From Thermococcus stetteri (GTDB taxonomy: Archaea; Methanobacteriota_B; Thermococci; Thermococcales; Thermococcaceae): a DNA stretch of 64,000 bases. Shown in pieces: positions 1 to 64,000 of the stretch. The number at the start of each line of letters is the position of its first letter. Positions within the stretch are counted from its first letter, which is position 1. The DNA is taken from NCBI RefSeq assembly GCF_017873335.1, contig NZ_JAGGKB010000001.1:806001-870000 (forward strand). The letters run 5' to 3'. Below the pieces are notes generated by a model. It was given only the letters and a program-made list of their open reading frames with translations. It was not told the DNA's origin and ran no database searches. The position numbers and the translations under genes are program-made.

Positions 1-816
1 ACCACCCACCTGGGGGGCAGGGGGGTGGCCCTCCCCTGCTCCGAACTTCTTTATTCCCGCGAATACTATCCTTTGGGAGCTCCTCAGCTCATAGTTTCAA
101 TCTCGCGTTCTGGGGAGACTACCGAGGCGATAATGGCCATTGAGGCACTAAACATCCCCAAGCTTGCCCTCACAGCCTACGAGAGTACGCTCTCAAGAAT
201 GGCGGACTATGCTCTGATCGTTCCTACTCATGAGGAGAGCGTTGTGATGACCCACTCCTTCCCGGCTTTCTACTTTGCCTACCTCCAGCTCCTTCTGAAA
301 TCGTGGGGTAGGGAGACTTACAACGCCCTTGAAATCTCACAGCTCACGGAAGAGGTACTCAAAGCAGAGCCATACATCAGGGACCTCGTGGATTCCTTTG
401 ACTTCAGGAACGTCATATTCCTCGGTTCGGGAATCCTTTACCCAGTAGCCCTCGAAGCGATGCTGAAGATGAAGGAAATGGCGCTCTTCTGGAGCGAGGC
501 ATATCCTACCTTCGAGGTCAGGCACGGCTTCAAGTCAATAGCCGATGAGGGAACGCTCGTTGTTTTGCTTGCCGACAGGCCCTTTGACTGGCATGAGAAA
601 CTAACTAAGGAGTTCCAGGATCAGGGTGCGAGGGTCTTCACGGTTGCTCCCGAAAACACGGGAGCTGACTACTTCCTGAAGACTCAAGAGCTGGAGGGGG
701 CTATTGCACCAATCGTCTACCTCCCGGTTATCCAGCTCTTGGCCTACTACAAAGCGGTTCAAATGGGCCTCAATCCCGATAATCCGCGCTTCCTGAGCAA
801 GGTTGTAAAGTGGTGA
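1..816 (+). CDS. glmD: Glucosamine-6-phosphate deaminase, SIS-domain archaeal type (5' end outside window)
   Basis: The reading frame is already open at base 1, so the true start lies upstream; about 271 codons are present of an expected 325 or so. A sugar-isomerase (SIS) signature [12 protein letters not shown] lies near the visible N-terminus, and a second SIS half follows with [20 protein letters not shown] and the FEVRHGFKS motif. In Thermococcus chitin catabolism this enzyme deaminates and isomerises glucosamine-6-phosphate to fructose-6-phosphate. Its stop overlaps the start region of the exo-glucosaminidase gene, so the two form an operon. The alternative, a generic SIS-domain isomerase, is less likely given that neighbour. 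Confidence 0.85.
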
Positions 817-821
817 TGGGA

Positions 822-3182
822 ATGGGAAAGGTTGAGTTTCGCGGCAAAAGGTACATCATCGATGGAGAGCCCGTTACGATAGCGGGGGGAACGCTTCAGT
901 TCTTCAGGGTTCCGGCAAACACATGGAGGGACAGGCTCTTAAAGATGAAAGAAGCTGGCCTCAACACGGTTGACACCTACGTCGCCTGGAACTGGCACGA
1001 ACCTGAGAGGGGGAGCTTTGATTTCACTGGAGACACCCACCCACAGAGGGATTTGGTCGGCTTTCTTGAACTTGCCCAGAATCTTGGCTTCTACGTCATC
1101 ATAAGGCCCGGCCCCTACATTTGCGGCGAGTGGCGGAACGGCGGCATTCCAGACTGGCTTATAAATGAACATCCGGAGATTCTGGCCAAGGGGCCGAACG
1201 GGCCGCTTCCTAGGGACATCTACTATCCGCCCATCACCTACCTCCACCCCACTTACCTGGAAGCCGTGGAGGAGTGGTACAACGCCGTCTTTCCCGTGAT
1301 CAGGAAGTACCTTTACACGAACGGGGGGCCGATAATCAGCGTCTCAATCGACGACGAGCCCTCATACTGGGAAACTATATTTCAGCCCTTCCTAACTGAC
1401 TACAACGAGGTAATAACGAGGCCCGGGGGACTGTGGGAGAGGTGGCTTGAGGAGAACTACACAATTGAAGACCTCAGGAGGCGCTACAAGGGTGACTTCA
1501 GGGACTACTCCGAGATAAAGGTGCCGACGAGCTTCTCCGAGCCCCTGCCAAAGCTCCTCGACTGGCACCACTTCAAGCTCTGGATGGTCAACGAGTACGT
1601 CCGCTGGATTTACGAGAGGATGGAGGGGGAGTTCGACGTTCCCATCAGCATCCTCGATCCCTACCTCCTTCAGGTGGCCTGGAGGCACTTCTTCAACTAC
1701 ATTAGGAGGCACAACATGAAAATTCACGTCTGGACCGAGTTCTGGTACTCATTCTACCGTTCTTCCGACTTCAAGGAGGACAAGCTCGGCCACATCTACT
1801 ACAAGACGGGAATCTACTGCTACCACGTCAGGAAAGCCGGAACGCCGCCGCTAAGCATCGAGACCCAGAGCTCTCTTGCCCACACCATCGACCCGACGGA
1901 GGCCGAGCTCCTGTACTCCATACTGCCCCCGCGGGGCATACCGAACATCAACTACTACCTCTTCGTCGGTGGGGAGAATCCGAAGGGCTATGAATCTCAC
2001 AACGGGATTACTTGGGACGTTTACTCGCCAGTTGGTCTTGATGGGTCTGAGAGGCCTCACTTCGGGGTCATAAAGGCCCTTTCCGAGACAATGACCTCCG
2101 CAGAGGGACTCGCCGATGCCGAGTTGAAGCCCAAAGTTGCGGTCGGCCTATACGAGCCCTATGAACCCCTCAACCTCTGGGGCTACGAAGGCCTTGAGGA
2201 GAGCACCGACTTAAACGAGTACCTCCTCGGGGAGAGGGGTCTTTTCACGCTCTTGGCCATGAGCAACACACCCTTTGATGCCGTTGATCTTGAGGATGCC
2301 ACAGTTGACGAACTCTTGAGTTACAAACAGCTCTGGGTCTACAGCCTCGATTTCATGTCCAGGGTAGTTCAGGACAAGCTCGTCGAGTTCGTTGCGAGGG
2401 GTGGGAACCTCGTTATACTCCCGATGCTCCCGCGCTACGATGAGAACATGGAACCTTACAGCTCTCTTGCAGACTTCCTCGGCGTTGAAGTTGAGAGGGC
2501 GAATGCTAGGAGGAATCCGCGCCTCGTTCAGTTTCTCAGCGTATCGGCGGACGGCATAGACAGGATGCTCGTCAGGAACACCGTTCGCGGAGTGAAAGGC
2601 GGAGAACCCATAGCTTTCATGGGTGAAAAGCCCGTTGGAGCCATGGTAAATAGGGGAAAGGGAACTGCCATAGTCCTCGGTTTCCGCCTTCAGTACTACA
2701 CCAGCTACCATGACCTGCACAGAAAGTTCGTCTGGAAGCTCAAGGAGCTCCAGGGGGTAAGGGAGGACTTCGAGGTCACAAACCCCGACATGATACTCCT
2801 CCCGATGGAGGGGAGCGATTACGCCTACCTCGCCGTTACCAATCCGAGGGGCCACGAGATAAAGGGCAAGATACACTACCGCGGCCTTGAGGTTCCGGTC
2901 CTGCTCGATGGCATTGAAATGAGGAAGAGGGGCACCCTCTACCTCCCCTTCGGTGTCAGAAAGGGGGATGTTGAGATAGTATACGCTACTGCAACACTGG
3001 TGAAGTGGGAAGGAGAGGTTCTTACATTCAGGAACCACCTCTCCGGCGTCAGCGAAGTGGCAATAAGGGGCAGTAGGGGGGTGAATGTGCAGGGCGGTAG
3101 GATAATTGACGAGGAGAATGGGGAAATCCTAAGGATGGCCGTGGAGCACCCTGGAGAGTACTTCGAGGTAGAGCTCCTCTGA
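822..3182 (+). CDS. glmA: Exo-beta-D-glucosaminidase, GH35-type
   Basis: A 786-residue enzyme that removes glucosamine from the non-reducing end of chitosan oligosaccharides such as deacetylated chitobiose. The N-terminal TIM barrel carries IRPGPYICGEW, and later domains are beta-rich or glutamine-amidotransferase-like. I start at ATG 822 rather than upstream GTG/ATG codons because the acid/base Glu in SIDDEP and the nucleophile Glu in LSIETQSS then fall at residues 179 and 347. As I recall, these are the catalytic positions reported for the T. kodakarensis enzyme. The gene follows glmD with a few bases of overlap or spacing, giving a chitin-catabolic operon. It appears intact. Confidence 0.9.
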   Translation: MGKVEFRGKRYIIDGEPVTIAGGTLQFFRVPANTWRDRLLKMKEAGLNTVDTYVAWNWHEPERGSFDFTGDTHPQRDLVGFLELAQNLGFYVIIRPGPYICGEWRNGGIPDWLINEHPEILAKGPNGPLPRDIYYPPITYLHPTYLEAVEEWYNAVFPVIRKYLYTNGGPIISVSIDDEPSYWETIFQPFLTDYNEVITRPGGLWERWLEENYTIEDLRRRYKGDFRDYSEIKVPTSFSEPLPKLLDWHHFKLWMVNEYVRWIYERMEGEFDVPISILDPYLLQVAWRHFFNYIRRHNMKIHVWTEFWYSFYRSSDFKEDKLGHIYYKTGIYCYHVRKAGTPPLSIETQSSLAHTIDPTEAELLYSILPPRGIPNINYYLFVGGENPKGYESHNGITWDVYSPVGLDGSERPHFGVIKALSETMTSAEGLADAELKPKVAVGLYEPYEPLNLWGYEGLEESTDLNEYLLGERGLFTLLAMSNTPFDAVDLEDATVDELLSYKQLWVYSLDFMSRVVQDKLVEFVARGGNLVILPMLPRYDENMEPYSSLADFLGVEVERANARRNPRLVQFLSVSADGIDRMLVRNTVRGVKGGEPIAFMGEKPVGAMVNRGKGTAIVLGFRLQYYTSYHDLHRKFVWKLKELQGVREDFEVTNPDMILLPMEGSDYAYLAVTNPRGHEIKGKIHYRGLEVPVLLDGIEMRKRGTLYLPFGVRKGDVEIVYATATLVKWEGEVLTFRNHLSGVSEVAIRGSRGVNVQGGRIIDEENGEILRMAVEHPGEYFEVELL

Positions 3183-3187
3183 GCTTT

Positions 3188-5353
3188 TTATGTTTCTCCC
3201 TCCAGGTCCAGGAACCTCTCCAGTGATACTAGGCCGATTTCCTTTAGGTTCAGTTTTATGAGTTCTATTTTCTTCTCGTAGGTTCTGGAATAGAATCTGG
3301 GTAGGTTGTAGTAGTTTATCTGGGCTGTGAAGTGTATGGGATGGTGGCCTTCGATTTTTATCTCCACTCTCGGGGCGAGGGAGTAGTTCTTCGGGTTGTA
3401 GGTCGTCCATCCCCTCACATCGATGGACATGGCCCTGGATTCTATCAGACTTTTGAGCTCTTTTTCTCTCCTTTCTACTTCCTCCTGGAGAGCCCCTATG
3501 ACTTCATCTATATCATCCATTGGAAATATGCGGGCAAAAAGCCGCAGAAAACCCTTTCTGTCTATTCTGAATCCCCGTTCAGTGCAACCCGGATTTGCCC
3601 TGCACCGCTCTGTGAGTCTTTTAATTCCGAGGGCTATTATTTCGGAGAGTCTCTCGGAGTCGTATATGTAGAAGGCCTTGTCGGCAAGCATAATACTATC
3701 TATCTCCTTAGAGATGCTCCCGGTTGAGAGGGTCTTCTCAAGTGCGCGCATCAATTTTTTAACGCCAGGATCCATCCCCCTCAGGAAGTAGTCAGTGAGG
3801 AAGAAGAGTGCGGCATCATTTTGGCTACCGTACTTCGCTAAAAGCTCCCAGATTCCCGAATCCCTGCTTTTTTGGCTGGAAGTTAGCAAGCGCGCGTAGT
3901 ACTCAAAGGGTTTATCGAGCTCCTTTCCTCTTGCCAATAAGGTGTAGGGGACCGTTTTGAATTCCGTGGGCTTTGATAGGCCTTTTATCAGCTCAAGAAG
4001 TCGCTTAGCTGAGGATTTTTCCTCTGCGTTGTAGAGGACGTAACCAACTTCGACGCCTTCAAAGTAGAGGTTATCTATGGCCCTTCCAAGATCTTGGTAT
4101 TCAAACGTTCGCGGGGTGGCAACAACTGCCATGTACTTAAGCTTTTTCGGGCTGGATATGCGAATAAGCCTCCCGAGGCGCTGGTAGAAACGTAGGGGGC
4201 TCTTTGGGGTGTCACCCATGACCATCAACCCGGCCTCTGGAATGTCAACTCCTTCCTCTCCCACGAGTGTGGATATTATAAGGTCAACCTCTCCATTTTT
4301 TGCCCTTTCAAGAAGCTGGAGACGCTCTTGTTTTGAAAGATCGCTTGTGAGGACTTCAGATGCCACCACCGGCATTTCCTTTTCGACGAGCTCTTTGAAC
4401 TCATAGGCGGTGGCTTTTCTCGACGTGAAGACTATGACGGGGGTTATCTCTTCGTTGCCTTCTAAATCATAAGCTCTGAGAATCTCCAACAGCGTCCTTG
4501 CCTTGTGGGAGAAGCCTTCAGAGCTGCAGAACTGGAGCAGGCGGTCTATGACGTACTTTCCCCTAACCCTTCCGTTTTCAACTGCACGTCTCAGGCTCTC
4601 GCAAAAAGCCCTTTTGCCGTATTTTACAAGGGTTCTTTCGAGGAAGAACGTTATTTGGGGCTCTCCCCAGAGAAATCCGCGGTAGAGGGTTTCGTAAATT
4701 TCATCTTCTACATTGTTGAACTCAGAGTCGTAAACGTCCACAACGGCCCTTGGAGGGGTGAAGTTGGAGTCTATTTTTGTCAGGTCTTTGAAGTCGTATT
4801 TGAGGAGGGTAGGGTACTTAAAAATGCCCTTTGCAGTCGTGTAATAGGAATAGAGCTTCTTTCTGGGCAGCAGAGCGGTAAACCCGATCGTGAATTCTGG
4901 ATTGAGGATGTTCAGGAGCTCTTCGTATATTCTGTTCCCGAGGGCATGGTGCACCTCGTCTACAATAACTCCCCCGAAATCAAGCTCCATGATATTCGCG
5001 CATTTCAGGGCGGTCTGGGGAGTCGCGATCACGAGGTCAGAGTTTCCAAAGCTTCCACACTGCCCCTCATACTCTTTTTCAGAGTTAAAAACGTGTTTCC
5101 AGAGCTTTTCATACATCTGGTCACATAGAAATCTGGTTGGTTCCAGTACAAGCACTCTGTTGCCTTTTTCAAGCAAAAGGTGTGCTGTGAAGAGCTCAAG
5201 GATGGTCTTGCCACTTCCAGTGGGCATGGAAACCACGAGAAAACCCTCTTCTAGTGTCTCCAATATCTCCCTGGCAACGTGGAGCTGATACGCTCTCATC
5301 GAAAATCCGAGCCTACTCTTCAGTACTTCATTGAACCCCTCAAGGTACTCCAT
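3188..5353 (-). CDS. Superfamily II DEAD/DEAH-type helicase or translocase
   Basis: 721 residues. Motif I PTGSGKT is at residues 44-50, motif II DEVH at 132-135, a TAL motif III follows, and motif VI QRLGRLIR lies in the second RecA domain. The Q-motif-like MRAYQLHVAREIL precedes the Walker A. The layout resembles archaeal Hef/RIG-I-like or ERCC3-like DNA translocases, but the 250-residue C-terminal part holds no nuclease motif I can recognise, only four scattered cysteines (RCRANPGC and nearby). It converges tail to tail with glmA, and the DUF835 gene lies 20 bp upstream in the same direction, suggesting co-transcription. Specific substrate is unknown. Confidence 0.85.
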   Translation of the reverse strand: MEYLEGFNEVLKSRLGFSMRAYQLHVAREILETLEEGFLVVSMPTGSGKTILELFTAHLLLEKGNRVLVLEPTRFLCDQMYEKLWKHVFNSEKEYEGQCGSFGNSDLVIATPQTALKCANIMELDFGGVIVDEVHHALGNRIYEELLNILNPEFTIGFTALLPRKKLYSYYTTAKGIFKYPTLLKYDFKDLTKIDSNFTPPRAVVDVYDSEFNNVEDEIYETLYRGFLWGEPQITFFLERTLVKYGKRAFCESLRRAVENGRVRGKYVIDRLLQFCSSEGFSHKARTLLEILRAYDLEGNEEITPVIVFTSRKATAYEFKELVEKEMPVVASEVLTSDLSKQERLQLLERAKNGEVDLIISTLVGEEGVDIPEAGLMVMGDTPKSPLRFYQRLGRLIRISSPKKLKYMAVVATPRTFEYQDLGRAIDNLYFEGVEVGYVLYNAEEKSSAKRLLELIKGLSKPTEFKTVPYTLLARGKELDKPFEYYARLLTSSQKSRDSGIWELLAKYGSQNDAALFFLTDYFLRGMDPGVKKLMRALEKTLSTGSISKEIDSIMLADKAFYIYDSERLSEIIALGIKRLTERCRANPGCTERGFRIDRKGFLRLFARIFPMDDIDEVIGALQEEVERREKELKSLIESRAMSIDVRGWTTYNPKNYSLAPRVEIKIEGHHPIHFTAQINYYNLPRFYSRTYEKKIELIKLNLKEIGLVSLERFLDLEGET

Positions 5354-5373
5354 TATCCTTCTCCTCTTTTTGA

Positions 5374-6132
5374 CTACTGCTCAATACTTTTGAACTCTTT
5401 CTTTAAAAGTGCTGCCTGGTGGTGTTCCAGTGTTTTGGGGTCTAAGACTAGCAACAGGGTTGCACCCTTCAGTAGGAGGTTGTCCTTCAGTGTTGTGAGG
5501 AACTTCAGCACGCTGTTGAAGCCGTTTTCGAGGGTCAGGTATTCAAGTCCGTCTATTATGACGATCGTGTCTTTGTCGGCGCTTTCAATAAGTTTGTGGA
5601 GTATCGCCGGAAGGCGGAGGGGGTCTATGGCGTTCTCTCCCGGCACTTTGCTAAGCCAGAGGTAGGAAATCCCCTGCTTTTTAAATAATTCTGGATTTCT
5701 AGTTAGTGCAATAATTTTCTCACCCTTTGCGAGTTCGATAATTTTTGAGATATCAATATCTTTGGTAACTATGTAAGCCCCTTTCGCTAAAGCCGATTCC
5801 CCATTTGCAACCTTAGATGGGACAACAGAAAGCCTGCTTTTATTCATATAGTCGATTATGTAGTATGTTCCAAGGATTAGGGCGAAGGAAATTATAATGT
5901 CGTCGAGGATTTTGGTGAAGGGCGTTGGATACACATCGTTCATAACATCGACAAGAAAGCCAAGCCAAAATATGAATACAACAACAGCACCTCTTTTAAG
6001 GAGGAGCGCGGGCAGTGTCATTTCAAAAATTCTGCGGTATTTGTACAGGATGAAGAGGGCTAACGTAACGACAGCAAGCTTGAATATTTCGATGTCAAGC
6101 TTGAGGGTCCACCCCACCATAACTAACGCCAT
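5374..6132 (-). CDS. DUF835 domain membrane protein
   Basis: 252 residues. The first 100 or so hold about three hydrophobic membrane segments (starting WTLKLDIEIFKLAVVTLALF). After a charged linker comes a soluble domain with alternating hydrophobic strands, including IVIIDGLEYLTLENGF and LLLVLDPKTL, typical of the DUF835 family abundant in Thermococcales and distantly like KaiC/RecA-type folds without an obvious P-loop. Function is unknown; a signalling or regulatory role has only been guessed for the family. It is immediately upstream of the helicase gene on the same strand. Confidence 0.75.
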   Translation of the reverse strand: MALVMVGWTLKLDIEIFKLAVVTLALFILYKYRRIFEMTLPALLLKRGAVVVFIFWLGFLVDVMNDVYPTPFTKILDDIIISFALILGTYYIIDYMNKSRLSVVPSKVANGESALAKGAYIVTKDIDISKIIELAKGEKIIALTRNPELFKKQGISYLWLSKVPGENAIDPLRLPAILHKLIESADKDTIVIIDGLEYLTLENGFNSVLKFLTTLKDNLLLKGATLLLVLDPKTLEHHQAALLKKEFKSIEQ

Positions 6133-6656
6133 TTTTAGTTCAGGTGGTGTCTTAAAAACTTTCTGGTTATTACCAAGTTATAACGACGACCGATGATAAG
6201 GCCTGCAGAATTCGAACATTTTGGGAGTATTCAGATGGGGCACTTCCTTAACTCCATTCTAAGGGACATTTTTAACACTTCGGGTGTTTTAATTGACAGA
6301 TTGAATTTTATGAGCTTGCAAATGGGACTCTTGGAAAAGCCTGCGGTTCTCTCTGATATTGCATGCATTATGGGACAAAGTGTTTTCCAGAACCGCGAAA
6401 TCACCGGTTCATATCCACTGTGCTTCTTGGAAATACTATCCCTGTTCCGGAGGAGTTTGGATGCCTAAGAGCTGGTGGCCATCAAGCGGCCGTTTGTTGA
6501 TACCACAATGAGGAGGGGTGTTGAAAGACCGGGATGAAAACAAGCGAAAAATACTTGATAACTACCTAAAAACCCTGACCGAGGGATATTAAAGCCCGAA
6601 TAATCGGCCGATGGTCTTTCTTTTGGAAATCGGAAAAAACGATTAAAAGGAGGGCC
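6133..6656. other. 524-bp gap without a convincing gene; possible relic
   Basis: No intact gene is seen. A 91-codon open frame on the plus strand from 6193 has no ribosome binding site and no recognisable family. Near 6520-6592 two short frames look protein-like (KRPFVDTTMRRGVERPG, and VLKDRDENKRKILDNYLKTL ending in TAA), suggesting the tail of a decayed gene. It also contains the upstream region of the DUF835 gene. I cannot name the parent gene. Confidence 0.3.
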
Positions 6657-9600
6657 TCAGCCCTCGACCTTCTCGATCCCTATCTTCGCCTGGACTTCGG
6701 GCCATTCAACGACGTAGCCTTTAGCTTCCTCGAAGCGAACCTCTACCGCCCTCGTTTCGCGCATTATGTAGTCGATCTTCTCCTGGAGGAGCTCCCGGTT
6801 CTCGTCGGTGGTCTCGATGGTGACCCTAATGCGGTCGTTCACGTCCAGATCAAGGCGCTTGCGCATCTCCTGGATTCTCCTGACGAACTCCCTGGCGAGT
6901 CCCTCGGCGAGAAGCTCCCTCGTGAGGGTCTTGTCCACAAAGACCCTTCCGCCCTCGAAGTCCTCAGCAACTAGGAAGTCAGGCAGCTTCTCTTCGATGG
7001 TTATGTGCTCCCTCGTGAGGTGGAAGGTCTTGCCCTCTATTTCGACGTCCACTTCACCCTTCTCGTAGAGCTCCCTTCCGTGCTCGCTTATCCAAGCTAT
7101 GACCTTCTTGGCGTCTCCCTTGAACTCCGGTCCAACTTTGGCGAAGTTCGGCTTTACGATGAGCTCGCGCTCGACCTTTCCAACTACGACTTCCTTGGCG
7201 TTGAGCTGGTCTCTCAGAAGGTAGTTCAGCCTCTCGACGGCCCTCTTAACTGTCTCGTCCCCGGTCTCGATGATTATTCTCCTGACGGGGTAGCGGAGCT
7301 TTATCTTCGCCCTCTGCCTGGCGCTTGAGCCGGCCTCGACGATTCTCCTGACGTACTCCATCTCCCTCTCAAGCTCCTCGTCGATGGCTTCTTCGTCCGC
7401 CTCCGGCCAGTCGAGCATGTGGACGCTCTCAACACCGACGAAGGGCCTCAGGAGGTTCTGGTATATCTCCTCGGCTATGTAGGGCGTGAAGGGTGCCATC
7501 AAGCGAAGCAAAACGTCGAAGACCTTCCAGACGGTGTAGTAGGCCGCTAATTTGTCCGGGTCGTCGCCCTCGACCCACATGCGCTTCCTGATGAGCCTGA
7601 CGTACCACCTGCTCAGGTCCTCCACTATGAAGTTGTGGATGGCCCTCGTGGCTTTGGTGAGCCTGAAGGTCTCTATGCCCTCTGTAACATCTCCGATGAG
7701 GCTGTTAACCCTGCTGAGTATCCACCTGTCCTCTTCCCTGAAGGGAAGTTCCCCGGGGACATTTCTCGGGTCGAAGTTATCCAGACTCATGTATGTTGCT
7801 GAAAGCACATAAACGTTCCAGAGGATGTTCAGCATGCGCTTGACCTGCTCAAGTCCCTTCCAGCTGAAGCGGAGGTTCTCCCAGGGGTTCGTCGCCCAGA
7901 GCATGTAGAACCTGAAGGGGTCCCTTCCCTCCCTCTGGACGACTTCTTCAGGCCTTATGATGTTGCCGAGGCTCTTGCTCATCTTGTCGCCCTTCTCATC
8001 AAGGACGTAGCCGTGCATGGCAACATTCCTGTAGGGAACGGTGTCGAAGGCGATAACGCTTGCAGCCTGCTGGGAGTAGAACCACTTGGTGACCTGGTCT
8101 TCGCCCTCAACGATGAAATCCGCGGGCCAGAGCCTCTCGAAGAGCTCCTTGTTTCTCGGGTAGTCGAGGGAAGCCCAGCTCGCTATTCCGCTGTCGAACC
8201 AGACATCCACTACGTCCTTTACGCGCTTCATCTCCTTGCCGTTCACCCTTATGATGAAGGCATCGACGTAGGGTCTGTGGAGGTCCTCCGGGCCGAGCTT
8301 CTCCTCTATGACCTTCAGCTTTTCTTCATAGCTCTCCGGAAGGTCTATCCTCTCGCCGTTGACCTCTATCGCAACTGCTAATTTAACGAGCTCTTCAAAG
8401 CTTCCAACGACGTAGTATTCTCCGTCCTCGCTCTCCCATATCGGGAGCGGGATTCCCCAGTAGCGCTGCCTGCTTATGACCCAGTCGCCGGAGTTCATGA
8501 CGCCGTTGTCATACCTGACTTTCACCCAGTCGGGATACCAGGTGACCTTCTCGTCGTTCTCCTTGATTATCTGGTCCTTGACCCTGCTGACCTTTAGGAA
8601 CCACTGGTCGGTGGCGCGGAATATGAGCGGGGTCTTACAGCGCCAGCAGTGCGGGTACTTGTGCTCTATTTCCCCGGCCTTCACGAGGTAGCCCTTCTCC
8701 TTCAGGTGCTCGATTATCTCTGGATCCGCCTCTTTGACGTAGGTTCCCTTCCACTTTCCTTCGGTGTACCTTCCCTGGTCATCCACTGGGCTGTAAACGG
8801 GCAGACCGTAGCGCTGGCCGACCTCGAAGTCCTCCTCACCGTGACCTGGTGCTGTGTGAACCAGCCCAGTACCGTCCTCGAGCGTGACGTGCTCGCCGAG
8901 GATGACCCTGTGAGCCCACTCGTACTTCTCGCGGAACTCCTTCTGGGCAGGGTACTCCTCCATCAGAACGTGGACGTAGCGTATCCCCTCAAGCTCTTCT
9001 CCTTTAAACGTCTCGACGATTTCACCCTTAACCCCTACCTCGCTGAGAACCCTCTCCACGAGGGCCTTTGCCATTATCCAGTACTCCTCGCCCTTCTCGG
9101 TCTCGACCTTAACCTTCGCGTACTCGTACTCCGGGTGGGCGGCAACGGCGAGGTTAGCCGGAAGGGTCCAGGGCGTCGTCGTCCAGATGAGGAGGTACTC
9201 GTTCTCCTTGCCCTCAACCGGGAACTTTACGTAGATGCTTGGATCCTTCCTCATCTTGTACTCGCCGCGGACCTCGTGCTCGGCCAGGGCCGTCTGACAC
9301 CTCGGGCACCAGTGGAGGACGCGCTTGTCCTTCTCAAGGAGGCCCTTCTCCCACGCCCTCTTGAGCGTGAACCATCCAGACTCGATGTACTCGTTCTTTA
9401 TCGTCATGTACGGGTTGTCCCAGTCCATCCAGACTCCCAGCTGCTTGAACTGCTCGGTCATGATTTTGAGGTTGTTGAGGGCGAACTCCTTGCACTTCTT
9501 TATGAAGTTGTCAACGCCTATCTTGGTCTCTATCTCGCGCTTGTTCTTCAGCTTCAGCGCCTGCTCGACCTTGACCTCTATAGGAAGGCCGTGCATGTCG

Positions 9601-9857
9601 AAACCGGGCTGTCTCCTAACGTTGTAGCCCTGCATGCTCCTGAAGCGGATTATCATGTCCTTGATTATCTTGTTCCAGGCCGTACCGAGGTGGATTGCAC
9701 CGCTCACATACGGAGGCCCGTCGAGGAAGTAGTACTTCGGGCCGTTCTCCCTGAGCTTTTTCACCTTCTCGTAGGTGTTGTTCTCCTTCCAAAAGCGCTC
9801 TATCTTCTCCTCGAGCTGACCTGGGTTGTACTCCCTAAACTCTGGCTCCCTGATCAT
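6657..9857 (-). CDS. ileS: Isoleucyl-tRNA synthetase
   Basis: 1066 residues, normal for the archaeal/eukaryotic type. The class I HIGH-type motif is HLGT at residues 56-59 and the second signature is KMSKS. The editing (CP1) insert contains WTTTPWTLPAN and two zinc-knuckle pairs (CPRC and CWRC). The C-terminal part has the anticodon-binding domain and the extra archaeal tail. The start is ATG preceded by a strong GGAGGGG site. It charges tRNA-Ile with isoleucine in the cytoplasm. It is transcribed alone, divergent from the triphosphatase gene, and intact. Confidence 0.98.
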   Translation of the reverse strand: MIREPEFREYNPGQLEEKIERFWKENNTYEKVKKLRENGPKYYFLDGPPYVSGAIHLGTAWNKIIKDMIIRFRSMQGYNVRRQPGFDMHGLPIEVKVEQALKLKNKREIETKIGVDNFIKKCKEFALNNLKIMTEQFKQLGVWMDWDNPYMTIKNEYIESGWFTLKRAWEKGLLEKDKRVLHWCPRCQTALAEHEVRGEYKMRKDPSIYVKFPVEGKENEYLLIWTTTPWTLPANLAVAAHPEYEYAKVKVETEKGEEYWIMAKALVERVLSEVGVKGEIVETFKGEELEGIRYVHVLMEEYPAQKEFREKYEWAHRVILGEHVTLEDGTGLVHTAPGHGEEDFEVGQRYGLPVYSPVDDQGRYTEGKWKGTYVKEADPEIIEHLKEKGYLVKAGEIEHKYPHCWRCKTPLIFRATDQWFLKVSRVKDQIIKENDEKVTWYPDWVKVRYDNGVMNSGDWVISRQRYWGIPLPIWESEDGEYYVVGSFEELVKLAVAIEVNGERIDLPESYEEKLKVIEEKLGPEDLHRPYVDAFIIRVNGKEMKRVKDVVDVWFDSGIASWASLDYPRNKELFERLWPADFIVEGEDQVTKWFYSQQAASVIAFDTVPYRNVAMHGYVLDEKGDKMSKSLGNIIRPEEVVQREGRDPFRFYMLWATNPWENLRFSWKGLEQVKRMLNILWNVYVLSATYMSLDNFDPRNVPGELPFREEDRWILSRVNSLIGDVTEGIETFRLTKATRAIHNFIVEDLSRWYVRLIRKRMWVEGDDPDKLAAYYTVWKVFDVLLRLMAPFTPYIAEEIYQNLLRPFVGVESVHMLDWPEADEEAIDEELEREMEYVRRIVEAGSSARQRAKIKLRYPVRRIIIETGDETVKRAVERLNYLLRDQLNAKEVVVGKVERELIVKPNFAKVGPEFKGDAKKVIAWISEHGRELYEKGEVDVEIEGKTFHLTREHITIEEKLPDFLVAEDFEGGRVFVDKTLTRELLAEGLAREFVRRIQEMRKRLDLDVNDRIRVTIETTDENRELLQEKIDYIMRETRAVEVRFEEAKGYVVEWPEVQAKIGIEKVEG

Positions 9858-10051
9858 GGAAAACCCCTCCAGAAATGATAGTCAACGCTAACCCAGAAGA
9901 GGGCTTCAAGCCTCGAAACGGGCGAAGCGGAGGATAAAACACTCCCCCCTCATGGGTATCGGGCAAAGTTGGGAAGTCTGCTTATAAGGTTTTTGGATGG
10001 TTCCTCGGCAATCCCTTTAAGCTGCGTCCCCTCCTTTGAATTGGTGGTAGA

Positions 10052-10588
10052 ATGAAAGTGGCCGTTGGCTCGACAAACCCAGCCAAAGTTAAGGCTGTTA
10101 GAGAGGTTTTCCAGGGGATTTATGGAGACGTGGAGGTAGTCCCCATCGAGGTGGACAGCGGAGTTCCAGACCAGCCGATGGGGCTTGAGGAGACGGTTAA
10201 GGGAGCAATCAACAGAGCCAGACAGGCTCTCGAGAAAACTGGGGCGGATTTTGGAGTGGGCATCGAGGCCGGCCTCTATTCGGTTCCAGAGACGATTACA
10301 GGCTATATGGACGTCCAGTTCTGCGCGGTGGTTGACAGGGAGGGCAGGATAACCCTCGGACACGGGCCGGGCTTTGAGTACCCTCCAGGTGTAATCAAGC
10401 GAGTGTTTGGAGAAGGCGTTGAAGTGGGAATAGCGATGGGAGAACTCGTCAACGACCCCGGGCTGAAGAGGAAGATCGGTGCGATAGGTGTATTGACCCA
10501 TGGGAGGCTCGTGAGAAAAGAGCTGAACAAGCTGGCTGTGCTCATGGCCTTAGTCCCGAGGCTGAACCCAGAGTGGTATGGGCTGTGA
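10052..10588 (+). CDS. Inosine/xanthosine triphosphatase (DUF84/YjjX family)
   Basis: 178 residues, the family's normal length. It begins [16 protein letters not shown], the substrate-binding GSxNPxK signature, and continues with [13 protein letters not shown] and GVGIEAGL, all typical of non-canonical purine NTP phosphatases that hydrolyse ITP and XTP and keep deaminated purines out of nucleic acids. GGTGG lies 5-9 nt before the ATG. It is monocistronic and faces ileS head to head across a 190-bp gap. Confidence 0.9.
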
Positions 10589-10593
10589 GGATG

Positions 10594-10649
10594 TGCCCTC
10601 CCCGACCGCCCCCCGGTCACCGCTCCCGAGGGTGTGAGAGGGGAGGGCA
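10594..10649. other. GC-rich structured intergenic element (candidate ncRNA or bidirectional terminator)
   Basis: Between two convergent genes, TGCCCTCCCC and GGGGAGGGCA form a perfect 10-bp stem. It encloses a GACCG/CGGTC hairpin and a second imperfect ACCGCTC/GAGGGT hairpin, so it could fold as a three-way junction. On the minus strand the long stem is followed directly by ACA, as in H/ACA guide RNAs, but the inner arms do not give a standard pseudouridylation pocket. There are no U-tracts as in archaeal terminators. Strand and function are undetermined. Confidence 0.4.
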
Positions 10650-10672
10650 TAGGGAGTTCAGCGTTAGGGAAT

Positions 10673-11050
10673 TTAAGCGTTCTCCTCGATCTGCCTCTCT
10701 TCCTCGGGTTCGCCCTTCCTCCTGCTCTCGTTCTTGATGACTTGGATGACGTAGTCTATGAACTTCCTGACCTCTTCGAGGTCTTCCTCAGGAATGTCGG
10801 CTATCTTCTTGTTCCTGCTCTTGTATGTCAGGAGCTTGAGGAGAGCGAGCCTTCCTAGGGCAGTTTTCGTGCTTATCTCTCCGTTCTTCCAGTCCCTCCA
10901 GATGGCGTTGGCTATGCCGTAGAACTCAGGAATGCTGTCCAGTCCGGGATCGCCGACGTCAATGACCTCCTTGCCGAGGTACTTGTAGCGCTTCTCCTTC
11001 TCTTCCTTCGTGAACTCCTTAATCCTCCCCTTAACGTACTCGTGGACCAT
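10673..11050 (-). CDS. Conserved hypothetical protein, charged alpha-helical
   Basis: 125 residues, very rich in Lys and Glu, no membrane segment or cysteines. I do not recognise a named family. The N-terminal half has IPEFYGIANAIWRDWKNGEIS and the C-terminal half is a long charged helix ending in an acidic tail. Coding is supported by a textbook GGAGGTGA ribosome binding site 5 nt before the ATG and an A/T-rich promoter region upstream. It is monocistronic and converges on the triphosphatase gene. Confidence 0.7.
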   Translation of the reverse strand: MVHEYVKGRIKEFTKEEKEKRYKYLGKEVIDVGDPGLDSIPEFYGIANAIWRDWKNGEISTKTALGRLALLKLLTYKSRNKKIADIPEEDLEEVRKFIDYVIQVIKNESRRKGEPEEERQIEENA

Positions 11051-11100
11051 CTGTCCTCACCTCCAGAAAAGGTTGGAGTTTAAAATTTATTAACTTTTCG

Positions 11101-11928
11101 TTATTTTTTCCTGACCTCGTTCAGAATTCCGCTCATGATGAGTGCCGCACCCAGGTAGCCCCTAAGTGAAAGGGTCTCGCCCAGAGTCAGGTAAGCCGCA
11201 AGCGAGCCGAAAACTGGCTCGGAGGAGTATATCAAAGCGGCCCTCTGGGCCGTCGTGTACCTCTGGTACTTGAGCTGGACTGTGAACGCTATCACAGTGG
11301 CGAAGACTGCGGTGTAGACGACGCCAGCCCACGGGAGGATCTCCTTTGGGGACACCGGCTCTTCAAAGGCCAAGGCGAAGACCGCCGAAAAGACGAAGTT
11401 CCAGAACAGCTGCCAGAAGTTCAGGCTGAGATAGTCCTTCTCACCGAACTTGTGGACGAGGACTATCTGGAAGGCGAAGCTCACCGCACAGAGGAGTGTA
11501 AGGAAGTCTCCGTAATTTATGGACGTCCCTGCCCCAGATATCAGATAGAGGCCGATAACGGCTAAAGCGAGTGAATTCAAGTCTCTTCTGGTCACCTTTT
11601 CTCCGAGCATGAAGTATGCTATGAATGGCGTGAAGACGACGTAGAGCGAGGTTATGAAGGCCGAGTTCGAGACAGTTGTGTACTTGAGGCCGACTATCTG
11701 GAAGCCGTGGCCGAAGAAGAGCGTAAGGCCTAGGATGAAGCCTTCCTTAAAGGTCTCACGCTTTAGGACCTTCCTTCCAAAGATGAGGAGCAGGAGGAGC
11801 GATGCCAGGGCAAAGCGATATGTCAAAAAGAGTATCGGCGGAAAATAGTCCAGGCTAACCTTCATGGCTGGAAAAGTGAAGCCCCAGAAGACCGTGACAC
11901 CTAGGAGTGCCAGCTCGGCTTTTTTCAT
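11101..11928 (-). CDS. EamA/DMT-family transporter
   Basis: 275 residues with about ten hydrophobic helices in two repeated halves, the layout of drug/metabolite (EamA) transporters. The N-terminal half has LLGVTVFWGFTFPAMKVSL and the second half carries the repeat-specific AALIYSSEPVFGSLAAYLTLGE motif, characteristic of the family. It probably exports a small metabolite or amino acid; the substrate cannot be read from the sequence. Its neighbours give no functional hint. Confidence 0.88.
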   Translation of the reverse strand: MKKAELALLGVTVFWGFTFPAMKVSLDYFPPILFLTYRFALASLLLLLIFGRKVLKRETFKEGFILGLTLFFGHGFQIVGLKYTTVSNSAFITSLYVVFTPFIAYFMLGEKVTRRDLNSLALAVIGLYLISGAGTSINYGDFLTLLCAVSFAFQIVLVHKFGEKDYLSLNFWQLFWNFVFSAVFALAFEEPVSPKEILPWAGVVYTAVFATVIAFTVQLKYQRYTTAQRAALIYSSEPVFGSLAAYLTLGETLSLRGYLGAALIMSGILNEVRKK

Positions 11929-11958
11929 GAGATGCCGTCCGAGAGGGAGCTTAAAAAC

Positions 11959-12267
11959 TTACTCCCCCGGCCCGTTGATGCACCCCATGTTCATTGCCAG
12001 AAGCATCTCGACGAAGCCGGACTCGAGGTTTCTTCTTATCTTTTCAGCGAGTTCCACAAACTCCCTCTCAGTGAGCTCTCTCTTGTCCTTCAGCCACTTT
12101 ATCTTCCCGTCGTTCTTGTCGAGGATCACAACGGGTTCCTCTGTGATTAGGGGCACGTAGTTCATCTTAACACCGTACAGCTCCTCCGCAAAGGCTAGCT
12201 TCGCCCTTAACAGTTCGAGGTAGTTAGCGAGGTCTTCTCCCAATGCCTTCCTAAACTCCTTCCTCAT
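11959..12267 (-). CDS. Small conserved hypothetical protein
   Basis: 102 residues when started at ATG 12267, which has a GGTGGGAG site 1-8 nt upstream; longer upstream starts lack one. The protein is mostly helical and charged (MRKEFRKALGEDLANYLELL) with a short beta section around EEPVVILDKNDGKIKWL. No family recognised. It is 30 bp upstream of the EamA transporter on the same strand and may be co-transcribed with it. Confidence 0.6.
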   Translation of the reverse strand: MRKEFRKALGEDLANYLELLRAKLAFAEELYGVKMNYVPLITEEPVVILDKNDGKIKWLKDKRELTEREFVELAEKIRRNLESGFVEMLLAMNMGCINGPGE

Positions 12268-12394
12268 TCTCCCACCGCATAACTCTCGATGCACACCTTT
12301 ATTAGATTATCGGCCAATTTTGGGTAGTAATGCCTTATTCAGGTAATCGAAACTTCCATAAGGATGGCCGCTAAATCTCCTTTAGGTGGTTCCC

Positions 12395-14188
12395 ATGATG
12401 ATGAAGCGCTCCTATCACTTTCACGCTTATCAGCCCGGAGATATAGTCTACGTCCACGACGGCTCCGGCTGGGACCCAATAAAGTACTCCGAGAGGCTCA
12501 GCCCGGTCTCGCTGAAGATCAGGGACGTCGAGGTAAAGGGCAGGAACTGGACGAGGGCTGTCATAAAGGCCTATGAGTACGCCGGTGAAGTTCTCGAAAG
12601 CCTCCCGGAGAAGAGCGTCAGCGTCGATTTCGAACCCTTCACACTCTACATGATACTGAGGTACAAGCCGAAGATATACGGCGAGATAGTAGAGCTCCTC
12701 GGGAGCCACGTTGAAGCGGTCCCAACTACCCCGTTCCACCCAATAATGCCCCACCTGGGCAGGTTCGACCAAGAAGTCCTTGCGAGGGTGTCCTTCGACT
12801 TCTACACTCCATTTATCGGGGACTCCAACGTTGTCGGCTACTGGCTTCCAGAGGCCGTTATAACGAGGGAGACTGCGGAGATAATAGCGAGGGCCGCTGG
12901 AAGGGAGGTCGTCTTTCTGCTGGATGAGAGGCAGTTCGTCGGCCTTAACATCCCTCAAGCGAAGTACTCCTGCAACACCTACCGCGCCGGAGAGAAAACC
13001 GCGTACGCCTTCGGCAGGGATCACCAGCTCAGCGACGCCTTCGCCTTCAACACCCTTGACGTCGAGGGTTTAATCCGTGCCGTGGCAGAAGGCAGGATCG
13101 ATGTCTTCAAGGAGAAGGAGGGGATACCCTACCTCGTTCACCTCGCGAGCGACCTTGAGGCCCTCTTGGCCAACCCCCAACAGCTCGACCGCTTCCTTGG
13201 GTGGATGAGGGGGCTAGACGAGAGAGGTGTCGAGGGAGTTAACGCCGTTGAGTTCGTCCGCAGGAAGAAGGACGGGAGGTATAAGAGGCTGGAAGGGGAG
13301 TGCAGTGAGCACTTCAGGATAAACATAAAGGACTACTCCAGCTGGAGCGACTACTACGACCTCAGCGTTGACGGCAGAACCGGGGACATGAGATGGCTCG
13401 GAATGAGGAGGGAGGACGGCAAGGTCATAAACCGCTTCTACAAGGGCAAAAAAATCTCCCAGCTCTGGAAGTACGCCTTCACCAAGCTCTTCCGCGAGCT
13501 CAACAGGGCCGTCCGCTTTGGGGTTATCGACCTGATAAGGAAGGAGAAGCCCGAGGCCAGCAGGGAAGATGTTCAGGAGTTCCTCGTCAGGTACTCAAGG
13601 GCCTTCTTCCGCGAGCACTACGAGTACTTTGAGATGGAGACTGGTGTGGATTACATCATGGAGCCAATAGACGGCGTTGACCCAACTCTCGCAATGAAGC
13701 TCGGCAGGATTTACTATCTCATGCTCCTGGCCAACCACTCCTGTCCGCGCTTCTGGGAGAACATAGACACGAGGGTGACCTTTGGCAACGTAGCGGTCAT
13801 GAGCAAGGCCCTCATAGAGCTGATGGAGGTCTACATGAAGGAGGGCCTGGGGGAGAGGGCAAACTTCCTTCTCCTGGAGTACATGAAGCTCCTCTCCTTC
13901 CCCCAGCTCTATTACGACTACGACCTCTACAAGCTCCCAGGGATTGAAGGGTGGGAAACAACCGAGAAAGCGTGGTTTGAGTCCCTCCAGAGCGAGGTTC
14001 CCAACAGCCAGTACAACGTCGTCACGAGGGCTGCCCTCTACACTGGAAAGGAGGCCCTTCCCGATGAGGTCAAGGACGCCCTGGGAATTCTCTACGACTT
14101 CGAGGGAGCGGTCGCTGATACGGGCCACATACCCGGTGAACTCCACGGGGACTGGGAGAACAAGGAGTGGTGCGAGCACAGAGGGTAA
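12395..14188 (+). CDS. Glycoside hydrolase family 57 protein
   Basis: About 597 residues. The N-terminal YHFHAYQPGD matches the HxHQP region I of GH57, and GYWLPEAVIT matches the region containing the catalytic nucleophile Glu. A likely acid/base Asp lies later. GH57 enzymes are thermophilic amylases, 4-alpha-glucanotransferases, branching enzymes and galactosidases. This one matches none of the well-described subfamilies I know, so substrate is open, with an alpha-glucan most likely. AGGTGGT precedes a run of three ATG codons; 12395 or 12398 is the likely start. Confidence 0.8.
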   Translation: MMMKRSYHFHAYQPGDIVYVHDGSGWDPIKYSERLSPVSLKIRDVEVKGRNWTRAVIKAYEYAGEVLESLPEKSVSVDFEPFTLYMILRYKPKIYGEIVELLGSHVEAVPTTPFHPIMPHLGRFDQEVLARVSFDFYTPFIGDSNVVGYWLPEAVITRETAEIIARAAGREVVFLLDERQFVGLNIPQAKYSCNTYRAGEKTAYAFGRDHQLSDAFAFNTLDVEGLIRAVAEGRIDVFKEKEGIPYLVHLASDLEALLANPQQLDRFLGWMRGLDERGVEGVNAVEFVRRKKDGRYKRLEGECSEHFRINIKDYSSWSDYYDLSVDGRTGDMRWLGMRREDGKVINRFYKGKKISQLWKYAFTKLFRELNRAVRFGVIDLIRKEKPEASREDVQEFLVRYSRAFFREHYEYFEMETGVDYIMEPIDGVDPTLAMKLGRIYYLMLLANHSCPRFWENIDTRVTFGNVAVMSKALIELMEVYMKEGLGERANFLLLEYMKLLSFPQLYYDYDLYKLPGIEGWETTEKAWFESLQSEVPNSQYNVVTRAALYTGKEALPDEVKDALGILYDFEGAVADTGHIPGELHGDWENKEWCEHRG

Positions 14189-14216
14189 CTTTTTTAAGTT
14201 TTGCTCTCCTAATTTT

Positions 14217-14464
14217 ATGTCGGTGGGTTATGTGGAAGAGCATAAATCAAAGTGGAAGAGCATAAATCAAATAGGAAAGTTGAGGGGAGCCTAATAGACT
14301 GTCTCCAGCGGGGCTTCAGCTGGGAGTTTTGCTCAAAATTGGAGGATGCTCTCAACCGCCTTGAGAATCTGAAAAACGGGAAAAAGACAAAGACCTTCCT
14401 GCTGGCGCTACTGTTTAAGGCCGTTTTTCTCTCTGCTAAGGAAGAAATATGCCTCGCTCTCTAA
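14217..14464 (+). pseudogene. Possible small gene interrupted by a 20-bp tandem duplication
   Basis: Starting at ATG 14217 the frame stops after 25 codons. If one copy of the 20-bp tandem repeat at 14232-14271 is removed, the frame runs on to 14464, giving a 75-residue basic, helical peptide. The 3' end overlaps the end of cca on the other strand, and no good ribosome binding site is visible, so this may be non-coding. I recognise no family. Confidence 0.25.
14232..14271. repeat. Perfect 20-bp tandem duplication
   Basis: GTGGAAGAGCATAAATCAAA occurs twice in immediate succession (14232-14251 and 14252-14271). Since 20 is not a multiple of three, it shifts the surrounding reading frame. It looks like a recent slippage or repair duplication. 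Confidence 0.9.
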
Positions 14465-15778
14465 AGGTTTCGGTACGTAGTCCACGAGGATGTCCGCTTT
14501 CTTTATCGGTTCCCGGAGGTTCTTCCCGAGGGCGACCTGGTTCTTCTCAAGCAGTTCTCTGATTACATCGACGAGGTTTTCTTTCACGGTCTTCTCCGCG
14601 TAGAGCCTCTTACCTACGAGCCAGACCCTCTCGTTCTTCCTGTAGAAGTCCCTCCCCCTCTCCGTGAAGAACTCGGGGCCGGGGTGGACTTTTACCCTCG
14701 GCCTCTCAACCCTGTCGAGTTCGAGCATTACGAATGCCTTTTCGGTACCGTACCGCCCAACATTCCACCCGAATACTGCAAAGCCCTCCCTTGAAAGGGC
14801 CTTCTCAAATCCTCTCGCGCTCCGCTCCAGCTGAGGGAACAAGAGATCGTCAACCATTGGAGGGACATCGAAGAGCAGGGTGACGAGATGGGTTCCCTTC
14901 TGCCTGAGCTCTCCCAGGTAGTCTCCAGCCGTCCTCTCGGCCGGGAAGAAGAACTCAAGCGACGGCTCCTGAAGGAACTCAAGGGAGCTGAAGTAGAACC
15001 TCCCATACTTCTCCCAGCCTAGATTTGCCGCCACGTTCCTCCTTGGGTCGACCGGGTCTATGACAACAAGCGGCTTGTCCTCCTCAACTTCCCTCTTTAC
15101 GGTCTTCATCGCTATTTCAGGTTCCTTCTTCAGCCAGTTTGCCGGGTCGATGACCTTCTGCCTCAGGATGAAGTCCGCCCTTTCGATGACGTCCATGAAA
15201 GAGCCGTACTTTATAACCAGTATCTCCGCCAGGTATCCGGAAAATCCCCTAACGTAGATCTCGCTTCCATAGGCTTTAATTCCCTTGAGGAAGCGCTTGA
15301 GCAGCCGAACGTCATCATTCCTCCCGTTGAGGTTCTCGTTCACCCACCTTGTGTGGAGTATTGAGCGGTCAACGGCCGTCCTCACGTCCCTCCAGCCTCT
15401 CACGTCGTAGCAGGGCACGAGATCGACCTTGTTTCCCCTATAGCGAGCCCTGACGTACGGATGCTCCGCGTAGGCCACCTCGTAGTCCTCGAGCTTCTCC
15501 CCGATGGCTTTCCCGAGCTCCAAACCCTTTTCCCTGAGCTCCTCCAGCGGAGTGTCGAGGGGGAACGCGAGGAAGAGGTCGAAGTCGTGGTCTCCGGAGA
15601 GATACGTGTCCTTTGCGGTGGAGCCAACGAAGTACAGCTTGACATCGAGTTCACGCTCTTTCGCAGTTTCCTCTGCCAGTTCCTTGAGTTCCTCCATCGT
15701 TCTATCCACTAATGCCCTTTCATCCTCGCTGGGCACGATTCTGAGGAGGACTTCCTTCAGGAGGTCGTCGATTGTCAT
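14408..15778 (-). CDS. cca: CCA-adding tRNA nucleotidyltransferase (archaeal class I)
   Basis: 456 residues. The nucleotidyltransferase core shows GS at 52-53 and the DxD pair at Asp65/Asp67 in GDHDFDLF, as in archaeal class I CCA enzymes, followed by the conserved tail domains. It adds or repairs the 3' CCA of tRNAs without a nucleic-acid template. The start overlaps the stop of thpR by 4 nt (ATGA), so the two RNA-processing genes are translationally coupled. It appears intact. Confidence 0.95.
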
Positions 15779-16344
15779 TTCTTCTCCTCCGGCTCTTTGA
15801 GCTCAAACCTCGCTACCGTCTCGTAGATCGGCCCCTTAGGAGTAAGTGTGCTCTTCTTCAGCTCTATCGCCTCGACCTCGAACTCCCCGAAGTCCTCGTT
15901 GGCGAGTTCTCTCAGGGCCATCGCCAGCTCAACCTTGTCCCTAACGAACTTCACCCTTCCTATGGTTATGTGGGCCACGAAGTCCTTGTCCTTCTTGAAG
16001 CCGAGCCTCCTCATGGCCCTCTCGACGTCCTCCGCTATTGCCTTTATGCCCTCGTCGTTCTCTACGCCCGCCCAGATAACGCGGACGTAGTTTGGGTTGG
16101 GAAAAACGCCGATGCCCTTGACGCGAACACGGTGCTTTCTGTGCTTCTCAGCTATCTTGGCCAGGGCCTTTTTTACCTCCTCGGCCGTCGTTTCATCTAT
16201 CTCGCCGAGGAACTTAAGCGTCACGTGGAAGTTCTCCCTCTCGACGAACTTTATCTTGGCGGATCTGTTCCCTATCCTCTCTTGGGCTTTGAGCAGGCTG
16301 TCCCTAACCTCATCGCTGACGTCGATGGCTATGAAGGCCCTCAT
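15775..16344 (-). CDS. thpR: RNA 2',3'-cyclic phosphodiesterase (2H family, 2'-5' RNA ligase type)
   Basis: 189 residues with the two HxT motifs of the 2H phosphoesterase fold: HVT at residues 40-42 and HIT at 125-127. The family opens 2',3'-cyclic phosphates on RNA and shows reversible 2'-5' ligase activity on tRNA halves in vitro. It is coupled to cca through an ATGA overlap, which fits a role in tRNA end processing or repair. Length is normal. Confidence 0.93.
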
Positions 16345-16383
16345 AGCACCACCGAGAAGAGTGGGAGCGGGAGAATAAAAACC

Positions 16384-16848
16384 TCACTCCCTCACCACAA
16401 CCGGGAACTCCTCCCACGGGAAGACTATCCATTTGTCCGTTCTGAAGACGTAGAAGTCCGGAACGACCTTCGTCCAGGGCTTCATGCTGAGGCAGGCGAC
16501 CTTAACCTCACTTGCCCCGGCTTTCTTCACTTCCTCGATGACAACTTCGAGAGTCTTCCCGGTGTCGCTGACATCATCAACGACCACAACCTTCTTACCC
16601 TCAAGGGAGCCGTGGAGCGGTATCGTTACCACTGGCTTCTCCATTCTATCATCGATTCCCTTGTAGAACTTGACGTCTATGACCTTCACCTCGAGGTCGC
16701 CGAGGATGTGGCTGAGCCTCACAGCAGGGATAAGTCCGCCCCTCGCGACACCAACGATGACATCGGGCATAAAGTTCTTTCTCAGCTCGTCCGCCAAGGC
16801 GAATATCGCCCTGTCAACCTGCCACCAGGTGAGATAGACCTTGTCCAT
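16384..16848 (-). CDS. Purine phosphoribosyltransferase (xanthine/guanine type)
   Basis: About 154 residues. The PRPP-binding loop VVVDDVSDTGKTL and the N-terminal GVARGGLIPAVRLSHIL are diagnostic of small type I phosphoribosyltransferases of the Gpt/hypoxanthine group. It salvages xanthine, guanine or hypoxanthine to the nucleotide; the exact base preference is not readable. I choose ATG 16848 because GGGGTG lies about 7 nt upstream. It follows thpR by about 40 bp in the same direction and is probably part of the same transcript. Confidence 0.85.
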   Translation of the reverse strand: MDKVYLTWWQVDRAIFALADELRKNFMPDVIVGVARGGLIPAVRLSHILGDLEVKVIDVKFYKGIDDRMEKPVVTIPLHGSLEGKKVVVVDDVSDTGKTLEVVIEEVKKAGASEVKVACLSMKPWTKVVPDFYVFRTDKWIVFPWEEFPVVVRE

Positions 16849-16990
16849 GAGCATCACCCCTTAATAAGTCCGGTTCGTCTTCTCAAACTTAAACTTTCCC
16901 AATGAGTGGCAGAAGTTAAAACGTCCCTCTTAAAAATGATGCTTTGACAGAAATTTGTAAAAATGCAGAAGTTGGATAAGAGGAGAGAGT

Positions 16991-22297
<5,307 letters not shown>

Positions 22298-22299
22298 CT

Positions 22300-22392
22300 A
22301 TGGGAGGGGAGGTACATATACCTTATCCCGTCCAAGTTCGCCATGTTGACAAAAAATACCTGGAGCACTTGCATAATGGGTGGCCCTATTAA
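22300..22392 (+). CDS. Possible 30-residue small protein upstream of nrdJ
   Basis: ATG 22300 is preceded at 5-6 nt by GGGTGG and opens a 30-codon frame, divergent from nrdJ; the symmetric TATA-like GTTTATATAC at 22248-22257 could serve both strands. The peptide begins MGGEVHIPYPVQVRHVDKKY. No family recognised. It could equally be the remnant of a longer gene or chance. Confidence 0.25.
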   Translation: MGGEVHIPYPVQVRHVDKKYLEHLHNGWPY

Positions 22393-22419
22393 AACCGAGA
22401 CATCACAACGTTGGACGAA

Positions 22420-22857
22420 TTATCCATCAATTTTTTCGTATATGAGCCTCAGCCTGTAGGCGTGTTTGAGCTCTTCCCCCGCCATCATCTTGAATATATG
22501 ACTTAGAGAGCCGTCCAGAATCTCGGCCAGCCTCGTGTAGAGCTCGTATGCGTGCTTCTCCCTTATCAGCGCCTCTACTACCAGTTCCTCAAGGCTCTCG
22601 GGGTGTGCCCTCTCGTCGTGCACCATCGGTTCCAGCTCAAGCTCCTCAACGTAGTCGAAGATCATGTTCTTGAGGCTTCCCTCTGAGAGGAGGCCCTCGA
22701 GGGTCTTTCTGTGCCTCAGCTCCTCTTCGGCGAGCTGGGCGAAGTCGTCTTTCAGGTCGGGCCTCTCAAAGAGGGCAAAGGTTTCACCCAGCTTGTACAG
22801 GTTGTAGAGCTCGTTTTCCTGCCAGATAATCCTTTTTATCAGCTCTTCGGCCCCCAT
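22420..22857 (-). CDS. Ferritin-like/rubrerythrin-type diiron protein
   Basis: 145 residues, all alpha. Metal-ligand style motifs are spaced as in a four-helix ferritin-like bundle: AEEELRHRKT near residue 45, EALIREKHAYELY near 95 and AGEELKHAYRLR near 127. Such proteins bind two irons and act in peroxide reduction or iron handling in anaerobes. It has no C-terminal rubredoxin domain, so it is erythrin-like. Its ATG directly abuts the stop of the HAD phosphatase gene upstream, so the two form an operon. Confidence 0.8.
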   Translation of the reverse strand: MGAEELIKRIIWQENELYNLYKLGETFALFERPDLKDDFAQLAEEELRHRKTLEGLLSEGSLKNMIFDYVEELELEPMVHDERAHPESLEELVVEALIREKHAYELYTRLAEILDGSLSHIFKMMAGEELKHAYRLRLIYEKIDG

Positions 22858-23664
22858 CTAAAGGACAGCCTCCAGGTACCTTTTCAGCTCTCCCACATCT
22901 GGGAGAACGAGGTCGGGCTTTATGTCGCTTTCGGCAACGTCCTTGAGCGTGCTGACACCGGTGAGCACCATTACGGCCTTCATACCGAAGCGCTTTGCGA
23001 ACGCTATGTCAGTATCGAGCCTGTCCCCGACCATCCAGAGTTCTTCAACATCTCCAAGCCTATCCTTGACAACTTCGTAGGCTGGTTCGTTGGGCTTGCC
23101 GATGACTACCGGTTCCTTGTCCGTTGATGCCTTGAGTGCGGCTATTATTGCCCCAGCGCCGGGATAGAGTCCTTCCTCTGCTGGATAAGTCGTGTCTGGG
23201 TTGGTTGCGATGAAGCTCGCTCCGTTCCTTATGGCAAGCGTCCCGTACTTGAGCTTCTCATAGGTCAGCTCCGGGTCAAGGCCGACAATGACGTGCCTGA
23301 TTCTCTTCCAGGCACCTTCTCTGGCATCTCCAAGGCCAACCACACCCCAGCCAAGGCGCTCCATCTCCCTGAGAAGCCCCTTCCCCCCAATTACGAAAAC
23401 ATCTCCCGGTTCGAAGTGCCTCTCCATGTAGAGCCTTGTGGCAAGGCCCGATGTAACTATAGCCTCCCCCGGCACGTCTATGCCCATTGAGAAGAGCTTT
23501 TCCCTGTACATCTCAGGGTCTTTAGTGGAGTTGTTTGTGAGGAAGATAAAGGGTATCCTCCCTTCCTTCAGGAACTCTATGAGCTCTTTTGCACCCTTTA
23601 TCGGCTCGTTGCCCCGGTAGACGACGCCGTCCATATCGAAGATTATCCCGATTTTCCCCGCCAT
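22858..23664 (-). CDS. NagD-like HAD-superfamily sugar phosphatase
   Basis: 268 residues. Motif I is IFDMDGVVYRG with the nucleophile Asp, motif II FLTNNSTKDPEM, and motif IV GDRLDTDIAFAKRFGMK, with the large NagD-type cap between. Such enzymes dephosphorylate nucleotides or small phosphosugars such as phosphoglycolate; the substrate is not certain. I choose ATG 23664 because TTTTAAAC lies about 30 nt upstream, consistent with a leaderless transcript, and the domain begins at once. It is followed directly by the ferritin-like gene. Confidence 0.88.
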   Translation of the reverse strand: MAGKIGIIFDMDGVVYRGNEPIKGAKELIEFLKEGRIPFIFLTNNSTKDPEMYREKLFSMGIDVPGEAIVTSGLATRLYMERHFEPGDVFVIGGKGLLREMERLGWGVVGLGDAREGAWKRIRHVIVGLDPELTYEKLKYGTLAIRNGASFIATNPDTTYPAEEGLYPGAGAIIAALKASTDKEPVVIGKPNEPAYEVVKDRLGDVEELWMVGDRLDTDIAFAKRFGMKAVMVLTGVSTLKDVAESDIKPDLVLPDVGELKRYLEAVL

Positions 23665-23702
23665 GGTGGAGAAAAGGGAGGGTGTGTTTAAAAGCTCACC
23701 CC

Positions 23703-24692
23703 TCACGGCCTCACTTCTATGTTGAGCTTTAGGCTCTGTATCGTCCCGTTGATGGCCTCGAGTATCAGGTTCTTGGCATCGGTCTCCGCGTAGTTCCCGT
23801 CCGGTGGTGCTGGCGGTAGCTCCGGGGGTTTATCCTTGAAGAGGAGGAACCAGACCTGCCACTTTCCTGGCCTGTTTATGCTGAACGTGTAGTTGGTCTC
23901 AAACTGGGGTGTCCAGTTGCCCTCTATGTTCACCGGAACTGAGGGGAGGGTCACGTTGAACCAGCCGGGCATGGGGTACATCTCATATATCAGGGTCGTG
24001 TTGGTGGCGCTGTTCCAGGTCAGGTTCATCCGCCATATCTGGACGTAATAGGTCACGTTCCTGTGCTCGTGATTCACTATGCCGATTATCATCGTCCCGT
24101 TCTCCCCAACGAAGAGCTCCGTCGGATAATCGGCAGCTTTTCCTCCCGGCCCGAGTATGTAGAACTCCGTAAACTTCTCCCCAGGCTTCGGGTGGGTTAT
24201 AACGTAGCCGAGGGTTGCTATGGAGGAGATAATCGCCATTATGAGGATGACCGTTAGGGCTTTGTCAAGCCTGCTGGAATTTTCCCACTCAAGCTCCTCC
24301 TTGAGCCTCTCAACCGTTATCCACGGCACCCATGGGTTTATGGCATTTGCCCTGCGGTGGATCGCGGCGAGGGCAAAGAGGACGTTGAAGACGGTTAAGC
24401 TCACGAGGATTGGGAGCAACCTTATTCCCCAGGGGGTGTAGTTGAGGCCGAGCCCTATGAGCGGAACTATCGCTATGCTCAGGCCGAAGCTGAGCGCCAA
24501 TCTCTCCAGGTTGTCGAGCTCCTTCTTCTCCGGGAAGAGAGCTGTTATGAATGCGTAGCCGGGGAAGAAGAGGACGAAGGCTAAGCCAAGGGCCTTCCTC
24601 GCAAGACTCTCCGGGAAGTAGAATATCAGGAGGTCGAGGAGCAGTGAGAGGCCGATTATAGTGAGCAAATCCCAGTACCTCTTCCACCCCAT
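23703..24692 (-). CDS. DUF1616 family membrane protein
   Basis: About 329 residues. Four hydrophobic helices fill the N-terminal half (LLTIIGLSLLLDLLIFYFP, then LGLAFVLFFPGYAFITALFP), a fifth follows, and the C-terminal half is an extracytoplasmic beta-sandwich with several N-glycosylation-type sequons. This is the DUF1616 architecture found next to archaeal surface-glycan genes. ATG 24692 has GGTGA 6 nt upstream; the frame is open to 24767, so a longer start is possible. It borders the damaged polysaccharide locus. Function unknown. Confidence 0.8.
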   Translation of the reverse strand: MGWKRYWDLLTIIGLSLLLDLLIFYFPESLARKALGLAFVLFFPGYAFITALFPEKKELDNLERLALSFGLSIAIVPLIGLGLNYTPWGIRLLPILVSLTVFNVLFALAAIHRRANAINPWVPWITVERLKEELEWENSSRLDKALTVILIMAIISSIATLGYVITHPKPGEKFTEFYILGPGGKAADYPTELFVGENGTMIIGIVNHEHRNVTYYVQIWRMNLTWNSATNTTLIYEMYPMPGWFNVTLPSVPVNIEGNWTPQFETNYTFSINRPGKWQVWFLLFKDKPPELPPAPPDGNYAETDAKNLILEAINGTIQSLKLNIEVRP

Positions 24693-24829
24693 CAGTTTCA
24701 CCACGGCGTTTATGCCTGCTCTGGGAGGTTCAGATATTGCGGTTACTAAAGACATTGTGGAACACATAAAGAAGGGGTTCTAAAGTTCCTCAAAAGGGCA
24801 CTATGACAAAAACTCCAAAAAATAAAACT

Positions 24830-25612
24830 CTAAACAAACCTCTCCAGAGCTTCCCTTATCTTCCCCAAACTGACACCAGTTCTCTTCTCGATAGCTACCA
24901 CTAACTCAATGTCTTCTTTATCAATGCTCCTGCTTAGGAGCGTCAGAATTATATCAATTATCAAAAAAGCAGTAGTTATAAAAACTGCATGCCATATACT
25001 CTCTATCCCCATAGCAACCAGCTTAAGAACCCCCAATAAACCAAAATCTATAATTAATATCTTCACATAGTTCCAGCTGAACGGGTGAATCCTAATCCTT
25101 TTGTAAGGCCAGTACGATCTAAAGATGTTTGCGATGATATAGGAAACAGCAGTGGCAATCGCGGCACCTACCATTCCATATCTTGGTATCAGGGCAAAAT
25201 TGAGGGAAATATTGGATATCACGGCAAGCGTGTCCCCCACCATGTTGAGAGTGGGTTTTCCAATAATGATGAGAGTCAGCCCGTTCAACCCCAGAAACGT
25301 ATGGAACATGAAACCTATGGACAGTATTTGAAGTGCTGATGAGGCAGGGATGTACTTCTCACCAAAGACGAAGGATACGGTGGTTTCTGAGAATAGAAAA
25401 AGGACGGCAAATATTGGTAAAGTCAGAAGGAATATCCACTTTGTTAAAATTTGATATACTCGTCCCATTTCCTTAATTTTCCCCTGGACGTACAGGGAAG
25501 TGACAATGGGGGTGTAAATTACAGATGCAGAGCTTAGAAAGACTGGGATCAACCTTGCTAATGGGGTGGCTGCGTTGTACAGCCCTACGACCGCTGAGCC
25601 TTTGTAAGATAC
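24830..25612 (-). pseudogene. C-terminal half of a Wzx-type polysaccharide flippase
   Basis: This frame encodes about 260 residues aligning with residues 270 to the end of the intact flippase at 34926-36461 (compare VVGLYNAATPLARLIPVF with VVGLYNAAAPLARLLPVF). It has about six membrane helices and the conserved tail ending ALERFV. The reading frame runs straight into the end of an IS6 element with no start codon of its own. About 180 residues between this piece and the N-terminal fragment are missing. It is a relic, not a functional transporter. Confidence 0.88.
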
Positions 25613-25615
25613 TGT

Positions 25616-26390
25616 ACTGTTAGGATAATTTTGGTATCACCTCCTGTGTCCATTCAGTGACATCCCCGGGCGGCCGATCAAACCGGGAATGAATTCTAAC
25701 AAAATTATACCAGAAAGCAAACAGAAAAACAAACCTCTGAACTTTCCTCCAATCATTACTCCTGAAATTATTCCAGAAACGCTTTGTCCTCTCCTTAACA
25801 GTCCTAAACCAACGCTCAACACTGTTCCTCGGCCCGAAAGTCACATGCACGTAATCCACCCCAGAGTATTAAACGCTGACTTGTACCACGGGCCACCACC
25901 AACCAGAAAAACCGGTTTATTAACGCAGGACTTTAACACAGTGCTAATGAAATCCCTGGCAGTCCACCAGTTCCGGGTAGTCGTAATCCAGACTGCGAGA
26001 ACTCCCTGCTCTCAACGTCGATTGCAGCCCGGAGAAATCTTCTCTCCCCATTGATTTTTATTACAGTCTCATCAACTGCGATGAAGTTCCTCCGTTTTCT
26101 CACTGCGAGGATTTTTGGCTTGTAAACTGCTTCCGCTATTTTTTGAACTGTTTCCCAGACTGTTACGTGACTAATTCGCAGGGATTCTGGCGACTTGACG
26201 GTAGCTTAGGCCTTTCAGGTAGGGGTTTATTGCCCTGATTTTCTTTTCTGCTGGGACTTTGTTTCGGCGAAAGGGTTTTAAAGCTGAAACCACCCAGTAA
26301 ATAATGAGTTCAGCTTTCATGTTTCCCCCTTCTTTTTCTGAGGTATTTTCAGAAATTTAAACCTGACACCCCACTGCTTATCCTAACAGT
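25616..26390 (-). mobile_element. IS6-family insertion sequence, degenerate
   Basis: 775 bp bounded by perfect 13-bp inverted repeats ACTGTTAGGATAA / TTATCCTAACAGT. It carries one transposase gene on the minus strand. The sequences outside the two ends (AAGATACTGT on the left, ATCATTATCA on the right) show no 8-bp target duplication, and the flippase gene it splits lacks about 180 codons. So the insertion was followed by an adjacent deletion or recombination between two copies. A further TTATCCTAACTATT about 20 bp beyond the right end may be another IS end. Confidence 0.9.
25620..26320 (-). pseudogene. IS6-family transposase, frameshifted
   Basis: Conceptual translation gives a protein of about 233 residues. 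It begins MKAELIIYWVVSALKPF, then has a helix-turn-helix region (ISHVTVWETVQKIAEAVY), then the DDE catalytic core starting IAVDETVIKING and ending VTFGPRNSVERWF. At least three one-base shifts break it: an extra C near 26172, a missing base near 26007 and a missing G near 25864. The second catalytic Asp is also replaced in VGGGPWY. It is inactive; the element could only move in trans. Confidence 0.88.
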
Positions 26391-26422
26391 ATCATTATCA
26401 AGTATAATTATTATCCTAACTA

Positions 26423-26692
26423 TTAAATTAAATCCCTAACCCTCGAAGGCTCCTTCTCCCTGTAAAATGCAACTACCCTAGGAAGAGAATTCTGAAAGCC
26501 AAGCGTAGCTAGTATAAGAGCAATACTCAAAACTGTCAGAGCTAGATTAAAAACACCATACTCTGCAGTTGAATAATGCCTCGCTATCAATGCCCTGCTC
26601 AAAAACTCAAAAAACAACCAAAATACAGTCCCAAAAAACACTATCCCCGTTCCCCTTGCAATCCTCTGCAGTGCCTGGCTTGCCTCGCTCAT
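26423..26692 (-). pseudogene. N-terminal fragment of a Wzx-type flippase
   Basis: 89 codons matching the first 90 residues of the intact flippase (SQALQRIARGTGIVFFGTV against SQALQKIARGTGIIFAGTV) with two or three membrane helices. The start ATG 26692 has GGTGAG about 6 nt upstream. Translation stops 30 bp before the IS6 element. Together with the C-terminal piece at 24830-25612 this is one broken gene. Confidence 0.88.
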
Positions 26693-27099
26693 TGGAGCTC
26701 ACCATGTTGGTTTTGATCCATTTTGATATCCTCAGCCTCTCTTGGTTGACATTTGTCCTTTAACACTTCCGAGCTTTTAAAATATTCCTGGTCTGGAAGC
26801 ATGGAATTGAGCTCTTCAAATATCTTGTTGGCTTTTCTAACTACCTCTTTATACCTCTCGTTCTCCTCTTTGAATTCCACAGCCCTCTCTAACACCTTAT
26901 CCATAATCTCCATCACCCTAATTAAGATGCTTGAAAGTCCCTTGATATACTGCTCATACATTGTGTTCTCTTTTTCAAGCTCTTCCAATTTTTTCCTGAG
27001 CTCCTCATTCTCATCTTCGAGTAACTTGGCCCTCTCCTCAAGCACCTTAATTCTCTTATCCCTAAAAGCTATTGATATTTTTCCACAACCCTCTCCCAA
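26689..27099 (-). CDS. Coiled-coil protein upstream of flippase
   Basis: Up to 136 residues. Heptad-rich segments (LLEDENEELRKKLEELEKEN, and IMDKVLERAVEFKEENERYK) predict two long coiled coils; no enzyme motif. The assigned start is TTG; internal GTG codons near 27042 are alternatives. The 3' end overlaps the flippase fragment start by 4 nt and the 5' end overlaps the winged-helix gene, so the three were translationally coupled. Function unknown; it may scaffold or regulate the flippase locus. Confidence 0.6.
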   Translation of the reverse strand: MGEGCGKISIAFRDKRIKVLEERAKLLEDENEELRKKLEELEKENTMYEQYIKGLSSILIRVMEIMDKVLERAVEFKEENERYKEVVRKANKIFEELNSMLPDQEYFKSSEVLKDKCQPREAEDIKMDQNQHGELQ

Positions 27100-27605
27100 A
27101 AGGCCATTCGAGAAGTTGAAAACCTTCTAAAACCCTTTCTCTCCTTAAAGTGAGTCTTGTAAAGCCCCCACCAAATGTCCCGATACTCCTCGGGAACCAT
27201 CTTTTCTATCATGATTTTCACAATTAAATCCTCAAGCTCTTCAAACTCCCCTTCCTGCCCCCCCTTCTCCAGGTACCCCAAATACTTCAACCCTTGGCTT
27301 GAAAGGGAATACCTATACTCATAGCCCCTGTAGCAGATTTTCCCGCTTTTAGTCCTGACCTTTCGCTTGACCCTCCTCTTTTTCAGAAAGCCCATAGCGT
27401 AGAGTCTCCTCAAATCATTAGAAATTAGCTTCCTATCAACTCTTCTTGAATAAAATGTGAAGAGCTCTAAGCGAAGATGTGCAATTGGTTTAATCCCTTT
27501 CTTAATGGCATCACTCAGCTCCCTAGCAGTAAACTCCCTAGTACCAAAGCATAAGTATATTATCTTGAGTAATGTCCGGAAGTCAAGGGTTATAGAGTTC
27601 ATCAT
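27069..27605 (-). CDS. Winged-helix DNA-binding protein (putative)
   Basis: 178 residues. The N-terminal 80 look like a winged helix (FTARELSDAIKKG, then ISNDLRRLYAMGFLKKRRV), followed by a basic wing region and a helical C-terminus. No effector domain recognised. It heads a small unit of this gene, the coiled-coil protein and the (now broken) flippase, so it may regulate surface-polysaccharide genes. An A/T-rich promoter region lies upstream. Confidence 0.6.
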   Translation of the reverse strand: MMNSITLDFRTLLKIIYLCFGTREFTARELSDAIKKGIKPIAHLRLELFTFYSRRVDRKLISNDLRRLYAMGFLKKRRVKRKVRTKSGKICYRGYEYRYSLSSQGLKYLGYLEKGGQEGEFEELEDLIVKIMIEKMVPEEYRDIWWGLYKTHFKERKGFRRFSTSRMAFWERVVEKYQ

Positions 27606-27700
27606 CTAATAGTATGACGAACTCTTACTAAAAAGCATTATGCCCCAGCAAGTTGCGTGATTTCTTTACGCACCAAGTTTCGTAAAAATAGTGAAGAGTC

Positions 27701-28018
27701 TCATTGAAGCATCAAGTCTATGAACGCATCAACTTCTCCAACTTCAAGAGGAATAACATCCTCATCCCCTACCTTCTGAACGCATACCTTCTCCTCACCC
27801 CTCCAAACGAGCCAGAATTCTGCATCAGAGCTGCAAAACTTAGCAAGGCAACTTTTCTTCGGCATCTTATCAAAGAGCAGGAGGACTAAAACGCGCTCAT
27901 CTCTTAAAAGAACTACTGAATCCAGTACATCAGCCTCAGCAATCTTGGCCTTTTCTTGGATGAGGAGTCTGAGCTTCATCTTTTCTAGGATTTCCTCAGT
28001 CTCATGGAGGTTCAGCAT
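27701..28018 (-). CDS. Small hypothetical protein paired with an AbrB-type regulator
   Basis: 105 residues from ATG 28018, which has GGTGATT just upstream. The N-terminal helix is charged (MLNLHETEEILEKMKLRLLI), followed by beta strands with three or four cysteines (KKSCLAKFCSSDAEFWLVW). It is distantly like restriction-endonuclease-fold or nuclease-like small proteins, but catalytic residues are not clear. It is divergent from the AbrB-type gene with a 110-bp shared promoter region. I do not assign a function. Confidence 0.5.
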   Translation of the reverse strand: MLNLHETEEILEKMKLRLLIQEKAKIAEADVLDSVVLLRDERVLVLLLFDKMPKKSCLAKFCSSDAEFWLVWRGEEKVCVQKVGDEDVIPLEVGEVDAFIDLMLQ

Positions 28019-28127
28019 TCCAATCACCACATCATTTTCTGATGTAAAATTTCATAAAATGATATTTAAAGTTTTCGGATACCCAAAAGCATATTAATAA
28101 AAACGAATAAGTTGTTGAGGGGTAATT

Positions 28128-28418
28128 ATGGAAGTTCTGGCCAAGTTTCACGTGATTGTCCACAAAATCGGCAGGATAATAATCCCAGCGGGCACGAGAA
28201 AGTTCTACGGTATAGAGCACGGTGATTTCGTCGAGATTAAGATACTGAAATATGAAAGTGATAAAAAACCAAAGGAAGGCACTTTTACAGCCCGTGTTGG
28301 TGAACAGGGTTCCGTATTCATCCCAAAGCCCCTAAGAGAAGTTATGGGTATAAAACCTGGAGACGTGATAGAGGTGCTACTATTAGCCCACCATAAAGCC
28401 GGAGAAGTTCAGGAGTAG
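28128..28418 (+). CDS. AbrB/SpoVT-type DNA-binding protein with tandem swapped-hairpin domains
   Basis: 96 residues with two AbrB-like repeats: GRIIIPAGTRKFYGIEHGDFVEI and QGSVFIPKPLREVMGIKPGDVIEV. Each is the swapped-hairpin beta fold of AbrB regulators and MazE/VapB antitoxins. GAGGGG lies 6 nt before the ATG and a TATA-like TATTAATA about 30 nt further up. It may autoregulate and control the divergent gene at 27701-28018, with which it could form a toxin-antitoxin-like pair. Confidence 0.75.
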   Translation: MEVLAKFHVIVHKIGRIIIPAGTRKFYGIEHGDFVEIKILKYESDKKPKEGTFTARVGEQGSVFIPKPLREVMGIKPGDVIEVLLLAHHKAGEVQE

Positions 28419-28485
28419 TTGTCTTCCCTTTCGGAACTCTCAAGCATTCACTCTCACCTAGAATGAAAATGAGAAAACACAACAC

Positions 28486-29422
28486 TTACTTGATCCATCT
28501 TCTTTGCAGCTCTATCAATAGAGGATTCTTTATGTGCCTTCGTCTAATCCATAAACTTCTCTTAATTTCATCAATAAACTCCTGAAGTTCCCCCCTTCTT
28601 ATGGAATAATAAATCGCTTCTATAAGCGAATTAAAGTTGGCGCGGGGAAACAGCAGCATGGTGGAGGGATAATATCTAATAAGAAGAAGTATCCAGTTTC
28701 TCCTGAGATAGTGTATTTTTGTGTTCATTTTTGAATGTTCCTCTCCCGAAATTCCCCGTTTATGGTAGACGGTGGATGTGGGCACCAGCACAGAGGCATG
28801 CCCCGCCAGCCTGATCCTCCAGGACAGGTCCACATCTTCGTATATGACAAAAAAGTCGTCATCAAATACACCAGCTTCCATCAATACCTGCGATTTGTAA
28901 AGAGCTGCAGCGGCACAGGGTCCAAATATTTCCATGTTTGCATCAAACCGGACATATGGAGAATCAATACCAATGTCCTTGGGCCCGCCTTTTAAAAGCT
29001 CCTGACCGAGCGAATCAATAGTTCTCCCGTCGGGCTTAAGCAGCAATGCCTGGAGGCTTCCAATTTTTTCATCGCTTTCTGCGGCTTTAACCAGCTCTGT
29101 CAGGAAGTTTGGTTCAACTACAGTATCGTTGTTTAGCAACAAAACATAATCTGGATTCAAAACGCTCAAGGCGAATTTTATGCCAACATTATTCCCGCCG
29201 GCGAAGCCATTTGTGGGGATTATATTCAAAAAACTTTGAATTAACCTTAATTTTTCCTTCTGCATATTCCTTAATCTTCTGAACAGAATCATCCTTGGAA
29301 GCATTATCCACCAAAATAACGTCATAATTAGGGTAAGTGATCCTATAAAGTGACTCTAAACATTCTATCGTATCTTTCCAGCCGTTCCAGTTGAGGATTA
29401 TTATCGACACCCTGGGAAACAC
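28486..29422 (-). pseudogene. Family 2 glycosyltransferase, frameshifted
   Basis: The N-terminal 70 codons ([28 protein letters not shown]) and the C-terminal 240 ([41 protein letters not shown]) are one rhamnosyltransferase-like GT2 split between two frames. They overlap near 29225-29240, where a run of six A (29228-29233) is the likely site of a one-base indel. The DxD-type NND and ED motifs are present, so the ancestral protein was complete at about 310 residues. Start is GTG 29422 with GGGTG-like sequence upstream. It could also be a sequencing error. Confidence 0.82.
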
Positions 29423-29498
29423 CCAGCTGCACCCCTGAGATGTTGGGAAGCTAAAAACTTAAAAGCGTTGCCCCTTTGTTATATCCTGTGGAAGTCTC

Positions 29499-29699
29499 AT
29501 GGATGGTCATCGGAAATTATTAATCATTGGCCTCGACGGAGCCACATGGGACGTTTTAATGCCTTTAATAGAAAAGAAAAAGCTTCCAACATTGGAGAAA
29601 CTAGTTAAAAACGGAAGCTATGGATTTTTTAAATCAACTTTTCCTCCAGTAACTGGCGGTGCGTGGTTGGCTATAGCAAATTGGAGGAGTAAACAATGA
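29499..29699 (+). pseudogene. Truncated AlkP-superfamily phosphodiesterase, N-terminal 60 residues
   Basis: 66 codons. LLIIGLDGATWDVLMPLIEK and STFPPVTGGAWLAI match the start of the intact enzyme at 31961-33550, including the metal-binding Asp and the nucleophile-region PxxTxxAW pattern. Then the frame leaves the family and stops. About 460 residues are missing. The stop overlaps the ATG of the following glycosyltransferase (ATGA) and carries its GGAGGAG site, so the fragment now acts as a leader for that gene. Confidence 0.8.
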
Positions 29700-31021
29700 A
29701 AATCCTACAAGTTGTCCATGGGTTTCCTCCCAAGAAAAGAGCAGGAACGGAGATATACACATACTATCTCTCAAAAGAATTAGCCAAGAGGCATGAAGTC
29801 CACGTGCTTTATCCCTCATTGGGGAACGTTAAGAAACCTACTTCAGTTTCGTTTACTCGGGAGGGCCTTATTTTACACGAGCTGAAACTTCCGAAGAATA
29901 AAGTGCGGAGATTTTGGAACTTGCTATTTTTTGAAAACACTTATATGAACAAAAATGTTGAAGAAATATTTAAAAAGCTTCTGAAAGAAATAAAACCAGA
30001 TATAATTCATTTTGAGCATTTAATAGGCCTATCCACGACTTTAATAGATATTGCTAAAGAATTTGACGTTTCAGCAGTTCTCACTCTCCACGATTACTGG
30101 TTTATGTGTCCGAATATTCAACTGCTTAAATATGATTATGCAATCTGTGAAGGGCCAGAACCAAATAAATGTCGCGAATGCTGGGTGAAAAGGCAGGCCA
30201 GTATTCTTTCCGAAGCTTTAAATCACTACCACATTCCTAAGCTTTTGGTGAAAAAGCCTTTGGAGTTTGTAATAAGAGAATCAAACTCTCCTGAGAAATT
30301 CAAAAGAAGAAACGAATACCTTAAAAATCTGGTTTTAAAAGTGGATAAAATTATAGCCCCCTCAAGATTCCTAAGGGAGATGTTCATCAAATATGGAATT
30401 CCAGAGGATAAGATAGTGTATTCTGAAAACGGATACAACTTGGATGCGTTTAAGGGATTTAAGAAAAAGGAGAAAGATACTGACAAAATAATTTTTGGGT
30501 TTGTTGGCGGGATAAGCAAGCATAAAGGTGTTCACATTCTAGTTGATGCATTTATGAATGTGCCAAAAGACAAGGCAGAATTGAGAATCTACGGAAATTA
30601 CAATCCAAACTCAAGATATATTAAGGAAATTCTAGTAAAGACTAAAAGTAGAAACATAAAATTTATGGGAAGATTCGAAGACGTAAAGGAACCGTATTCC
30701 GAGATCGATATCTTAGTAGTTCCATCTATATGGCATGAAACAGGTGGTCCATTAGTCGTTAAAGAGGCTTTTGCAACAAAAACTCCAGTTATTGCATCCA
30801 ATATTGGATGTATTCCAGAATTTGTGGAAAATGGAAAAACAGGCTTATTATTTAAACCAAATGACACAAAAGATTTGTATAAAAAGATAATGGAGATAAT
30901 AGAGAATCCCGAGCTGATCGATAAATTTAAATCCAACATAACACCACCAAAGAGCATAGAAGAGCAGGCTAAAGAGATTGAGGGGATATACAAGTCACTC
31001 ATGGGAGGTGATTCACTTTGA
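29696..31021 (+). CDS. Family 4 glycosyltransferase (GT-B)
   Basis: 441 residues. MKILQVVHGFPPKKRAGTE is the typical GT4 opening, with the glycine loop and the C-terminal donor-binding region GFVGGISKHKGVHILVDAF and PSIWHETGGPLVVKEAFA (the ExFG/ExxA motif). It transfers a nucleotide-activated sugar to a lipid-linked glycan at the inner membrane face. A cysteine cluster (CPNIQ...CEGPEPNKCREC) in an insert may bind zinc. Strong GGAGGAG site. The gene is clearly more A/T-rich than the housekeeping genes, suggesting acquisition from elsewhere. Confidence 0.9.
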   Translation: MKILQVVHGFPPKKRAGTEIYTYYLSKELAKRHEVHVLYPSLGNVKKPTSVSFTREGLILHELKLPKNKVRRFWNLLFFENTYMNKNVEEIFKKLLKEIKPDIIHFEHLIGLSTTLIDIAKEFDVSAVLTLHDYWFMCPNIQLLKYDYAICEGPEPNKCRECWVKRQASILSEALNHYHIPKLLVKKPLEFVIRESNSPEKFKRRNEYLKNLVLKVDKIIAPSRFLREMFIKYGIPEDKIVYSENGYNLDAFKGFKKKEKDTDKIIFGFVGGISKHKGVHILVDAFMNVPKDKAELRIYGNYNPNSRYIKEILVKTKSRNIKFMGRFEDVKEPYSEIDILVVPSIWHETGGPLVVKEAFATKTPVIASNIGCIPEFVENGKTGLLFKPNDTKDLYKKIMEIIENPELIDKFKSNITPPKSIEEQAKEIEGIYKSLMGGDSL

Positions 31022-31956
31022 AAAGTGAGGGATTCCAAGTTGCTCTAAAAGAGTATTTTGAGAAATATAAATATCATCCTCAATATGACTTTTGGATTCA
31101 TGATCATCTATTTAAGGTTGGCATACCTGATTCTAAGTTATTGAATCATATTCATAGCGTTGTAGATTATATTCATAAAACATATATGCCTGATCTTAAG
31201 AAAAATGATATTAAAATTCTCGATCTTGGTTGTGGTATGGGTGAATTTGCCACGTTTCTATCTGTATTAGGTTACAATGTGGTAGGAGTGGATATGGATG
31301 AGGAACAACTGAGGTTGGCGAAAATACTTAAAGATGAAAATAGAGCCAAAGCTAAATTTATTAATGCTGATGCAACAAGATTGCCTTTCGGGGATAAAGA
31401 GTTTAATATCATTATCTGTTTTGACGTTTTTGAGCATGTAGAGGACTTACTACCAATATGCACTGAAATGAGAAGGGTATTAAAAGACGATGGCGTTGTT
31501 TTTCTTAGATTTCCAAATAAATTAAAAGGGTATGAAGATCATGTAGGCTTACCTTTACTTCCCTTACTTCCAGAGAGAATCTTCCAATTTATTTTTAAAA
31601 AGATAACAAAAAGTCGGAGATATTACCAAGAAGGTTTGCATGTTTATTATAGGCGGTTTTCGGAAGTTTACCACGTGTTAAGGAATTGTGGGTTTTACAT
31701 TTCTTAGCTACCTGAAACTATGATGTTTCCCCCGCTACCAAGATTGTATAAAAAGTTAATTGGAAATAACACTCAATATACACCAGTTATCTCACCATGC
31801 TTTCATTTGTTGCTAACAAAAAGACCTACTGAGAATTCGCTTCAAAATCCGGATGCAAAAATAAAGCTATTTGAATATATATGGTGGATTTTTGTATTTG
31901 TGGTTTCAATAATTTCTTTAGTTAAAGCTGCAATAACTAAAAAGAATAGGAGGTAA
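31018..31956 (+). pseudogene. SAM-dependent methyltransferase with in-frame TAG
   Basis: One frame of 313 codons runs from TTG 31018 to 31956 but is interrupted by TAG at 31705-31707. The first part is a class I methyltransferase: ILDLGCGMGEFATFLS (motif I), GVDMDEEQL, ADATRLPF, and IICFDVFEHVEDL. Past the stop the protein continues and ends in a membrane helix (YIWWIFVFVVSIISLVKAAI). The TTG start is supported by GGAGGTGA 6 nt upstream. Either a nonsense mutation, a sequence error or, less likely, readthrough. It probably modifies a surface-glycan sugar or lipid carrier. Confidence 0.82.
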
Positions 31957-31960
31957 CAAA

Positions 31961-33550
31961 ATGTCACCAAAAGTCCTAATCATCGGTCTGGACGGAGCAA
32001 CGTGGGATTTGATAAAACCCTGGGCCGATAAGGGGGAACTGCCAGCATTCAAAAAGTTAATGGAAAATGGAACTTGGGGCGGCCTGGAATCCACAATCCC
32101 TCCGTGGACTATTCCCGCTTGGGAATCCATGAGCACCGGAAAGAATCCAGAGAAGCTGGGTTTTGCCACATTTATGGTAAAAGACGGCTACAAATTTATC
32201 CCCCATAACTTCAGACACAAACGGCAAAAAATGATATGGGATATCCTCTCTGATTCTGGCCGTAGGGCTGTTGTGGCCAATCTGCCGAATATCTATATAG
32301 CCCAAAAAATTAACGGGTGCATGATTGCTGGATGGCTTTACCTGGATAAGGAGCGCATCACGTATCCGGCTAATCTCATTAATGAACTGAATGAACACTG
32401 TAACGGATACGAGGTGGATATTTTTGATGTTGATTTTGAGAAGGGCAAGATAACCGGCGGCCCCAAAGATGAGGAATACTTAAAACGCTGTGATAGGTTG
32501 CTGGAAAAACATTTTCTGGCGTTCAAATATTTGCTGCAAAAGTGTGAGTGGGATTTTGGGTTCCTCGTGTTTGTGACCACGGACAGAATCCAGCACAAGT
32601 ACTGGGATGATAAAATCCTGCTCGAACACTACAGGAAGATAGATAAAAAACTGGAAGAAATACTCGACACGGTGGATAAGGAAACCATAGTTTTTTTAGT
32701 TTCGGATCACGGATTCGGGCCCATCAAATACACACTCAACATAAACGAATTCCTCATAAAGGAGGGTTATCTAAAATTAAAAAAGCCCCGCAGGCAGAGC
32801 CCGTCCAAGCTGCTCAACCTTGTAAAGAGGAGCGGGTTGCTGCCCGTTGCCAGAGCACTTGTTAACCTGGCACCCGCAACGCTGGCCAATCGATTGAAAG
32901 AAAGTGTCTCATCCATAAGCTTCGAAAAAATGGACATAGACTGGAGCAGCACAAAAGCCTTTGCCTATGCGGTTCTTGGGGACATATACTTAAACGTTAA
33001 AGGGAGGGAACCAAATGGAATTGTGGGCCCCGATGAATATGATAAGGTGCGGGAAGAGATTATTGAAAAGATAAGAAACCTCGAATATAAGGGCAGAAAG
33101 CTGAACATACAGGTCCTCAGGAAGGAGGAGGTATGGCCTGAGGCTAGTCTGTGGGACAACCTTCCGGATTTGGTTATAGTGCCGACGGATGATGGGGTGC
33201 AGGATATAAATCCAAATATTGGAAGTGGAGAAATAATAACAGAATCAGAAGGCACAAAAGGGAACCACAGACTCTATGGCATCCTCCTTGCTTATGGGCC
33301 GGGAATTAAGAAGGGATACGAAATAGAAGGGGCAAAAATTTATGACATAGCCCCAACAGTTCTCCACGTCTTCGGCCTGCCAGTTCCAGACGATATGGAC
33401 GGGAGAGTTTTGATGGAGATATTCGAGCCAGATTCAGAATTCGCCAAAAGAAAACCGAAATACGTTGACCCAGGCTATTATGAGAAAAAGCAGGAAGACG
33501 AAAAGCTCAAAAAAGCAATCAAAAACCTAAAGCTAAAGAGAAAGCTCTAA
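31961..33550 (+). CDS. AlkP-superfamily type I phosphodiesterase/nucleotide pyrophosphatase
   Basis: 529 residues. Metal ligands lie in IIGLDGATWDLIKPW, the nucleophile region STIPPWTIPAWESMSTG, VTTDRIQHKYW and VSDHGFGPIKY, all typical of the archaeal surface-locus branch of the family. Substrate is unknown; a phosphodiester on a glycan, lipid or nucleotide sugar is likely. AGGAGGTAAC lies 4 nt before the ATG. It follows the methyltransferase by 4 bp and ends convergently with the sulfatase-like gene. Confidence 0.88.
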   Translation: MSPKVLIIGLDGATWDLIKPWADKGELPAFKKLMENGTWGGLESTIPPWTIPAWESMSTGKNPEKLGFATFMVKDGYKFIPHNFRHKRQKMIWDILSDSGRRAVVANLPNIYIAQKINGCMIAGWLYLDKERITYPANLINELNEHCNGYEVDIFDVDFEKGKITGGPKDEEYLKRCDRLLEKHFLAFKYLLQKCEWDFGFLVFVTTDRIQHKYWDDKILLEHYRKIDKKLEEILDTVDKETIVFLVSDHGFGPIKYTLNINEFLIKEGYLKLKKPRRQSPSKLLNLVKRSGLLPVARALVNLAPATLANRLKESVSSISFEKMDIDWSSTKAFAYAVLGDIYLNVKGREPNGIVGPDEYDKVREEIIEKIRNLEYKGRKLNIQVLRKEEVWPEASLWDNLPDLVIVPTDDGVQDINPNIGSGEIITESEGTKGNHRLYGILLAYGPGIKKGYEIEGAKIYDIAPTVLHVFGLPVPDDMDGRVLMEIFEPDSEFAKRKPKYVDPGYYEKKQEDEKLKKAIKNLKLKRKL

Positions 33551-34910
33551 GCTTTCAGTTTAACTAACTCCTTCAATCTCCTCTTCTCGTCTTCTTTGAG
33601 CATCTTATTCAGCTTATCCACAAATACTGATGTGACCTCCTCATCTTTGATTGGGTGTTGCTCCAATGGGTCTTTCTTAAGGTCAAAGAGCCACTGGACG
33701 CCATCATCCGGAGCGTAGAGGAGCTTGTACCTACCCAGGATTAAGGCCTTCTTCTCGTAACCATAGCCCGTTGCCTCTGATATGATTGGGCGCTTTTCTT
33801 TCTCGGCTGCATCGAACAACTCAAGTCCATCAAAAGCTAGCCTGTGGGAAACACCTAATAAATCTAAAATCGTAGGAGTGATATCAACGGAGCTGACCCT
33901 GTTTTCAGTGTAATCCCCTTTTTTCTTAACGGCACCGTCGAGCAAAATAGGCACCTCAATAATTTCATTGAAAACATTGTGCCCGTGCCCGCCGGAGTGC
34001 CCCCTTGGGTCATAAAAGTGCTTTGCTTCAAGCTCCGCATGCTCCCAGAACTCTTCCCCGTGATCCGCGGTAATCAGGAGAATTGTAGAGTCCAGCAAGC
34101 CGGAATCTTCGAGGTAAGAATAAAACCGCTCTATTGCATAATCAACGTATCTTAGTATGTTATCGTAGAGAAGGATTCTGTTTTCTCTATATTCCTCTTT
34201 ATCCTCTGGTTTTTCTTTCAATTTCCCGAAATAGCTTTTAAATTCTTTGGGTGGAGCGAAAGGTTCATGCAGATCCCCTAAATGAACATATGCAAAGAAG
34301 GGCTTTCTTCTCTTTGTTATCCACTTCCTTAGCTCGTTAAGCAGTTTTTCGGCGGGAGCGTCTTCCGGATAAATTTTGGGGATGATTCTCCCCTTTAAAG
34401 GAAATCTTGCAAGTCCAATCGCTGTTCCAAAGTAGACATCATAATCCAAAGCAAAGAATATTTCAGGCAAGGTTAGTACACTCTTCCTAATTGGTTTGAA
34501 ATATTTAAGATAATCAGGATGCTTAACTTTGCTGTGAATGTAGGCGTTGTGGTTGTGAGGGTAGAGACCAGTTAAAATCGAGGAACTGAAGGATACGTCC
34601 ACGGTGCAGCTGAAATCCCTCTAAACTTTACCCTCAAAGAATCTAAAAAAGGCGTTGTTTCTCTTTGATATCCAGTAAATGACAAGTTAGAATACCTAAG
34701 ACAGTCCACTGTTAGAATAATCACATTTAAGTCAGGCTTATTTGAAGTGTCAACATATTTATTTATATTAATGCTTTTAATCCTCGAGTAGAACTCCTTC
34801 TGGGCTTTTCTCTCCTCATGTAGTCCGTAAAATTTAAATGCAATACTTTTAAGCATCTTATTCTTATTTACAATGTTTTTTGCAGCATTTATTATTGGCT
34901 TAAACACCAC
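33547..34910 (-). pseudogene. Sulfatase-like AlkP-superfamily enzyme, frameshifted
   Basis: The upstream frame (to about 34586) encodes NVIILTVDCLRYSNLSF, the metal-binding start of the sulfatase fold, and APWTYPSV. The downstream frame continues SSILTGLYPHNHN, then ITADHGEEFWEH and HSGGHGHNVFNEIIEVPI. The two join perfectly if one T is restored at 34584-34585 (coding strand reads GTTCC, expected GTTTCC). The whole would be about 454 residues. It lacks the usual CxPSR sulfatase cysteine motif at the junction, where SSxxTG is seen, so it may instead be a phosphotransferase of the same fold. Confidence 0.8.
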
Positions 34911-34925
34911 AGCACCCCCATAATG

Positions 34926-36461
34926 CTAAACGAACCTCCTTAAAATTTTCTTTATTATCTCTGCATCAATCCCCAGCTTCCTCTCTATCGCCAGGAACAG
35001 CTCAACATCCTCTTTATCCACGCTTCTGCTCAGAAGCACTAAGAAAAAGTAAACTAAGAGGAAAGCAAACAAAACTGGAATTGCATACAATACATTAGGT
35101 ACATTTAGATTAAGTGTTTGGATAATCCCAAGCAAAACAAAGCTAATAACTAAAGGCTTCACGTAGTTCCAGCTGAATGGATGAATTTTAGTCTCTTTAT
35201 AGAGCTTCAGCGAGCTCAGAACGTTTCCAATGAAGTATGAAACAGCGGTAGCCACTGCAGCTCCTTCCATGCCATAAATCGGAATTAAGAAAGCATTTAG
35301 TATAACGTTAAAGACTGCAGAAACAAGACCTGATACCATAATAAATTTGCTCTCTCCGATCACAAGAAGACTCAGCCCATTTAAGCCTAAGAAAGTGTGA
35401 AACATGAAACCCAAAGCCAAAATTTGAAGTGCCGAACTAGTGGAAACGTATTTAGACCCAAAGAGAAAGCTTATGGTAGCTTCTGGAAAGAGGAACATCA
35501 CACTAAAAAGGGGCAGGGTCAGCAGAAAAATCCACTTGGTCAGAATCTGATAAGTCCTCTTCATCTCGCTCATCTTTCTCTGAACATAAAGCTGAGATAT
35601 GATAGGAGGATAGAGAAATGCTGCAGAGTTCAGGAATACCGGAAGTAACCTGGCTAGAGGTGCTGCAGCATTGTACAGACCAACAACATCAGAGCTCTCA
35701 TAATAGCCGAGCATTAATGTATCCGTCCATGTCATGATGAAGCCCGCAATGCCGGTCAGCATCAGCGGAACCGAGAATTTAACCAGCTTTACCCCGATTT
35801 CCCGGTTCGGATGAAATCCAGCCTTAGATGTTAATATTCCAATCCTGAAAACCTCAAGAAGCATGGCAGAAAACGTTGCGGCTTGAGTCAGGACATAAAC
35901 CCAGAATATCGAGCTGAGCGGAAGGTTGAGGAAGGCCATGAGCGAAACGAGTGCCAGCCATACGGCCGGCCGGATTATGTTCTGAAAGTACACCTTCTCC
36001 CTGACCCTTCCGAACCCCTGGGTTGTTGATATTATCACGCCGGTTAAAGCCGAAAAAGGCAGCGCAAATGCCACCACCTTCAAGGCATGAAGCAAACGCT
36101 CATCGTGGAAGATCAGCGAGATTTCTCCTGATAGTATAACCAAAAGAACTGTTAAGACAAGGCTGTTAACGGCCACTATAATTAAAGCCGTCGAAATCAA
36201 AGCCTTAACTCTCGAAGGCTCCCTCTCCCTGTAAACGGCAACCTCCCTCGGCAGGGAGTTTTGAAAGCCGAGCGTGGCAATAACAAGGGCAATGCTCAGA
36301 ACGGTTAAAGCTAAATTAAAAACACCATACTCTCCAGTGGAAAAGTACCTCGCAATAATCATCCTGCTCAAAAACCCGAAGAGCATCGAGACAACCGTCC
36401 CGGCGAAAATGATTCCAGTTCCCCTTGCAATCTTCTGCAGTGCCTGACTCACCTCGCTCAT
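34926..36461 (-). CDS. Polysaccharide flippase (Wzx/MATE-like, MOP superfamily)
   Basis: 511 residues with 12-14 membrane helices. It flips lipid-linked glycans across the cytoplasmic membrane. I choose ATG 36461 (MSEVSQALQ), since two other copies of this 5' end in the window begin with the same residues and GGTGA lies 5-9 nt upstream; the frame is open to an ATG at 36491. It is the only intact flippase of the three copies seen. It overlaps or follows the winged-helix and toxin-antitoxin genes upstream on the same strand. Confidence 0.9.
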   Translation of the reverse strand: MSEVSQALQKIARGTGIIFAGTVVSMLFGFLSRMIIARYFSTGEYGVFNLALTVLSIALVIATLGFQNSLPREVAVYREREPSRVKALISTALIIVAVNSLVLTVLLVILSGEISLIFHDERLLHALKVVAFALPFSALTGVIISTTQGFGRVREKVYFQNIIRPAVWLALVSLMAFLNLPLSSIFWVYVLTQAATFSAMLLEVFRIGILTSKAGFHPNREIGVKLVKFSVPLMLTGIAGFIMTWTDTLMLGYYESSDVVGLYNAAAPLARLLPVFLNSAAFLYPPIISQLYVQRKMSEMKRTYQILTKWIFLLTLPLFSVMFLFPEATISFLFGSKYVSTSSALQILALGFMFHTFLGLNGLSLLVIGESKFIMVSGLVSAVFNVILNAFLIPIYGMEGAAVATAVSYFIGNVLSSLKLYKETKIHPFSWNYVKPLVISFVLLGIIQTLNLNVPNVLYAIPVLFAFLLVYFFLVLLSRSVDKEDVELFLAIERKLGIDAEIIKKILRRFV

Positions 36462-36473
36462 GGGGTTCACCTT

Positions 36474-36513
36474 TTGACTCATTTGACTCATGATTGACTC
36501 ATATTTGACTCAT
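36474..36513. repeat. Four copies of TTGACTCAT upstream of the flippase
   Basis: TTGACTCAT occurs at 36474, 36483, 36494 and 36505 (spacings 9, 11 and 11 bases). The same block with two copies occurs at 48464-48481 next to a flippase relic. Each copy reads ATGAGTCAA on the minus strand. It may be a slippage-prone leader or regulator site. Confidence 0.8.
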
Positions 36514-36688
36514 GGTGAGTCTTCAGCTTGTACTTGCCTTTTTCAACACGCTCGAAAATTCCCAATTTAACCAGCTCACTTAAATCCCGTGTTGCCGTCT
36601 GCCTTGAAACCTTAAACAGCTCCTGGTATTCTTTATTTGTTATACTGCCTTTCTCCTTCACGTAGAGCACGGCTTTAATATGTGTCAA
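36488..36688 (-). CDS. Small winged-helix DNA-binding protein
   Basis: 66 residues. SITNKEYQELFKVSRQTATRDLSELVKLGIFERV is a clear winged helix of the type seen at the ends of RecG-like and Fic-associated regulators. The start is TTG 36688 overlapping the previous stop, with no Met nearby, so it may be the tail of a once longer regulator. Its C-terminal MSQS is encoded by the TTGACTCAT repeats. It may regulate the toxin-antitoxin pair or the flippase. Confidence 0.6.
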   Translation of the reverse strand: MTHIKAVLYVKEKGSITNKEYQELFKVSRQTATRDLSELVKLGIFERVEKGKYKLKTHHESNMSQS

Positions 36689-37017
36689 AGAACAATAACT
36701 TTGCCCTTCTTCATTATTATAAGCTTCCTAGGATTCTCCCCGATTATTTTAATGTTATTCACAAACACTTCCGTGACCTCCCAGGGCAGAGGTGGATGAA
36801 TATCGATTAGTACAACGGTCACTTTTCTTGAAGCCAGCTGGAGGCTAGCAAAGTCTTTATCCAAAGTAACAAGAACGCATTCCTCTTTTCTTGCTATTCT
36901 AAGAACTTCTCTATCCGATAAACCTCTTCGTATTTCTTGAACTCTTTTGACATCGTACTTTTCTTGGAGCGCCTTATATAACGAGAGTGGGACGTTCTCA
37001 TCAAGGAGATATCGCAT
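36685..37017 (-). CDS. PIN-like toxin (DUF5615 family)
   Basis: About 110 residues from ATG 37017: MRYLLDENVPLSLYKALQEK followed by RGLSDREVLRIARKEECVLVTLDKDF, the signature of DUF5615 PIN-like nucleases with conserved acidic residues DEN, DRE and DKDF. It is the toxin of a DUF433/DUF5615 type II pair and presumably an RNase. It overlaps the end of the DUF433 gene by 17 nt, so the two are coupled. Confidence 0.85.
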   Translation of the reverse strand: MRYLLDENVPLSLYKALQEKYDVKRVQEIRRGLSDREVLRIARKEECVLVTLDKDFASLQLASRKVTVVLIDIHPPLPWEVTEVFVNNIKIIGENPRKLIIMKKGKVIVL

Positions 37018-37243
37018 CAATGATTTCCACCTTTGCAAGTTTTGAGGCAAATTTAATAGCATCAAGGACATCTTCCTTAGTTAGTTCTGGATACTCCTTA
37101 AGGATATCCTCAATGCTAAGTCCCTCTCCAAGAAGCTCCAGGATCAAGTACACCGGTATCCTTGTCCCTTTGATTACAGGCTTACCACCCAAAACTCCAA
37201 TTCTACTCTCTACTCTCTTCATAATCTCACCCCACTTCCACAT
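37001..37243 (-). CDS. DUF433 antitoxin
   Basis: 80 residues, possibly starting at MKRVESRIGV. The core GVLGGKPVIKGTRIPVYLILELLGEG and ILKEYPELTKEDVLDAIKFA is the standard DUF433 helix-turn-helix antitoxin. It partners the DUF5615 PIN-like protein directly downstream and probably autoregulates the operon. Confidence 0.88.
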   Translation of the reverse strand: MWKWGEIMKRVESRIGVLGGKPVIKGTRIPVYLILELLGEGLSIEDILKEYPELTKEDVLDAIKFASKLAKVEIIDAISP

Positions 37244-37245
37244 AC

Positions 37246-37677
37246 GTGCTGGGACTATTTAAATATTGCACCATAACCCACGAACTCCTACCGCCGCTCA
37301 TGGCCCCGGCAATCTGGATAAACCTCGGTCCCCTGGGAGCCGGAGCGGTTGCTCTGCTGAACCTCACGAAGATGCTTCCCGTTGCGGGCGATGCGTTCAG
37401 GGCCTTCGCCTTCATCCTCTGGGGCTTTGGCCTGTGGTGGCTTGCCATGGCAGTCCTGATGACGCTCCACTACCTCAGAAACCTCCACCTCCCCTACAGC
37501 CTCGCCTGGTGGGCCTTCATCTTCCCCCTCGGGGCCTATGTGAGCGCCACCTACAACGTTGGGACGGCCTTTGGGTTTGGGGTTATGGTGGACTTTGGCT
37601 TTGTCCTCTACTGGTTCCTGCTGGCGCTGTGGCTGATCACGGGTGCTAAAACGCTCCTCCACGATTTCTCCTCCTGA
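37246..37677 (+). pseudogene. C-terminal fragment of a TDT/TehA-type transporter
   Basis: The recognisable part starts about 37270 with LLPPLMAPAIWINLGPLGAGA and continues through five membrane helices to the C-terminus. Full members (tellurite resistance/dicarboxylate or SLAC1-like anion channels) have about 330 residues and ten helices; here only the second half remains. The fragment abuts the toxin-antitoxin operon promoter, marking the edge of a rearrangement. No start or ribosome binding site fits. Confidence 0.7.
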
Positions 37678-37749
37678 TTTTTCCATTTTTCTCAATACTG
37701 GAACAGAGACGTCAAAGAAACTTGATATCGCAAAAAATAGAGTTTAAAC

Positions 37750-38484
37750 TCAAAGAACCTTGAGAACCATCTTCAGTGCTATCAGGTAGAGAATCACTCC
37801 TATTATCTTCTTCACCTGCTCGGAACTCATCTTGAAGTGCATGAGGTGAGTCCCAATCCAGCCGCCGGCTATCGCCGAGATGGAAACAACCCCAAGGAGC
37901 TTCCAGTCTAGCGCTCCCATCCCCCAGTAGGTCAGGAAGCCGCTCAGGGACGAGAAAAACACCACGAGGGCGGTAGTGGCCGCCACCTTCTTCGGCTCGT
38001 AGCCGAGCATTATGAGGGTCGGGCTTATTATACCCCCTCCGCCGACGCCGAGGAGGCCCCCTAAAAAGCCTGCCAACCCCCCTATGAGAGAACCCTCGAC
38101 GATGTGATTCCCGCTCCCGTCCCTCGGCCGCGGTTTGAAGAATATCATCATTGTGCCAGAGTATAGGAGGAAGAGTATGAAAATCCAGAGGACGTACTTC
38201 TTGGGTATGAACTTTCCTGAATAAGCCCCAATGGGTGCAAAAACCGTTGCCATAACCAGTATCGGGAGTCCGAAGCGGTGGTCGAGCTTGCCGTGCCTTA
38301 TGTTCTTAATCGTCGCTGAAAGCATGGAGAGCGTGTTTATGAAGAGTCCCGTCGGCTTGGCCACCATTAGGGGTATTCCCATCCACGTCATGGTTGGAAC
38401 TATCGCTATGGCGCTTCCGATGCCGCCGATTGAAAATATAATGCTGAGGATGAAGGCTGCGAGCGATATCAGAAAGTAGTTCAT
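37750..38484 (-). CDS. TauE/SafE-family sulfite/organosulfonate exporter-like permease
   Basis: About 244 residues from ATG 38484 (MNYFLISLAAFILSIIFSI), which has TAGGTGGG upstream. Eight hydrophobic helices in two repeats; the family glycine motif appears as GGLAGFLGGLLGVGGGGIISP. These permeases move sulfite, sulfonates or related anions. A second TauE homologue at 54365 lies in the sulfate-activation cluster. The substrate here is unknown, but Suf and redox genes follow. Confidence 0.85.
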   Translation of the reverse strand: MNYFLISLAAFILSIIFSIGGIGSAIAIVPTMTWMGIPLMVAKPTGLFINTLSMLSATIKNIRHGKLDHRFGLPILVMATVFAPIGAYSGKFIPKKYVLWIFILFLLYSGTMMIFFKPRPRDGSGNHIVEGSLIGGLAGFLGGLLGVGGGGIISPTLIMLGYEPKKVAATTALVVFFSSLSGFLTYWGMGALDWKLLGVVSISAIAGGWIGTHLMHFKMSSEQVKKIIGVILYLIALKMVLKVL

Positions 38485-38557
38485 TTTAGACCCACCTAAT
38501 ATCCTTTGACGGGCCACATAAAAAGAGGGTATTTAAAAATTTTTTCATAAAAAGGGC

Positions 38558-39508
38558 TCATTCCCTCAGGAGTCCCCTTATTATCAGCTCGGCCGCCTCT
38601 TCCTCCGTTAGACCCTTCGCCATGAGCTGGAGGAGCTGGGCCTCGTTTACCCTTCCTATCGAGGCCTCGTGGGTGAGCTCGACCTTATCGTTCTTCACCC
38701 TCAGGAGCGGTACAGTCTGGACGTCCGCGTTCCCTTTCACTATCTCGTGGCACTCCACATGCCCCTTGGCGTAGTCTCCGAGGCCGTAGGCCTCGTTTAC
38801 GACGTTCGCCCTCGCCTCGTCGAAGGCTATAACGGTGCTCTTGAGGTTGGCCCTTGAGTATGCCCCCTCAAGGTAGGCGACCTCCTTTACCTCAACAGAG
38901 TCGTCCTTGACTGCCTTAATCTTCGACTCAAGCTCAAGAACCGCCCTCTCGCCAAGCTTGGCCACCATCTCAAGCTTCAGCTCCCTCGCTCGATGCTTCG
39001 TGAGGGAGAACTTTCCTGTGTAGCGGGCGTTCCTGCCGAGCTCGACTTCCGTTTTACTCATCATTCTCACGCCCTCACCGTGGACGTGCTCATCCTCATA
39101 AAGGACGCTCGCGTTCTCCCCGACCTGTATCCTCGCGTATGCATCGTGCGTGAAGTCCTTCGCGTAGGGAAAGATGCAGTGGGATGTGAACTTCACCTTC
39201 GAGTTCCTGCCGACCTTAATGTTGAAGACGACCTTCTGGTAGCCCTCGCTCTTCAGGTAGCCCGTGCAGAGGTGTATAGGGAAAGGAAGCTCAACGTCCT
39301 CGACTATCTCAACGTCTGCCTTCACGCCGTTCTCTATTTCTTCCCCCTTTATCTGAACCCCGGGGACGTTGTTGAGGCCGATGATCTTCTCCCCGCTTAT
39401 GATTATCGCCGCTATCCTGTCGCCGAAGAGGGAAGTGTCCAGCCCTTCTTTTTCATAAATTTCCACCAGTGCTTCATACTCCTTCACTCTATCCATCTTA
39501 ATGACCAT
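38558..39508 (-). CDS. SufB/SufD-family Fe-S cluster assembly scaffold
   Basis: 316 residues, shorter than bacterial SufB. The beta-helix core shows YEDEHVHGEGVRMMSKTEVE, and the C-terminus has the strictly conserved LTHEASIGRVNEAQLLQLMAKGLTEEEA. With SufC it forms the scaffold on which Fe-S clusters are built in the cytoplasm. The start overlaps the sufC stop by several bases, so sufC and this gene are one operon. SufB versus SufD cannot be decided. Confidence 0.9.
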   Translation of the reverse strand: MVIKMDRVKEYEALVEIYEKEGLDTSLFGDRIAAIIISGEKIIGLNNVPGVQIKGEEIENGVKADVEIVEDVELPFPIHLCTGYLKSEGYQKVVFNIKVGRNSKVKFTSHCIFPYAKDFTHDAYARIQVGENASVLYEDEHVHGEGVRMMSKTEVELGRNARYTGKFSLTKHRARELKLEMVAKLGERAVLELESKIKAVKDDSVEVKEVAYLEGAYSRANLKSTVIAFDEARANVVNEAYGLGDYAKGHVECHEIVKGNADVQTVPLLRVKNDKVELTHEASIGRVNEAQLLQLMAKGLTEEEAAELIIRGLLRE

Positions 39509-40217
39509 CGCTCACCACTTCCAAAAGCGGGCACTTACCGCAGGCTCTCTTGTAGTATTCAACAACCTCCTCCGAAAATCCCTTTCTAATGACTTTTCCA
39601 CCACACACAAAGTAGCTGAACTCCGTCTTCCTTGCAATGTCCTCATGATGGGTGATTAGGATCACAGTTGTACCAATCCTCCTCAGGTGATCCAAAATAT
39701 CATCTATTAACTCTCCCGCCGTTATGTCCAGTCCAGAATCGGGCTCATCAAGAATTGCATACTTCGGTTTTAAGAGAAGAATCGACGCAAGTTCAACTCT
39801 CTTCCTCTCTCCCCCGCTGAGGCTTTTATCAACAAACCTTGAGTGATAGAGCTCATACGGTAAGCCAACTACCTCAAGAACTTCCCGCACTTCCTCTTCA
39901 CCTACACTCAATTTTCCTCCCAGTGTGAGATACTCTTCAACCGTAATTCCATCGTAGCGTGCCGGCTCCTGCCAGAGCAGGGTAATCCCAAGCTTAGCCC
40001 TTTCCGTTATGCTAAGAGGAGTTATATCTCTCTCATCCAGCAGAACTTTACCTTCAGTTGGCTTTATAATTCCCATTAGAATGTAGGCTATAGTTGATTT
40101 CCCGGCCCCGTTGGGGCCCAGGATAGAATAGCTCATGCCTTCCTTAAACCTCATGTTGATCTCTTCCAGTATTTTCCTGCCGTTTATTGAGTAGGTCACG
40201 TTTCTCAAGAGCAGCAT
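39498..40217 (-). CDS. sufC: SufC-type ABC ATPase for Fe-S cluster assembly
   Basis: About 240 residues. Walker A is GPNGAGKST, the signature LSGGERKR, Walker B YAILDEPDSGLD, and the switch His in LITHHEDIA. I start at ATG 40217 (MLLLRNVTYSING); the frame is open further upstream but the domain begins here, and a TATA-like CTTTAAATT lies about 33 nt before the ATG, fitting a nearly leaderless mRNA. It energises the SufB/D scaffold downstream. The promoter region is shared with the divergent DGC-protein gene. Confidence 0.92.
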   Translation of the reverse strand: MLLLRNVTYSINGRKILEEINMRFKEGMSYSILGPNGAGKSTIAYILMGIIKPTEGKVLLDERDITPLSITERAKLGITLLWQEPARYDGITVEEYLTLGGKLSVGEEEVREVLEVVGLPYELYHSRFVDKSLSGGERKRVELASILLLKPKYAILDEPDSGLDITAGELIDDILDHLRRIGTTVILITHHEDIARKTEFSYFVCGGKVIRKGFSEEVVEYYKRACGKCPLLEVVSDGH

Positions 40218-40243
40218 GTGTATCAAAGAAGTTTCATGTGAAT

Positions 40244-40256
40244 GGAATTTAAAGTT
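40244..40256 (-). promoter_or_regulatory. TATA-like element of sufC
   Basis: On the minus strand AACTTTAAATTCC lies about 33 nt before the chosen sufC start. Inferred from position and A/T content only. Confidence 0.45.
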
Positions 40257-40284
40257 TTCTGGACAGCTTTGCCCAAAACTCTTG

Positions 40285-40293
40285 GTTGAGAAC
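40285..40293. promoter_or_regulatory. SurR-type palindrome GTTGAGAAC, site 1
   Basis: GTTGAGAAC fits GTTn3AAC, the half of the SurR redox-regulator consensus known from Pyrococcus furiosus. It lies 17 nt upstream of the TATA-like element of the DGC-protein gene and about 30 nt upstream of the sufC TATA on the other strand, so it could control both. The outer extension to GGTTGAGAACC makes it an 11-bp palindrome apart from the centre. Confidence 0.6.
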
Positions 40294-40349
40294 CAAAACA
40301 TATGAAAAAGATTTTAAATGAAAAAAATTTAATATGAATGGTGATTGAA

Positions 40350-40784
40350 ATGAGCGAAGAAGTTAAGATAGAAAAGCTCCCAAAGTTCTTGCCACTCTGC
40401 CACAAAGAAGCTGAGAACCTCGACATAATCTTCACCTGCTCCGGAGCGGCAAGTGTGGGAGAGATAGGCCATGAGGTTGGGGTTTTGCTAACCAACGCCG
40501 GCCAAAACGCGAGGCTCTGCTGTACAACTGCAGTTGCCGCCGGCTCTGAGATGCATCTTGACATAGGAAGAAGGGCGAGAAGGGTAATCGTCATAGACGG
40601 CTGCCCCATGAAGTGTGCAACCAAGGTTATAGAGAAAGCTGGGATAAAAATAGACCACAGCTTTACCGTTACGGACTTCGGGATAGCCAAGCAACCAACC
40701 CTTGACATAAGCGATGAGGACGTTCTCAAAGTTGCGTTGGAAATAGCCGAGAAGGTTGGGATGAAGCTCAACGTTAAACCGTAG
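40350..40784 (+). CDS. DGC-domain putative zinc/metal-binding protein
   Basis: 144 residues from ATG 40350, which has GGTGATT upstream. Cysteines sit in PLCHKEAE, FTCSGAASVGEIGHEVG, RLCCTTAVAAG and the namesake IDGCPMKCATKV, typical of the DGC family of small cysteine-rich proteins. Function of the family is not established; metal or thiol chemistry is likely. It stands behind SurR-type site 1, next to the HdrA-like and ferredoxin genes. Confidence 0.8.
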   Translation: MSEEVKIEKLPKFLPLCHKEAENLDIIFTCSGAASVGEIGHEVGVLLTNAGQNARLCCTTAVAAGSEMHLDIGRRARRVIVIDGCPMKCATKVIEKAGIKIDHSFTVTDFGIAKQPTLDISDEDVLKVALEIAEKVGMKLNVKP

Positions 40785-40793
40785 GTTGAGAAC
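40785..40793. promoter_or_regulatory. SurR-type palindrome GTTGAGAAC, site 2
   Basis: Identical 11-bp GGTTGAGAACC to site 1, exactly 500 bp downstream, with the same 17-nt spacing to a TATA-like TTTTTAAATGAA. The two promoters look like duplicates of each other. Directly after the stop of the DGC gene. Confidence 0.6.
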
Positions 40794-40850
40794 CTTTACA
40801 TTTGAAAATATTTTTAAATGAATTGAGGCTCATATATAGTGGTGACGCAC

Positions 40851-41216
40851 ATGAAAGGTCTCATACTCTGTGTTTGCCAGGGCACTTGTCCATCTTTCCA
40901 GAAGATGAATGTGTTTGAGATTTTAAACCACTTCAGAAGGGAGAAGAAGGTTGACTTTGTCGCTCTGCATCCCCAGCTCTGCGCCACCGATGGCGACAAC
41001 TTCTGGAGGGCTTTGCTCAAGAACGGGGAGGACATAGAGAAGCTCTACGTTGCCGGCTGCGACCCGGTGATGCAGAAGAAGATGTTCGGCTGGACGTTTA
41101 AGGAGCTTGGATTCGATGACCACAAGTTCATCGGAATAGAGATTAGGAACATGACCACGGAAGAGGCAATCAAAGCAATTGATAAAGCCATGAGCGTTGA
41201 TACTCAGGAGGGATAG
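40851..41216 (+). CDS. HdrA N-terminal-domain-like cysteine protein
   Basis: About 121 residues from ATG 40851 (GGTGA 4-9 nt upstream). ILCVCQGTCPSF, HPQLCATDGDNFWRAL and VAGCDPVMQKKMF correspond in order to the N-terminal Fe-S region of heterodisulfide reductase subunit A (CxCGxC, H-LCS, VAACSPR). The FAD domain of HdrA is absent, so it is a stand-alone electron-transfer or thiol module. It is followed 2 bp later by a ferredoxin, its probable partner. It has its own SurR-type site. Confidence 0.65.
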   Translation: MKGLILCVCQGTCPSFQKMNVFEILNHFRREKKVDFVALHPQLCATDGDNFWRALLKNGEDIEKLYVAGCDPVMQKKMFGWTFKELGFDDHKFIGIEIRNMTTEEAIKAIDKAMSVDTQEG

Positions 41217-41218
41217 AG

Positions 41219-41419
41219 ATGGCAGAGAACTGGTATCCAATAATCGACTACGACAAGTGCACCGGCTGCTTGACGTGCGCGAACTTCTGCCCCCATGGGG
41301 TTTATGACATCTCGGGGGGCAAGCCCAAAGTTGTGAAGCCTAAGGAGTGCGTGGAGTTCTGCAGGGGCTGCCAGAGGATATGTCCAACGGGGGCTATAAG
41401 CTACTTTGGAGACTCTTAA
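41219..41419 (+). CDS. Dicluster [4Fe-4S] ferredoxin
   Basis: 66 residues. The first cluster motif is CTGCLTCANFCP; the second is the variant CVEFCRGCQRICP. Length and spacing fit a two-cluster ferredoxin. GGAGGGATAG precedes the ATG. It is cotranscribed with the HdrA-like protein and presumably exchanges electrons with it. The 3' end overlaps the convergent NifX-like gene by 26 nt. Confidence 0.9.
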   Translation: MAENWYPIIDYDKCTGCLTCANFCPHGVYDISGGKPKVVKPKECVEFCRGCQRICPTGAISYFGDS

Positions 41420-41726
41420 TTGCCTCCTCTACTCTTTTTCCTGGTTTTACTTTGATTATCTTAACGCCTCCTGCCTCGAGTATCGCCTTCCCCTTCGGAC
41501 AGTCCACCGGCGTTAAGAGGACTTCTACACCAAGGTTCACCAGAAACAGGGCAACCTTTGAACCGGCCCCGTAGGGTTCCCCTCTATATGGGTTTTCCAC
41601 GACCTCAACGCTCTTGATTTTCCCATTCTCCAGCTCAATCAGGGTGAAAGTTTCGGCCCTTACGAGGCTCTCATGGACCTTATCGTCAAGCCCACCTTTT
41701 GAAGTTGGGAGGGCAACTTTAACCAT
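41394..41726 (-). CDS. NifX/NifB-like Fe-S (dinitrogenase Fe-Mo cofactor) domain protein
   Basis: 110 residues from ATG 41726 (GGTGAGG upstream). The Fe-Mo cofactor domain shows MVKVALPTSKGGLDDKV, PYRGEPYGAGSKVALFLV and LLTPVDCPKGKAILEAGG. In non-diazotrophs these small proteins carry Fe-S or metal clusters. It overlaps the end of the CDF gene upstream by 8 nt, so they are co-translated. Fits the metal/redox theme of this block. Confidence 0.85.
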   Translation of the reverse strand: MVKVALPTSKGGLDDKVHESLVRAETFTLIELENGKIKSVEVVENPYRGEPYGAGSKVALFLVNLGVEVLLTPVDCPKGKAILEAGGVKIIKVKPGKRVEEAIKSLQSSL

Positions 41727-42615
41727 TTTCCTCACCGCAGACGGTGGTTTTGTCCTCACATCTGTCCACTTCAAGTTGAACCGTTACGTGGGTTACTCCA
41801 AAGCTCTTGAGCCTCTCCTCTATCTCGTCTATAAGCCTTTGGGCCTCGCTGAGGGGCATATCATTGACCTCGACATGGCACTCGAAGTGGATTTCCCTCT
41901 CCCCTATACGCCAGGTGTGGAAGTGGTGCGCATTCTTAACACTGGGGATGCTCTCAATTTCGTGTTTTATCTCCTCAAAATTTAGATTTGGTGAAGCCTC
42001 CATGAGCACCTCAACGCTCTCCTTTAATATTTCATAACCCTCGCGGAGGATGTAGAGGGAGATCAGAACTGTGATGAGGGGATCTATCCAGAGGATGTTC
42101 CACTTTATGATAGCTATTCCACCGACCACAACGGCAACTGAAGAGAGCGTGTCGCTCAATAGATGGAGATAGGCAGAGCGGACGTTCATGCTCTCGTGGG
42201 CGTGCTCGTGGAGAAGCAGAACCGAGATTAGGTTGGCAAAAAGACCGATTAGGGCAACGCCGAGCATAAGCGGGCCGTCTATAGGCTCGGGATTCTTGAA
42301 GCGCTTGTAAGCTTCAACAAGGAGGAAGAGGGCAACGCCAACGAGAACGGCGGAGTTAACAAAGGCCACCAAAATCTCGGCCCTCTTGTAGCCGAAGGTG
42401 TACTTCTCGTTCTTCTCCCTCTCACCGATCTTTATGGCCAGGTAGCTCGCGAGGATGCTCATTGAATCGCTGAAGTTGTGGAGGGAGTCGCTGAGAAGGG
42501 CCAGACTTCCCGAGAGGAGTCCACCGATGATCTCAGCTATGGTTATCGTCATGTTAAGGGCGAAGGAAAACAGCATTCTGCCCTTGAGCTTATTATGGTG
42601 ATGTTCCATTATCAC
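41719..42615 (-). CDS. Cation diffusion facilitator (zinc/iron exporter)
   Basis: 298 residues. His-rich start MIMEHHHNK, six membrane helices with the paired metal site SDSLHNFSDS (helix II) and HLLSDTLSSV (helix V), and a cytoplasmic metal-binding domain (HHFHTWRIG, HFECHVEV). It exports divalent metals, probably zinc or ferrous iron, by proton antiport. Co-translated with the NifX-like gene downstream. Confidence 0.93.
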   Translation of the reverse strand: MIMEHHHNKLKGRMLFSFALNMTITIAEIIGGLLSGSLALLSDSLHNFSDSMSILASYLAIKIGEREKNEKYTFGYKRAEILVAFVNSAVLVGVALFLLVEAYKRFKNPEPIDGPLMLGVALIGLFANLISVLLLHEHAHESMNVRSAYLHLLSDTLSSVAVVVGGIAIIKWNILWIDPLITVLISLYILREGYEILKESVEVLMEASPNLNFEEIKHEIESIPSVKNAHHFHTWRIGEREIHFECHVEVNDMPLSEAQRLIDEIEERLKSFGVTHVTVQLEVDRCEDKTTVCGEENG

Positions 42616-42721
42616 TCACCTTTTCAACTCTTGAGTGACAATATAAAAGACTTTCGAACGTTAAGATTTGCATGGAAAAAGGCTTTATTTGAGAGAGCGT
42701 CCATTTTGAAACGGTGGTATT

Positions 42722-43138
42722 ATGGAGCGCCTTGAATATTCCGCCCGCCTCAAGTGGGACGGCAACGTGGGAAGTGAAGCGAAGGTGAGAGGGTTTTCAT
42801 TCAGCATAGACACGAACACGGACGGCCACAATGTTGGTCCAAACCCTACGGAGTACCTCCTGGCCGCTATAGGCGGCTGTCTGACCGTCAACTGGGGCAG
42901 GCTAATCAAAAAGATGCGCCTTGACGTTGGGGAGATGGAGATAACCGTTTCGGGATGGAGGGACAGGGAGGAGCCTCAGCTGAAGGAGATAACCTACAGG
43001 GTTAGGGTGGTTACCAGCGAGCCGGAGAGGAAGATAATGCGCGTTAAAGAACTTGCCGAGAAGTATGGAACCGTCTTCAACACCGTTGGAGCGGAAAAGA
43101 TAAAGGGGGAGGTGGAGATAATAAGGCCAGGCGGTTGA
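42722..43138 (+). CDS. OsmC-family protein
   Basis: 138 residues. GPNPTEYLLAAIGGCLTVN is the family's first catalytic-cysteine region. The second cysteine of the peroxiredoxin pair is not evident, so hydroperoxidase activity is uncertain. GGTGG lies 5 nt before the ATG. First gene of a probable three-gene unit with the 89-residue protein and an MFS transporter. Confidence 0.85.
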   Translation: MERLEYSARLKWDGNVGSEAKVRGFSFSIDTNTDGHNVGPNPTEYLLAAIGGCLTVNWGRLIKKMRLDVGEMEITVSGWRDREEPQLKEITYRVRVVTSEPERKIMRVKELAEKYGTVFNTVGAEKIKGEVEIIRPGG

Positions 43139-43139
43139 A

Positions 43140-43409
43140 ATGCCCTTTGGCTGCAGGGAGAAGGGGAAGGAGTTAAAGAGGGAAGAAGTCGAGGGGGACA
43201 CCAGGGAGCTCCTCTCTAAGGCGGAGAAGGTTTGGAGGGAGAAAAAGATCCTTCTCCTGTACCACGGAGAAAAGATCGGGAAGCTGAAGGAAGATGTCCC
43301 GCTCGAAGAGGTCGAGATCGAGAGGGTCTGGAGAAGTCCTCTCGGAATAAAGGTCGAGCTGAGCTGGCACGGACGCTTCGTTGGGAGCCTCATACTGAAG
43401 GAGGAGTAG
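43140..43409 (+). CDS. Small charged hypothetical protein
   Basis: 89 residues, highly charged, with one helix (TRELLSKAEKVWREKK) then a beta-rich region. It begins 1 bp after osmC and ends 1 bp before the MFS gene, which strongly supports it as real. No family recognised. Confidence 0.65.
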   Translation: MPFGCREKGKELKREEVEGDTRELLSKAEKVWREKKILLLYHGEKIGKLKEDVPLEEVEIERVWRSPLGIKVELSWHGRFVGSLILKEE

Positions 43410-43410
43410 C

Positions 43411-44553
43411 ATGAAAGCCAGGGAGCTCCTCAAGTTCGAGTTCATCAGTCAGGTGAGCATTGGAACCGCCGAAGGCTTAGCCGAGGCATTCTTCGAGGTA
43501 ATAGCGACGAGACTCGGCGCTTCTACTTTCCTCATAGGCCTGATAGGGAGCGCCGCCTACGTCTCAAACATACTGTCCCCACTCTGGGCGCGGCTGTCTA
43601 ATAGGGCGGGCGCCAAGAGGCCGGTAATCGGCTCGCTGCTCTTGGCCTCGGTGTTCCTGATTACGGGGGCTCTCTTCAAGAACCCCCTCATTTTCGCCCT
43701 CTTCGTCTTTTTCTACTTCATAGCCTACGGCGTCAGGGAGGTCCTCTACCCCGCGATAGTCGAGAGGGTCTACGAAGATCCCTCGGTTTTGAGCCACAGT
43801 GAGGTGGCCTTTACAATCGCCTACACCATCGCCACGCTTATAGCCGGCTACATCATGGACCTCTGGAGCTACAGGGTCACCTTTGCGATAGCGGCGCTCC
43901 TCCTTGTGGTGGCCGCCCTCTCCAGGATCCCTTTCCCGGATGCACGGGAAGATGAGGAAAAAACAGATGTTCTGGAGGCGATAAAGTCCGACAGGACGCT
44001 CCAGATGATGGTGGCACTCTTCATGATATCGGGAACGGGGATGCTCATGATGCTTCCCGCAATCCCGATCCTTGAAGTCCGGCACCTGAACCTCTCAAAC
44101 ACCCAGATTGGCCTTGCTCTCGCCGTTGAGAGCGTTTCCTACGCCCTCTTCGTGGAGCTCTGGGGAAAAAGTATAAGCAGGCCCTCTCACGTCGTTAGGG
44201 TCTTTCAGGCAGGATTTCTGGCCATAGGAGGTATGGCGGTCGTCTATTATCTCAGCCGTTCTTTTTACCCCGTTCTACTTGCGAGCTTTCTCTGCGGAGT
44301 GGGGGGTTCTGCGGTCTCGATCGGCTGGCAGGTCTTCGCCATGAGCGTCCCCGATTACAGGACGGAAGAGCTCTCAGCCCTCCATCTTACGACCTGTGGG
44401 ATAAGGGGGCTCTACGCTCCCCTCCTCGGATCCCTCGTGATAGAGCTCTTCGGAGTGAGGGCAGATTTCGTAATAGCGGGCTCCCTGGTTTTGATTTCCG
44501 CTCTTCTCGCGGAGAGGATAAAGAAGAGTGTCAGGGAGAGCTTTGAGCTCTGA
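43411..44553 (+). CDS. Major facilitator superfamily transporter
   Basis: 380 residues with about 11-12 membrane helices in two halves. The loop between helices 2 and 3 has ARLSNRAGAKRPV, a variant of the MFS motif A. Probably a drug or small-molecule exporter. GAGGAG precedes the ATG. Last gene of the osmC operon; ends convergently with the chimeric ABC permease. Confidence 0.88.
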   Translation: MKARELLKFEFISQVSIGTAEGLAEAFFEVIATRLGASTFLIGLIGSAAYVSNILSPLWARLSNRAGAKRPVIGSLLLASVFLITGALFKNPLIFALFVFFYFIAYGVREVLYPAIVERVYEDPSVLSHSEVAFTIAYTIATLIAGYIMDLWSYRVTFAIAALLLVVAALSRIPFPDAREDEEKTDVLEAIKSDRTLQMMVALFMISGTGMLMMLPAIPILEVRHLNLSNTQIGLALAVESVSYALFVELWGKSISRPSHVVRVFQAGFLAIGGMAVVYYLSRSFYPVLLASFLCGVGGSAVSIGWQVFAMSVPDYRTEELSALHLTTCGIRGLYAPLLGSLVIELFGVRADFVIAGSLVLISALLAERIKKSVRESFEL

Positions 44554-44560
44554 AATTTTC

Positions 44561-45643
44561 TCACGTGAACCTCCTTTCCAGCACCTTCTCGTGCACCCAC
44601 GCGCCCGCCATGAAGAAGGCAACCGCGAAGATGGCCAGCATCACCAAATCAAGCCAAACAGGAAGGTAGCCTCCACCAAGGGAGTGCCTCACAGCGTCCA
44701 CGTAGTAGGTCAGCGGCGAGACGAAAGAGAGCGCCCTCCCGTAGGACGGGAGCCTCTCGATCGGGACGAAGATGCCGCTTATGAACAGGAGGGAGAACTT
44801 GACGAGCGAGGAGAGCATCATAACGTCCGCGGGAACGTCCTTAGGCGGGTAAGAGGACATCAATATCGTCATCGCCGAGAAGCACGCGAGGGCGAGGAGC
44901 GTGGCCCCGATGAAGACCGGGAGGGAGGGGTTTATCCCGAGGTAGAGCACGGCTGGAACCGAGACCGCCAGAGAAACGCCGAGCCCGAAGTACAGGGAAG
45001 CCTGGAAGTCGCCGAGGAGGACCGTGGTGAGCGAGACCGGGGCAGTTATGAGCCTCTCAAAGGTTCTCCCCCTGCACTCCCAGGGGATTATCGTCGGCCC
45101 CACTGCTGTGACCCTCCATTTGCTATCAACATTTCCCTCTCTGAGCATTGTTGGATCGAGGAGAATGTAATTCCTCGTTTTTGGCTTTGGTAAGTCAATA
45201 TCTACTCCAAAATAGTCACACAGGTGGCCGAGCCTTCTTATGGTGTCGGAGTTATTCATTCTCAACGCATACTCTCTGAGCTTTTCTGTGTCAAGTTCCT
45301 CCCTGAAGGCTTTAGCAACCTCAATTATTCCCCCGCAATATTTCGGCTTATCTAAGCAGTCCACTACAGTCTTTTCCCTGTCTGTTATGGGGACTTGAAA
45401 CTCCTCAATCCAGACTTTTTCAATACCGAAGAATTTCTCAGGCTTTATTCTGATGATTTTATATCTAACTCCAAAAATTCTAAGATCTTGTCTTTTCTTT
45501 CTTGCTGTCGTCTGGACAAATACAGTGTTGGGAATTTGCTCGGTAAAGCCGTGATAATTGAGGGCTGACCAGTAAGCTATGGCTGAGGGCTTTACAAGAA
45601 GTGAACCTATTATGAACTCGTGAAGTATGTATTCTCCTTTCGC
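44561..45643 (-). pseudogene. In-frame chimera: AbiEi-like antitoxin C-terminal part fused to ABC-2 permease C-terminal part
   Basis: The frame is open from 45643, right after a TGA. Residues encoded at about 45643-45115 (EYILHEFIIGSLLVKPSAIA, VVDCLDKPKYCGG, NYILLDPTMLREGN) match AbiEi-type antitoxins without their N-terminal winged helix. From about 45110 (GPTIIPWECRGRTFERLITAPVSL) the protein is an ABC-2 permease with five or so helices to its C-terminus, lacking the first 100 residues. No ABC ATPase is nearby. A deletion joined the two genes without shifting frame. Probably non-functional. Confidence 0.82.
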
Positions 45644-45647
45644 TCAT

Positions 45648-46080
45648 CTAGGTATTCTGGTTGATATTAGTTCTGGGAACCACCCCCACCTGTTATTCAA
45701 AAGCAACGCCAGAAAGTCCAAATAACCCTGCAACTCAAGCTGGCACACGATACTTCCTCAGATAAGCCCTCAGAAAACCGTGCCTGTTCTCACAACTGTT
45801 AACATGAACCTCACCACGTGCAAACTCCCTCCCAGAATGATTAACCCGCTCATGAGGATTAATAACCCCCAAACCCTCCTTCAGAGAATCATAAATAGAG
45901 TACTCGTCAGTAAAAACCTTCAGTTCGCCCGCAATCAAGCTACTCCGTTTGGCCAGCGGATTTGTCTGATTGTCCTGTAACACTCTTCTGGGTCTGGTAA
46001 GAATAATCTTCGGGCGATTATGTCGTTTGTAATTACCCCTGTCATGAAGAAAACTTAAAAACCTTTCAGTCGCAATAAGT
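45648..46080 (-). mobile_element. Relic of an IS1595-type transposase (C-terminal part)
   Basis: Minus-strand frames encode KVFTDEYSIYDSLKEG, HERVNHSGREFARGEVHVNSCENRHGFLRAYLRKYR, then after a one-base shift LQGYLDFLALLLNNRWGWF ending in TAG at 45648-45650. This is the catalytic C-terminal half of an IS1595/ISXO2-like transposase. The N-terminal half and the inverted repeats are missing. It is joined upstream to an STT3-like gene and downstream abuts the AbiEi relic. Confidence 0.75.
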
Positions 46081-46766
46081 AGATGCGCCATTGGATAATA
46101 TGCCTGCCAGAATATTGCAGCCAAGCCACTAGCAAAAGCAGGAATCAAGTAAAAAGCAAATCTCTTGTACCTCCAAGATCTTCTAGTCTTTTTCAGAGCT
46201 AAAGAAACTCCAAACAGAGCAACTGAATACCAGAATAACATGTAGTTATCCCCTCTGTAATAATTTGCCATTGACCTGAAAACATGTCCAAACATTACGG
46301 AAAGAAAAAGTGCCGAAAAGAATGCTTCCCTTTTTCCATAGAAGTTTAACATAGTCAAGTAGAAGAAAATAATTGTCAGAACTCCAAAAATCACTGGGGT
46401 TATTCTAAATGCATCATAGAGGGAAACTCCGAAAATCTTCAAAATTTTATAAACATCAGCAGGAACCATCCATAATCCCAATGGATGAAAGTTTTTAATT
46501 AAAAAGCCCCAAGGCCCGCCTGCAATCGTCAAAAAATTGATCCACTCTCCGGCTTTCAAGCTCTCCTCAATGTAAGCCAAATGAAAGTAGGGATCATAAC
46601 CAAAAAGATACTTGTATCTCAATGGAATCACTCTAAACACTACAGCAATTAATGTTATCAATGACAGTGCAACTTTTGGCTCAAATATTCTCTCAAATCT
46701 TTTCATTAAATACCATCCGGAGATTATCAATACAATACCAACCGCTGTTTTAAATAAGCAACCCAC
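46080..46766 (-). pseudogene. N-terminal part of an STT3/AglB-type oligosaccharyltransferase, truncated
   Basis: About 225 residues with five or six membrane helices. LFGYDPYFHLAYIEES carries the DxD-like catalytic region of STT3, and YYRGDNYMLFWYS and IFWQAYYPM follow as in AglB. Full AglB has 800-1000 residues; this copy runs in frame into transposase sequence, so the WWDYG-containing C-terminal domain is lost. Start is uncertain (GTG 46766 or ATG 46706). N-glycosylation would need another copy elsewhere. Confidence 0.8.
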
Positions 46767-46800
46767 TCCTAAAAATGTTATCCTAATTAAATCTTAAAAC

Positions 46801-46840
46801 ACCTAACCCCTCTTCCCGCCCCGAGGCTTTCAAGAGAAAA
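46801..46840. repeat. Direct repeat, copy 1 (ends GAGGCTTTCAAGAGAAAA)
   Basis: About 40 bp similar to 49920-49960. The 18-bp core GAGGCTTTCAAGAGAAAA at 46823-46840 is identical in both and in the same orientation, and both are preceded by ACCT(A/G)ACC and C-rich sequence. The two copies flank the AbiE pair and the ATPase gene. Confidence 0.7.
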
Positions 46841-46845
46841 ATGTA

Positions 46846-46876
46846 AAACAACCGTTAACTTTTTTAACTGTTGTTT
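46846..46876. promoter_or_regulatory. Inverted-repeat operator candidate of the AbiE operon
   Basis: AAACAACCGTTAA (46846-46858) and TTAACTGTTGTTT (46864-46876) are 13-nt arms with one mismatch and a 5-nt spacer, ending 14 nt before the abiEi ATG. AbiEi antitoxins of this type repress their own promoters at inverted repeats, so this is the natural operator. It overlaps where a TATA box is expected. Confidence 0.65.
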
Positions 46877-46890
46877 CATAAATTGAAAAC

Positions 46891-47520
46891 ATGAACATCG
46901 CAGTGAGGTTCCTTTTATCCAGGTACGGCGGGAAAGTTATCACAAAGGAAGAACTGAAAAAGATATGCGGTAGATTTGGAGTTGATGTTGATTATTTGAT
47001 ACACCATCTCATATCCTACGGATACGTGATTAGAATTCTTCGTGGTGTTTATTACGTGAAGACCGTTGAGGAATTTAAGCTTAAAAAGGCTTTAAGGCCG
47101 CTGGAAATCATCGGGCTCGGATTGAACAGGCTGGGAATAAAATGGTACTATGGTTTGTTCACGGCTCTCAAATTAAACGCCCTCACTCACGAGTACTTCG
47201 CTAAGATATTTATCCTGAATGATAGGATTTATCGCTCAAAAACTTTGAAAATTTATGGGGAGGATGTTGAATTTATAAAAATCAAACCCCTCCTAACAGA
47301 GTTCGGCGTTATCGACAAGGGTGAGGTGAAATACTCCGATGTAGAAAAAACCCTATTGGATTTTCTCTACCTTTCAAGGTACAATCCAAAACTCAGAACC
47401 ACTGCGGGGAATATCCTAACGGAGTACTGGGACAGAGCGAATAAAGAAAAGATCAAGGAGTATCTCACGTATTATCCTGTGTCTATAAGGAAGGTGCTTG
47501 AGAATGAAGGACTACTCTGA
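46891..47520 (+). CDS. AbiEi-family antitoxin
   Basis: 209 residues. The N-terminal winged helix (VITKEELKKICGRFGVDVDYLIHHLISYGYV, then LRGVYYVK) is followed by the antitoxin C-terminal domain (KYSDVEKTLLDFLYLSRY). It is the antitoxin and autorepressor of a type IV pair and overlaps the toxin start by 17 nt. Upstream lies an inverted-repeat operator. Appears intact, unlike the AbiEi relic at 45643. Confidence 0.82.
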   Translation: MNIAVRFLLSRYGGKVITKEELKKICGRFGVDVDYLIHHLISYGYVIRILRGVYYVKTVEEFKLKKALRPLEIIGLGLNRLGIKWYYGLFTALKLNALTHEYFAKIFILNDRIYRSKTLKIYGEDVEFIKIKPLLTEFGVIDKGEVKYSDVEKTLLDFLYLSRYNPKLRTTAGNILTEYWDRANKEKIKEYLTYYPVSIRKVLENEGLL

Positions 47521-48421
47521 GTTCATTCAGCTAATAATTGAGAAGAGTGGAATTAAGAAGCCAGAGCTGATTGAGAAGGACATAGTCCTGCACACAATTT
47601 TAAAGAGACTTTACTCCGATGAATACTTCGCAGAGAACTATCTTTTTAAGGGCGGAACATGTCTGGTCAAATGCTATTTTGGCTACTACCGCTTCAGCGT
47701 TGACCTGGACTTCACTTTCAAGAATCAAGAGAAGTGGAAAGGGCTCTCAAAGAGAAGCAAGAGGAAAGCCCTTGTCAAAGAAGCGCAAGGGGTGAGCAAT
47801 CTAATTAAAGCTGCCGCCAGCTATGTTGGTCTTGAGTTCAATGCTGACCTGCAGAATAGACGCTACATCGAGTTTGGGAGCGGCTCAAGAATGATAACGT
47901 ACAAGTTGTACTATCCTGGCGGTTTGATAAAGGTTCAGGTTAACTTGATTGAAAACGTTCTCTTCGAGCCAAAGAGACTCACGGCAAAAACCCTTTTGAG
48001 TGGAGTTTCTCTGTCTAGAAATGACAGGCTGTATTTTTATGATTTCCTTGGGGACTATTCTGAGGTTGAAGTTCTTGCTTATGACTTGAGAGAAATTTTA
48101 GTTGAGAAGGTTAGGGCCATTTTAACCCGAAAAGTTCAAAAACTGAGGGATTTCTACGACTTGTACCTTTTGTACAGGCATGGCTTAAGAGTTTCTGAGC
48201 ATAGAGAAGCAATTATCAAGAAAGTCATTCCAGCTTTGCGATATGAGAAGTATCTGGAGAATTTTAGAAGAAACAAGGCTTCGTTTGATATGAGAGTTGA
48301 CAGCATTTTAGACGAGTATGAACTACGTCTCCTGAATGTTGAGCCGGATGAAAACTTTGTTAGCTTCTTTAACTCCCTAGCCAAAGATATAGTGGAAATT
48401 CTTGATGAGGTTGAAGTATAG
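47504..48421 (+). CDS. AbiEii-family nucleotidyltransferase toxin
   Basis: About 305 residues from ATG 47504 (GGTG upstream). LFKGGTCLVKCYFGYYRFSVDLDFTF is the AbiEii nucleotidyltransferase core (GGTxL-K and SxDLDF), and VEVLAYDLREILVEKVRAIL and RDFYDLYLL are the family's second conserved block. Related toxins transfer nucleotides to tRNA and arrest growth or abort phage infection. Coupled to the AbiEi antitoxin. Confidence 0.88.
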   Translation: MKDYSEFIQLIIEKSGIKKPELIEKDIVLHTILKRLYSDEYFAENYLFKGGTCLVKCYFGYYRFSVDLDFTFKNQEKWKGLSKRSKRKALVKEAQGVSNLIKAAASYVGLEFNADLQNRRYIEFGSGSRMITYKLYYPGGLIKVQVNLIENVLFEPKRLTAKTLLSGVSLSRNDRLYFYDFLGDYSEVEVLAYDLREILVEKVRAILTRKVQKLRDFYDLYLLYRHGLRVSEHREAIIKKVIPALRYEKYLENFRRNKASFDMRVDSILDEYELRLLNVEPDENFVSFFNSLAKDIVEILDEVEV

Positions 48422-48427
48422 GCGTAG

Positions 48428-48481
48428 GCTTGGCTCGCCTCGCTCATGGGTTCACTTTTGACTCATTTGACTTATGCCTTC
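48428..48481 (-). pseudogene. Relic of a flippase 5' end and its leader
   Basis: On the minus strand this is the TTGACTCAT-type leader, GTGAACCC, then ATG at 48447 and codons for MSEASQA, matching the start of the flippase copies at 26692 and 36461. Homology stops 7 bp from the end of the AbiEii gene. It marks the junction where the AbiE module replaced or cut a flippase gene. Confidence 0.75.
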
Positions 48482-48494
48482 GAAATGGATCCGT

Positions 48495-49871
48495 TCAGAG
48501 TTTTCTTATCTTGAAATTCAAATTCTCGAAGTCCTCCAAATCCCACAGGAACCAGCCCCCACCTGTGATGGCCTCCTTATTTTCAATGCCCTTCGCTATC
48601 AACCCGTAATACTTCCCCCAGTTTTCTAACCCAACAAGCCCACTTTTACGCTCTAAATCTTTTAAAACTCCCCTCGCCTCTTTCTCGCTCAACTCCTTCC
48701 ACTTTACCTCCACCAGCAGAGCTTTATTTTCCCTTTTGTCCAGTGCAACGAGATCAATTTCCTCATTTTTATGCCACCACTTTCCGATCTTCGTAAATTT
48801 AAACGGCAACCTCCCATGCTTGTTAAGTTCTATTAAAAACTCCCTAGCTGCTTTTTCGAAGGTCTTTCCGAGGTAAGTGTTAAAGTTCCTCAGGAAATCC
48901 TGAATTGCTGGCTCGGGATTGAGGGACTCTATCTCCTCATAATGCGGACTGACGAAGCGGTGGTAAAAACGGAAGTACTCATCTTCTATAACATAAATCC
49001 CTCTCTTGGCTTTCCTCTCTGTTATTGGAACCTCTCTCCTTACAATTCCAAGATTCGAGAGCACCCTAAGATATGCAGATAGGTCTTTGGCCTCCATCCC
49101 AACGTACTGGGCGATCTCGTTAAGCCGGGTTTTTCCCATGGCTATAGCCTCGATAATCTGCATGTATCTGGCTGGGTTCCTCAGTTCCTCCATGAGGAGA
49201 AGCCTCGCCTCGTTGAAAAGAAATGCACTCGGGTCAAAGAAGTTGTTGATAATCTCATCATCGCTCCCCGTTTTGAAGAATTCCATGTATTTAGGAATCC
49301 CCCACGTGACCCCATAGAGTCTTAAAAGCCTCTCAAAGTCCTTTCCAAACCATTCGACCATATCGAAGAAGCGGAATGGTTTGACCTTCAGAACCCCACT
49401 TGCTCGCCCATAGAGAGGGCTCTTGTAGCTGAGAACCTCACGCTCCATCATTCCAACGCTCGAACCGCAGAGGATAATGGTGATCTCTGAACCCTCAAGC
49501 ACTATATCCACTACCTCCTGAAACTCGGATGTAACACCCTTGTCTGCCTCTATTAAGTAAGGGAACTCATCAAGAATCACCAAAAGCTTTCCCCGCCCTC
49601 TTAGGAACTTAAATGCATCCCTAAAGCTTTCGAATCTTACCGGAGCATCAATAAAAGAACTTATCTCGTGAGAAAATCTCTCGAGGTCTTTCTCATATCC
49701 CCTCTGGGAGCAGAGAAAATATATGCCCCTTTTGTTTTCCAAGAATTTCCTCAAAAGGGCAGTTTTTCCCACCCTTCTTCTCCCGTAGACCACAAAAAGT
49801 CGAAAGCCTTCCCTCCATGCCCTCTCCAGGACTTCGAGCTCTCTCCTCCGGTTTACAAATTTTCGAATCAT
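48495..49871 (-). CDS. Archaeal AAA ATPase with DUF234 domain
   Basis: 458 residues from ATG 49871 (MIRKFVNRRREL). Walker A is YGRRRVGKTALLRKFL, Walker B LLVILDEFPYLI, and sensor ILCGSSVGMMEREV. A winged helix follows, and the C-terminal DUF234 part (WWHKNEEIDLVALDK, ALLVEVKWKEL) has a restriction-endonuclease-like PD-(D/E)xK pattern. A TATA-like ATATTTAAATAT lies about 30 nt upstream, so the mRNA is probably leaderless. The family is common in archaeal mobile or defence regions; its function is unknown. Confidence 0.88.
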   Translation of the reverse strand: MIRKFVNRRRELEVLERAWREGFRLFVVYGRRRVGKTALLRKFLENKRGIYFLCSQRGYEKDLERFSHEISSFIDAPVRFESFRDAFKFLRGRGKLLVILDEFPYLIEADKGVTSEFQEVVDIVLEGSEITIILCGSSVGMMEREVLSYKSPLYGRASGVLKVKPFRFFDMVEWFGKDFERLLRLYGVTWGIPKYMEFFKTGSDDEIINNFFDPSAFLFNEARLLLMEELRNPARYMQIIEAIAMGKTRLNEIAQYVGMEAKDLSAYLRVLSNLGIVRREVPITERKAKRGIYVIEDEYFRFYHRFVSPHYEEIESLNPEPAIQDFLRNFNTYLGKTFEKAAREFLIELNKHGRLPFKFTKIGKWWHKNEEIDLVALDKRENKALLVEVKWKELSEKEARGVLKDLERKSGLVGLENWGKYYGLIAKGIENKEAITGGGWFLWDLEDFENLNFKIRKL

Positions 49872-49896
49872 GATTATAATAAACATGACTCGAATA

Positions 49897-49908
49897 TTTA
49901 AATATTTT
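49897..49908 (-). promoter_or_regulatory. TATA box of the ATPase gene
   Basis: ATATTTAAATAT is centred about 31 nt upstream of ATG 49871 with no ribosome binding site in between, as expected for a leaderless archaeal promoter. Confidence 0.6.
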
Positions 49909-49919
49909 GGTTTTAGCAA

Positions 49920-49960
49920 CCTGACCTCCTCGCCCGAAGGGCGAGGCTTTCAAGAGAAAA
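49920..49960. repeat. Direct repeat, copy 2, with hairpin CCTCGCCC-GAA-GGGCGAGG
   Basis: Ends with GAGGCTTTCAAGAGAAAA, identical to copy 1 at 46823-46840. Here the preceding bases form a perfect 8-bp stem (CCTCGCCC / GGGCGAGG). Hairpin plus conserved 3' flank recalls IS200/IS605-type ends, but no transposase or TnpB is present. Confidence 0.7.
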
Positions 49961-49994
49961 CGGGATTCAAAGGGTCACCTTTGTTCAGAGACGT

Positions 49995-50858
49995 CTAGAG
50001 ATACCCCTTCTCTCCCAGGTACTCCTTCAGCCCTTCCCTCCAGCCCGGCATCCTCAGGCCAAGTTCATGAAGCCTCGCGTTCTTCAGCGCAGAGAACCTC
50101 GGCCTCCTCGCCAGCCTGTTGAGCTCGCTCGATTTTATAGGCTTCACTTCAACGTCCCAGCCCAGGATCTCAAATATCGCTCTGGTGAACTCATACCACG
50201 AGCAGTAGCCCTCGTTGACCATGTGGTAAACGCCCCACTCTGGCCCAATCTCCAGAAACTTCTTCAGAGTTCTGGCGACGTCCATCGTGTAGGTGGGACT
50301 CATGAACTGGTCGTCGACTATCCTCAGCTCTTCCCCGCGCTTTGCCTTCTCGATGACCCACTCAACAAAGTTTCCACCTTTCCCGCTCGCCCCGGCTTTT
50401 CCATAAAGGCTTGCAACCCTGATGATGTAGTGCTTTGGGGAGTAGTTCCTAGTGAGTATCTCGCCGGCGTACTTGCTCGCCCCATAGACGTTTATAGGGT
50501 TGGGAACGTCGACCTCGGTGTAGGGCTCACCTTTCTCTCCGTCAAAAATGTAGTCCGTGCTTATGTAGACGTTGATGGCATCAATCTCACTGGCAACCCT
50601 GGCAACGTTCAGCGCGCCGATGGCATTGACCGCAAAAGCTTTCTCCGGGTAGAGCTCCGCATCGTCAACCCTGACGTAAGCGGCCGTGTTGATTATCACA
50701 TCGGGCTTCAGCCCTCTCAGCACCTTCAGGATCTCGGGAACGGTAACGTCCAAGTCTTTGTGTGTCAAGGGGATAACCTCGAAGAATGGGTCTTTCCCGA
50801 AGACCTCAACCAGGTCCGTCCCCAGCTGGCCGCTGGCCCCGATTATCGCAACTCTCAC
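49995..50858 (-). CDS. rmlD: dTDP-4-dehydrorhamnose reductase
   Basis: 287 residues. The NADPH-binding GASGQLGTDLVEVF opens the Rossmann fold; YISTDYIFDGEKGEPY and YGASKYAGE (YxxxK) follow. It makes the last step to dTDP-L-rhamnose. GTG start with GGTGATG upstream. It is separated from rmlC by a VapBC pair. Confidence 0.95.
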   Translation of the reverse strand: MRVAIIGASGQLGTDLVEVFGKDPFFEVIPLTHKDLDVTVPEILKVLRGLKPDVIINTAAYVRVDDAELYPEKAFAVNAIGALNVARVASEIDAINVYISTDYIFDGEKGEPYTEVDVPNPINVYGASKYAGEILTRNYSPKHYIIRVASLYGKAGASGKGGNFVEWVIEKAKRGEELRIVDDQFMSPTYTMDVARTLKKFLEIGPEWGVYHMVNEGYCSWYEFTRAIFEILGWDVEVKPIKSSELNRLARRPRFSALKNARLHELGLRMPGWREGLKEYLGEKGYL

Positions 50859-51325
50859 GGGACATCACCAATCCTATTTATCTCCTCTGGATCACTGAGA
50901 AGAGATATCCCTTCATTCTCACAGGCATTGGCAAAATCGCTGTCAAACGAAATTAGATATTTGACGTCGTAAAACTTACAGGTTGCGAGAATGAGTGCAT
51001 CATTCGGCAGCAGGCCGTATTTTATCATGTACTCAACGGCAAGGGTTTCAACAGTCCTGTTTATTTCCAGATCAAGGAAAAGTTCAAAAAGCCTTGAGAA
51101 GTCCAGGAGCTCCTCCCTCAGGTTCCTGATAATATTAGGGTTGTGTTTGAGTGTATACGGGCGTTTGCCAGTTAATGCCCTTATGTAAACCATAAGCGCC
51201 TCACTGAACACCATGGTGTTAGAATACAGGACGTCAAACCTCTCCCTTAAGTCGAGGAGGTCAATATTGCCTCCCAGGTGCTCAATTATTACGTTGGTGT
51301 CCACGAAGGCCGTCAGATGGCCCAT
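50855..51325 (-). CDS. VapC-type PIN-domain toxin
   Basis: 156 residues. PIN acidic residues lie in LTAFVDTNVIIEHL, LPNDALILATCK and LISFDSDFANACE. It is an endoribonuclease toxin, paired with the small antitoxin directly upstream (overlap 13 nt). Its 3' end overlaps rmlD by 4 nt, so it has been built into the rhamnose operon. Confidence 0.88.
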   Translation of the reverse strand: MGHLTAFVDTNVIIEHLGGNIDLLDLRERFDVLYSNTMVFSEALMVYIRALTGKRPYTLKHNPNIIRNLREELLDFSRLFELFLDLEINRTVETLAVEYMIKYGLLPNDALILATCKFYDVKYLISFDSDFANACENEGISLLSDPEEINRIGDVP

Positions 51326-51501
51326 TCCTCTTCGACCTCTCTGAGGAGTTTTTTGAGATCCACGTTCTTGAACTTTCCGTGGAGTTTCTGGGCACTGTAC
51401 TCTATAATAACCTCTCTCTCAACGATTCGTTTCAGCCGCTTGAGGTCAATCGTCTTCAGTATCTCGTCAGGGATGTTAAGCTCAATGGCGATTTTTCCCA
51501 T
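51313..51501 (-). CDS. VapB-type antitoxin
   Basis: 62 residues. A short beta strand IAIELNIPDEIL followed by a helical tail (LKRIVEREVIIEY, LKKLLREVEEEW), as in small archaeal VapB-like antitoxins. GAGGGGGCTGG precedes the ATG. It neutralises the PIN toxin downstream. Confidence 0.8.
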   Translation of the reverse strand: MGKIAIELNIPDEILKTIDLKRLKRIVEREVIIEYSAQKLHGKFKNVDLKKLLREVEEEWAI

Positions 51502-51559
51502 ATCCAGCCCCCTCAGTGTATTTTTATCAAAGCGTTATAAAATGTTTGTTGTGGGTGTC

Positions 51560-52117
51560 TCAGAACACCCACCCTCTTTTAATCGCCTCTTTAAGAGTGG
51601 GCCACATTTTATCCTTCTCTGAAACAAGCGGCTCATCAACCGGCCAGTCTATGCCTATCTCCGGGTCGTTCCATATTATTCCGCCCTCATAGTCAGGGGC
51701 ATAGACGTTGTCCACCTTGTAGGCAACCTCGGCGACGTCGCTCAAAACTACGAAGCCGTGGGCAAAGCCTCTTGGAATGTAGAGCTGGTACTTGTTGAAC
51801 TCCGACAAAATGACGCCAACGTACTTCCCGAAGGTTGGTGAATCCTTTCTCAAATCCACTGCAACATCATAGATAACTCCCCTTATACAGCGAACAATCT
51901 TTGCCTGTGCATATGGCTCCCTCTGGAAGTGTAAACCCCTAAGAACGCCATATTTGGATTTTGAGTGGTTATCCTGCACGAAATCTCCCTTTATCCCAGC
52001 CTTTTCAAAGTCTGGCTTCTTGTAGGTCTCCATGAAGAAGCCCCTCTCATCTTCGAACACCTTGGGCTTTATCAAGGTAACATCAGGGATTTCCAGCCTT
52101 TCAAACTCAAAAGGCAT
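51560..52117 (-). CDS. rmlC: dTDP-4-dehydrorhamnose 3,5-epimerase
   Basis: 185 residues from ATG 52117 (GAGGTGG 6-12 nt upstream). Cupin signature FFMETYKKPDFEKAG, then GLHFQREPYAQAKIVRCIRG with the catalytic His, and YIPRGFAHGFVVLSD. It epimerises C3 and C5 of the 4-keto-6-deoxyglucose nucleotide. Second to last biosynthetic step of the operon. Confidence 0.95.
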   Translation of the reverse strand: MPFEFERLEIPDVTLIKPKVFEDERGFFMETYKKPDFEKAGIKGDFVQDNHSKSKYGVLRGLHFQREPYAQAKIVRCIRGVIYDVAVDLRKDSPTFGKYVGVILSEFNKYQLYIPRGFAHGFVVLSDVAEVAYKVDNVYAPDYEGGIIWNDPEIGIDWPVDEPLVSEKDKMWPTLKEAIKRGWVF

Positions 52118-52119
52118 TG

Positions 52120-53124
52120 TTACCACCTCAATTTCCATGGCGTTGGATGAAGAACTTTTTCATCAACTAATGGCCTCCACCACCATTCGTTCTCAAGGTA
52201 CCACTCGACTGTTTTCTTGATTCCTTCCTCAAAGCTGTGCTTCGGCCTCCACTTGAGATCACGCGTTATCTTCCAGGAGTCGAGTGAATAGCGGAGGTCG
52301 TGGCCGGGTCTGTCCTCGACGAACTCGATAAGGCCTTCATCTTTCTCCATAATCCTGAGGATGGTTTTAACGACCTCGATGTTGGTCTTTTCCTCGCCAG
52401 CGGAGATGTTGTAGATCTCCCTTGGCTCCCCTTTGAGCAGAACGGCCTCAATTGCCCTCACGTGGTCCTCGACGTAGAGCCAGTCCCTCACGTTCTGACC
52501 GGTGCCATAGATTGGAATCTTAAGCCCCATGCTTGCCCTTATTATCGTCTTTGGGATGAGCTTCTCTGGGAACTGGTACGGGCCGTAGTTGTTCGTGCAC
52601 CTCGTTATGGAGGCGTTGAGGTTGTAGGTTCTCGCCCACCCCAGAACGAGTGCGTCGCTCGCCGCCTTTGTTGCCGAGTATGGAGAAGAGGGCATGAGGC
52701 GGTCGTTTTCCGTGAAGGATCCTTTGAGGATATCCCCATAGACCTCATCCGTGCTGATGTGGACAAACCTGACCTTGGGGTTTTCTCTCCTGGTCGCCTC
52801 CAGAAGGGCGTATGTCCCGATGACGTTGCTCCTAAGGAAGCCCTCAGGGCTTGAGATGCTCCTGTCCACGTGGCTTTCAGCGGCAAAGTTCACAACCGCG
52901 TCAACCTTCTTCACGAGCTCCTTAACTAGCTCGAAGTCTGATATATCTCCTTTAACAAATGTGTGGCGCGGATCGTCCTTGAAATCCTTGAGGTTATCAG
53001 GATTGGAGCCGTAGCCGAGCTTGTCGAGGTTTATCACTTCCCAGTCGGGGTGCTTTTCCAGGATGTAGCGGATAAAGTTGCTCCCTATGAAGCCCATTCC
53101 GCCGGTTACCAAAAGCTTCATCAT
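52120..53124 (-). CDS. rmlB: dTDP-glucose 4,6-dehydratase
   Basis: 334 residues. GGMGFIGSNFIRYIL binds NAD, HISTDEVYGD carries the active-site TDE, and YSATKAASD the YxxxK. It converts dTDP-glucose to the 4-keto-6-deoxy sugar. Directly between rmlA and rmlC with minimal spacing. Confidence 0.96.
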   Translation of the reverse strand: MMKLLVTGGMGFIGSNFIRYILEKHPDWEVINLDKLGYGSNPDNLKDFKDDPRHTFVKGDISDFELVKELVKKVDAVVNFAAESHVDRSISSPEGFLRSNVIGTYALLEATRRENPKVRFVHISTDEVYGDILKGSFTENDRLMPSSPYSATKAASDALVLGWARTYNLNASITRCTNNYGPYQFPEKLIPKTIIRASMGLKIPIYGTGQNVRDWLYVEDHVRAIEAVLLKGEPREIYNISAGEEKTNIEVVKTILRIMEKDEGLIEFVEDRPGHDLRYSLDSWKITRDLKWRPKHSFEEGIKKTVEWYLENEWWWRPLVDEKVLHPTPWKLRW

Positions 53125-53130
53125 TCCACC

Positions 53131-54189
53131 TCACAGTATAAGCCTTGAGTTGTCGCCGATGACCAGCTTTCTGCCGAACGGATGGGAGGTACCGTTTATT
53201 ATCTTCACCCCTCTTCCAATGAGGCTCTCAACTATCCTGCCGGCGTTCCTTATCTCACAGCCCTCCAAAATAACGGAATCCTCGATCTCGGTGTTTTCAA
53301 TGACGACGTTGTCGCCGATGCTCGTGTAGGGACCGATGTAGGAGTTCATTATCCTGACGTTCTTCCCGATGACCACAGGGCCCTTTATGACCGTGCTCTC
53401 GTCTATCTCACTTCCCTCGCCGATGACAACCCTCCCGTGGATACGCGCGTTGGTGTGTATCCGGATGTCGGTCTTAATATCGTCCAGGATGAGCCTGTTG
53501 GCGTCCAGTATGTCCTCCGGCTTTCCAGTGTCCTTCCACCAGTTCTGGACCTTCGTCCACCCGACTTTGTAACCGTGGTCGATGAGCCACTGTATGGCAT
53601 CGGTAATCTCAAGCTCGTTCCTCCATGAGGGCTTTATGTGCTTTACGGCCTCGTGGATAATCGGCTTGAAGAAATATATGCCGACCAATGCTAAATTGCT
53701 CGGAGGGACTTTGGGCTTTTCAATAAGGCGTTTAATTGTCTTGCCGTCCTCGCTCAGCTCTGCAACTCCGAACTGCTGTGGATTGGGGACCTCTTGTAGG
53801 AGTATGCTCGCATCAAAGTCGCTCTCCTCGAAGTGCTTTTTGTGCTCCACTATTCCCTCGCGGAGGATGTTGTCGCCGAGGTACATGACGAAGTTCTCCT
53901 CACCTAAGAACTCTCTCGCAACGAGGATTGCGTGGGCTAAGCCCTTAGGATAGCCTTGATAGATGAACTCAATGTTCGCGTCCCATTCCCTGCTTAGGAC
54001 AGTCTCTTTAACCTGCTCCGCGTTGGGCCCAACTATGATTCCAATATCGTGAATCCCCGCCTCGATGACGTCTTCAATAGCGTAAAACAAAACGGGCTTG
54101 TTTGCCACGGGAATAAGCTGCTTCTGCTGGGAATAAGTCAATGGCCTCAATCTCGTTCCGTGGCCGCCCGACAAAATGAGTGCCTTCAT
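53131..54189 (-). CDS. rmlA: Glucose-1-phosphate thymidylyltransferase with C-terminal beta-helix
   Basis: 352 residues, the long archaeal/actinobacterial form. SGGHGTRLRPLTYSQQKQLIPVANKPV is the nucleotidyltransferase start, and LGDNILREG the metal region. A C-terminal left-handed beta-helix of hexapeptide repeats (VVIGEGSEIDEST, GPVVIGKNVRI) follows. It makes dTDP-glucose from glucose-1-phosphate and dTTP. First gene of the rml operon; GGAGG before the ATG. Confidence 0.95.
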   Translation of the reverse strand: MKALILSGGHGTRLRPLTYSQQKQLIPVANKPVLFYAIEDVIEAGIHDIGIIVGPNAEQVKETVLSREWDANIEFIYQGYPKGLAHAILVAREFLGEENFVMYLGDNILREGIVEHKKHFEESDFDASILLQEVPNPQQFGVAELSEDGKTIKRLIEKPKVPPSNLALVGIYFFKPIIHEAVKHIKPSWRNELEITDAIQWLIDHGYKVGWTKVQNWWKDTGKPEDILDANRLILDDIKTDIRIHTNARIHGRVVIGEGSEIDESTVIKGPVVIGKNVRIMNSYIGPYTSIGDNVVIENTEIEDSVILEGCEIRNAGRIVESLIGRGVKIINGTSHPFGRKLVIGDNSRLIL

Positions 54190-54364
54190 GATCCTCCACC
54201 GCTGTCAATACTATCCTAGAAAATAAAAACCTATTGGGCCAGCGAGGAGGACATTGCCGGCACCTGTTGGAGGAGAAATTATGGTTCAGTGTAACGGGCG
54301 TGAATCTTGGAATACATAAAATGGGCACTTATAACCCCCAAATACAAGAGCGGGCTTTAAATGC

Positions 54365-55126
54365 TTAACCTCCAAAGAGCACAAGAACTCCAATGATTAG
54401 AATTACCACGTTAATCAGCTTCTTCAGCTTCTCCTTTTCGACCCTGCTGTTGACGTGAGTGCCCAGGTAGACCCCCGGTAGGGTGCCGGCTATGAGGAGA
54501 GCGGCCAGGGAGTAGTCAACGTTTCCAAGGCTGGCGTAGTTCAGGAAGCTGAGCACCGATAATCCAAGCCCATAGGTTATCGAAACTCCCACGACCTCCC
54601 TTGGGTTAACCCTGGCAACGTTCATGAGGGCGAAGCTGACTATAACCCCCGCACCAACCGAAGTGAACTGAACGGTCAGCCCCACTATGAAGCCGAGGAG
54701 GTACACGTAGGTCCATCTCGGCCTTATCGGAATGTTAAGTTCTCCCTTGAGGAGACTGAGCACTGCACTCAGTACCAGTATCAGCCCCAGGAGAAGGGTG
54801 AGGCTCTCGTTGATGGCATCTCTTTCCACGAACCTGAGGACGACTCCCCCGAGTGCTACCGCGGGTAAACTGCCCACGAGGAGCCTCAGTGCGATGTCGT
54901 ACCTCACCTTCCCCCTCCTCTGGTGGAAGAGAACACCAAAAATCTTCGTCACCGTTGCGTAGAGCAGGTCCGTGCCAACGGCGACGAGGGGCTCCACGCC
55001 CAGAAATATCAGGGAGGGCGTCATCAAAGCGCCGCCGCCGACCCCGGTGAGACCGACGAGGAAGCCAACCAAAAGGCCGAGTGCGATGAAGGTCAGCTCC
55101 AATGCCCTCCCCCATTTGAGCATCAA
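54365..55126 (-). CDS. TauE/SafE-family permease
   Basis: 253 residues with eight helices in two repeats. VGFLVGLTGVGGGALMTPSLIFLGV and FIVGLTVQFTSVGAGVIVSFAL are the paired family motifs. It overlaps the end of cysC by 4 nt, so it probably transports sulfate, sulfite or another sulfur anion for this pathway. Confidence 0.88.
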   Translation of the reverse strand: MMLKWGRALELTFIALGLLVGFLVGLTGVGGGALMTPSLIFLGVEPLVAVGTDLLYATVTKIFGVLFHQRRGKVRYDIALRLLVGSLPAVALGGVVLRFVERDAINESLTLLLGLILVLSAVLSLLKGELNIPIRPRWTYVYLLGFIVGLTVQFTSVGAGVIVSFALMNVARVNPREVVGVSITYGLGLSVLSFLNYASLGNVDYSLAALLIAGTLPGVYLGTHVNSRVEKEKLKKLINVVILIIGVLVLFGG

Positions 55127-55668
55127 GGCAGGTAGCCCATCTCGCGGGCCTTCCGGATCACGGCCTCTACCTCTTCCTCGGGCGTCATCTTTGAGGAGTC
55201 AACTTTCACTTCCGGGTTCTCTGGCTCCTCGTAGACCCCGTCGTAGCCCGTCAATCCTTTTATTTCACCCCTGAGGGCCTTTGCGTAGAGCCCCTTGGGG
55301 TCGCGCTGGATTCTGACCTCAAGGGGAGCGTAAACATAAACCTCGATGAAGTCTCCTATCTCTTTCCGTGCGTACTCCCTGACTGCTCTGTAGGGCGAGA
55401 TCAGCGAAACTATCGCTATGACGCCGTTCCTGCTGAGGAGCTTGGCCATGTGGATTACAACCCTGTTGTGCATCTCCCTCGCTTCCTTTGAAAAGCCGAG
55501 TTCCGGATAGAGGGTCTTCCTTATGGTATCGCCATCGAGTATCTCGACTCGGTAGCCCATCTCCCTGAGCTTCCTGGCGAGCTTAACGGCCAGAGTCGTC
55601 TTCCCGGCCCCACTGGGCCCGGTGAGCCAGATTGTGAAGCCCCTTTCGAGGTTTTTGAGGTCGGTCAT
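55123..55668 (-). CDS. cysC: Adenylylsulfate (APS) kinase
   Basis: 181 residues from ATG 55668 (GGAGGGAGC upstream). Walker A is GPSGAGKTT; LDGDTIRKTLYPELGFS and NRVVIHMAKLLSRNGVIAI are the APS-binding motifs, and YVYAPLEVRIQRDPKGLYAKA the lid. It phosphorylates APS to PAPS, the donor for sulfotransferases. Catalytic residues all present. Confidence 0.93.
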   Translation of the reverse strand: MTDLKNLERGFTIWLTGPSGAGKTTLAVKLARKLREMGYRVEILDGDTIRKTLYPELGFSKEAREMHNRVVIHMAKLLSRNGVIAIVSLISPYRAVREYARKEIGDFIEVYVYAPLEVRIQRDPKGLYAKALRGEIKGLTGYDGVYEEPENPEVKVDSSKMTPEEEVEAVIRKAREMGYLP

Positions 55669-55722
55669 TTCAGCTCCCTCCGGTTTCATTGGTCTGATTT
55701 GGGTTAAAGGAAAGACAAGAAG

Positions 55723-57123
55723 TCAGAGGATGCTCCTCCCGTGCATCTCTTTCAGAGGTTCCTCTATCCCGAAGAGCCGCAGTATCGTCGGAGTGAAGTC
55801 GTAGATTGTCAGCTGCGTTGCCTTGCTCTCGTCGAAGCCCGGCAGGTACATGGAGAACACTCCGAACTCGGAGTGGTTGGCGTCATCCGGCCCTGTGTCG
55901 TTTTCCGGTAGATAATTGCTCGGGTGGCCGACGGTTCCTGCCGCGCGCCAGTTGAGGTTGTCGAAGTAGACCATTATGTCTGGCTTGCTGCCCTTTGCCA
56001 CGGGGTATATCTCCTCCGGGTAGAATACTTTTGTGTCCCACTTCTCGCCGTTCGGCCCGCGGATTGCCTTTATCTGCTCCGCCACCTCGTCCCTTACTTT
56101 GTCGAACTTCGAGAGAGGTACCTTCCCTTCTTTCTCCCTGCCGAGGACGTTCAGGAAGACGCGGGAGTAGTAGCCGCCCCAGCCCCAGGCGGTGGTTTCC
56201 TTCCAGTCGACGTCGAGGCTCTCGAAGCGCTTGACTTTTCCATCGTGCAGAACCTCCGGGTTCCTGACCTTCAGAAGGCCCTCCTCAGCCAGCCACTGGT
56301 TGACCGCGAAGTTGCCGTGCATCGCCTTTATGCCGTGGTCGGAAACTATGAAGACGGCCGTCTCGTCAAAATCGATGAGTTTGAGGGTCTCTCCGATTTC
56401 CCTGTCGAGGAGCCTGTAGTAGTCCGGAATGACGCTCTCGTACTTGTTGCCTTTTCCGGGGTAGAGGTGGTGGTTTTCATCAAAGTAGCGCCAGAATGCG
56501 TGGTGGAGCCTGTCCAGGCCTATCTCAACGAAGTGGAAGTAGTCCCACTCCTTCTCCTGGAGGAGGTACCTTATCACCTCGAACCTCTTCTCCGTCATCT
56601 CCCAGATGCCTTCCTTGACCTCGTCTTTGGCCTCTCTCCTGAAGGGGACGTCGAAGATGTACTCGCCGACCAGGCGCTCGATTTCTCCCTTCAGCTCCTT
56701 CGGGTATGTGTAGTCCACGCTGGCATCGGGGGTTATGAAGCAGCTGACGAGGTGGCCTTTGATCGGCTTCGGCGGGTAGGTCGGCGGGACGCCTACTATC
56801 ACCGACTTCTTGCTCCTCTCCCCGAGGTAGTCCCACACAGTTGGCTCCTTCACCTTCCTGCTGTGGGCTATCCAGTAGTCGGTGTAGCTGTAGCCGGTTC
56901 TATGCCTGAAGCCATAGAGTCCGAGCTCGCCCGGGGTCTTTCCCGTTACCATAACCATCCACATCGGGATGGTTATTGCCGGAATCCCGGTCTGCATCGG
57001 GCCATGGACGGACCTTTCAAGGAGCTTCTTAACATGGGGCATGTCGTCGATGAAGCGGTTGAACAGGAGTTCCGGTGGAGCGGAATCGAGGCCTATGACG
57101 AAAACCTTCTTGGTCTCGGCCAT
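55723..57123 (-). CDS. AlkP-superfamily phosphodiesterase/nucleotide pyrophosphatase
   Basis: 466 residues. FVIGLDSAPPELLFNRF and AITIPMWMVMVTGKTPGE hold the metal-binding Asp and nucleophile region, HFVEIGLDRLHHAFW and VSDHGIKAMHG the further metal ligands. Paralogue of the enzyme at 31961-33550. In this cluster it might act on APS/PAPS-type anhydrides or on a sulfated product; that is inference. AAGGAGGG precedes the ATG. Confidence 0.87.
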   Translation of the reverse strand: MAETKKVFVIGLDSAPPELLFNRFIDDMPHVKKLLERSVHGPMQTGIPAITIPMWMVMVTGKTPGELGLYGFRHRTGYSYTDYWIAHSRKVKEPTVWDYLGERSKKSVIVGVPPTYPPKPIKGHLVSCFITPDASVDYTYPKELKGEIERLVGEYIFDVPFRREAKDEVKEGIWEMTEKRFEVIRYLLQEKEWDYFHFVEIGLDRLHHAFWRYFDENHHLYPGKGNKYESVIPDYYRLLDREIGETLKLIDFDETAVFIVSDHGIKAMHGNFAVNQWLAEEGLLKVRNPEVLHDGKVKRFESLDVDWKETTAWGWGGYYSRVFLNVLGREKEGKVPLSKFDKVRDEVAEQIKAIRGPNGEKWDTKVFYPEEIYPVAKGSKPDIMVYFDNLNWRAAGTVGHPSNYLPENDTGPDDANHSEFGVFSMYLPGFDESKATQLTIYDFTPTILRLFGIEEPLKEMHGRSIL

Positions 57124-57157
57124 TCCCTCCTTAACCTTTTTTCAAACTCCATTCTCC

Positions 57158-58100
57158 TCACCTCAGGTATTCCTCAATGATCGCTATTACATCCTCAATT
57201 TTATCCCTCTCACAGACGCAGCCGAGCACTTCCCTCTTGCCGCCGGCGTTGGTGCCGAGGGCTTTAACCCTGGCGATGACCTCGGCCATGTCTATCCTCT
57301 CCGCTTCCTCGCTGGAAATCCTGAAGTAAAGCTGCGCCTTTCCGTGGAAGTTCCCGTTGATGACCACCGCGCCCCTGTGGTTCATCTCCCAGACGAGCTT
57401 CCTCGCGACCTTGGAGATTATGTTGAACGGACTTTCGAACTCAACGAAGGCAAAGCCGTTCTTCTCCTCGACGCTCGAAACGGCGCTCTCTATCGCTTCT
57501 CTTATGGCTTCTGCCTTCCTGACCCACGGGCCGTATTCAAGGAGGTCCTTGACCTCGTTTTCGAGGAGAACCCTAACGGCTTCCTCAACGGCTTCCCTCT
57601 CCATCGCGATGTAGTTGGAGTCAATTAGTTCAACCAGCCTTAAGGCTTCCGCCCGCGAGAGGTTCACCTTCCGGAGGAGTTCGTTGACGGTCTCTATTTC
57701 AAATGCCTTCTCGCCGATGTCGCCGACGACTCCAAGGGCGCTCCAAGCGTTCCATATCCCGAAGTGCTCCGAGAGGACGAGCGAGTTCGAGGGGTAGTAC
57801 TCTCCCTTGAGGGAGGGGTTTTACCTGCTCGACCAGCGGGTTGTTGATCTTCGGCTGGGTGTGGTGATCCACGAAGAGCGTCGGGACTTTGACCTTCTCG
57901 ACCTCGTGGGGAACGTTGAAGTCGAGGACGTAGAGCCTTTCCGCATTTTTTACCGCTGCCCGGATCCTCTCGTCGAAGCGGAACTCCCCAATAGGTGCCG
58001 TCATGTTTGTGAATTCCTCAAGGTTCAGCGCTCTGATCAGAAGTGCCGCGGATGTTATCCCGTCCGTGTCCCAGTGGTGGATGATAAGGGGCATGCTCAT
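57158..58100 (-). pseudogene. DHH-family phosphoesterase, frameshifted
   Basis: The first part (to about 57815) has IIHHWDTDGITSAALLI and TLFVDHHTQPKI, the DHH-superfamily metal motifs; the rest continues in another frame with EYYPSNSLVLSEHFGIWNAWSALGVVGDIGEKA. One extra C in the CCCC run at 57815-57818 explains the shift; removing it gives one protein of about 313 residues. By position it may have been the 3'-phosphoadenosine-5'-phosphate phosphatase or a nanoRNase. Start ATG 58100 or 58094 with GGAGGA upstream. Confidence 0.8.
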
Positions 58101-58113
58101 TCCTCCTAGAATG

Positions 58114-58557
58114 TCAGTTCCTCTCTCCAAGGAACCTCTCTATTTCTTGGAGCTCTTCAGGAAGATAAAATGCCTTAATACCGTACTTTCGAGCACTCTC
58201 CACCTGGAATCTGTCGCTTGAAATTAGGATGCCTCTTCGGGAGTGGGCAACACTTATGTAAAGGGAATCTATTGCTCTACAGCCGGTTTTGAGGGCAATT
58301 TCAAAAGAGATCTCCCTGAGCTTGCAGGTGTCTACAGTTTCTATCTTTTCCACAATTAGTTCGTATAATCTCATGGCCTCCTCACGAGGCATCCTTCGAA
58401 CCAGTTGCCCAATGAGTTCTACTTTGAAAATGTCGGGTTCGGCAATGGTAATTCCCCTATCTTGGACGAGCCGAAATAACTTTTTGGCTAGCTCTGTTCT
58501 CTTTGTGTCGTATTCGAACAGTGCGTCTATGAACACAGAGGTGTCAATTACTATCAT
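58114..58557 (-). CDS. PIN-domain toxin
   Basis: 147 residues. [34 protein letters not shown] and [10 protein letters not shown] bear the PIN catalytic acids. It partners the DUF104-type antitoxin directly upstream with a 4-nt overlap. A second toxin-antitoxin pair inserted in a metabolic operon here. Confidence 0.87.
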
Positions 58558-58733
58558 CGCCGTTCCTCCAGGAATTCCTTGAGTGCATCCTTCTCCACTT
58601 TTCTACTGAAGTTTTCGATGATATCGGCTATCCCTACTTCAACGATAACTTTGGCATGTGTGCCCTCTTTGAATCGAACCTTCTTTAAGGGCTTAAAGAC
58701 GCCGTTCTCATAAACGACCTCAATCTCCTCCAT
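58554..58733 (-). CDS. DUF104-family antitoxin
   Basis: 59 residues from ATG 58733 (GGTGATC upstream). [24 protein letters not shown] is the characteristic DUF104/AF2212 beta-hairpin start, followed by a helical tail that should bind the PIN toxin. It follows the sat relic by about 50 bp. Confidence 0.87.
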
Positions 58734-58780
58734 AGGATCACCATGAGAAATTAGTGTAAAGAGAAGATATAACCCTTTGC

Positions 58781-59371
58781 TCATTCCACAAACGGGTTCT
58801 CAAAGCTCCTGATGACCTCGTAGACTTCAGGTCTCATCATGTACTCGGGCGGCTGCTCGCCGGCCATTATCATCTTCCTGAGCTTCGTGCCGCTTATGTG
58901 GACGTGGAACTCTTTGTCGTGCGGGCATATCTTGGCGTTCACCATTCCGCCGCACTTTTTACAGTAGAAGGCCTCCCTGATGAACATCGGCGTTATCCCA
59001 AGGTCAGGGAAGTTGTCGAACATGTCCCATGCCTCGTAGGGGCCGTAGTAGTCCCCGACGCCTGCGTGGTCTCTACCGACGATGAAGTGTGTAGCCCCGA
59101 AGTTCTTCCTCATGATGGCGTGGTGGATGGCCTCCCTGGGACCGGCGTACCTCATCTCATAGCGGACTGTCGCGAGCGTTGCGGCGTCCTTTGGATAGTA
59201 GTGCTCAAAGAGGACTTCGTAAGCCCTGATTATGACCTCGTCCCTGTAGTCGCCCCTCTTCTTCTTTCCCAGAACCGGGTTGATGAAGAGGCCGTCGACG
59301 AAGGTGAGGGCGGCTTTCTGCACGTACTCGTGGCCGAGGTGGGGAACGTTCCTCGTTTGAAAAGCTACCTT
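58781..59371 (-). pseudogene. sat: Sulfate adenylyltransferase, C-terminal half only
   Basis: About 196 codons from KVAFQTRNVPHLGHEYVQKAAL, with the active-site QTRN and GRDHAGVGDYYGPYEA, and a zinc-site CKKCGGMVNAKICPH. Full-length Sat has about 380 residues; the N-terminal PUA-like domain is missing and a TAG precedes the first codon in frame. The missing part was replaced by an oxidoreductase fragment at 59372. A GTG at 59323 exists but a half protein is unlikely to work. Confidence 0.85.
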
Positions 59372-59520
59372 CTAAGGCTTTTATAGCAACTTTCAACGCA
59401 TGCAGTCCCTCTTCACCAGAAACCAAAGGTTTGACTCCTTTCTCAATGCACTCAACGAAATGCTCAAGTTCATTCCTTAGAGGTTCACTGAAGTCTACCT
59501 TTGCTTCCTTGATCCACTCT
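59372..59520 (-). pseudogene. C-terminal fragment of a Gfo/Idh/MocA oxidoreductase (WlbA-like)
   Basis: About 50 codons: WIKEAKVDFSEPLRNELEHF followed by CIEKGVKPLVSGEEGLHALKVAIKALE. This matches the C-terminal part of UDP-GlcNAcA 3-dehydrogenase type proteins. Both ends are fused to other genes (sat at 59371, aminotransferase near 59520), so it is a leftover of a deletion. Confidence 0.65.
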
Positions 59521-59701
59521 CGAGTGCAGCGGTTCCATAGGAGACGGCTATTCCATGTTTGACCCCTAAGTACTCGGCAAATTCTCTCTCAAAGGCTTCA
59601 ACTTCCTTTCCATGGGCGAGCATTCCACTCTTCAAAACTTCAACAACAGCCTCTATTTCTTCTTCTCCAATTAAGGGTTTAGCGATTGGTATGTTCCTCA
59701 T
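59520..59701 (-). pseudogene. N-terminal fragment of a DegT/DnrJ/EryC1 aminotransferase
   Basis: About 60 codons: MRNIPIAKPLIGEEEIEAVV, SGMLAHGKEVEAFEREFAEYLG and HGIAVSYGTAAL are the start of a sugar aminotransferase (WlbC/WecE-like). The PLP-lysine domain is lost at the junction near 59520. GAGGCGG precedes the ATG, so the fragment may still be translated. Confidence 0.82.
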
Positions 59702-59711
59702 CTTTACCGCC

Positions 59712-60326
59712 TCACAAATCTTTTTCCGTTAAGTATCTTTCGTAATCCCCCTTCCTTATTTTAACCTCCCTCCCGCAGTGAGAACACTTGAAAATAATAT
59801 TGGCTTCATCTTCTCCGATTTTCTCCTTCAAGGGCCTTCCGCAGTAGCAGACAAAGCCCCTCAAGCGTGCCGGGTTGCCAAAGACAAGCCCGAAGGGAGG
59901 AACGTCTTTGGTAATAACGGCCCCGGCCCCAACCATCGCGTACTCGCCAATGGTTACGCCACAGACTATCGTTGCATGGGCCCCGATGCTTGCTCACTTT
60001 TTAACCAACGTCGGCACAACCTCCCAGTCCTCGTTGAAGGCTCTTGGGTAGAGGTCGTTGGTGAAGGTCATGTGAGGGCCGAGGAAGACGTCGTCCTCAA
60101 CTTTGACTCCCCTATAGACGCTCACTCCGTTCTGGATTTTTACGTTGTTTCCTATTTCAACGCCAACATCGATGTAGACGTCCTTTCCAATGTTGCAGTT
60201 CTTGCTTATCTTTGCCCCGGTTCTTATGTGGGCGAAGTGCCATATTCTGGTTCCCTCTCCAATCTCGGCTCCTTCCTCAACAACTGCCAGTGGATGGACG
60301 AAATATTTTTGAGGCATTTGAGACAC
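59712..60326 (-). pseudogene. WlbB-like UDP-amino-sugar N-acetyltransferase with in-frame TGA
   Basis: One frame of about 205 codons, interrupted by TGA at 59994-59996. The left-handed beta-helix repeats ([30 protein letters not shown]) continue after the stop as [18 protein letters not shown] and the C-terminal zinc-type CYCG...CSHCG part. At the stop position family members have Gly (GGA), so a single G to T change suffices. It would acetylate the 3-amino group of a UDP-diamino-glucuronate precursor. No sign of a selenocysteine context. Confidence 0.82.
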
Positions 60327-60379
60327 CAGAATATTGCAGATAATAACAATTAAAAAGCTATTGTTACTTGAAAGTCATA

Positions 60380-60642
60380 CTGTTTAGGATAATTGTGCCC
60401 TCACTTCCTGAAATCCCTGAGCAAAATCATCAGAAGGTTCACCAAATCGAGAACCAATCATAACAAAATTATACCAGAAGGCAAACAGAAAAGCAAACCT
60501 CTAAGCTTTCCACTCTTCACCCCCTGAAATGATTTTGGCTTGTAGCTTGGAGAGAAAACAAGAAGCAAATAATGGATTCAGCTTCCAGATTCCCCTTTTC
60601 TTTTCGGAGGTAGTATCAGAAACTCCTGCTTATCTTGGCAGT
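60380..60642. mobile_element. Internally deleted IS6-type relic (263 bp)
   Basis: Ends ACTGTTTAGGATAA and TTATCTTGGCAGT are degraded copies of the IS6 ends at 25616 and 26390. Inside, the AACAAAATTATACCAGAA region and the TTCAGCTTCCAGATTCCC region match the two ends of that element, with about 500 bp of transposase missing. It could be mobilised only in trans, like a MITE. The surrounding 60354-60728 has nothing else recognisable. Confidence 0.8.
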
Positions 60643-60728
60643 ATGCTTGGAAGTTGTTAAAAAGTTAAGAAAGCACGAGACCCTTGAATCAGGCAGAAGG
60701 GGCATTTGAACCAACATAGGACGCAGAA

Positions 60729-61613
60729 TTATAACCTTCCCAAAAACTTAAATATGTAAATCTTCGTCCTCACGTCAAAGATTGAGGAAAGAATTTCAGA
60801 TATATTGCCCCTCATTGTAGGATTTAGTCCAAAAGCTCTCAACAGGTCTTTTGCCCCACTCTTATCACCGCTGAAAAGCTTTAGGATACCTATCTGAAGG
60901 AGATGATAACTCAAGACCTTGGGATTATGCCTTATGTCTCCGTGGGCCTCTATCATCCTGTACCTACCGGTGAGATACTTTGCGAAGGAAAACTGGCCGG
61001 AATGAATTGTGTAATCAACCAGCGGCTCGTCTATGGCCCCAAAGCGGCATATCTTGGCCATCCTCAGCCACATGTCCCAGTCCTCGCAGGTTACGAAGTC
61101 TTCTCTGAATAATCCTGCCCTCTTGAAGCATTCCCTTCTTACCATTATCGTTGATGTTCCAGTTATATTGTCTTTTAGAAGGTGCCTGTACACATCCCCA
61201 CTCGCCTTCGGACGTTTTACCCCTATGATTTTATTCCGGTCAAGGTAATAGTAAGTAAAAGCCGTATATACAAGCCCGTAATCCTTGGGGAGCTCATTGA
61301 ATGCTTTGATCTGGAGCTCAAGCTTATCCTCCCTCCAGCGGTCGTCATCGTCAAGGAAAGCTATGAAGTTTCCCCTGGCCTTTAGAACACCAAGGTTACG
61401 GGCGTTGGCTATGCCCGTTCCAGTCTGAGGGATGTATCTGAGTCTTCTATCCTCAAAGGAACGCACGAGTTCTCTTATTGATTTACTTCTGGCGCCATCA
61501 ACAACAAGAACTTCAAAATCGTCGAAAGTCTGGGTTAGAACACTGTCGATGGCCCGTTTTAGAAGTTCATACCTCTTGTAGGTTGGTATAATAACCGAGA
61601 CTTCAGGCCTCAA
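60729..61613 (-). CDS. Family 2 glycosyltransferase (GT-A)
   Basis: 294 residues. VSVIIPTYKRYELLKRAIDS is the nucleotide-binding start, FIAFLDDDDRW the DxD region, and FREDFVTCEDWDMWLRM the acceptor/base region. Transfers a sugar to a surface glycan. It overlaps the cytidylyltransferase stop by 4 nt, so the three genes 60729-63489 form one operon. Confidence 0.92.
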   Translation of the reverse strand: MRPEVSVIIPTYKRYELLKRAIDSVLTQTFDDFEVLVVDGARSKSIRELVRSFEDRRLRYIPQTGTGIANARNLGVLKARGNFIAFLDDDDRWREDKLELQIKAFNELPKDYGLVYTAFTYYYLDRNKIIGVKRPKASGDVYRHLLKDNITGTSTIMVRRECFKRAGLFREDFVTCEDWDMWLRMAKICRFGAIDEPLVDYTIHSGQFSFAKYLTGRYRMIEAHGDIRHNPKVLSYHLLQIGILKLFSGDKSGAKDLLRAFGLNPTMRGNISEILSSIFDVRTKIYIFKFLGRL

Positions 61614-62299
61614 CTTCGTTCCTCCAGTGCCCTTATCAAGATTCTTGCAATCTCAACGTCTTCTCTAAAAGTTATCTTCAGGTTGAAGCAGTTGCATGGA
61701 AGCACGTACACATCAAACCCAGCGTCCATTGCCAGTAGAATATCGTGTGGGATCTCGTTCAACAGACCTCTAGAAGATGCATCCTCAAGTGTTTTTTTCA
61801 GGGCTACGTAACGGTACCCCGTTGGAGCCTCTCCCATTACGTACCTAGAGCGGTCGTGAATCCTTTTTACCTTCTCACCGTCGAGCTCTATTAAGTTCCC
61901 CGTTATTGGGTTCACAGTTGTCACCACATCCCTCTCGTCCAGAAGGGCAATTATCCTCTCGAAAATCCACCTTGGGGTAAATGGTCTTACGGCATCATGA
62001 ACTATAACCTTGGTTTCCTCGGATGCAACTTCCTTGAAGCCGTTGTATATTGATTCGTTTCTGGTCTTTCCCCCAATTGTGATTTTCTCTATCTTTGGGA
62101 AGCTCTCTTTCAGCTCTAAGGCTGTGTCCATAAACTGATGGTTGGATACCAGGACTATTTTGTCTATTTCATTGACTTTTGAAACGTTCTCCAGCGTGTA
62201 TTCTATCACCATCTTTTCTTCGATTCTGTAGTATTGCTTTGGAAGGCCAAGATTGGCCCTTCTTCCGATTCCACCGGCAAGAAGAATGAGCGTTGTCAT
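61610..62299 (-). CDS. IspD/TarI-like cytidylyltransferase (probably CDP-polyol synthesis)
   Basis: 229 residues. LILLAGGIGRRANLGLPKQYY is the CTP-binding loop, VSNHQFMDTAL, KVIVHDAVRPFTP the conserved Asp/Arg, and NPITGNLIELDGEKVKRIHDR the substrate loop. IspD itself belongs to the bacterial MEP pathway, which Thermococcales lack, so a TarI-like role making CDP-ribitol or CDP-glycerol is more likely, especially next to a TagF-like gene. Overlaps both neighbours by 4 nt. Confidence 0.85.
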   Translation of the reverse strand: MTTLILLAGGIGRRANLGLPKQYYRIEEKMVIEYTLENVSKVNEIDKIVLVSNHQFMDTALELKESFPKIEKITIGGKTRNESIYNGFKEVASEETKVIVHDAVRPFTPRWIFERIIALLDERDVVTTVNPITGNLIELDGEKVKRIHDRSRYVMGEAPTGYRYVALKKTLEDASSRGLLNEIPHDILLAMDAGFDVYVLPCNCFNLKITFREDVEIARILIRALEERS

Positions 62300-63489
62300 C
62301 CGTAGACCCCCTTTATCAGGTGCTTGTAAACTCTCTCCGAGGATTTATTGTCCTGTCCCACTTCGTAAAGAAGGTTTTTGACTGTTTCCCTCCACTCTGC
62401 GTCCATCTGGGGATCGTTCATGTATTCAATCAGGGCTTTTTTGAGGTTTTCTACAGTTTCAGGCTTCTTTCCAGGAGCAAAGAACTCATAGGGTAGAAGA
62501 AAACCGCTTTTTTGCTCTAGGGCTTCCCTGTCTGGTAGATAAAACACTATCGGCCTTTCCAAAAGGATGTAATCCTCGAAAATGCTCGAGTAGTCAGTTA
62601 TCATAATATCAAACGCTCCCATAATGTCGTTTATATTGAATAGATGCGACTGTAAAGGTTCATCAGTGAGCAGCGCGACGTTTGAATTTCCTTTTATCTT
62701 GGATTTTACTGCCTCAGCTACCAGTTTATGGGGCTTTATGACGAGCAAAACATTTTCTCTCCTGAGGAAGTCGAGAAAACTTTTTTGAAAGAGGCTCTCA
62801 ACGACATTAACGCTCGCCTGAAAGTCCTTTAGATAGCTGGTGTACCTGTATGTTGGTGCGTACAGAACGACATGGTCGTAGGTCTCTACGTCCCACCCCA
62901 AGATTGAAGAAAGAACCTCCTTTGCATCTTTCAAATGGTCAAAGAGGGCATCATTTCTGGGCTGTCCAAGGATTCTGAACTTCCTCGGGTTTATCATAAA
63001 TTGCCTCACGAAAGCCCCTACTACAAGCTCTGAAGTTGTCACAAAATCTGTTGTCCAGCGATCCATGTAAAGATAGAGGTCTCTAACTCCAAGTGGATGC
63101 TCATAGCCGGTCTTTTTGCCCGGGAGACCATGCCAGAGCTGTATCACTCTCTGCCCCATGTGCGGGGTTATCGGGAGGACATCCGTGGTAATAACAAATT
63201 CGGCCTGTAGAAGCTCTTTTAATCCTGAGAGAGAGTAGAGGGGAAGAATTTTCACCTCGGGGTATTTTTCTTTGAGTATATTCCTTACTGGAGAGTTCGG
63301 ATTGTGGAGAAGCCAGACCAGCTCATACTCATTTGTTCTGTCTGAAATGTATTTGAAAAGTACCAGTGCGTTATCTGACACGTCTGGAGTGGAGTAGAAG
63401 ACAATTCTGCTTTCATCTTTGGGCAGGATATTGGCCAGTGAGAGAAGCCTTGAAGCTATCAGCTGTTTTGTTACCCTGTTCATCGGCAC
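62296..63489 (-). CDS. TagF/TarF-like CDP-polyol phosphotransferase
   Basis: 397 residues. YSTPDVSDNALVLFKYI, QLWHGLPGKKTGYEHP with the catalytic His, VVLYAPTYRYTSYLKDF, VIKPHK and MITDYSSIFEDYILLERPIVFY are the conserved motifs of CDP-glycerol:polyglycerophosphate transferases. It would transfer glycerol- or ribitol-phosphate to a lipid-linked glycan. No signal peptide; peripheral to the membrane. First gene of the operon with the TarI-like and GT2 genes. Confidence 0.9.
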   Translation of the reverse strand: MPMNRVTKQLIASRLLSLANILPKDESRIVFYSTPDVSDNALVLFKYISDRTNEYELVWLLHNPNSPVRNILKEKYPEVKILPLYSLSGLKELLQAEFVITTDVLPITPHMGQRVIQLWHGLPGKKTGYEHPLGVRDLYLYMDRWTTDFVTTSELVVGAFVRQFMINPRKFRILGQPRNDALFDHLKDAKEVLSSILGWDVETYDHVVLYAPTYRYTSYLKDFQASVNVVESLFQKSFLDFLRRENVLLVIKPHKLVAEAVKSKIKGNSNVALLTDEPLQSHLFNINDIMGAFDIMITDYSSIFEDYILLERPIVFYLPDREALEQKSGFLLPYEFFAPGKKPETVENLKKALIEYMNDPQMDAEWRETVKNLLYEVGQDNKSSERVYKHLIKGVYG

Positions 63490-63557
63490 ACCCTAAAATG
63501 ACTGGTACTAAAGATTTTTAACGATTCCCCTACTTAGAATCATTGAGGGGAATATCA

Positions 63558-64000
63558 GTGACAAAGGTCTCCGTGATTGTCCCGGTGTACAATATGAAAA
63601 ATTACATTCCACGACTCCTGCAATCGATCGAAAACCAAACTTACGATAGATGGGAGCTTATTCTGGTTGACGATCACTCAGATGATGGTACCTACGAGCT
63701 ACTTCTCGACTTTAGGGACAAACACCCCGACAAGGTTGAAGTTTTGAGGACACCAAAGCCGAGAAGCAGTCCAATGGTAGGAAAGAACATCGGGATAGAG
63801 GTGTCATCTGGAAGATATATAGCTTTCATAGACAGCGACGACTGGTGGAGCGAGACGTTTTTAGAGGACACTGTCAGTAAAATGGATGGAGTTGATGGAA
63901 CTTGCACCGAGTATTATGACGTCCTCGAGAGAGATGGCAAGAAAATTCACGTGAAATTTTCTAAGAAGGGGGAAGTCTCTTGGGAAGATGTGCTAAAGCT
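63558..64000 (+). CDS. Family 2 glycosyltransferase (3' end outside window)
   Basis: 147 codons are visible. GTG start 63558 has GAGGGG 8 nt upstream; TKVSVIVPVYNMKNYIPRLL and RYIAFIDSDDWWSE are the nucleotide-binding and DxD motifs of GT2. Divergent from the TagF-like operon across 68 bp. It shows the surface-glycan region continues past the window. Confidence 0.9.
   Translation, partial: MTKVSVIVPVYNMKNYIPRLLQSIENQTYDRWELILVDDHSDDGTYELLLDFRDKHPDKVEVLRTPKPRSSPMVGKNIGIEVSSGRYIAFIDSDDWWSETFLEDTVSKMDGVDGTCTEYYDVLERDGKKIHVKFSKKGEVSWEDVLK

Follow-up and report, generated by a model that had tools for sequence, protein, structure and literature searches.

Two identical copies of the palindrome GGTTGAGAACC lie exactly 500 bp apart in a 64,000-nucleotide stretch of the Thermococcus stetteri genome (contig NZ_JAGGKB010000001.1, positions 806,001 to 870,000; we call this whole stretch the window), and the question is which regulator reads them and what the genes around them do together. 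In descriptions so far, SurR switches electron flow between hydrogen and sulfur. If an accessory Suf-like scaffold and a set of thiol and ferredoxin proteins are to be added to its targets, the same switch would be tied to Fe-S supply, and this block supplies a concrete set of promoters on which the idea can be tested. T. kodakarensis uses different sulfur routes for its Fe-S clusters with and without elemental sulfur (S0) (PMC12442378).

The two palindromes are at 40284-40294 and 40784-40794 on the plus strand, the window holds no other exact copy, and a TATA element begins 17 nt past each of them. The pair, its spacing and the TATA elements had been described in a sequence-only reading of the locus, and exact sequence matching bore them out. 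Each palindrome turned out to be the core of a published motif, the long SurR site GTTn3AACn5GTT, here in reversed form (AAC-n5-GTT-n3-AAC). The only two exact matches to AACn5GTTn3AAC in the window are the ones we list as operators 1 and 2 (Table 1), and the second of these lies over the last codons of the DGC gene. Across the genome the pattern has 48 matches, against six for a reversed control. We set aside two other ideas about the pair. The 500-bp spacing is not meaningful in itself, as it is 503 bp in G031 and the exact figure is incidental. A local regulator with an extended motif was also considered, with GTTn3AACn5CATNTGAAAA found exactly only at these two sites of the genome; we dropped it because the long SurR motif covers both sites and some 46 other matches.

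Table 1. Features of the block, with positions in the window.
Feature	Position	Strand	Basis and remarks
Short SufBD-core protein, about 312 aa	38558..39508	-	PF01458
SufC-like ABC ATPase, accessory paralogue	39498..40217	-	TIGR01978, 148.9 bits (cut-off 212.8); C-terminal CxxC
Probable TATA element, sufC promoter	40246..40254	-	Sequence and conservation; 22 nt from operator 1
SurR operator 1, long motif (predicted)	40277..40293	-	AACTCTTGGTTGAGAAC; exact GTTn3AACn5GTT on the minus strand (reverse complement GTTCTCAACCAAGAGTT); between the sufC and DGC promoters
TATA element TTTTAAAT, DGC promoter	40312..40319	+	Sequence; conserved column block; downstream of operator 1
DGC-domain protein, 144 aa	40350..40784	+	PF08859, E 4e-29, 101 bits (cut-off 27)
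SurR operator 2, long motif (predicted)	40777..40793	-	AACCGTAGGTTGAGAAC; exact motif (reverse complement GTTCTCAACCTACGGTT); before the HdrA-N-like gene, overlapping the DGC 3' end
TATA element TTTTAAAT, HdrA-N/ferredoxin promoter	40812..40819	+	Sequence; conserved in relatives
Stand-alone HdrA N-terminal-domain protein, 121 aa	40851..41216	+	Profile match to solved HdrA, hhalign, fold match
66-aa dicluster ferredoxin, HdrA-N partner gene	41219..41419	+	PF00037/PF13237
NifX-like protein, convergent	41394..41726	-	PF02579; variably present beside the block in relatives; module membership uncertain
CDF cation efflux transporter, convergent	41719..42615	-	Domain match; variably present in relatives; module membership uncertain
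OsmC-family protein, associated gene (inferred)	42722..43138	+	Domain match

The genome encodes SurR itself (L123, matching PF0095 in the PDB with an E-value of 7e-95), and the protein has a CxxC near its N-terminus (LTCTEC motif). Its gene is divergent from pdo, and the promoter that the two share is among the long-motif matches. Other matches include those at Mrp-linked hydrogenase-type clusters, CoADR/NSR-like genes, Nfn and HypF-like genes, names that are our reading of the translations, except for SurR, which was confirmed against the solved PF0095. With targets of a known type among them, the matches serve as a positive control for reading the pattern as a SurR site. The exact long motif is common to this block and the genes of the SurR regulon in Thermococcales (among them mbh, mbs, nsr, pdo and Nfn), and likewise it stands upstream of BRE/TATA in a genome that encodes the regulator. 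What differs is the set of targets, which here are an accessory Suf-like pair, a DGC protein and an HdrA-N/ferredoxin operon. The SurR target lists in the parts of the literature covered here, which lie outside the primary SurR papers of 2009 and 2017, do not name any of these.

The sequence-only reading had proposed comparing the orthologous intergenic regions of relatives, and there the motif is mostly kept. This sufC was found in 41 of 94 genomes of the family (Thermococcaceae). Among 42 regions upstream of it, the long motif is exact in 36, has one mismatch in three and is missing within 150 nt in the other three, while shuffles of the same regions would lead us to expect 0.065 exact motifs. 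These regions come from related genomes and are not 42 independent events; nonetheless, the spacers vary freely. In an anchored alignment the specified bases carry 1.8-2.0 bits against 0.3-1.1 for the spacers, and best-match anchoring flatters the former, although the count of 36 is independent of anchoring. The alignment also has a conserved ACATATGAAAA block between operator 1 and the TATA element.

The gene that faces sufC across the promoter is not constant. In some genomes it is DGC followed by HdrA-N and ferredoxin, as here, in G007 and G102 it is HdrA-N and ferredoxin, in G021 and G066 it is DGC alone, and in G010, G009, G015, G013, G089 and others it is a 138-aa dicluster ferredoxin. 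In G028 and G086 there is no close divergent gene. The motif is kept in all of these cases, so that operator 1 is ancestrally a sufC element. Promoters of HdrA-N-like genes have the long motif as well, exactly in ten of twelve and with one mismatch in the other two. This includes loci apart from sufC and DGC, where G115 has the exact motif and G078 is one mismatch off. Operator 2, as these promoters indicate, belongs to the HdrA-N-like gene; in the window its outer AAC is within the DGC coding region, which makes its conservation there weaker evidence. Taking the exact consensus at two places, the SurR gene, the known-type targets with the same motif and the conservation across the family, we conclude that SurR very probably controls this accessory iron-sulfur and redox gene block, as had been suggested before from the palindromes.

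We next consider the direction of this control. Seen from sufC and from DGC alike, operator 1 lies upstream of the TATA element; operator 2 holds the same place before the HdrA-N gene, and none of these three promoters has a SurR site downstream of the TATA. A single upstream site is likewise present in the promoters of surR and the hypF-like gene in this genome, unlike those of Nfn and one Mrp cluster, which have sites on both sides. SurR activates from upstream of BRE/TATA and represses from overlapping or downstream positions, and S0 oxidises its CxxC, which releases it from DNA (PMC12162507; PMC12401011). From the position of the operators we therefore predict that the block is activated when S0 is absent. 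Published responses of Suf genes to S0 are mixed and possibly concern other paralogues than this sufC/sufBD: P. furiosus sufBD is reported to go up with S0, Pa. pacificus SufSCB goes slightly down, and SufC of T. onnurineus (TON_0530) is nearly unchanged, with ratios of 0.85-0.92.

The motif could be real and yet serve a different ArsR-type regulator in vivo, or SurR could repress sufC instead of activating it. Operator 1 sits between two divergent promoters with a further conserved block between operator and TATA, and the P. furiosus report would also suit repression. We nevertheless think this improbable, because the motif is the SurR consensus, which recurs in this genome at the promoters of surR/pdo, Nfn and CoADR, and there is no site downstream of a TATA. 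We give next to no credence to the idea that these are chance palindromes, or a promoter duplication that hitch-hiked along, with no regulatory function. It is true that in the window the short GTTn3AAC by itself shows no enrichment (13 copies against 13.6 expected), but the specified positions are exact in 36 of 42 sufC regions while the spacers are free, and the motif is kept at unlinked loci. At the level of sequence, this conservation refutes a chance palindrome.

The gene identities that the sequence-only reading had given (DGC, HdrA-N-like, ferredoxin, NifX-like, CDF and the sufC that faces DGC) were confirmed; SufC and SufBD are both divergent from DGC. The sufC/sufBD pair looks like a divergent accessory paralogue and not clearly the principal (housekeeping) scaffold. 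Its SufBD scores lowest among the genome's four SufBD proteins, the three better-scoring ones being encoded elsewhere, and the pair misses the cut-offs of the curated models not only for SufC but also for SmsB (73.6 bits, cut-off 650) and SufD (69.5 bits, cut-off 222). As in the SUF/SMS system, of which SmsBC of T. kodakarensis (TK0730/TK0731) is an example, a SufC-like ATPase and a SufB-like protein are encoded by adjoining genes. However, the SufBD here is about 312 aa long where Tk-SmsB-like proteins have 430-450 aa (PMC12442378), the pair is present in the 41/94 family genomes, and its SufC has the C-terminal CxxC, which is found in all 28 of 28 orthologues.

For the DGC protein and the HdrA-N protein, we took the start codons from conserved ribosome-binding sites and starts. 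The DGC protein shares with the PF08859 family the domain match and four conserved cysteines (Cys30, 58, 85 and 89, counted from the 40350 start); its context of SurR, a Suf-like pair and HdrA-N is what sets it apart. A fold search gave no significant match, there was no convincing homologue among solved structures, and our literature search on DGC function found nothing relevant and no tested function.

The mini-protein after it aligns with HdrA (hhalign E 5e-12; PDB HdrA profile match E 8e-6), and its AlphaFold model (pLDDT 88.6) has a fold match to HdrA with an E-value of 1.7e-5 and a TM-score of 0.73. Together, the profile and model comparisons show it to be a genuine HdrA N-terminal domain that stands alone. 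About 100 residues are alignable to the N-terminal domain of heterodisulfide reductase HdrA with the same fold, and the cysteine positions of the CxC, LC and AC/GC match. In contrast to HdrA, the reading frame holds 121 aa and nothing else: the flavin-binding and ferredoxin domains and other HdrA domains are absent, and the later HdrA cysteines are missing. It has an extra Cys13 among its invariant cysteines (Cys7, 9, 13, 44 and 70), and its usual partner is a 66-aa ferredoxin. We looked at whether this ferredoxin could be HgcB, which is its best NCBIfam match, and rejected this; it scores 48 bits against a cut-off of 99, and we saw no HgcA-like neighbour. Relatives of the HdrA-N protein with 42-75% identity are found in Terraquivivens, Desulfurococcales, Thermoprotei, Thermoplasmata, Bathyarchaeota and Woesearchaeota, and also in Aerophobetes and Actinomycetota MAGs, some of which MAG binning could have misplaced. 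Across several phyla, most of these matches have a ferredoxin gene of this type next to them, and an ArsR-family gene is often a neighbour as well. The HdrA-N/ferredoxin pair is a small family, uncharacterised as far as we can tell, with members in several lineages of archaea and of bacteria.

On balance we favour, with some reservation, a SurR-activated accessory module for Fe-S or thiol redox, made up of the operators, sufC/sufBD, DGC and HdrA-N/ferredoxin, which would work in Fe-S and thiol maintenance without S0. The operators and gene families in it were computed; the activation, the sulfur response and the biochemical roles we infer. Operator 1 would serve the divergent promoters of sufC/sufBD and DGC, and operator 2 the HdrA-N-like/ferredoxin operon. 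As long as there is no elemental sulfur, SurR would be in its reduced form and occupy these sites upstream of BRE/TATA, so activating the three units. Sulfur, when present, would oxidise the CxxC of SurR, which would then come off the DNA, and transcription would go down. The SufC-like ATPase and the short SufB-like scaffold would be part of the module, the cysteine-rich DGC protein may bind a metal or sulfane sulfur, and the ferredoxin may exchange electrons with the cluster-bearing HdrA-N protein. Most likely, the module would support Fe-S or thiol maintenance when sulfur comes from cysteine and not from S0. T. kodakarensis without S0 needs a sulfur route to Fe-S that depends on cysteine desulfurase (PMC12442378). 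A more specific version, to which we would give only tentative credit, is that HdrA-N and the 66-aa ferredoxin are a mobile redox pair found across phyla that in Thermococcaceae has been wired through SurR to the CxxC-tailed SufC and short SufB of the accessory scaffold, which would provide a second route for Fe-S or persulfide, switched by sulfur and used in the absence of S0.

The SurR sites could also be real with the genes forming a metal(loid) or toxic-thiol response, in which SurR is just the local redox trigger, the role of DGC is to sequester thiols or As/Sb/Zn-like metals, and HdrA-N and ferredoxin reduce a thiol adduct. Several neighbourhoods speak for it: the second DGC paralogue of the genome is between two transporter genes (one confirmed as SBF family), a Woesearchaeota HdrA-N gene comes after a transporter gene and before a permease, pairs of DGC genes in an actinomycetotal MAG lie with ArsR, GcvH-like, OsmC and ArsP-type permease genes, and the CDF transporter adjoins the block. 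We still regard such a response as unlikely, though worth keeping in mind, as the block has no arsenic-type transporter, it is under a sulfur-redox regulator instead of a local sensor for metals, a Suf-like pair lies on the other side of the promoter, and GcvH-like, OsmC and ArsR neighbours suit sulfane-sulfur chemistry equally well. The sequence-only reading had proposed a system for Fe-S repair or persulfide in which the DGC protein receives electrons from the HdrA-like protein and ferredoxin. The three genes are adjacent with the same type of operator in at least six genomes, and they are also clustered in G043 (same class, outside the order) and in a genome of Bathyarchaeota. However, HdrA-N/ferredoxin occurs without an adjoining DGC in G007, G102, G115 and G078, DGC occurs without HdrA-N in G021 and G066, and DGC was not found in most other checked genomes that have HdrA-N/ferredoxin. 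DGC and HdrA-N/ferredoxin are separable, so to call them one module is loose, and a dedicated chain ending in DGC seems quite unlikely to us. From the earlier proposal of an Fe-S or thiol system under sulfur or redox control, then, SurR control has strong support from the sequence, and thiol, Fe-S and sulfur-redox control remains a plausible theme common to the block, but the electron chain to DGC was not borne out.

The surroundings of the block vary and bear probable traces of exchange. At the unlinked loci of G115 and G078, an OsmC gene follows HdrA-N(-Fd). In the window, the DNA from sufC to ferredoxin (about 39400-41400) is 88-96% identical to that of G101/G098, which belong to another genus, whereas SufBD is 66-72% identical to G101/G098 over most of its length and 80-89% identical to G021 of its own genus. 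This contrast points to a segment that was probably exchanged between lineages. The promoter of G102 is a chimaera, its left flank resembling site 1 of G106 (58/60) and its right flank site 2 of G107 (57/60), so that DGC was probably lost there when the two promoters, being similar, recombined.

The segment of DNA that carries SufC, DGC, HdrA-N and ferredoxin has 88–96% identity to G101 and G098, which are genomes from another genus, and the adjoining SufBD does not have such high identity to them. Because this cross-genus identity leaves out SufBD and because GC3 is lower in sufC (0.50) than in SufBD (0.75), the sequence suggests that the segment is a recombined, transferred piece. The SufC paralogue has a CxxC tail at its C-terminus in all 28 orthologues that we examined, with the variants CGKC, CGRC and CRRC.

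Between each predicted SurR operator and its TATA there is a ACATATGAAAA-type block that is conserved in most relatives and may be a BRE plus an additional element. In many Thermococcaceae, the slot opposite sufC is filled by a 138-aa dicluster ferredoxin, which has the same SurR motif in front of it. In the relative G100, an insertion of ~0.9 kb separates the sufC promoter from the operator, and the operator remained with the DGC gene. In G003, SufC, DGC and ferredoxin are present as fragments only, showing decay of the entire block.

The T. stetteri genome also has a second DGC paralogue (125 aa), flanked by two transporter genes, one of the SBF family, with a UspA-like gene nearby. FmdE-like proteins (EFHGHVCPYLALG) lie close to SurR long motifs at two loci, and a similar protein is near an HdrA-N gene at L147.

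Coordinates of the features (window positions, or locus and positions)
Feature	Coordinates
Transferred segment (suggested)	39400-41400
SufC tail	39498-39600
Operator–TATA blocks	40295-40310; 40795-40810
Dicluster ferredoxin	L170:2335-2748
G100 region with the insertion	L082:6721-7727
G003 fragments	L040:7796-8344
DGC paralogue	L043:5012-5389
FmdE-like proteins	L104:743-1438; L122:5060-5650
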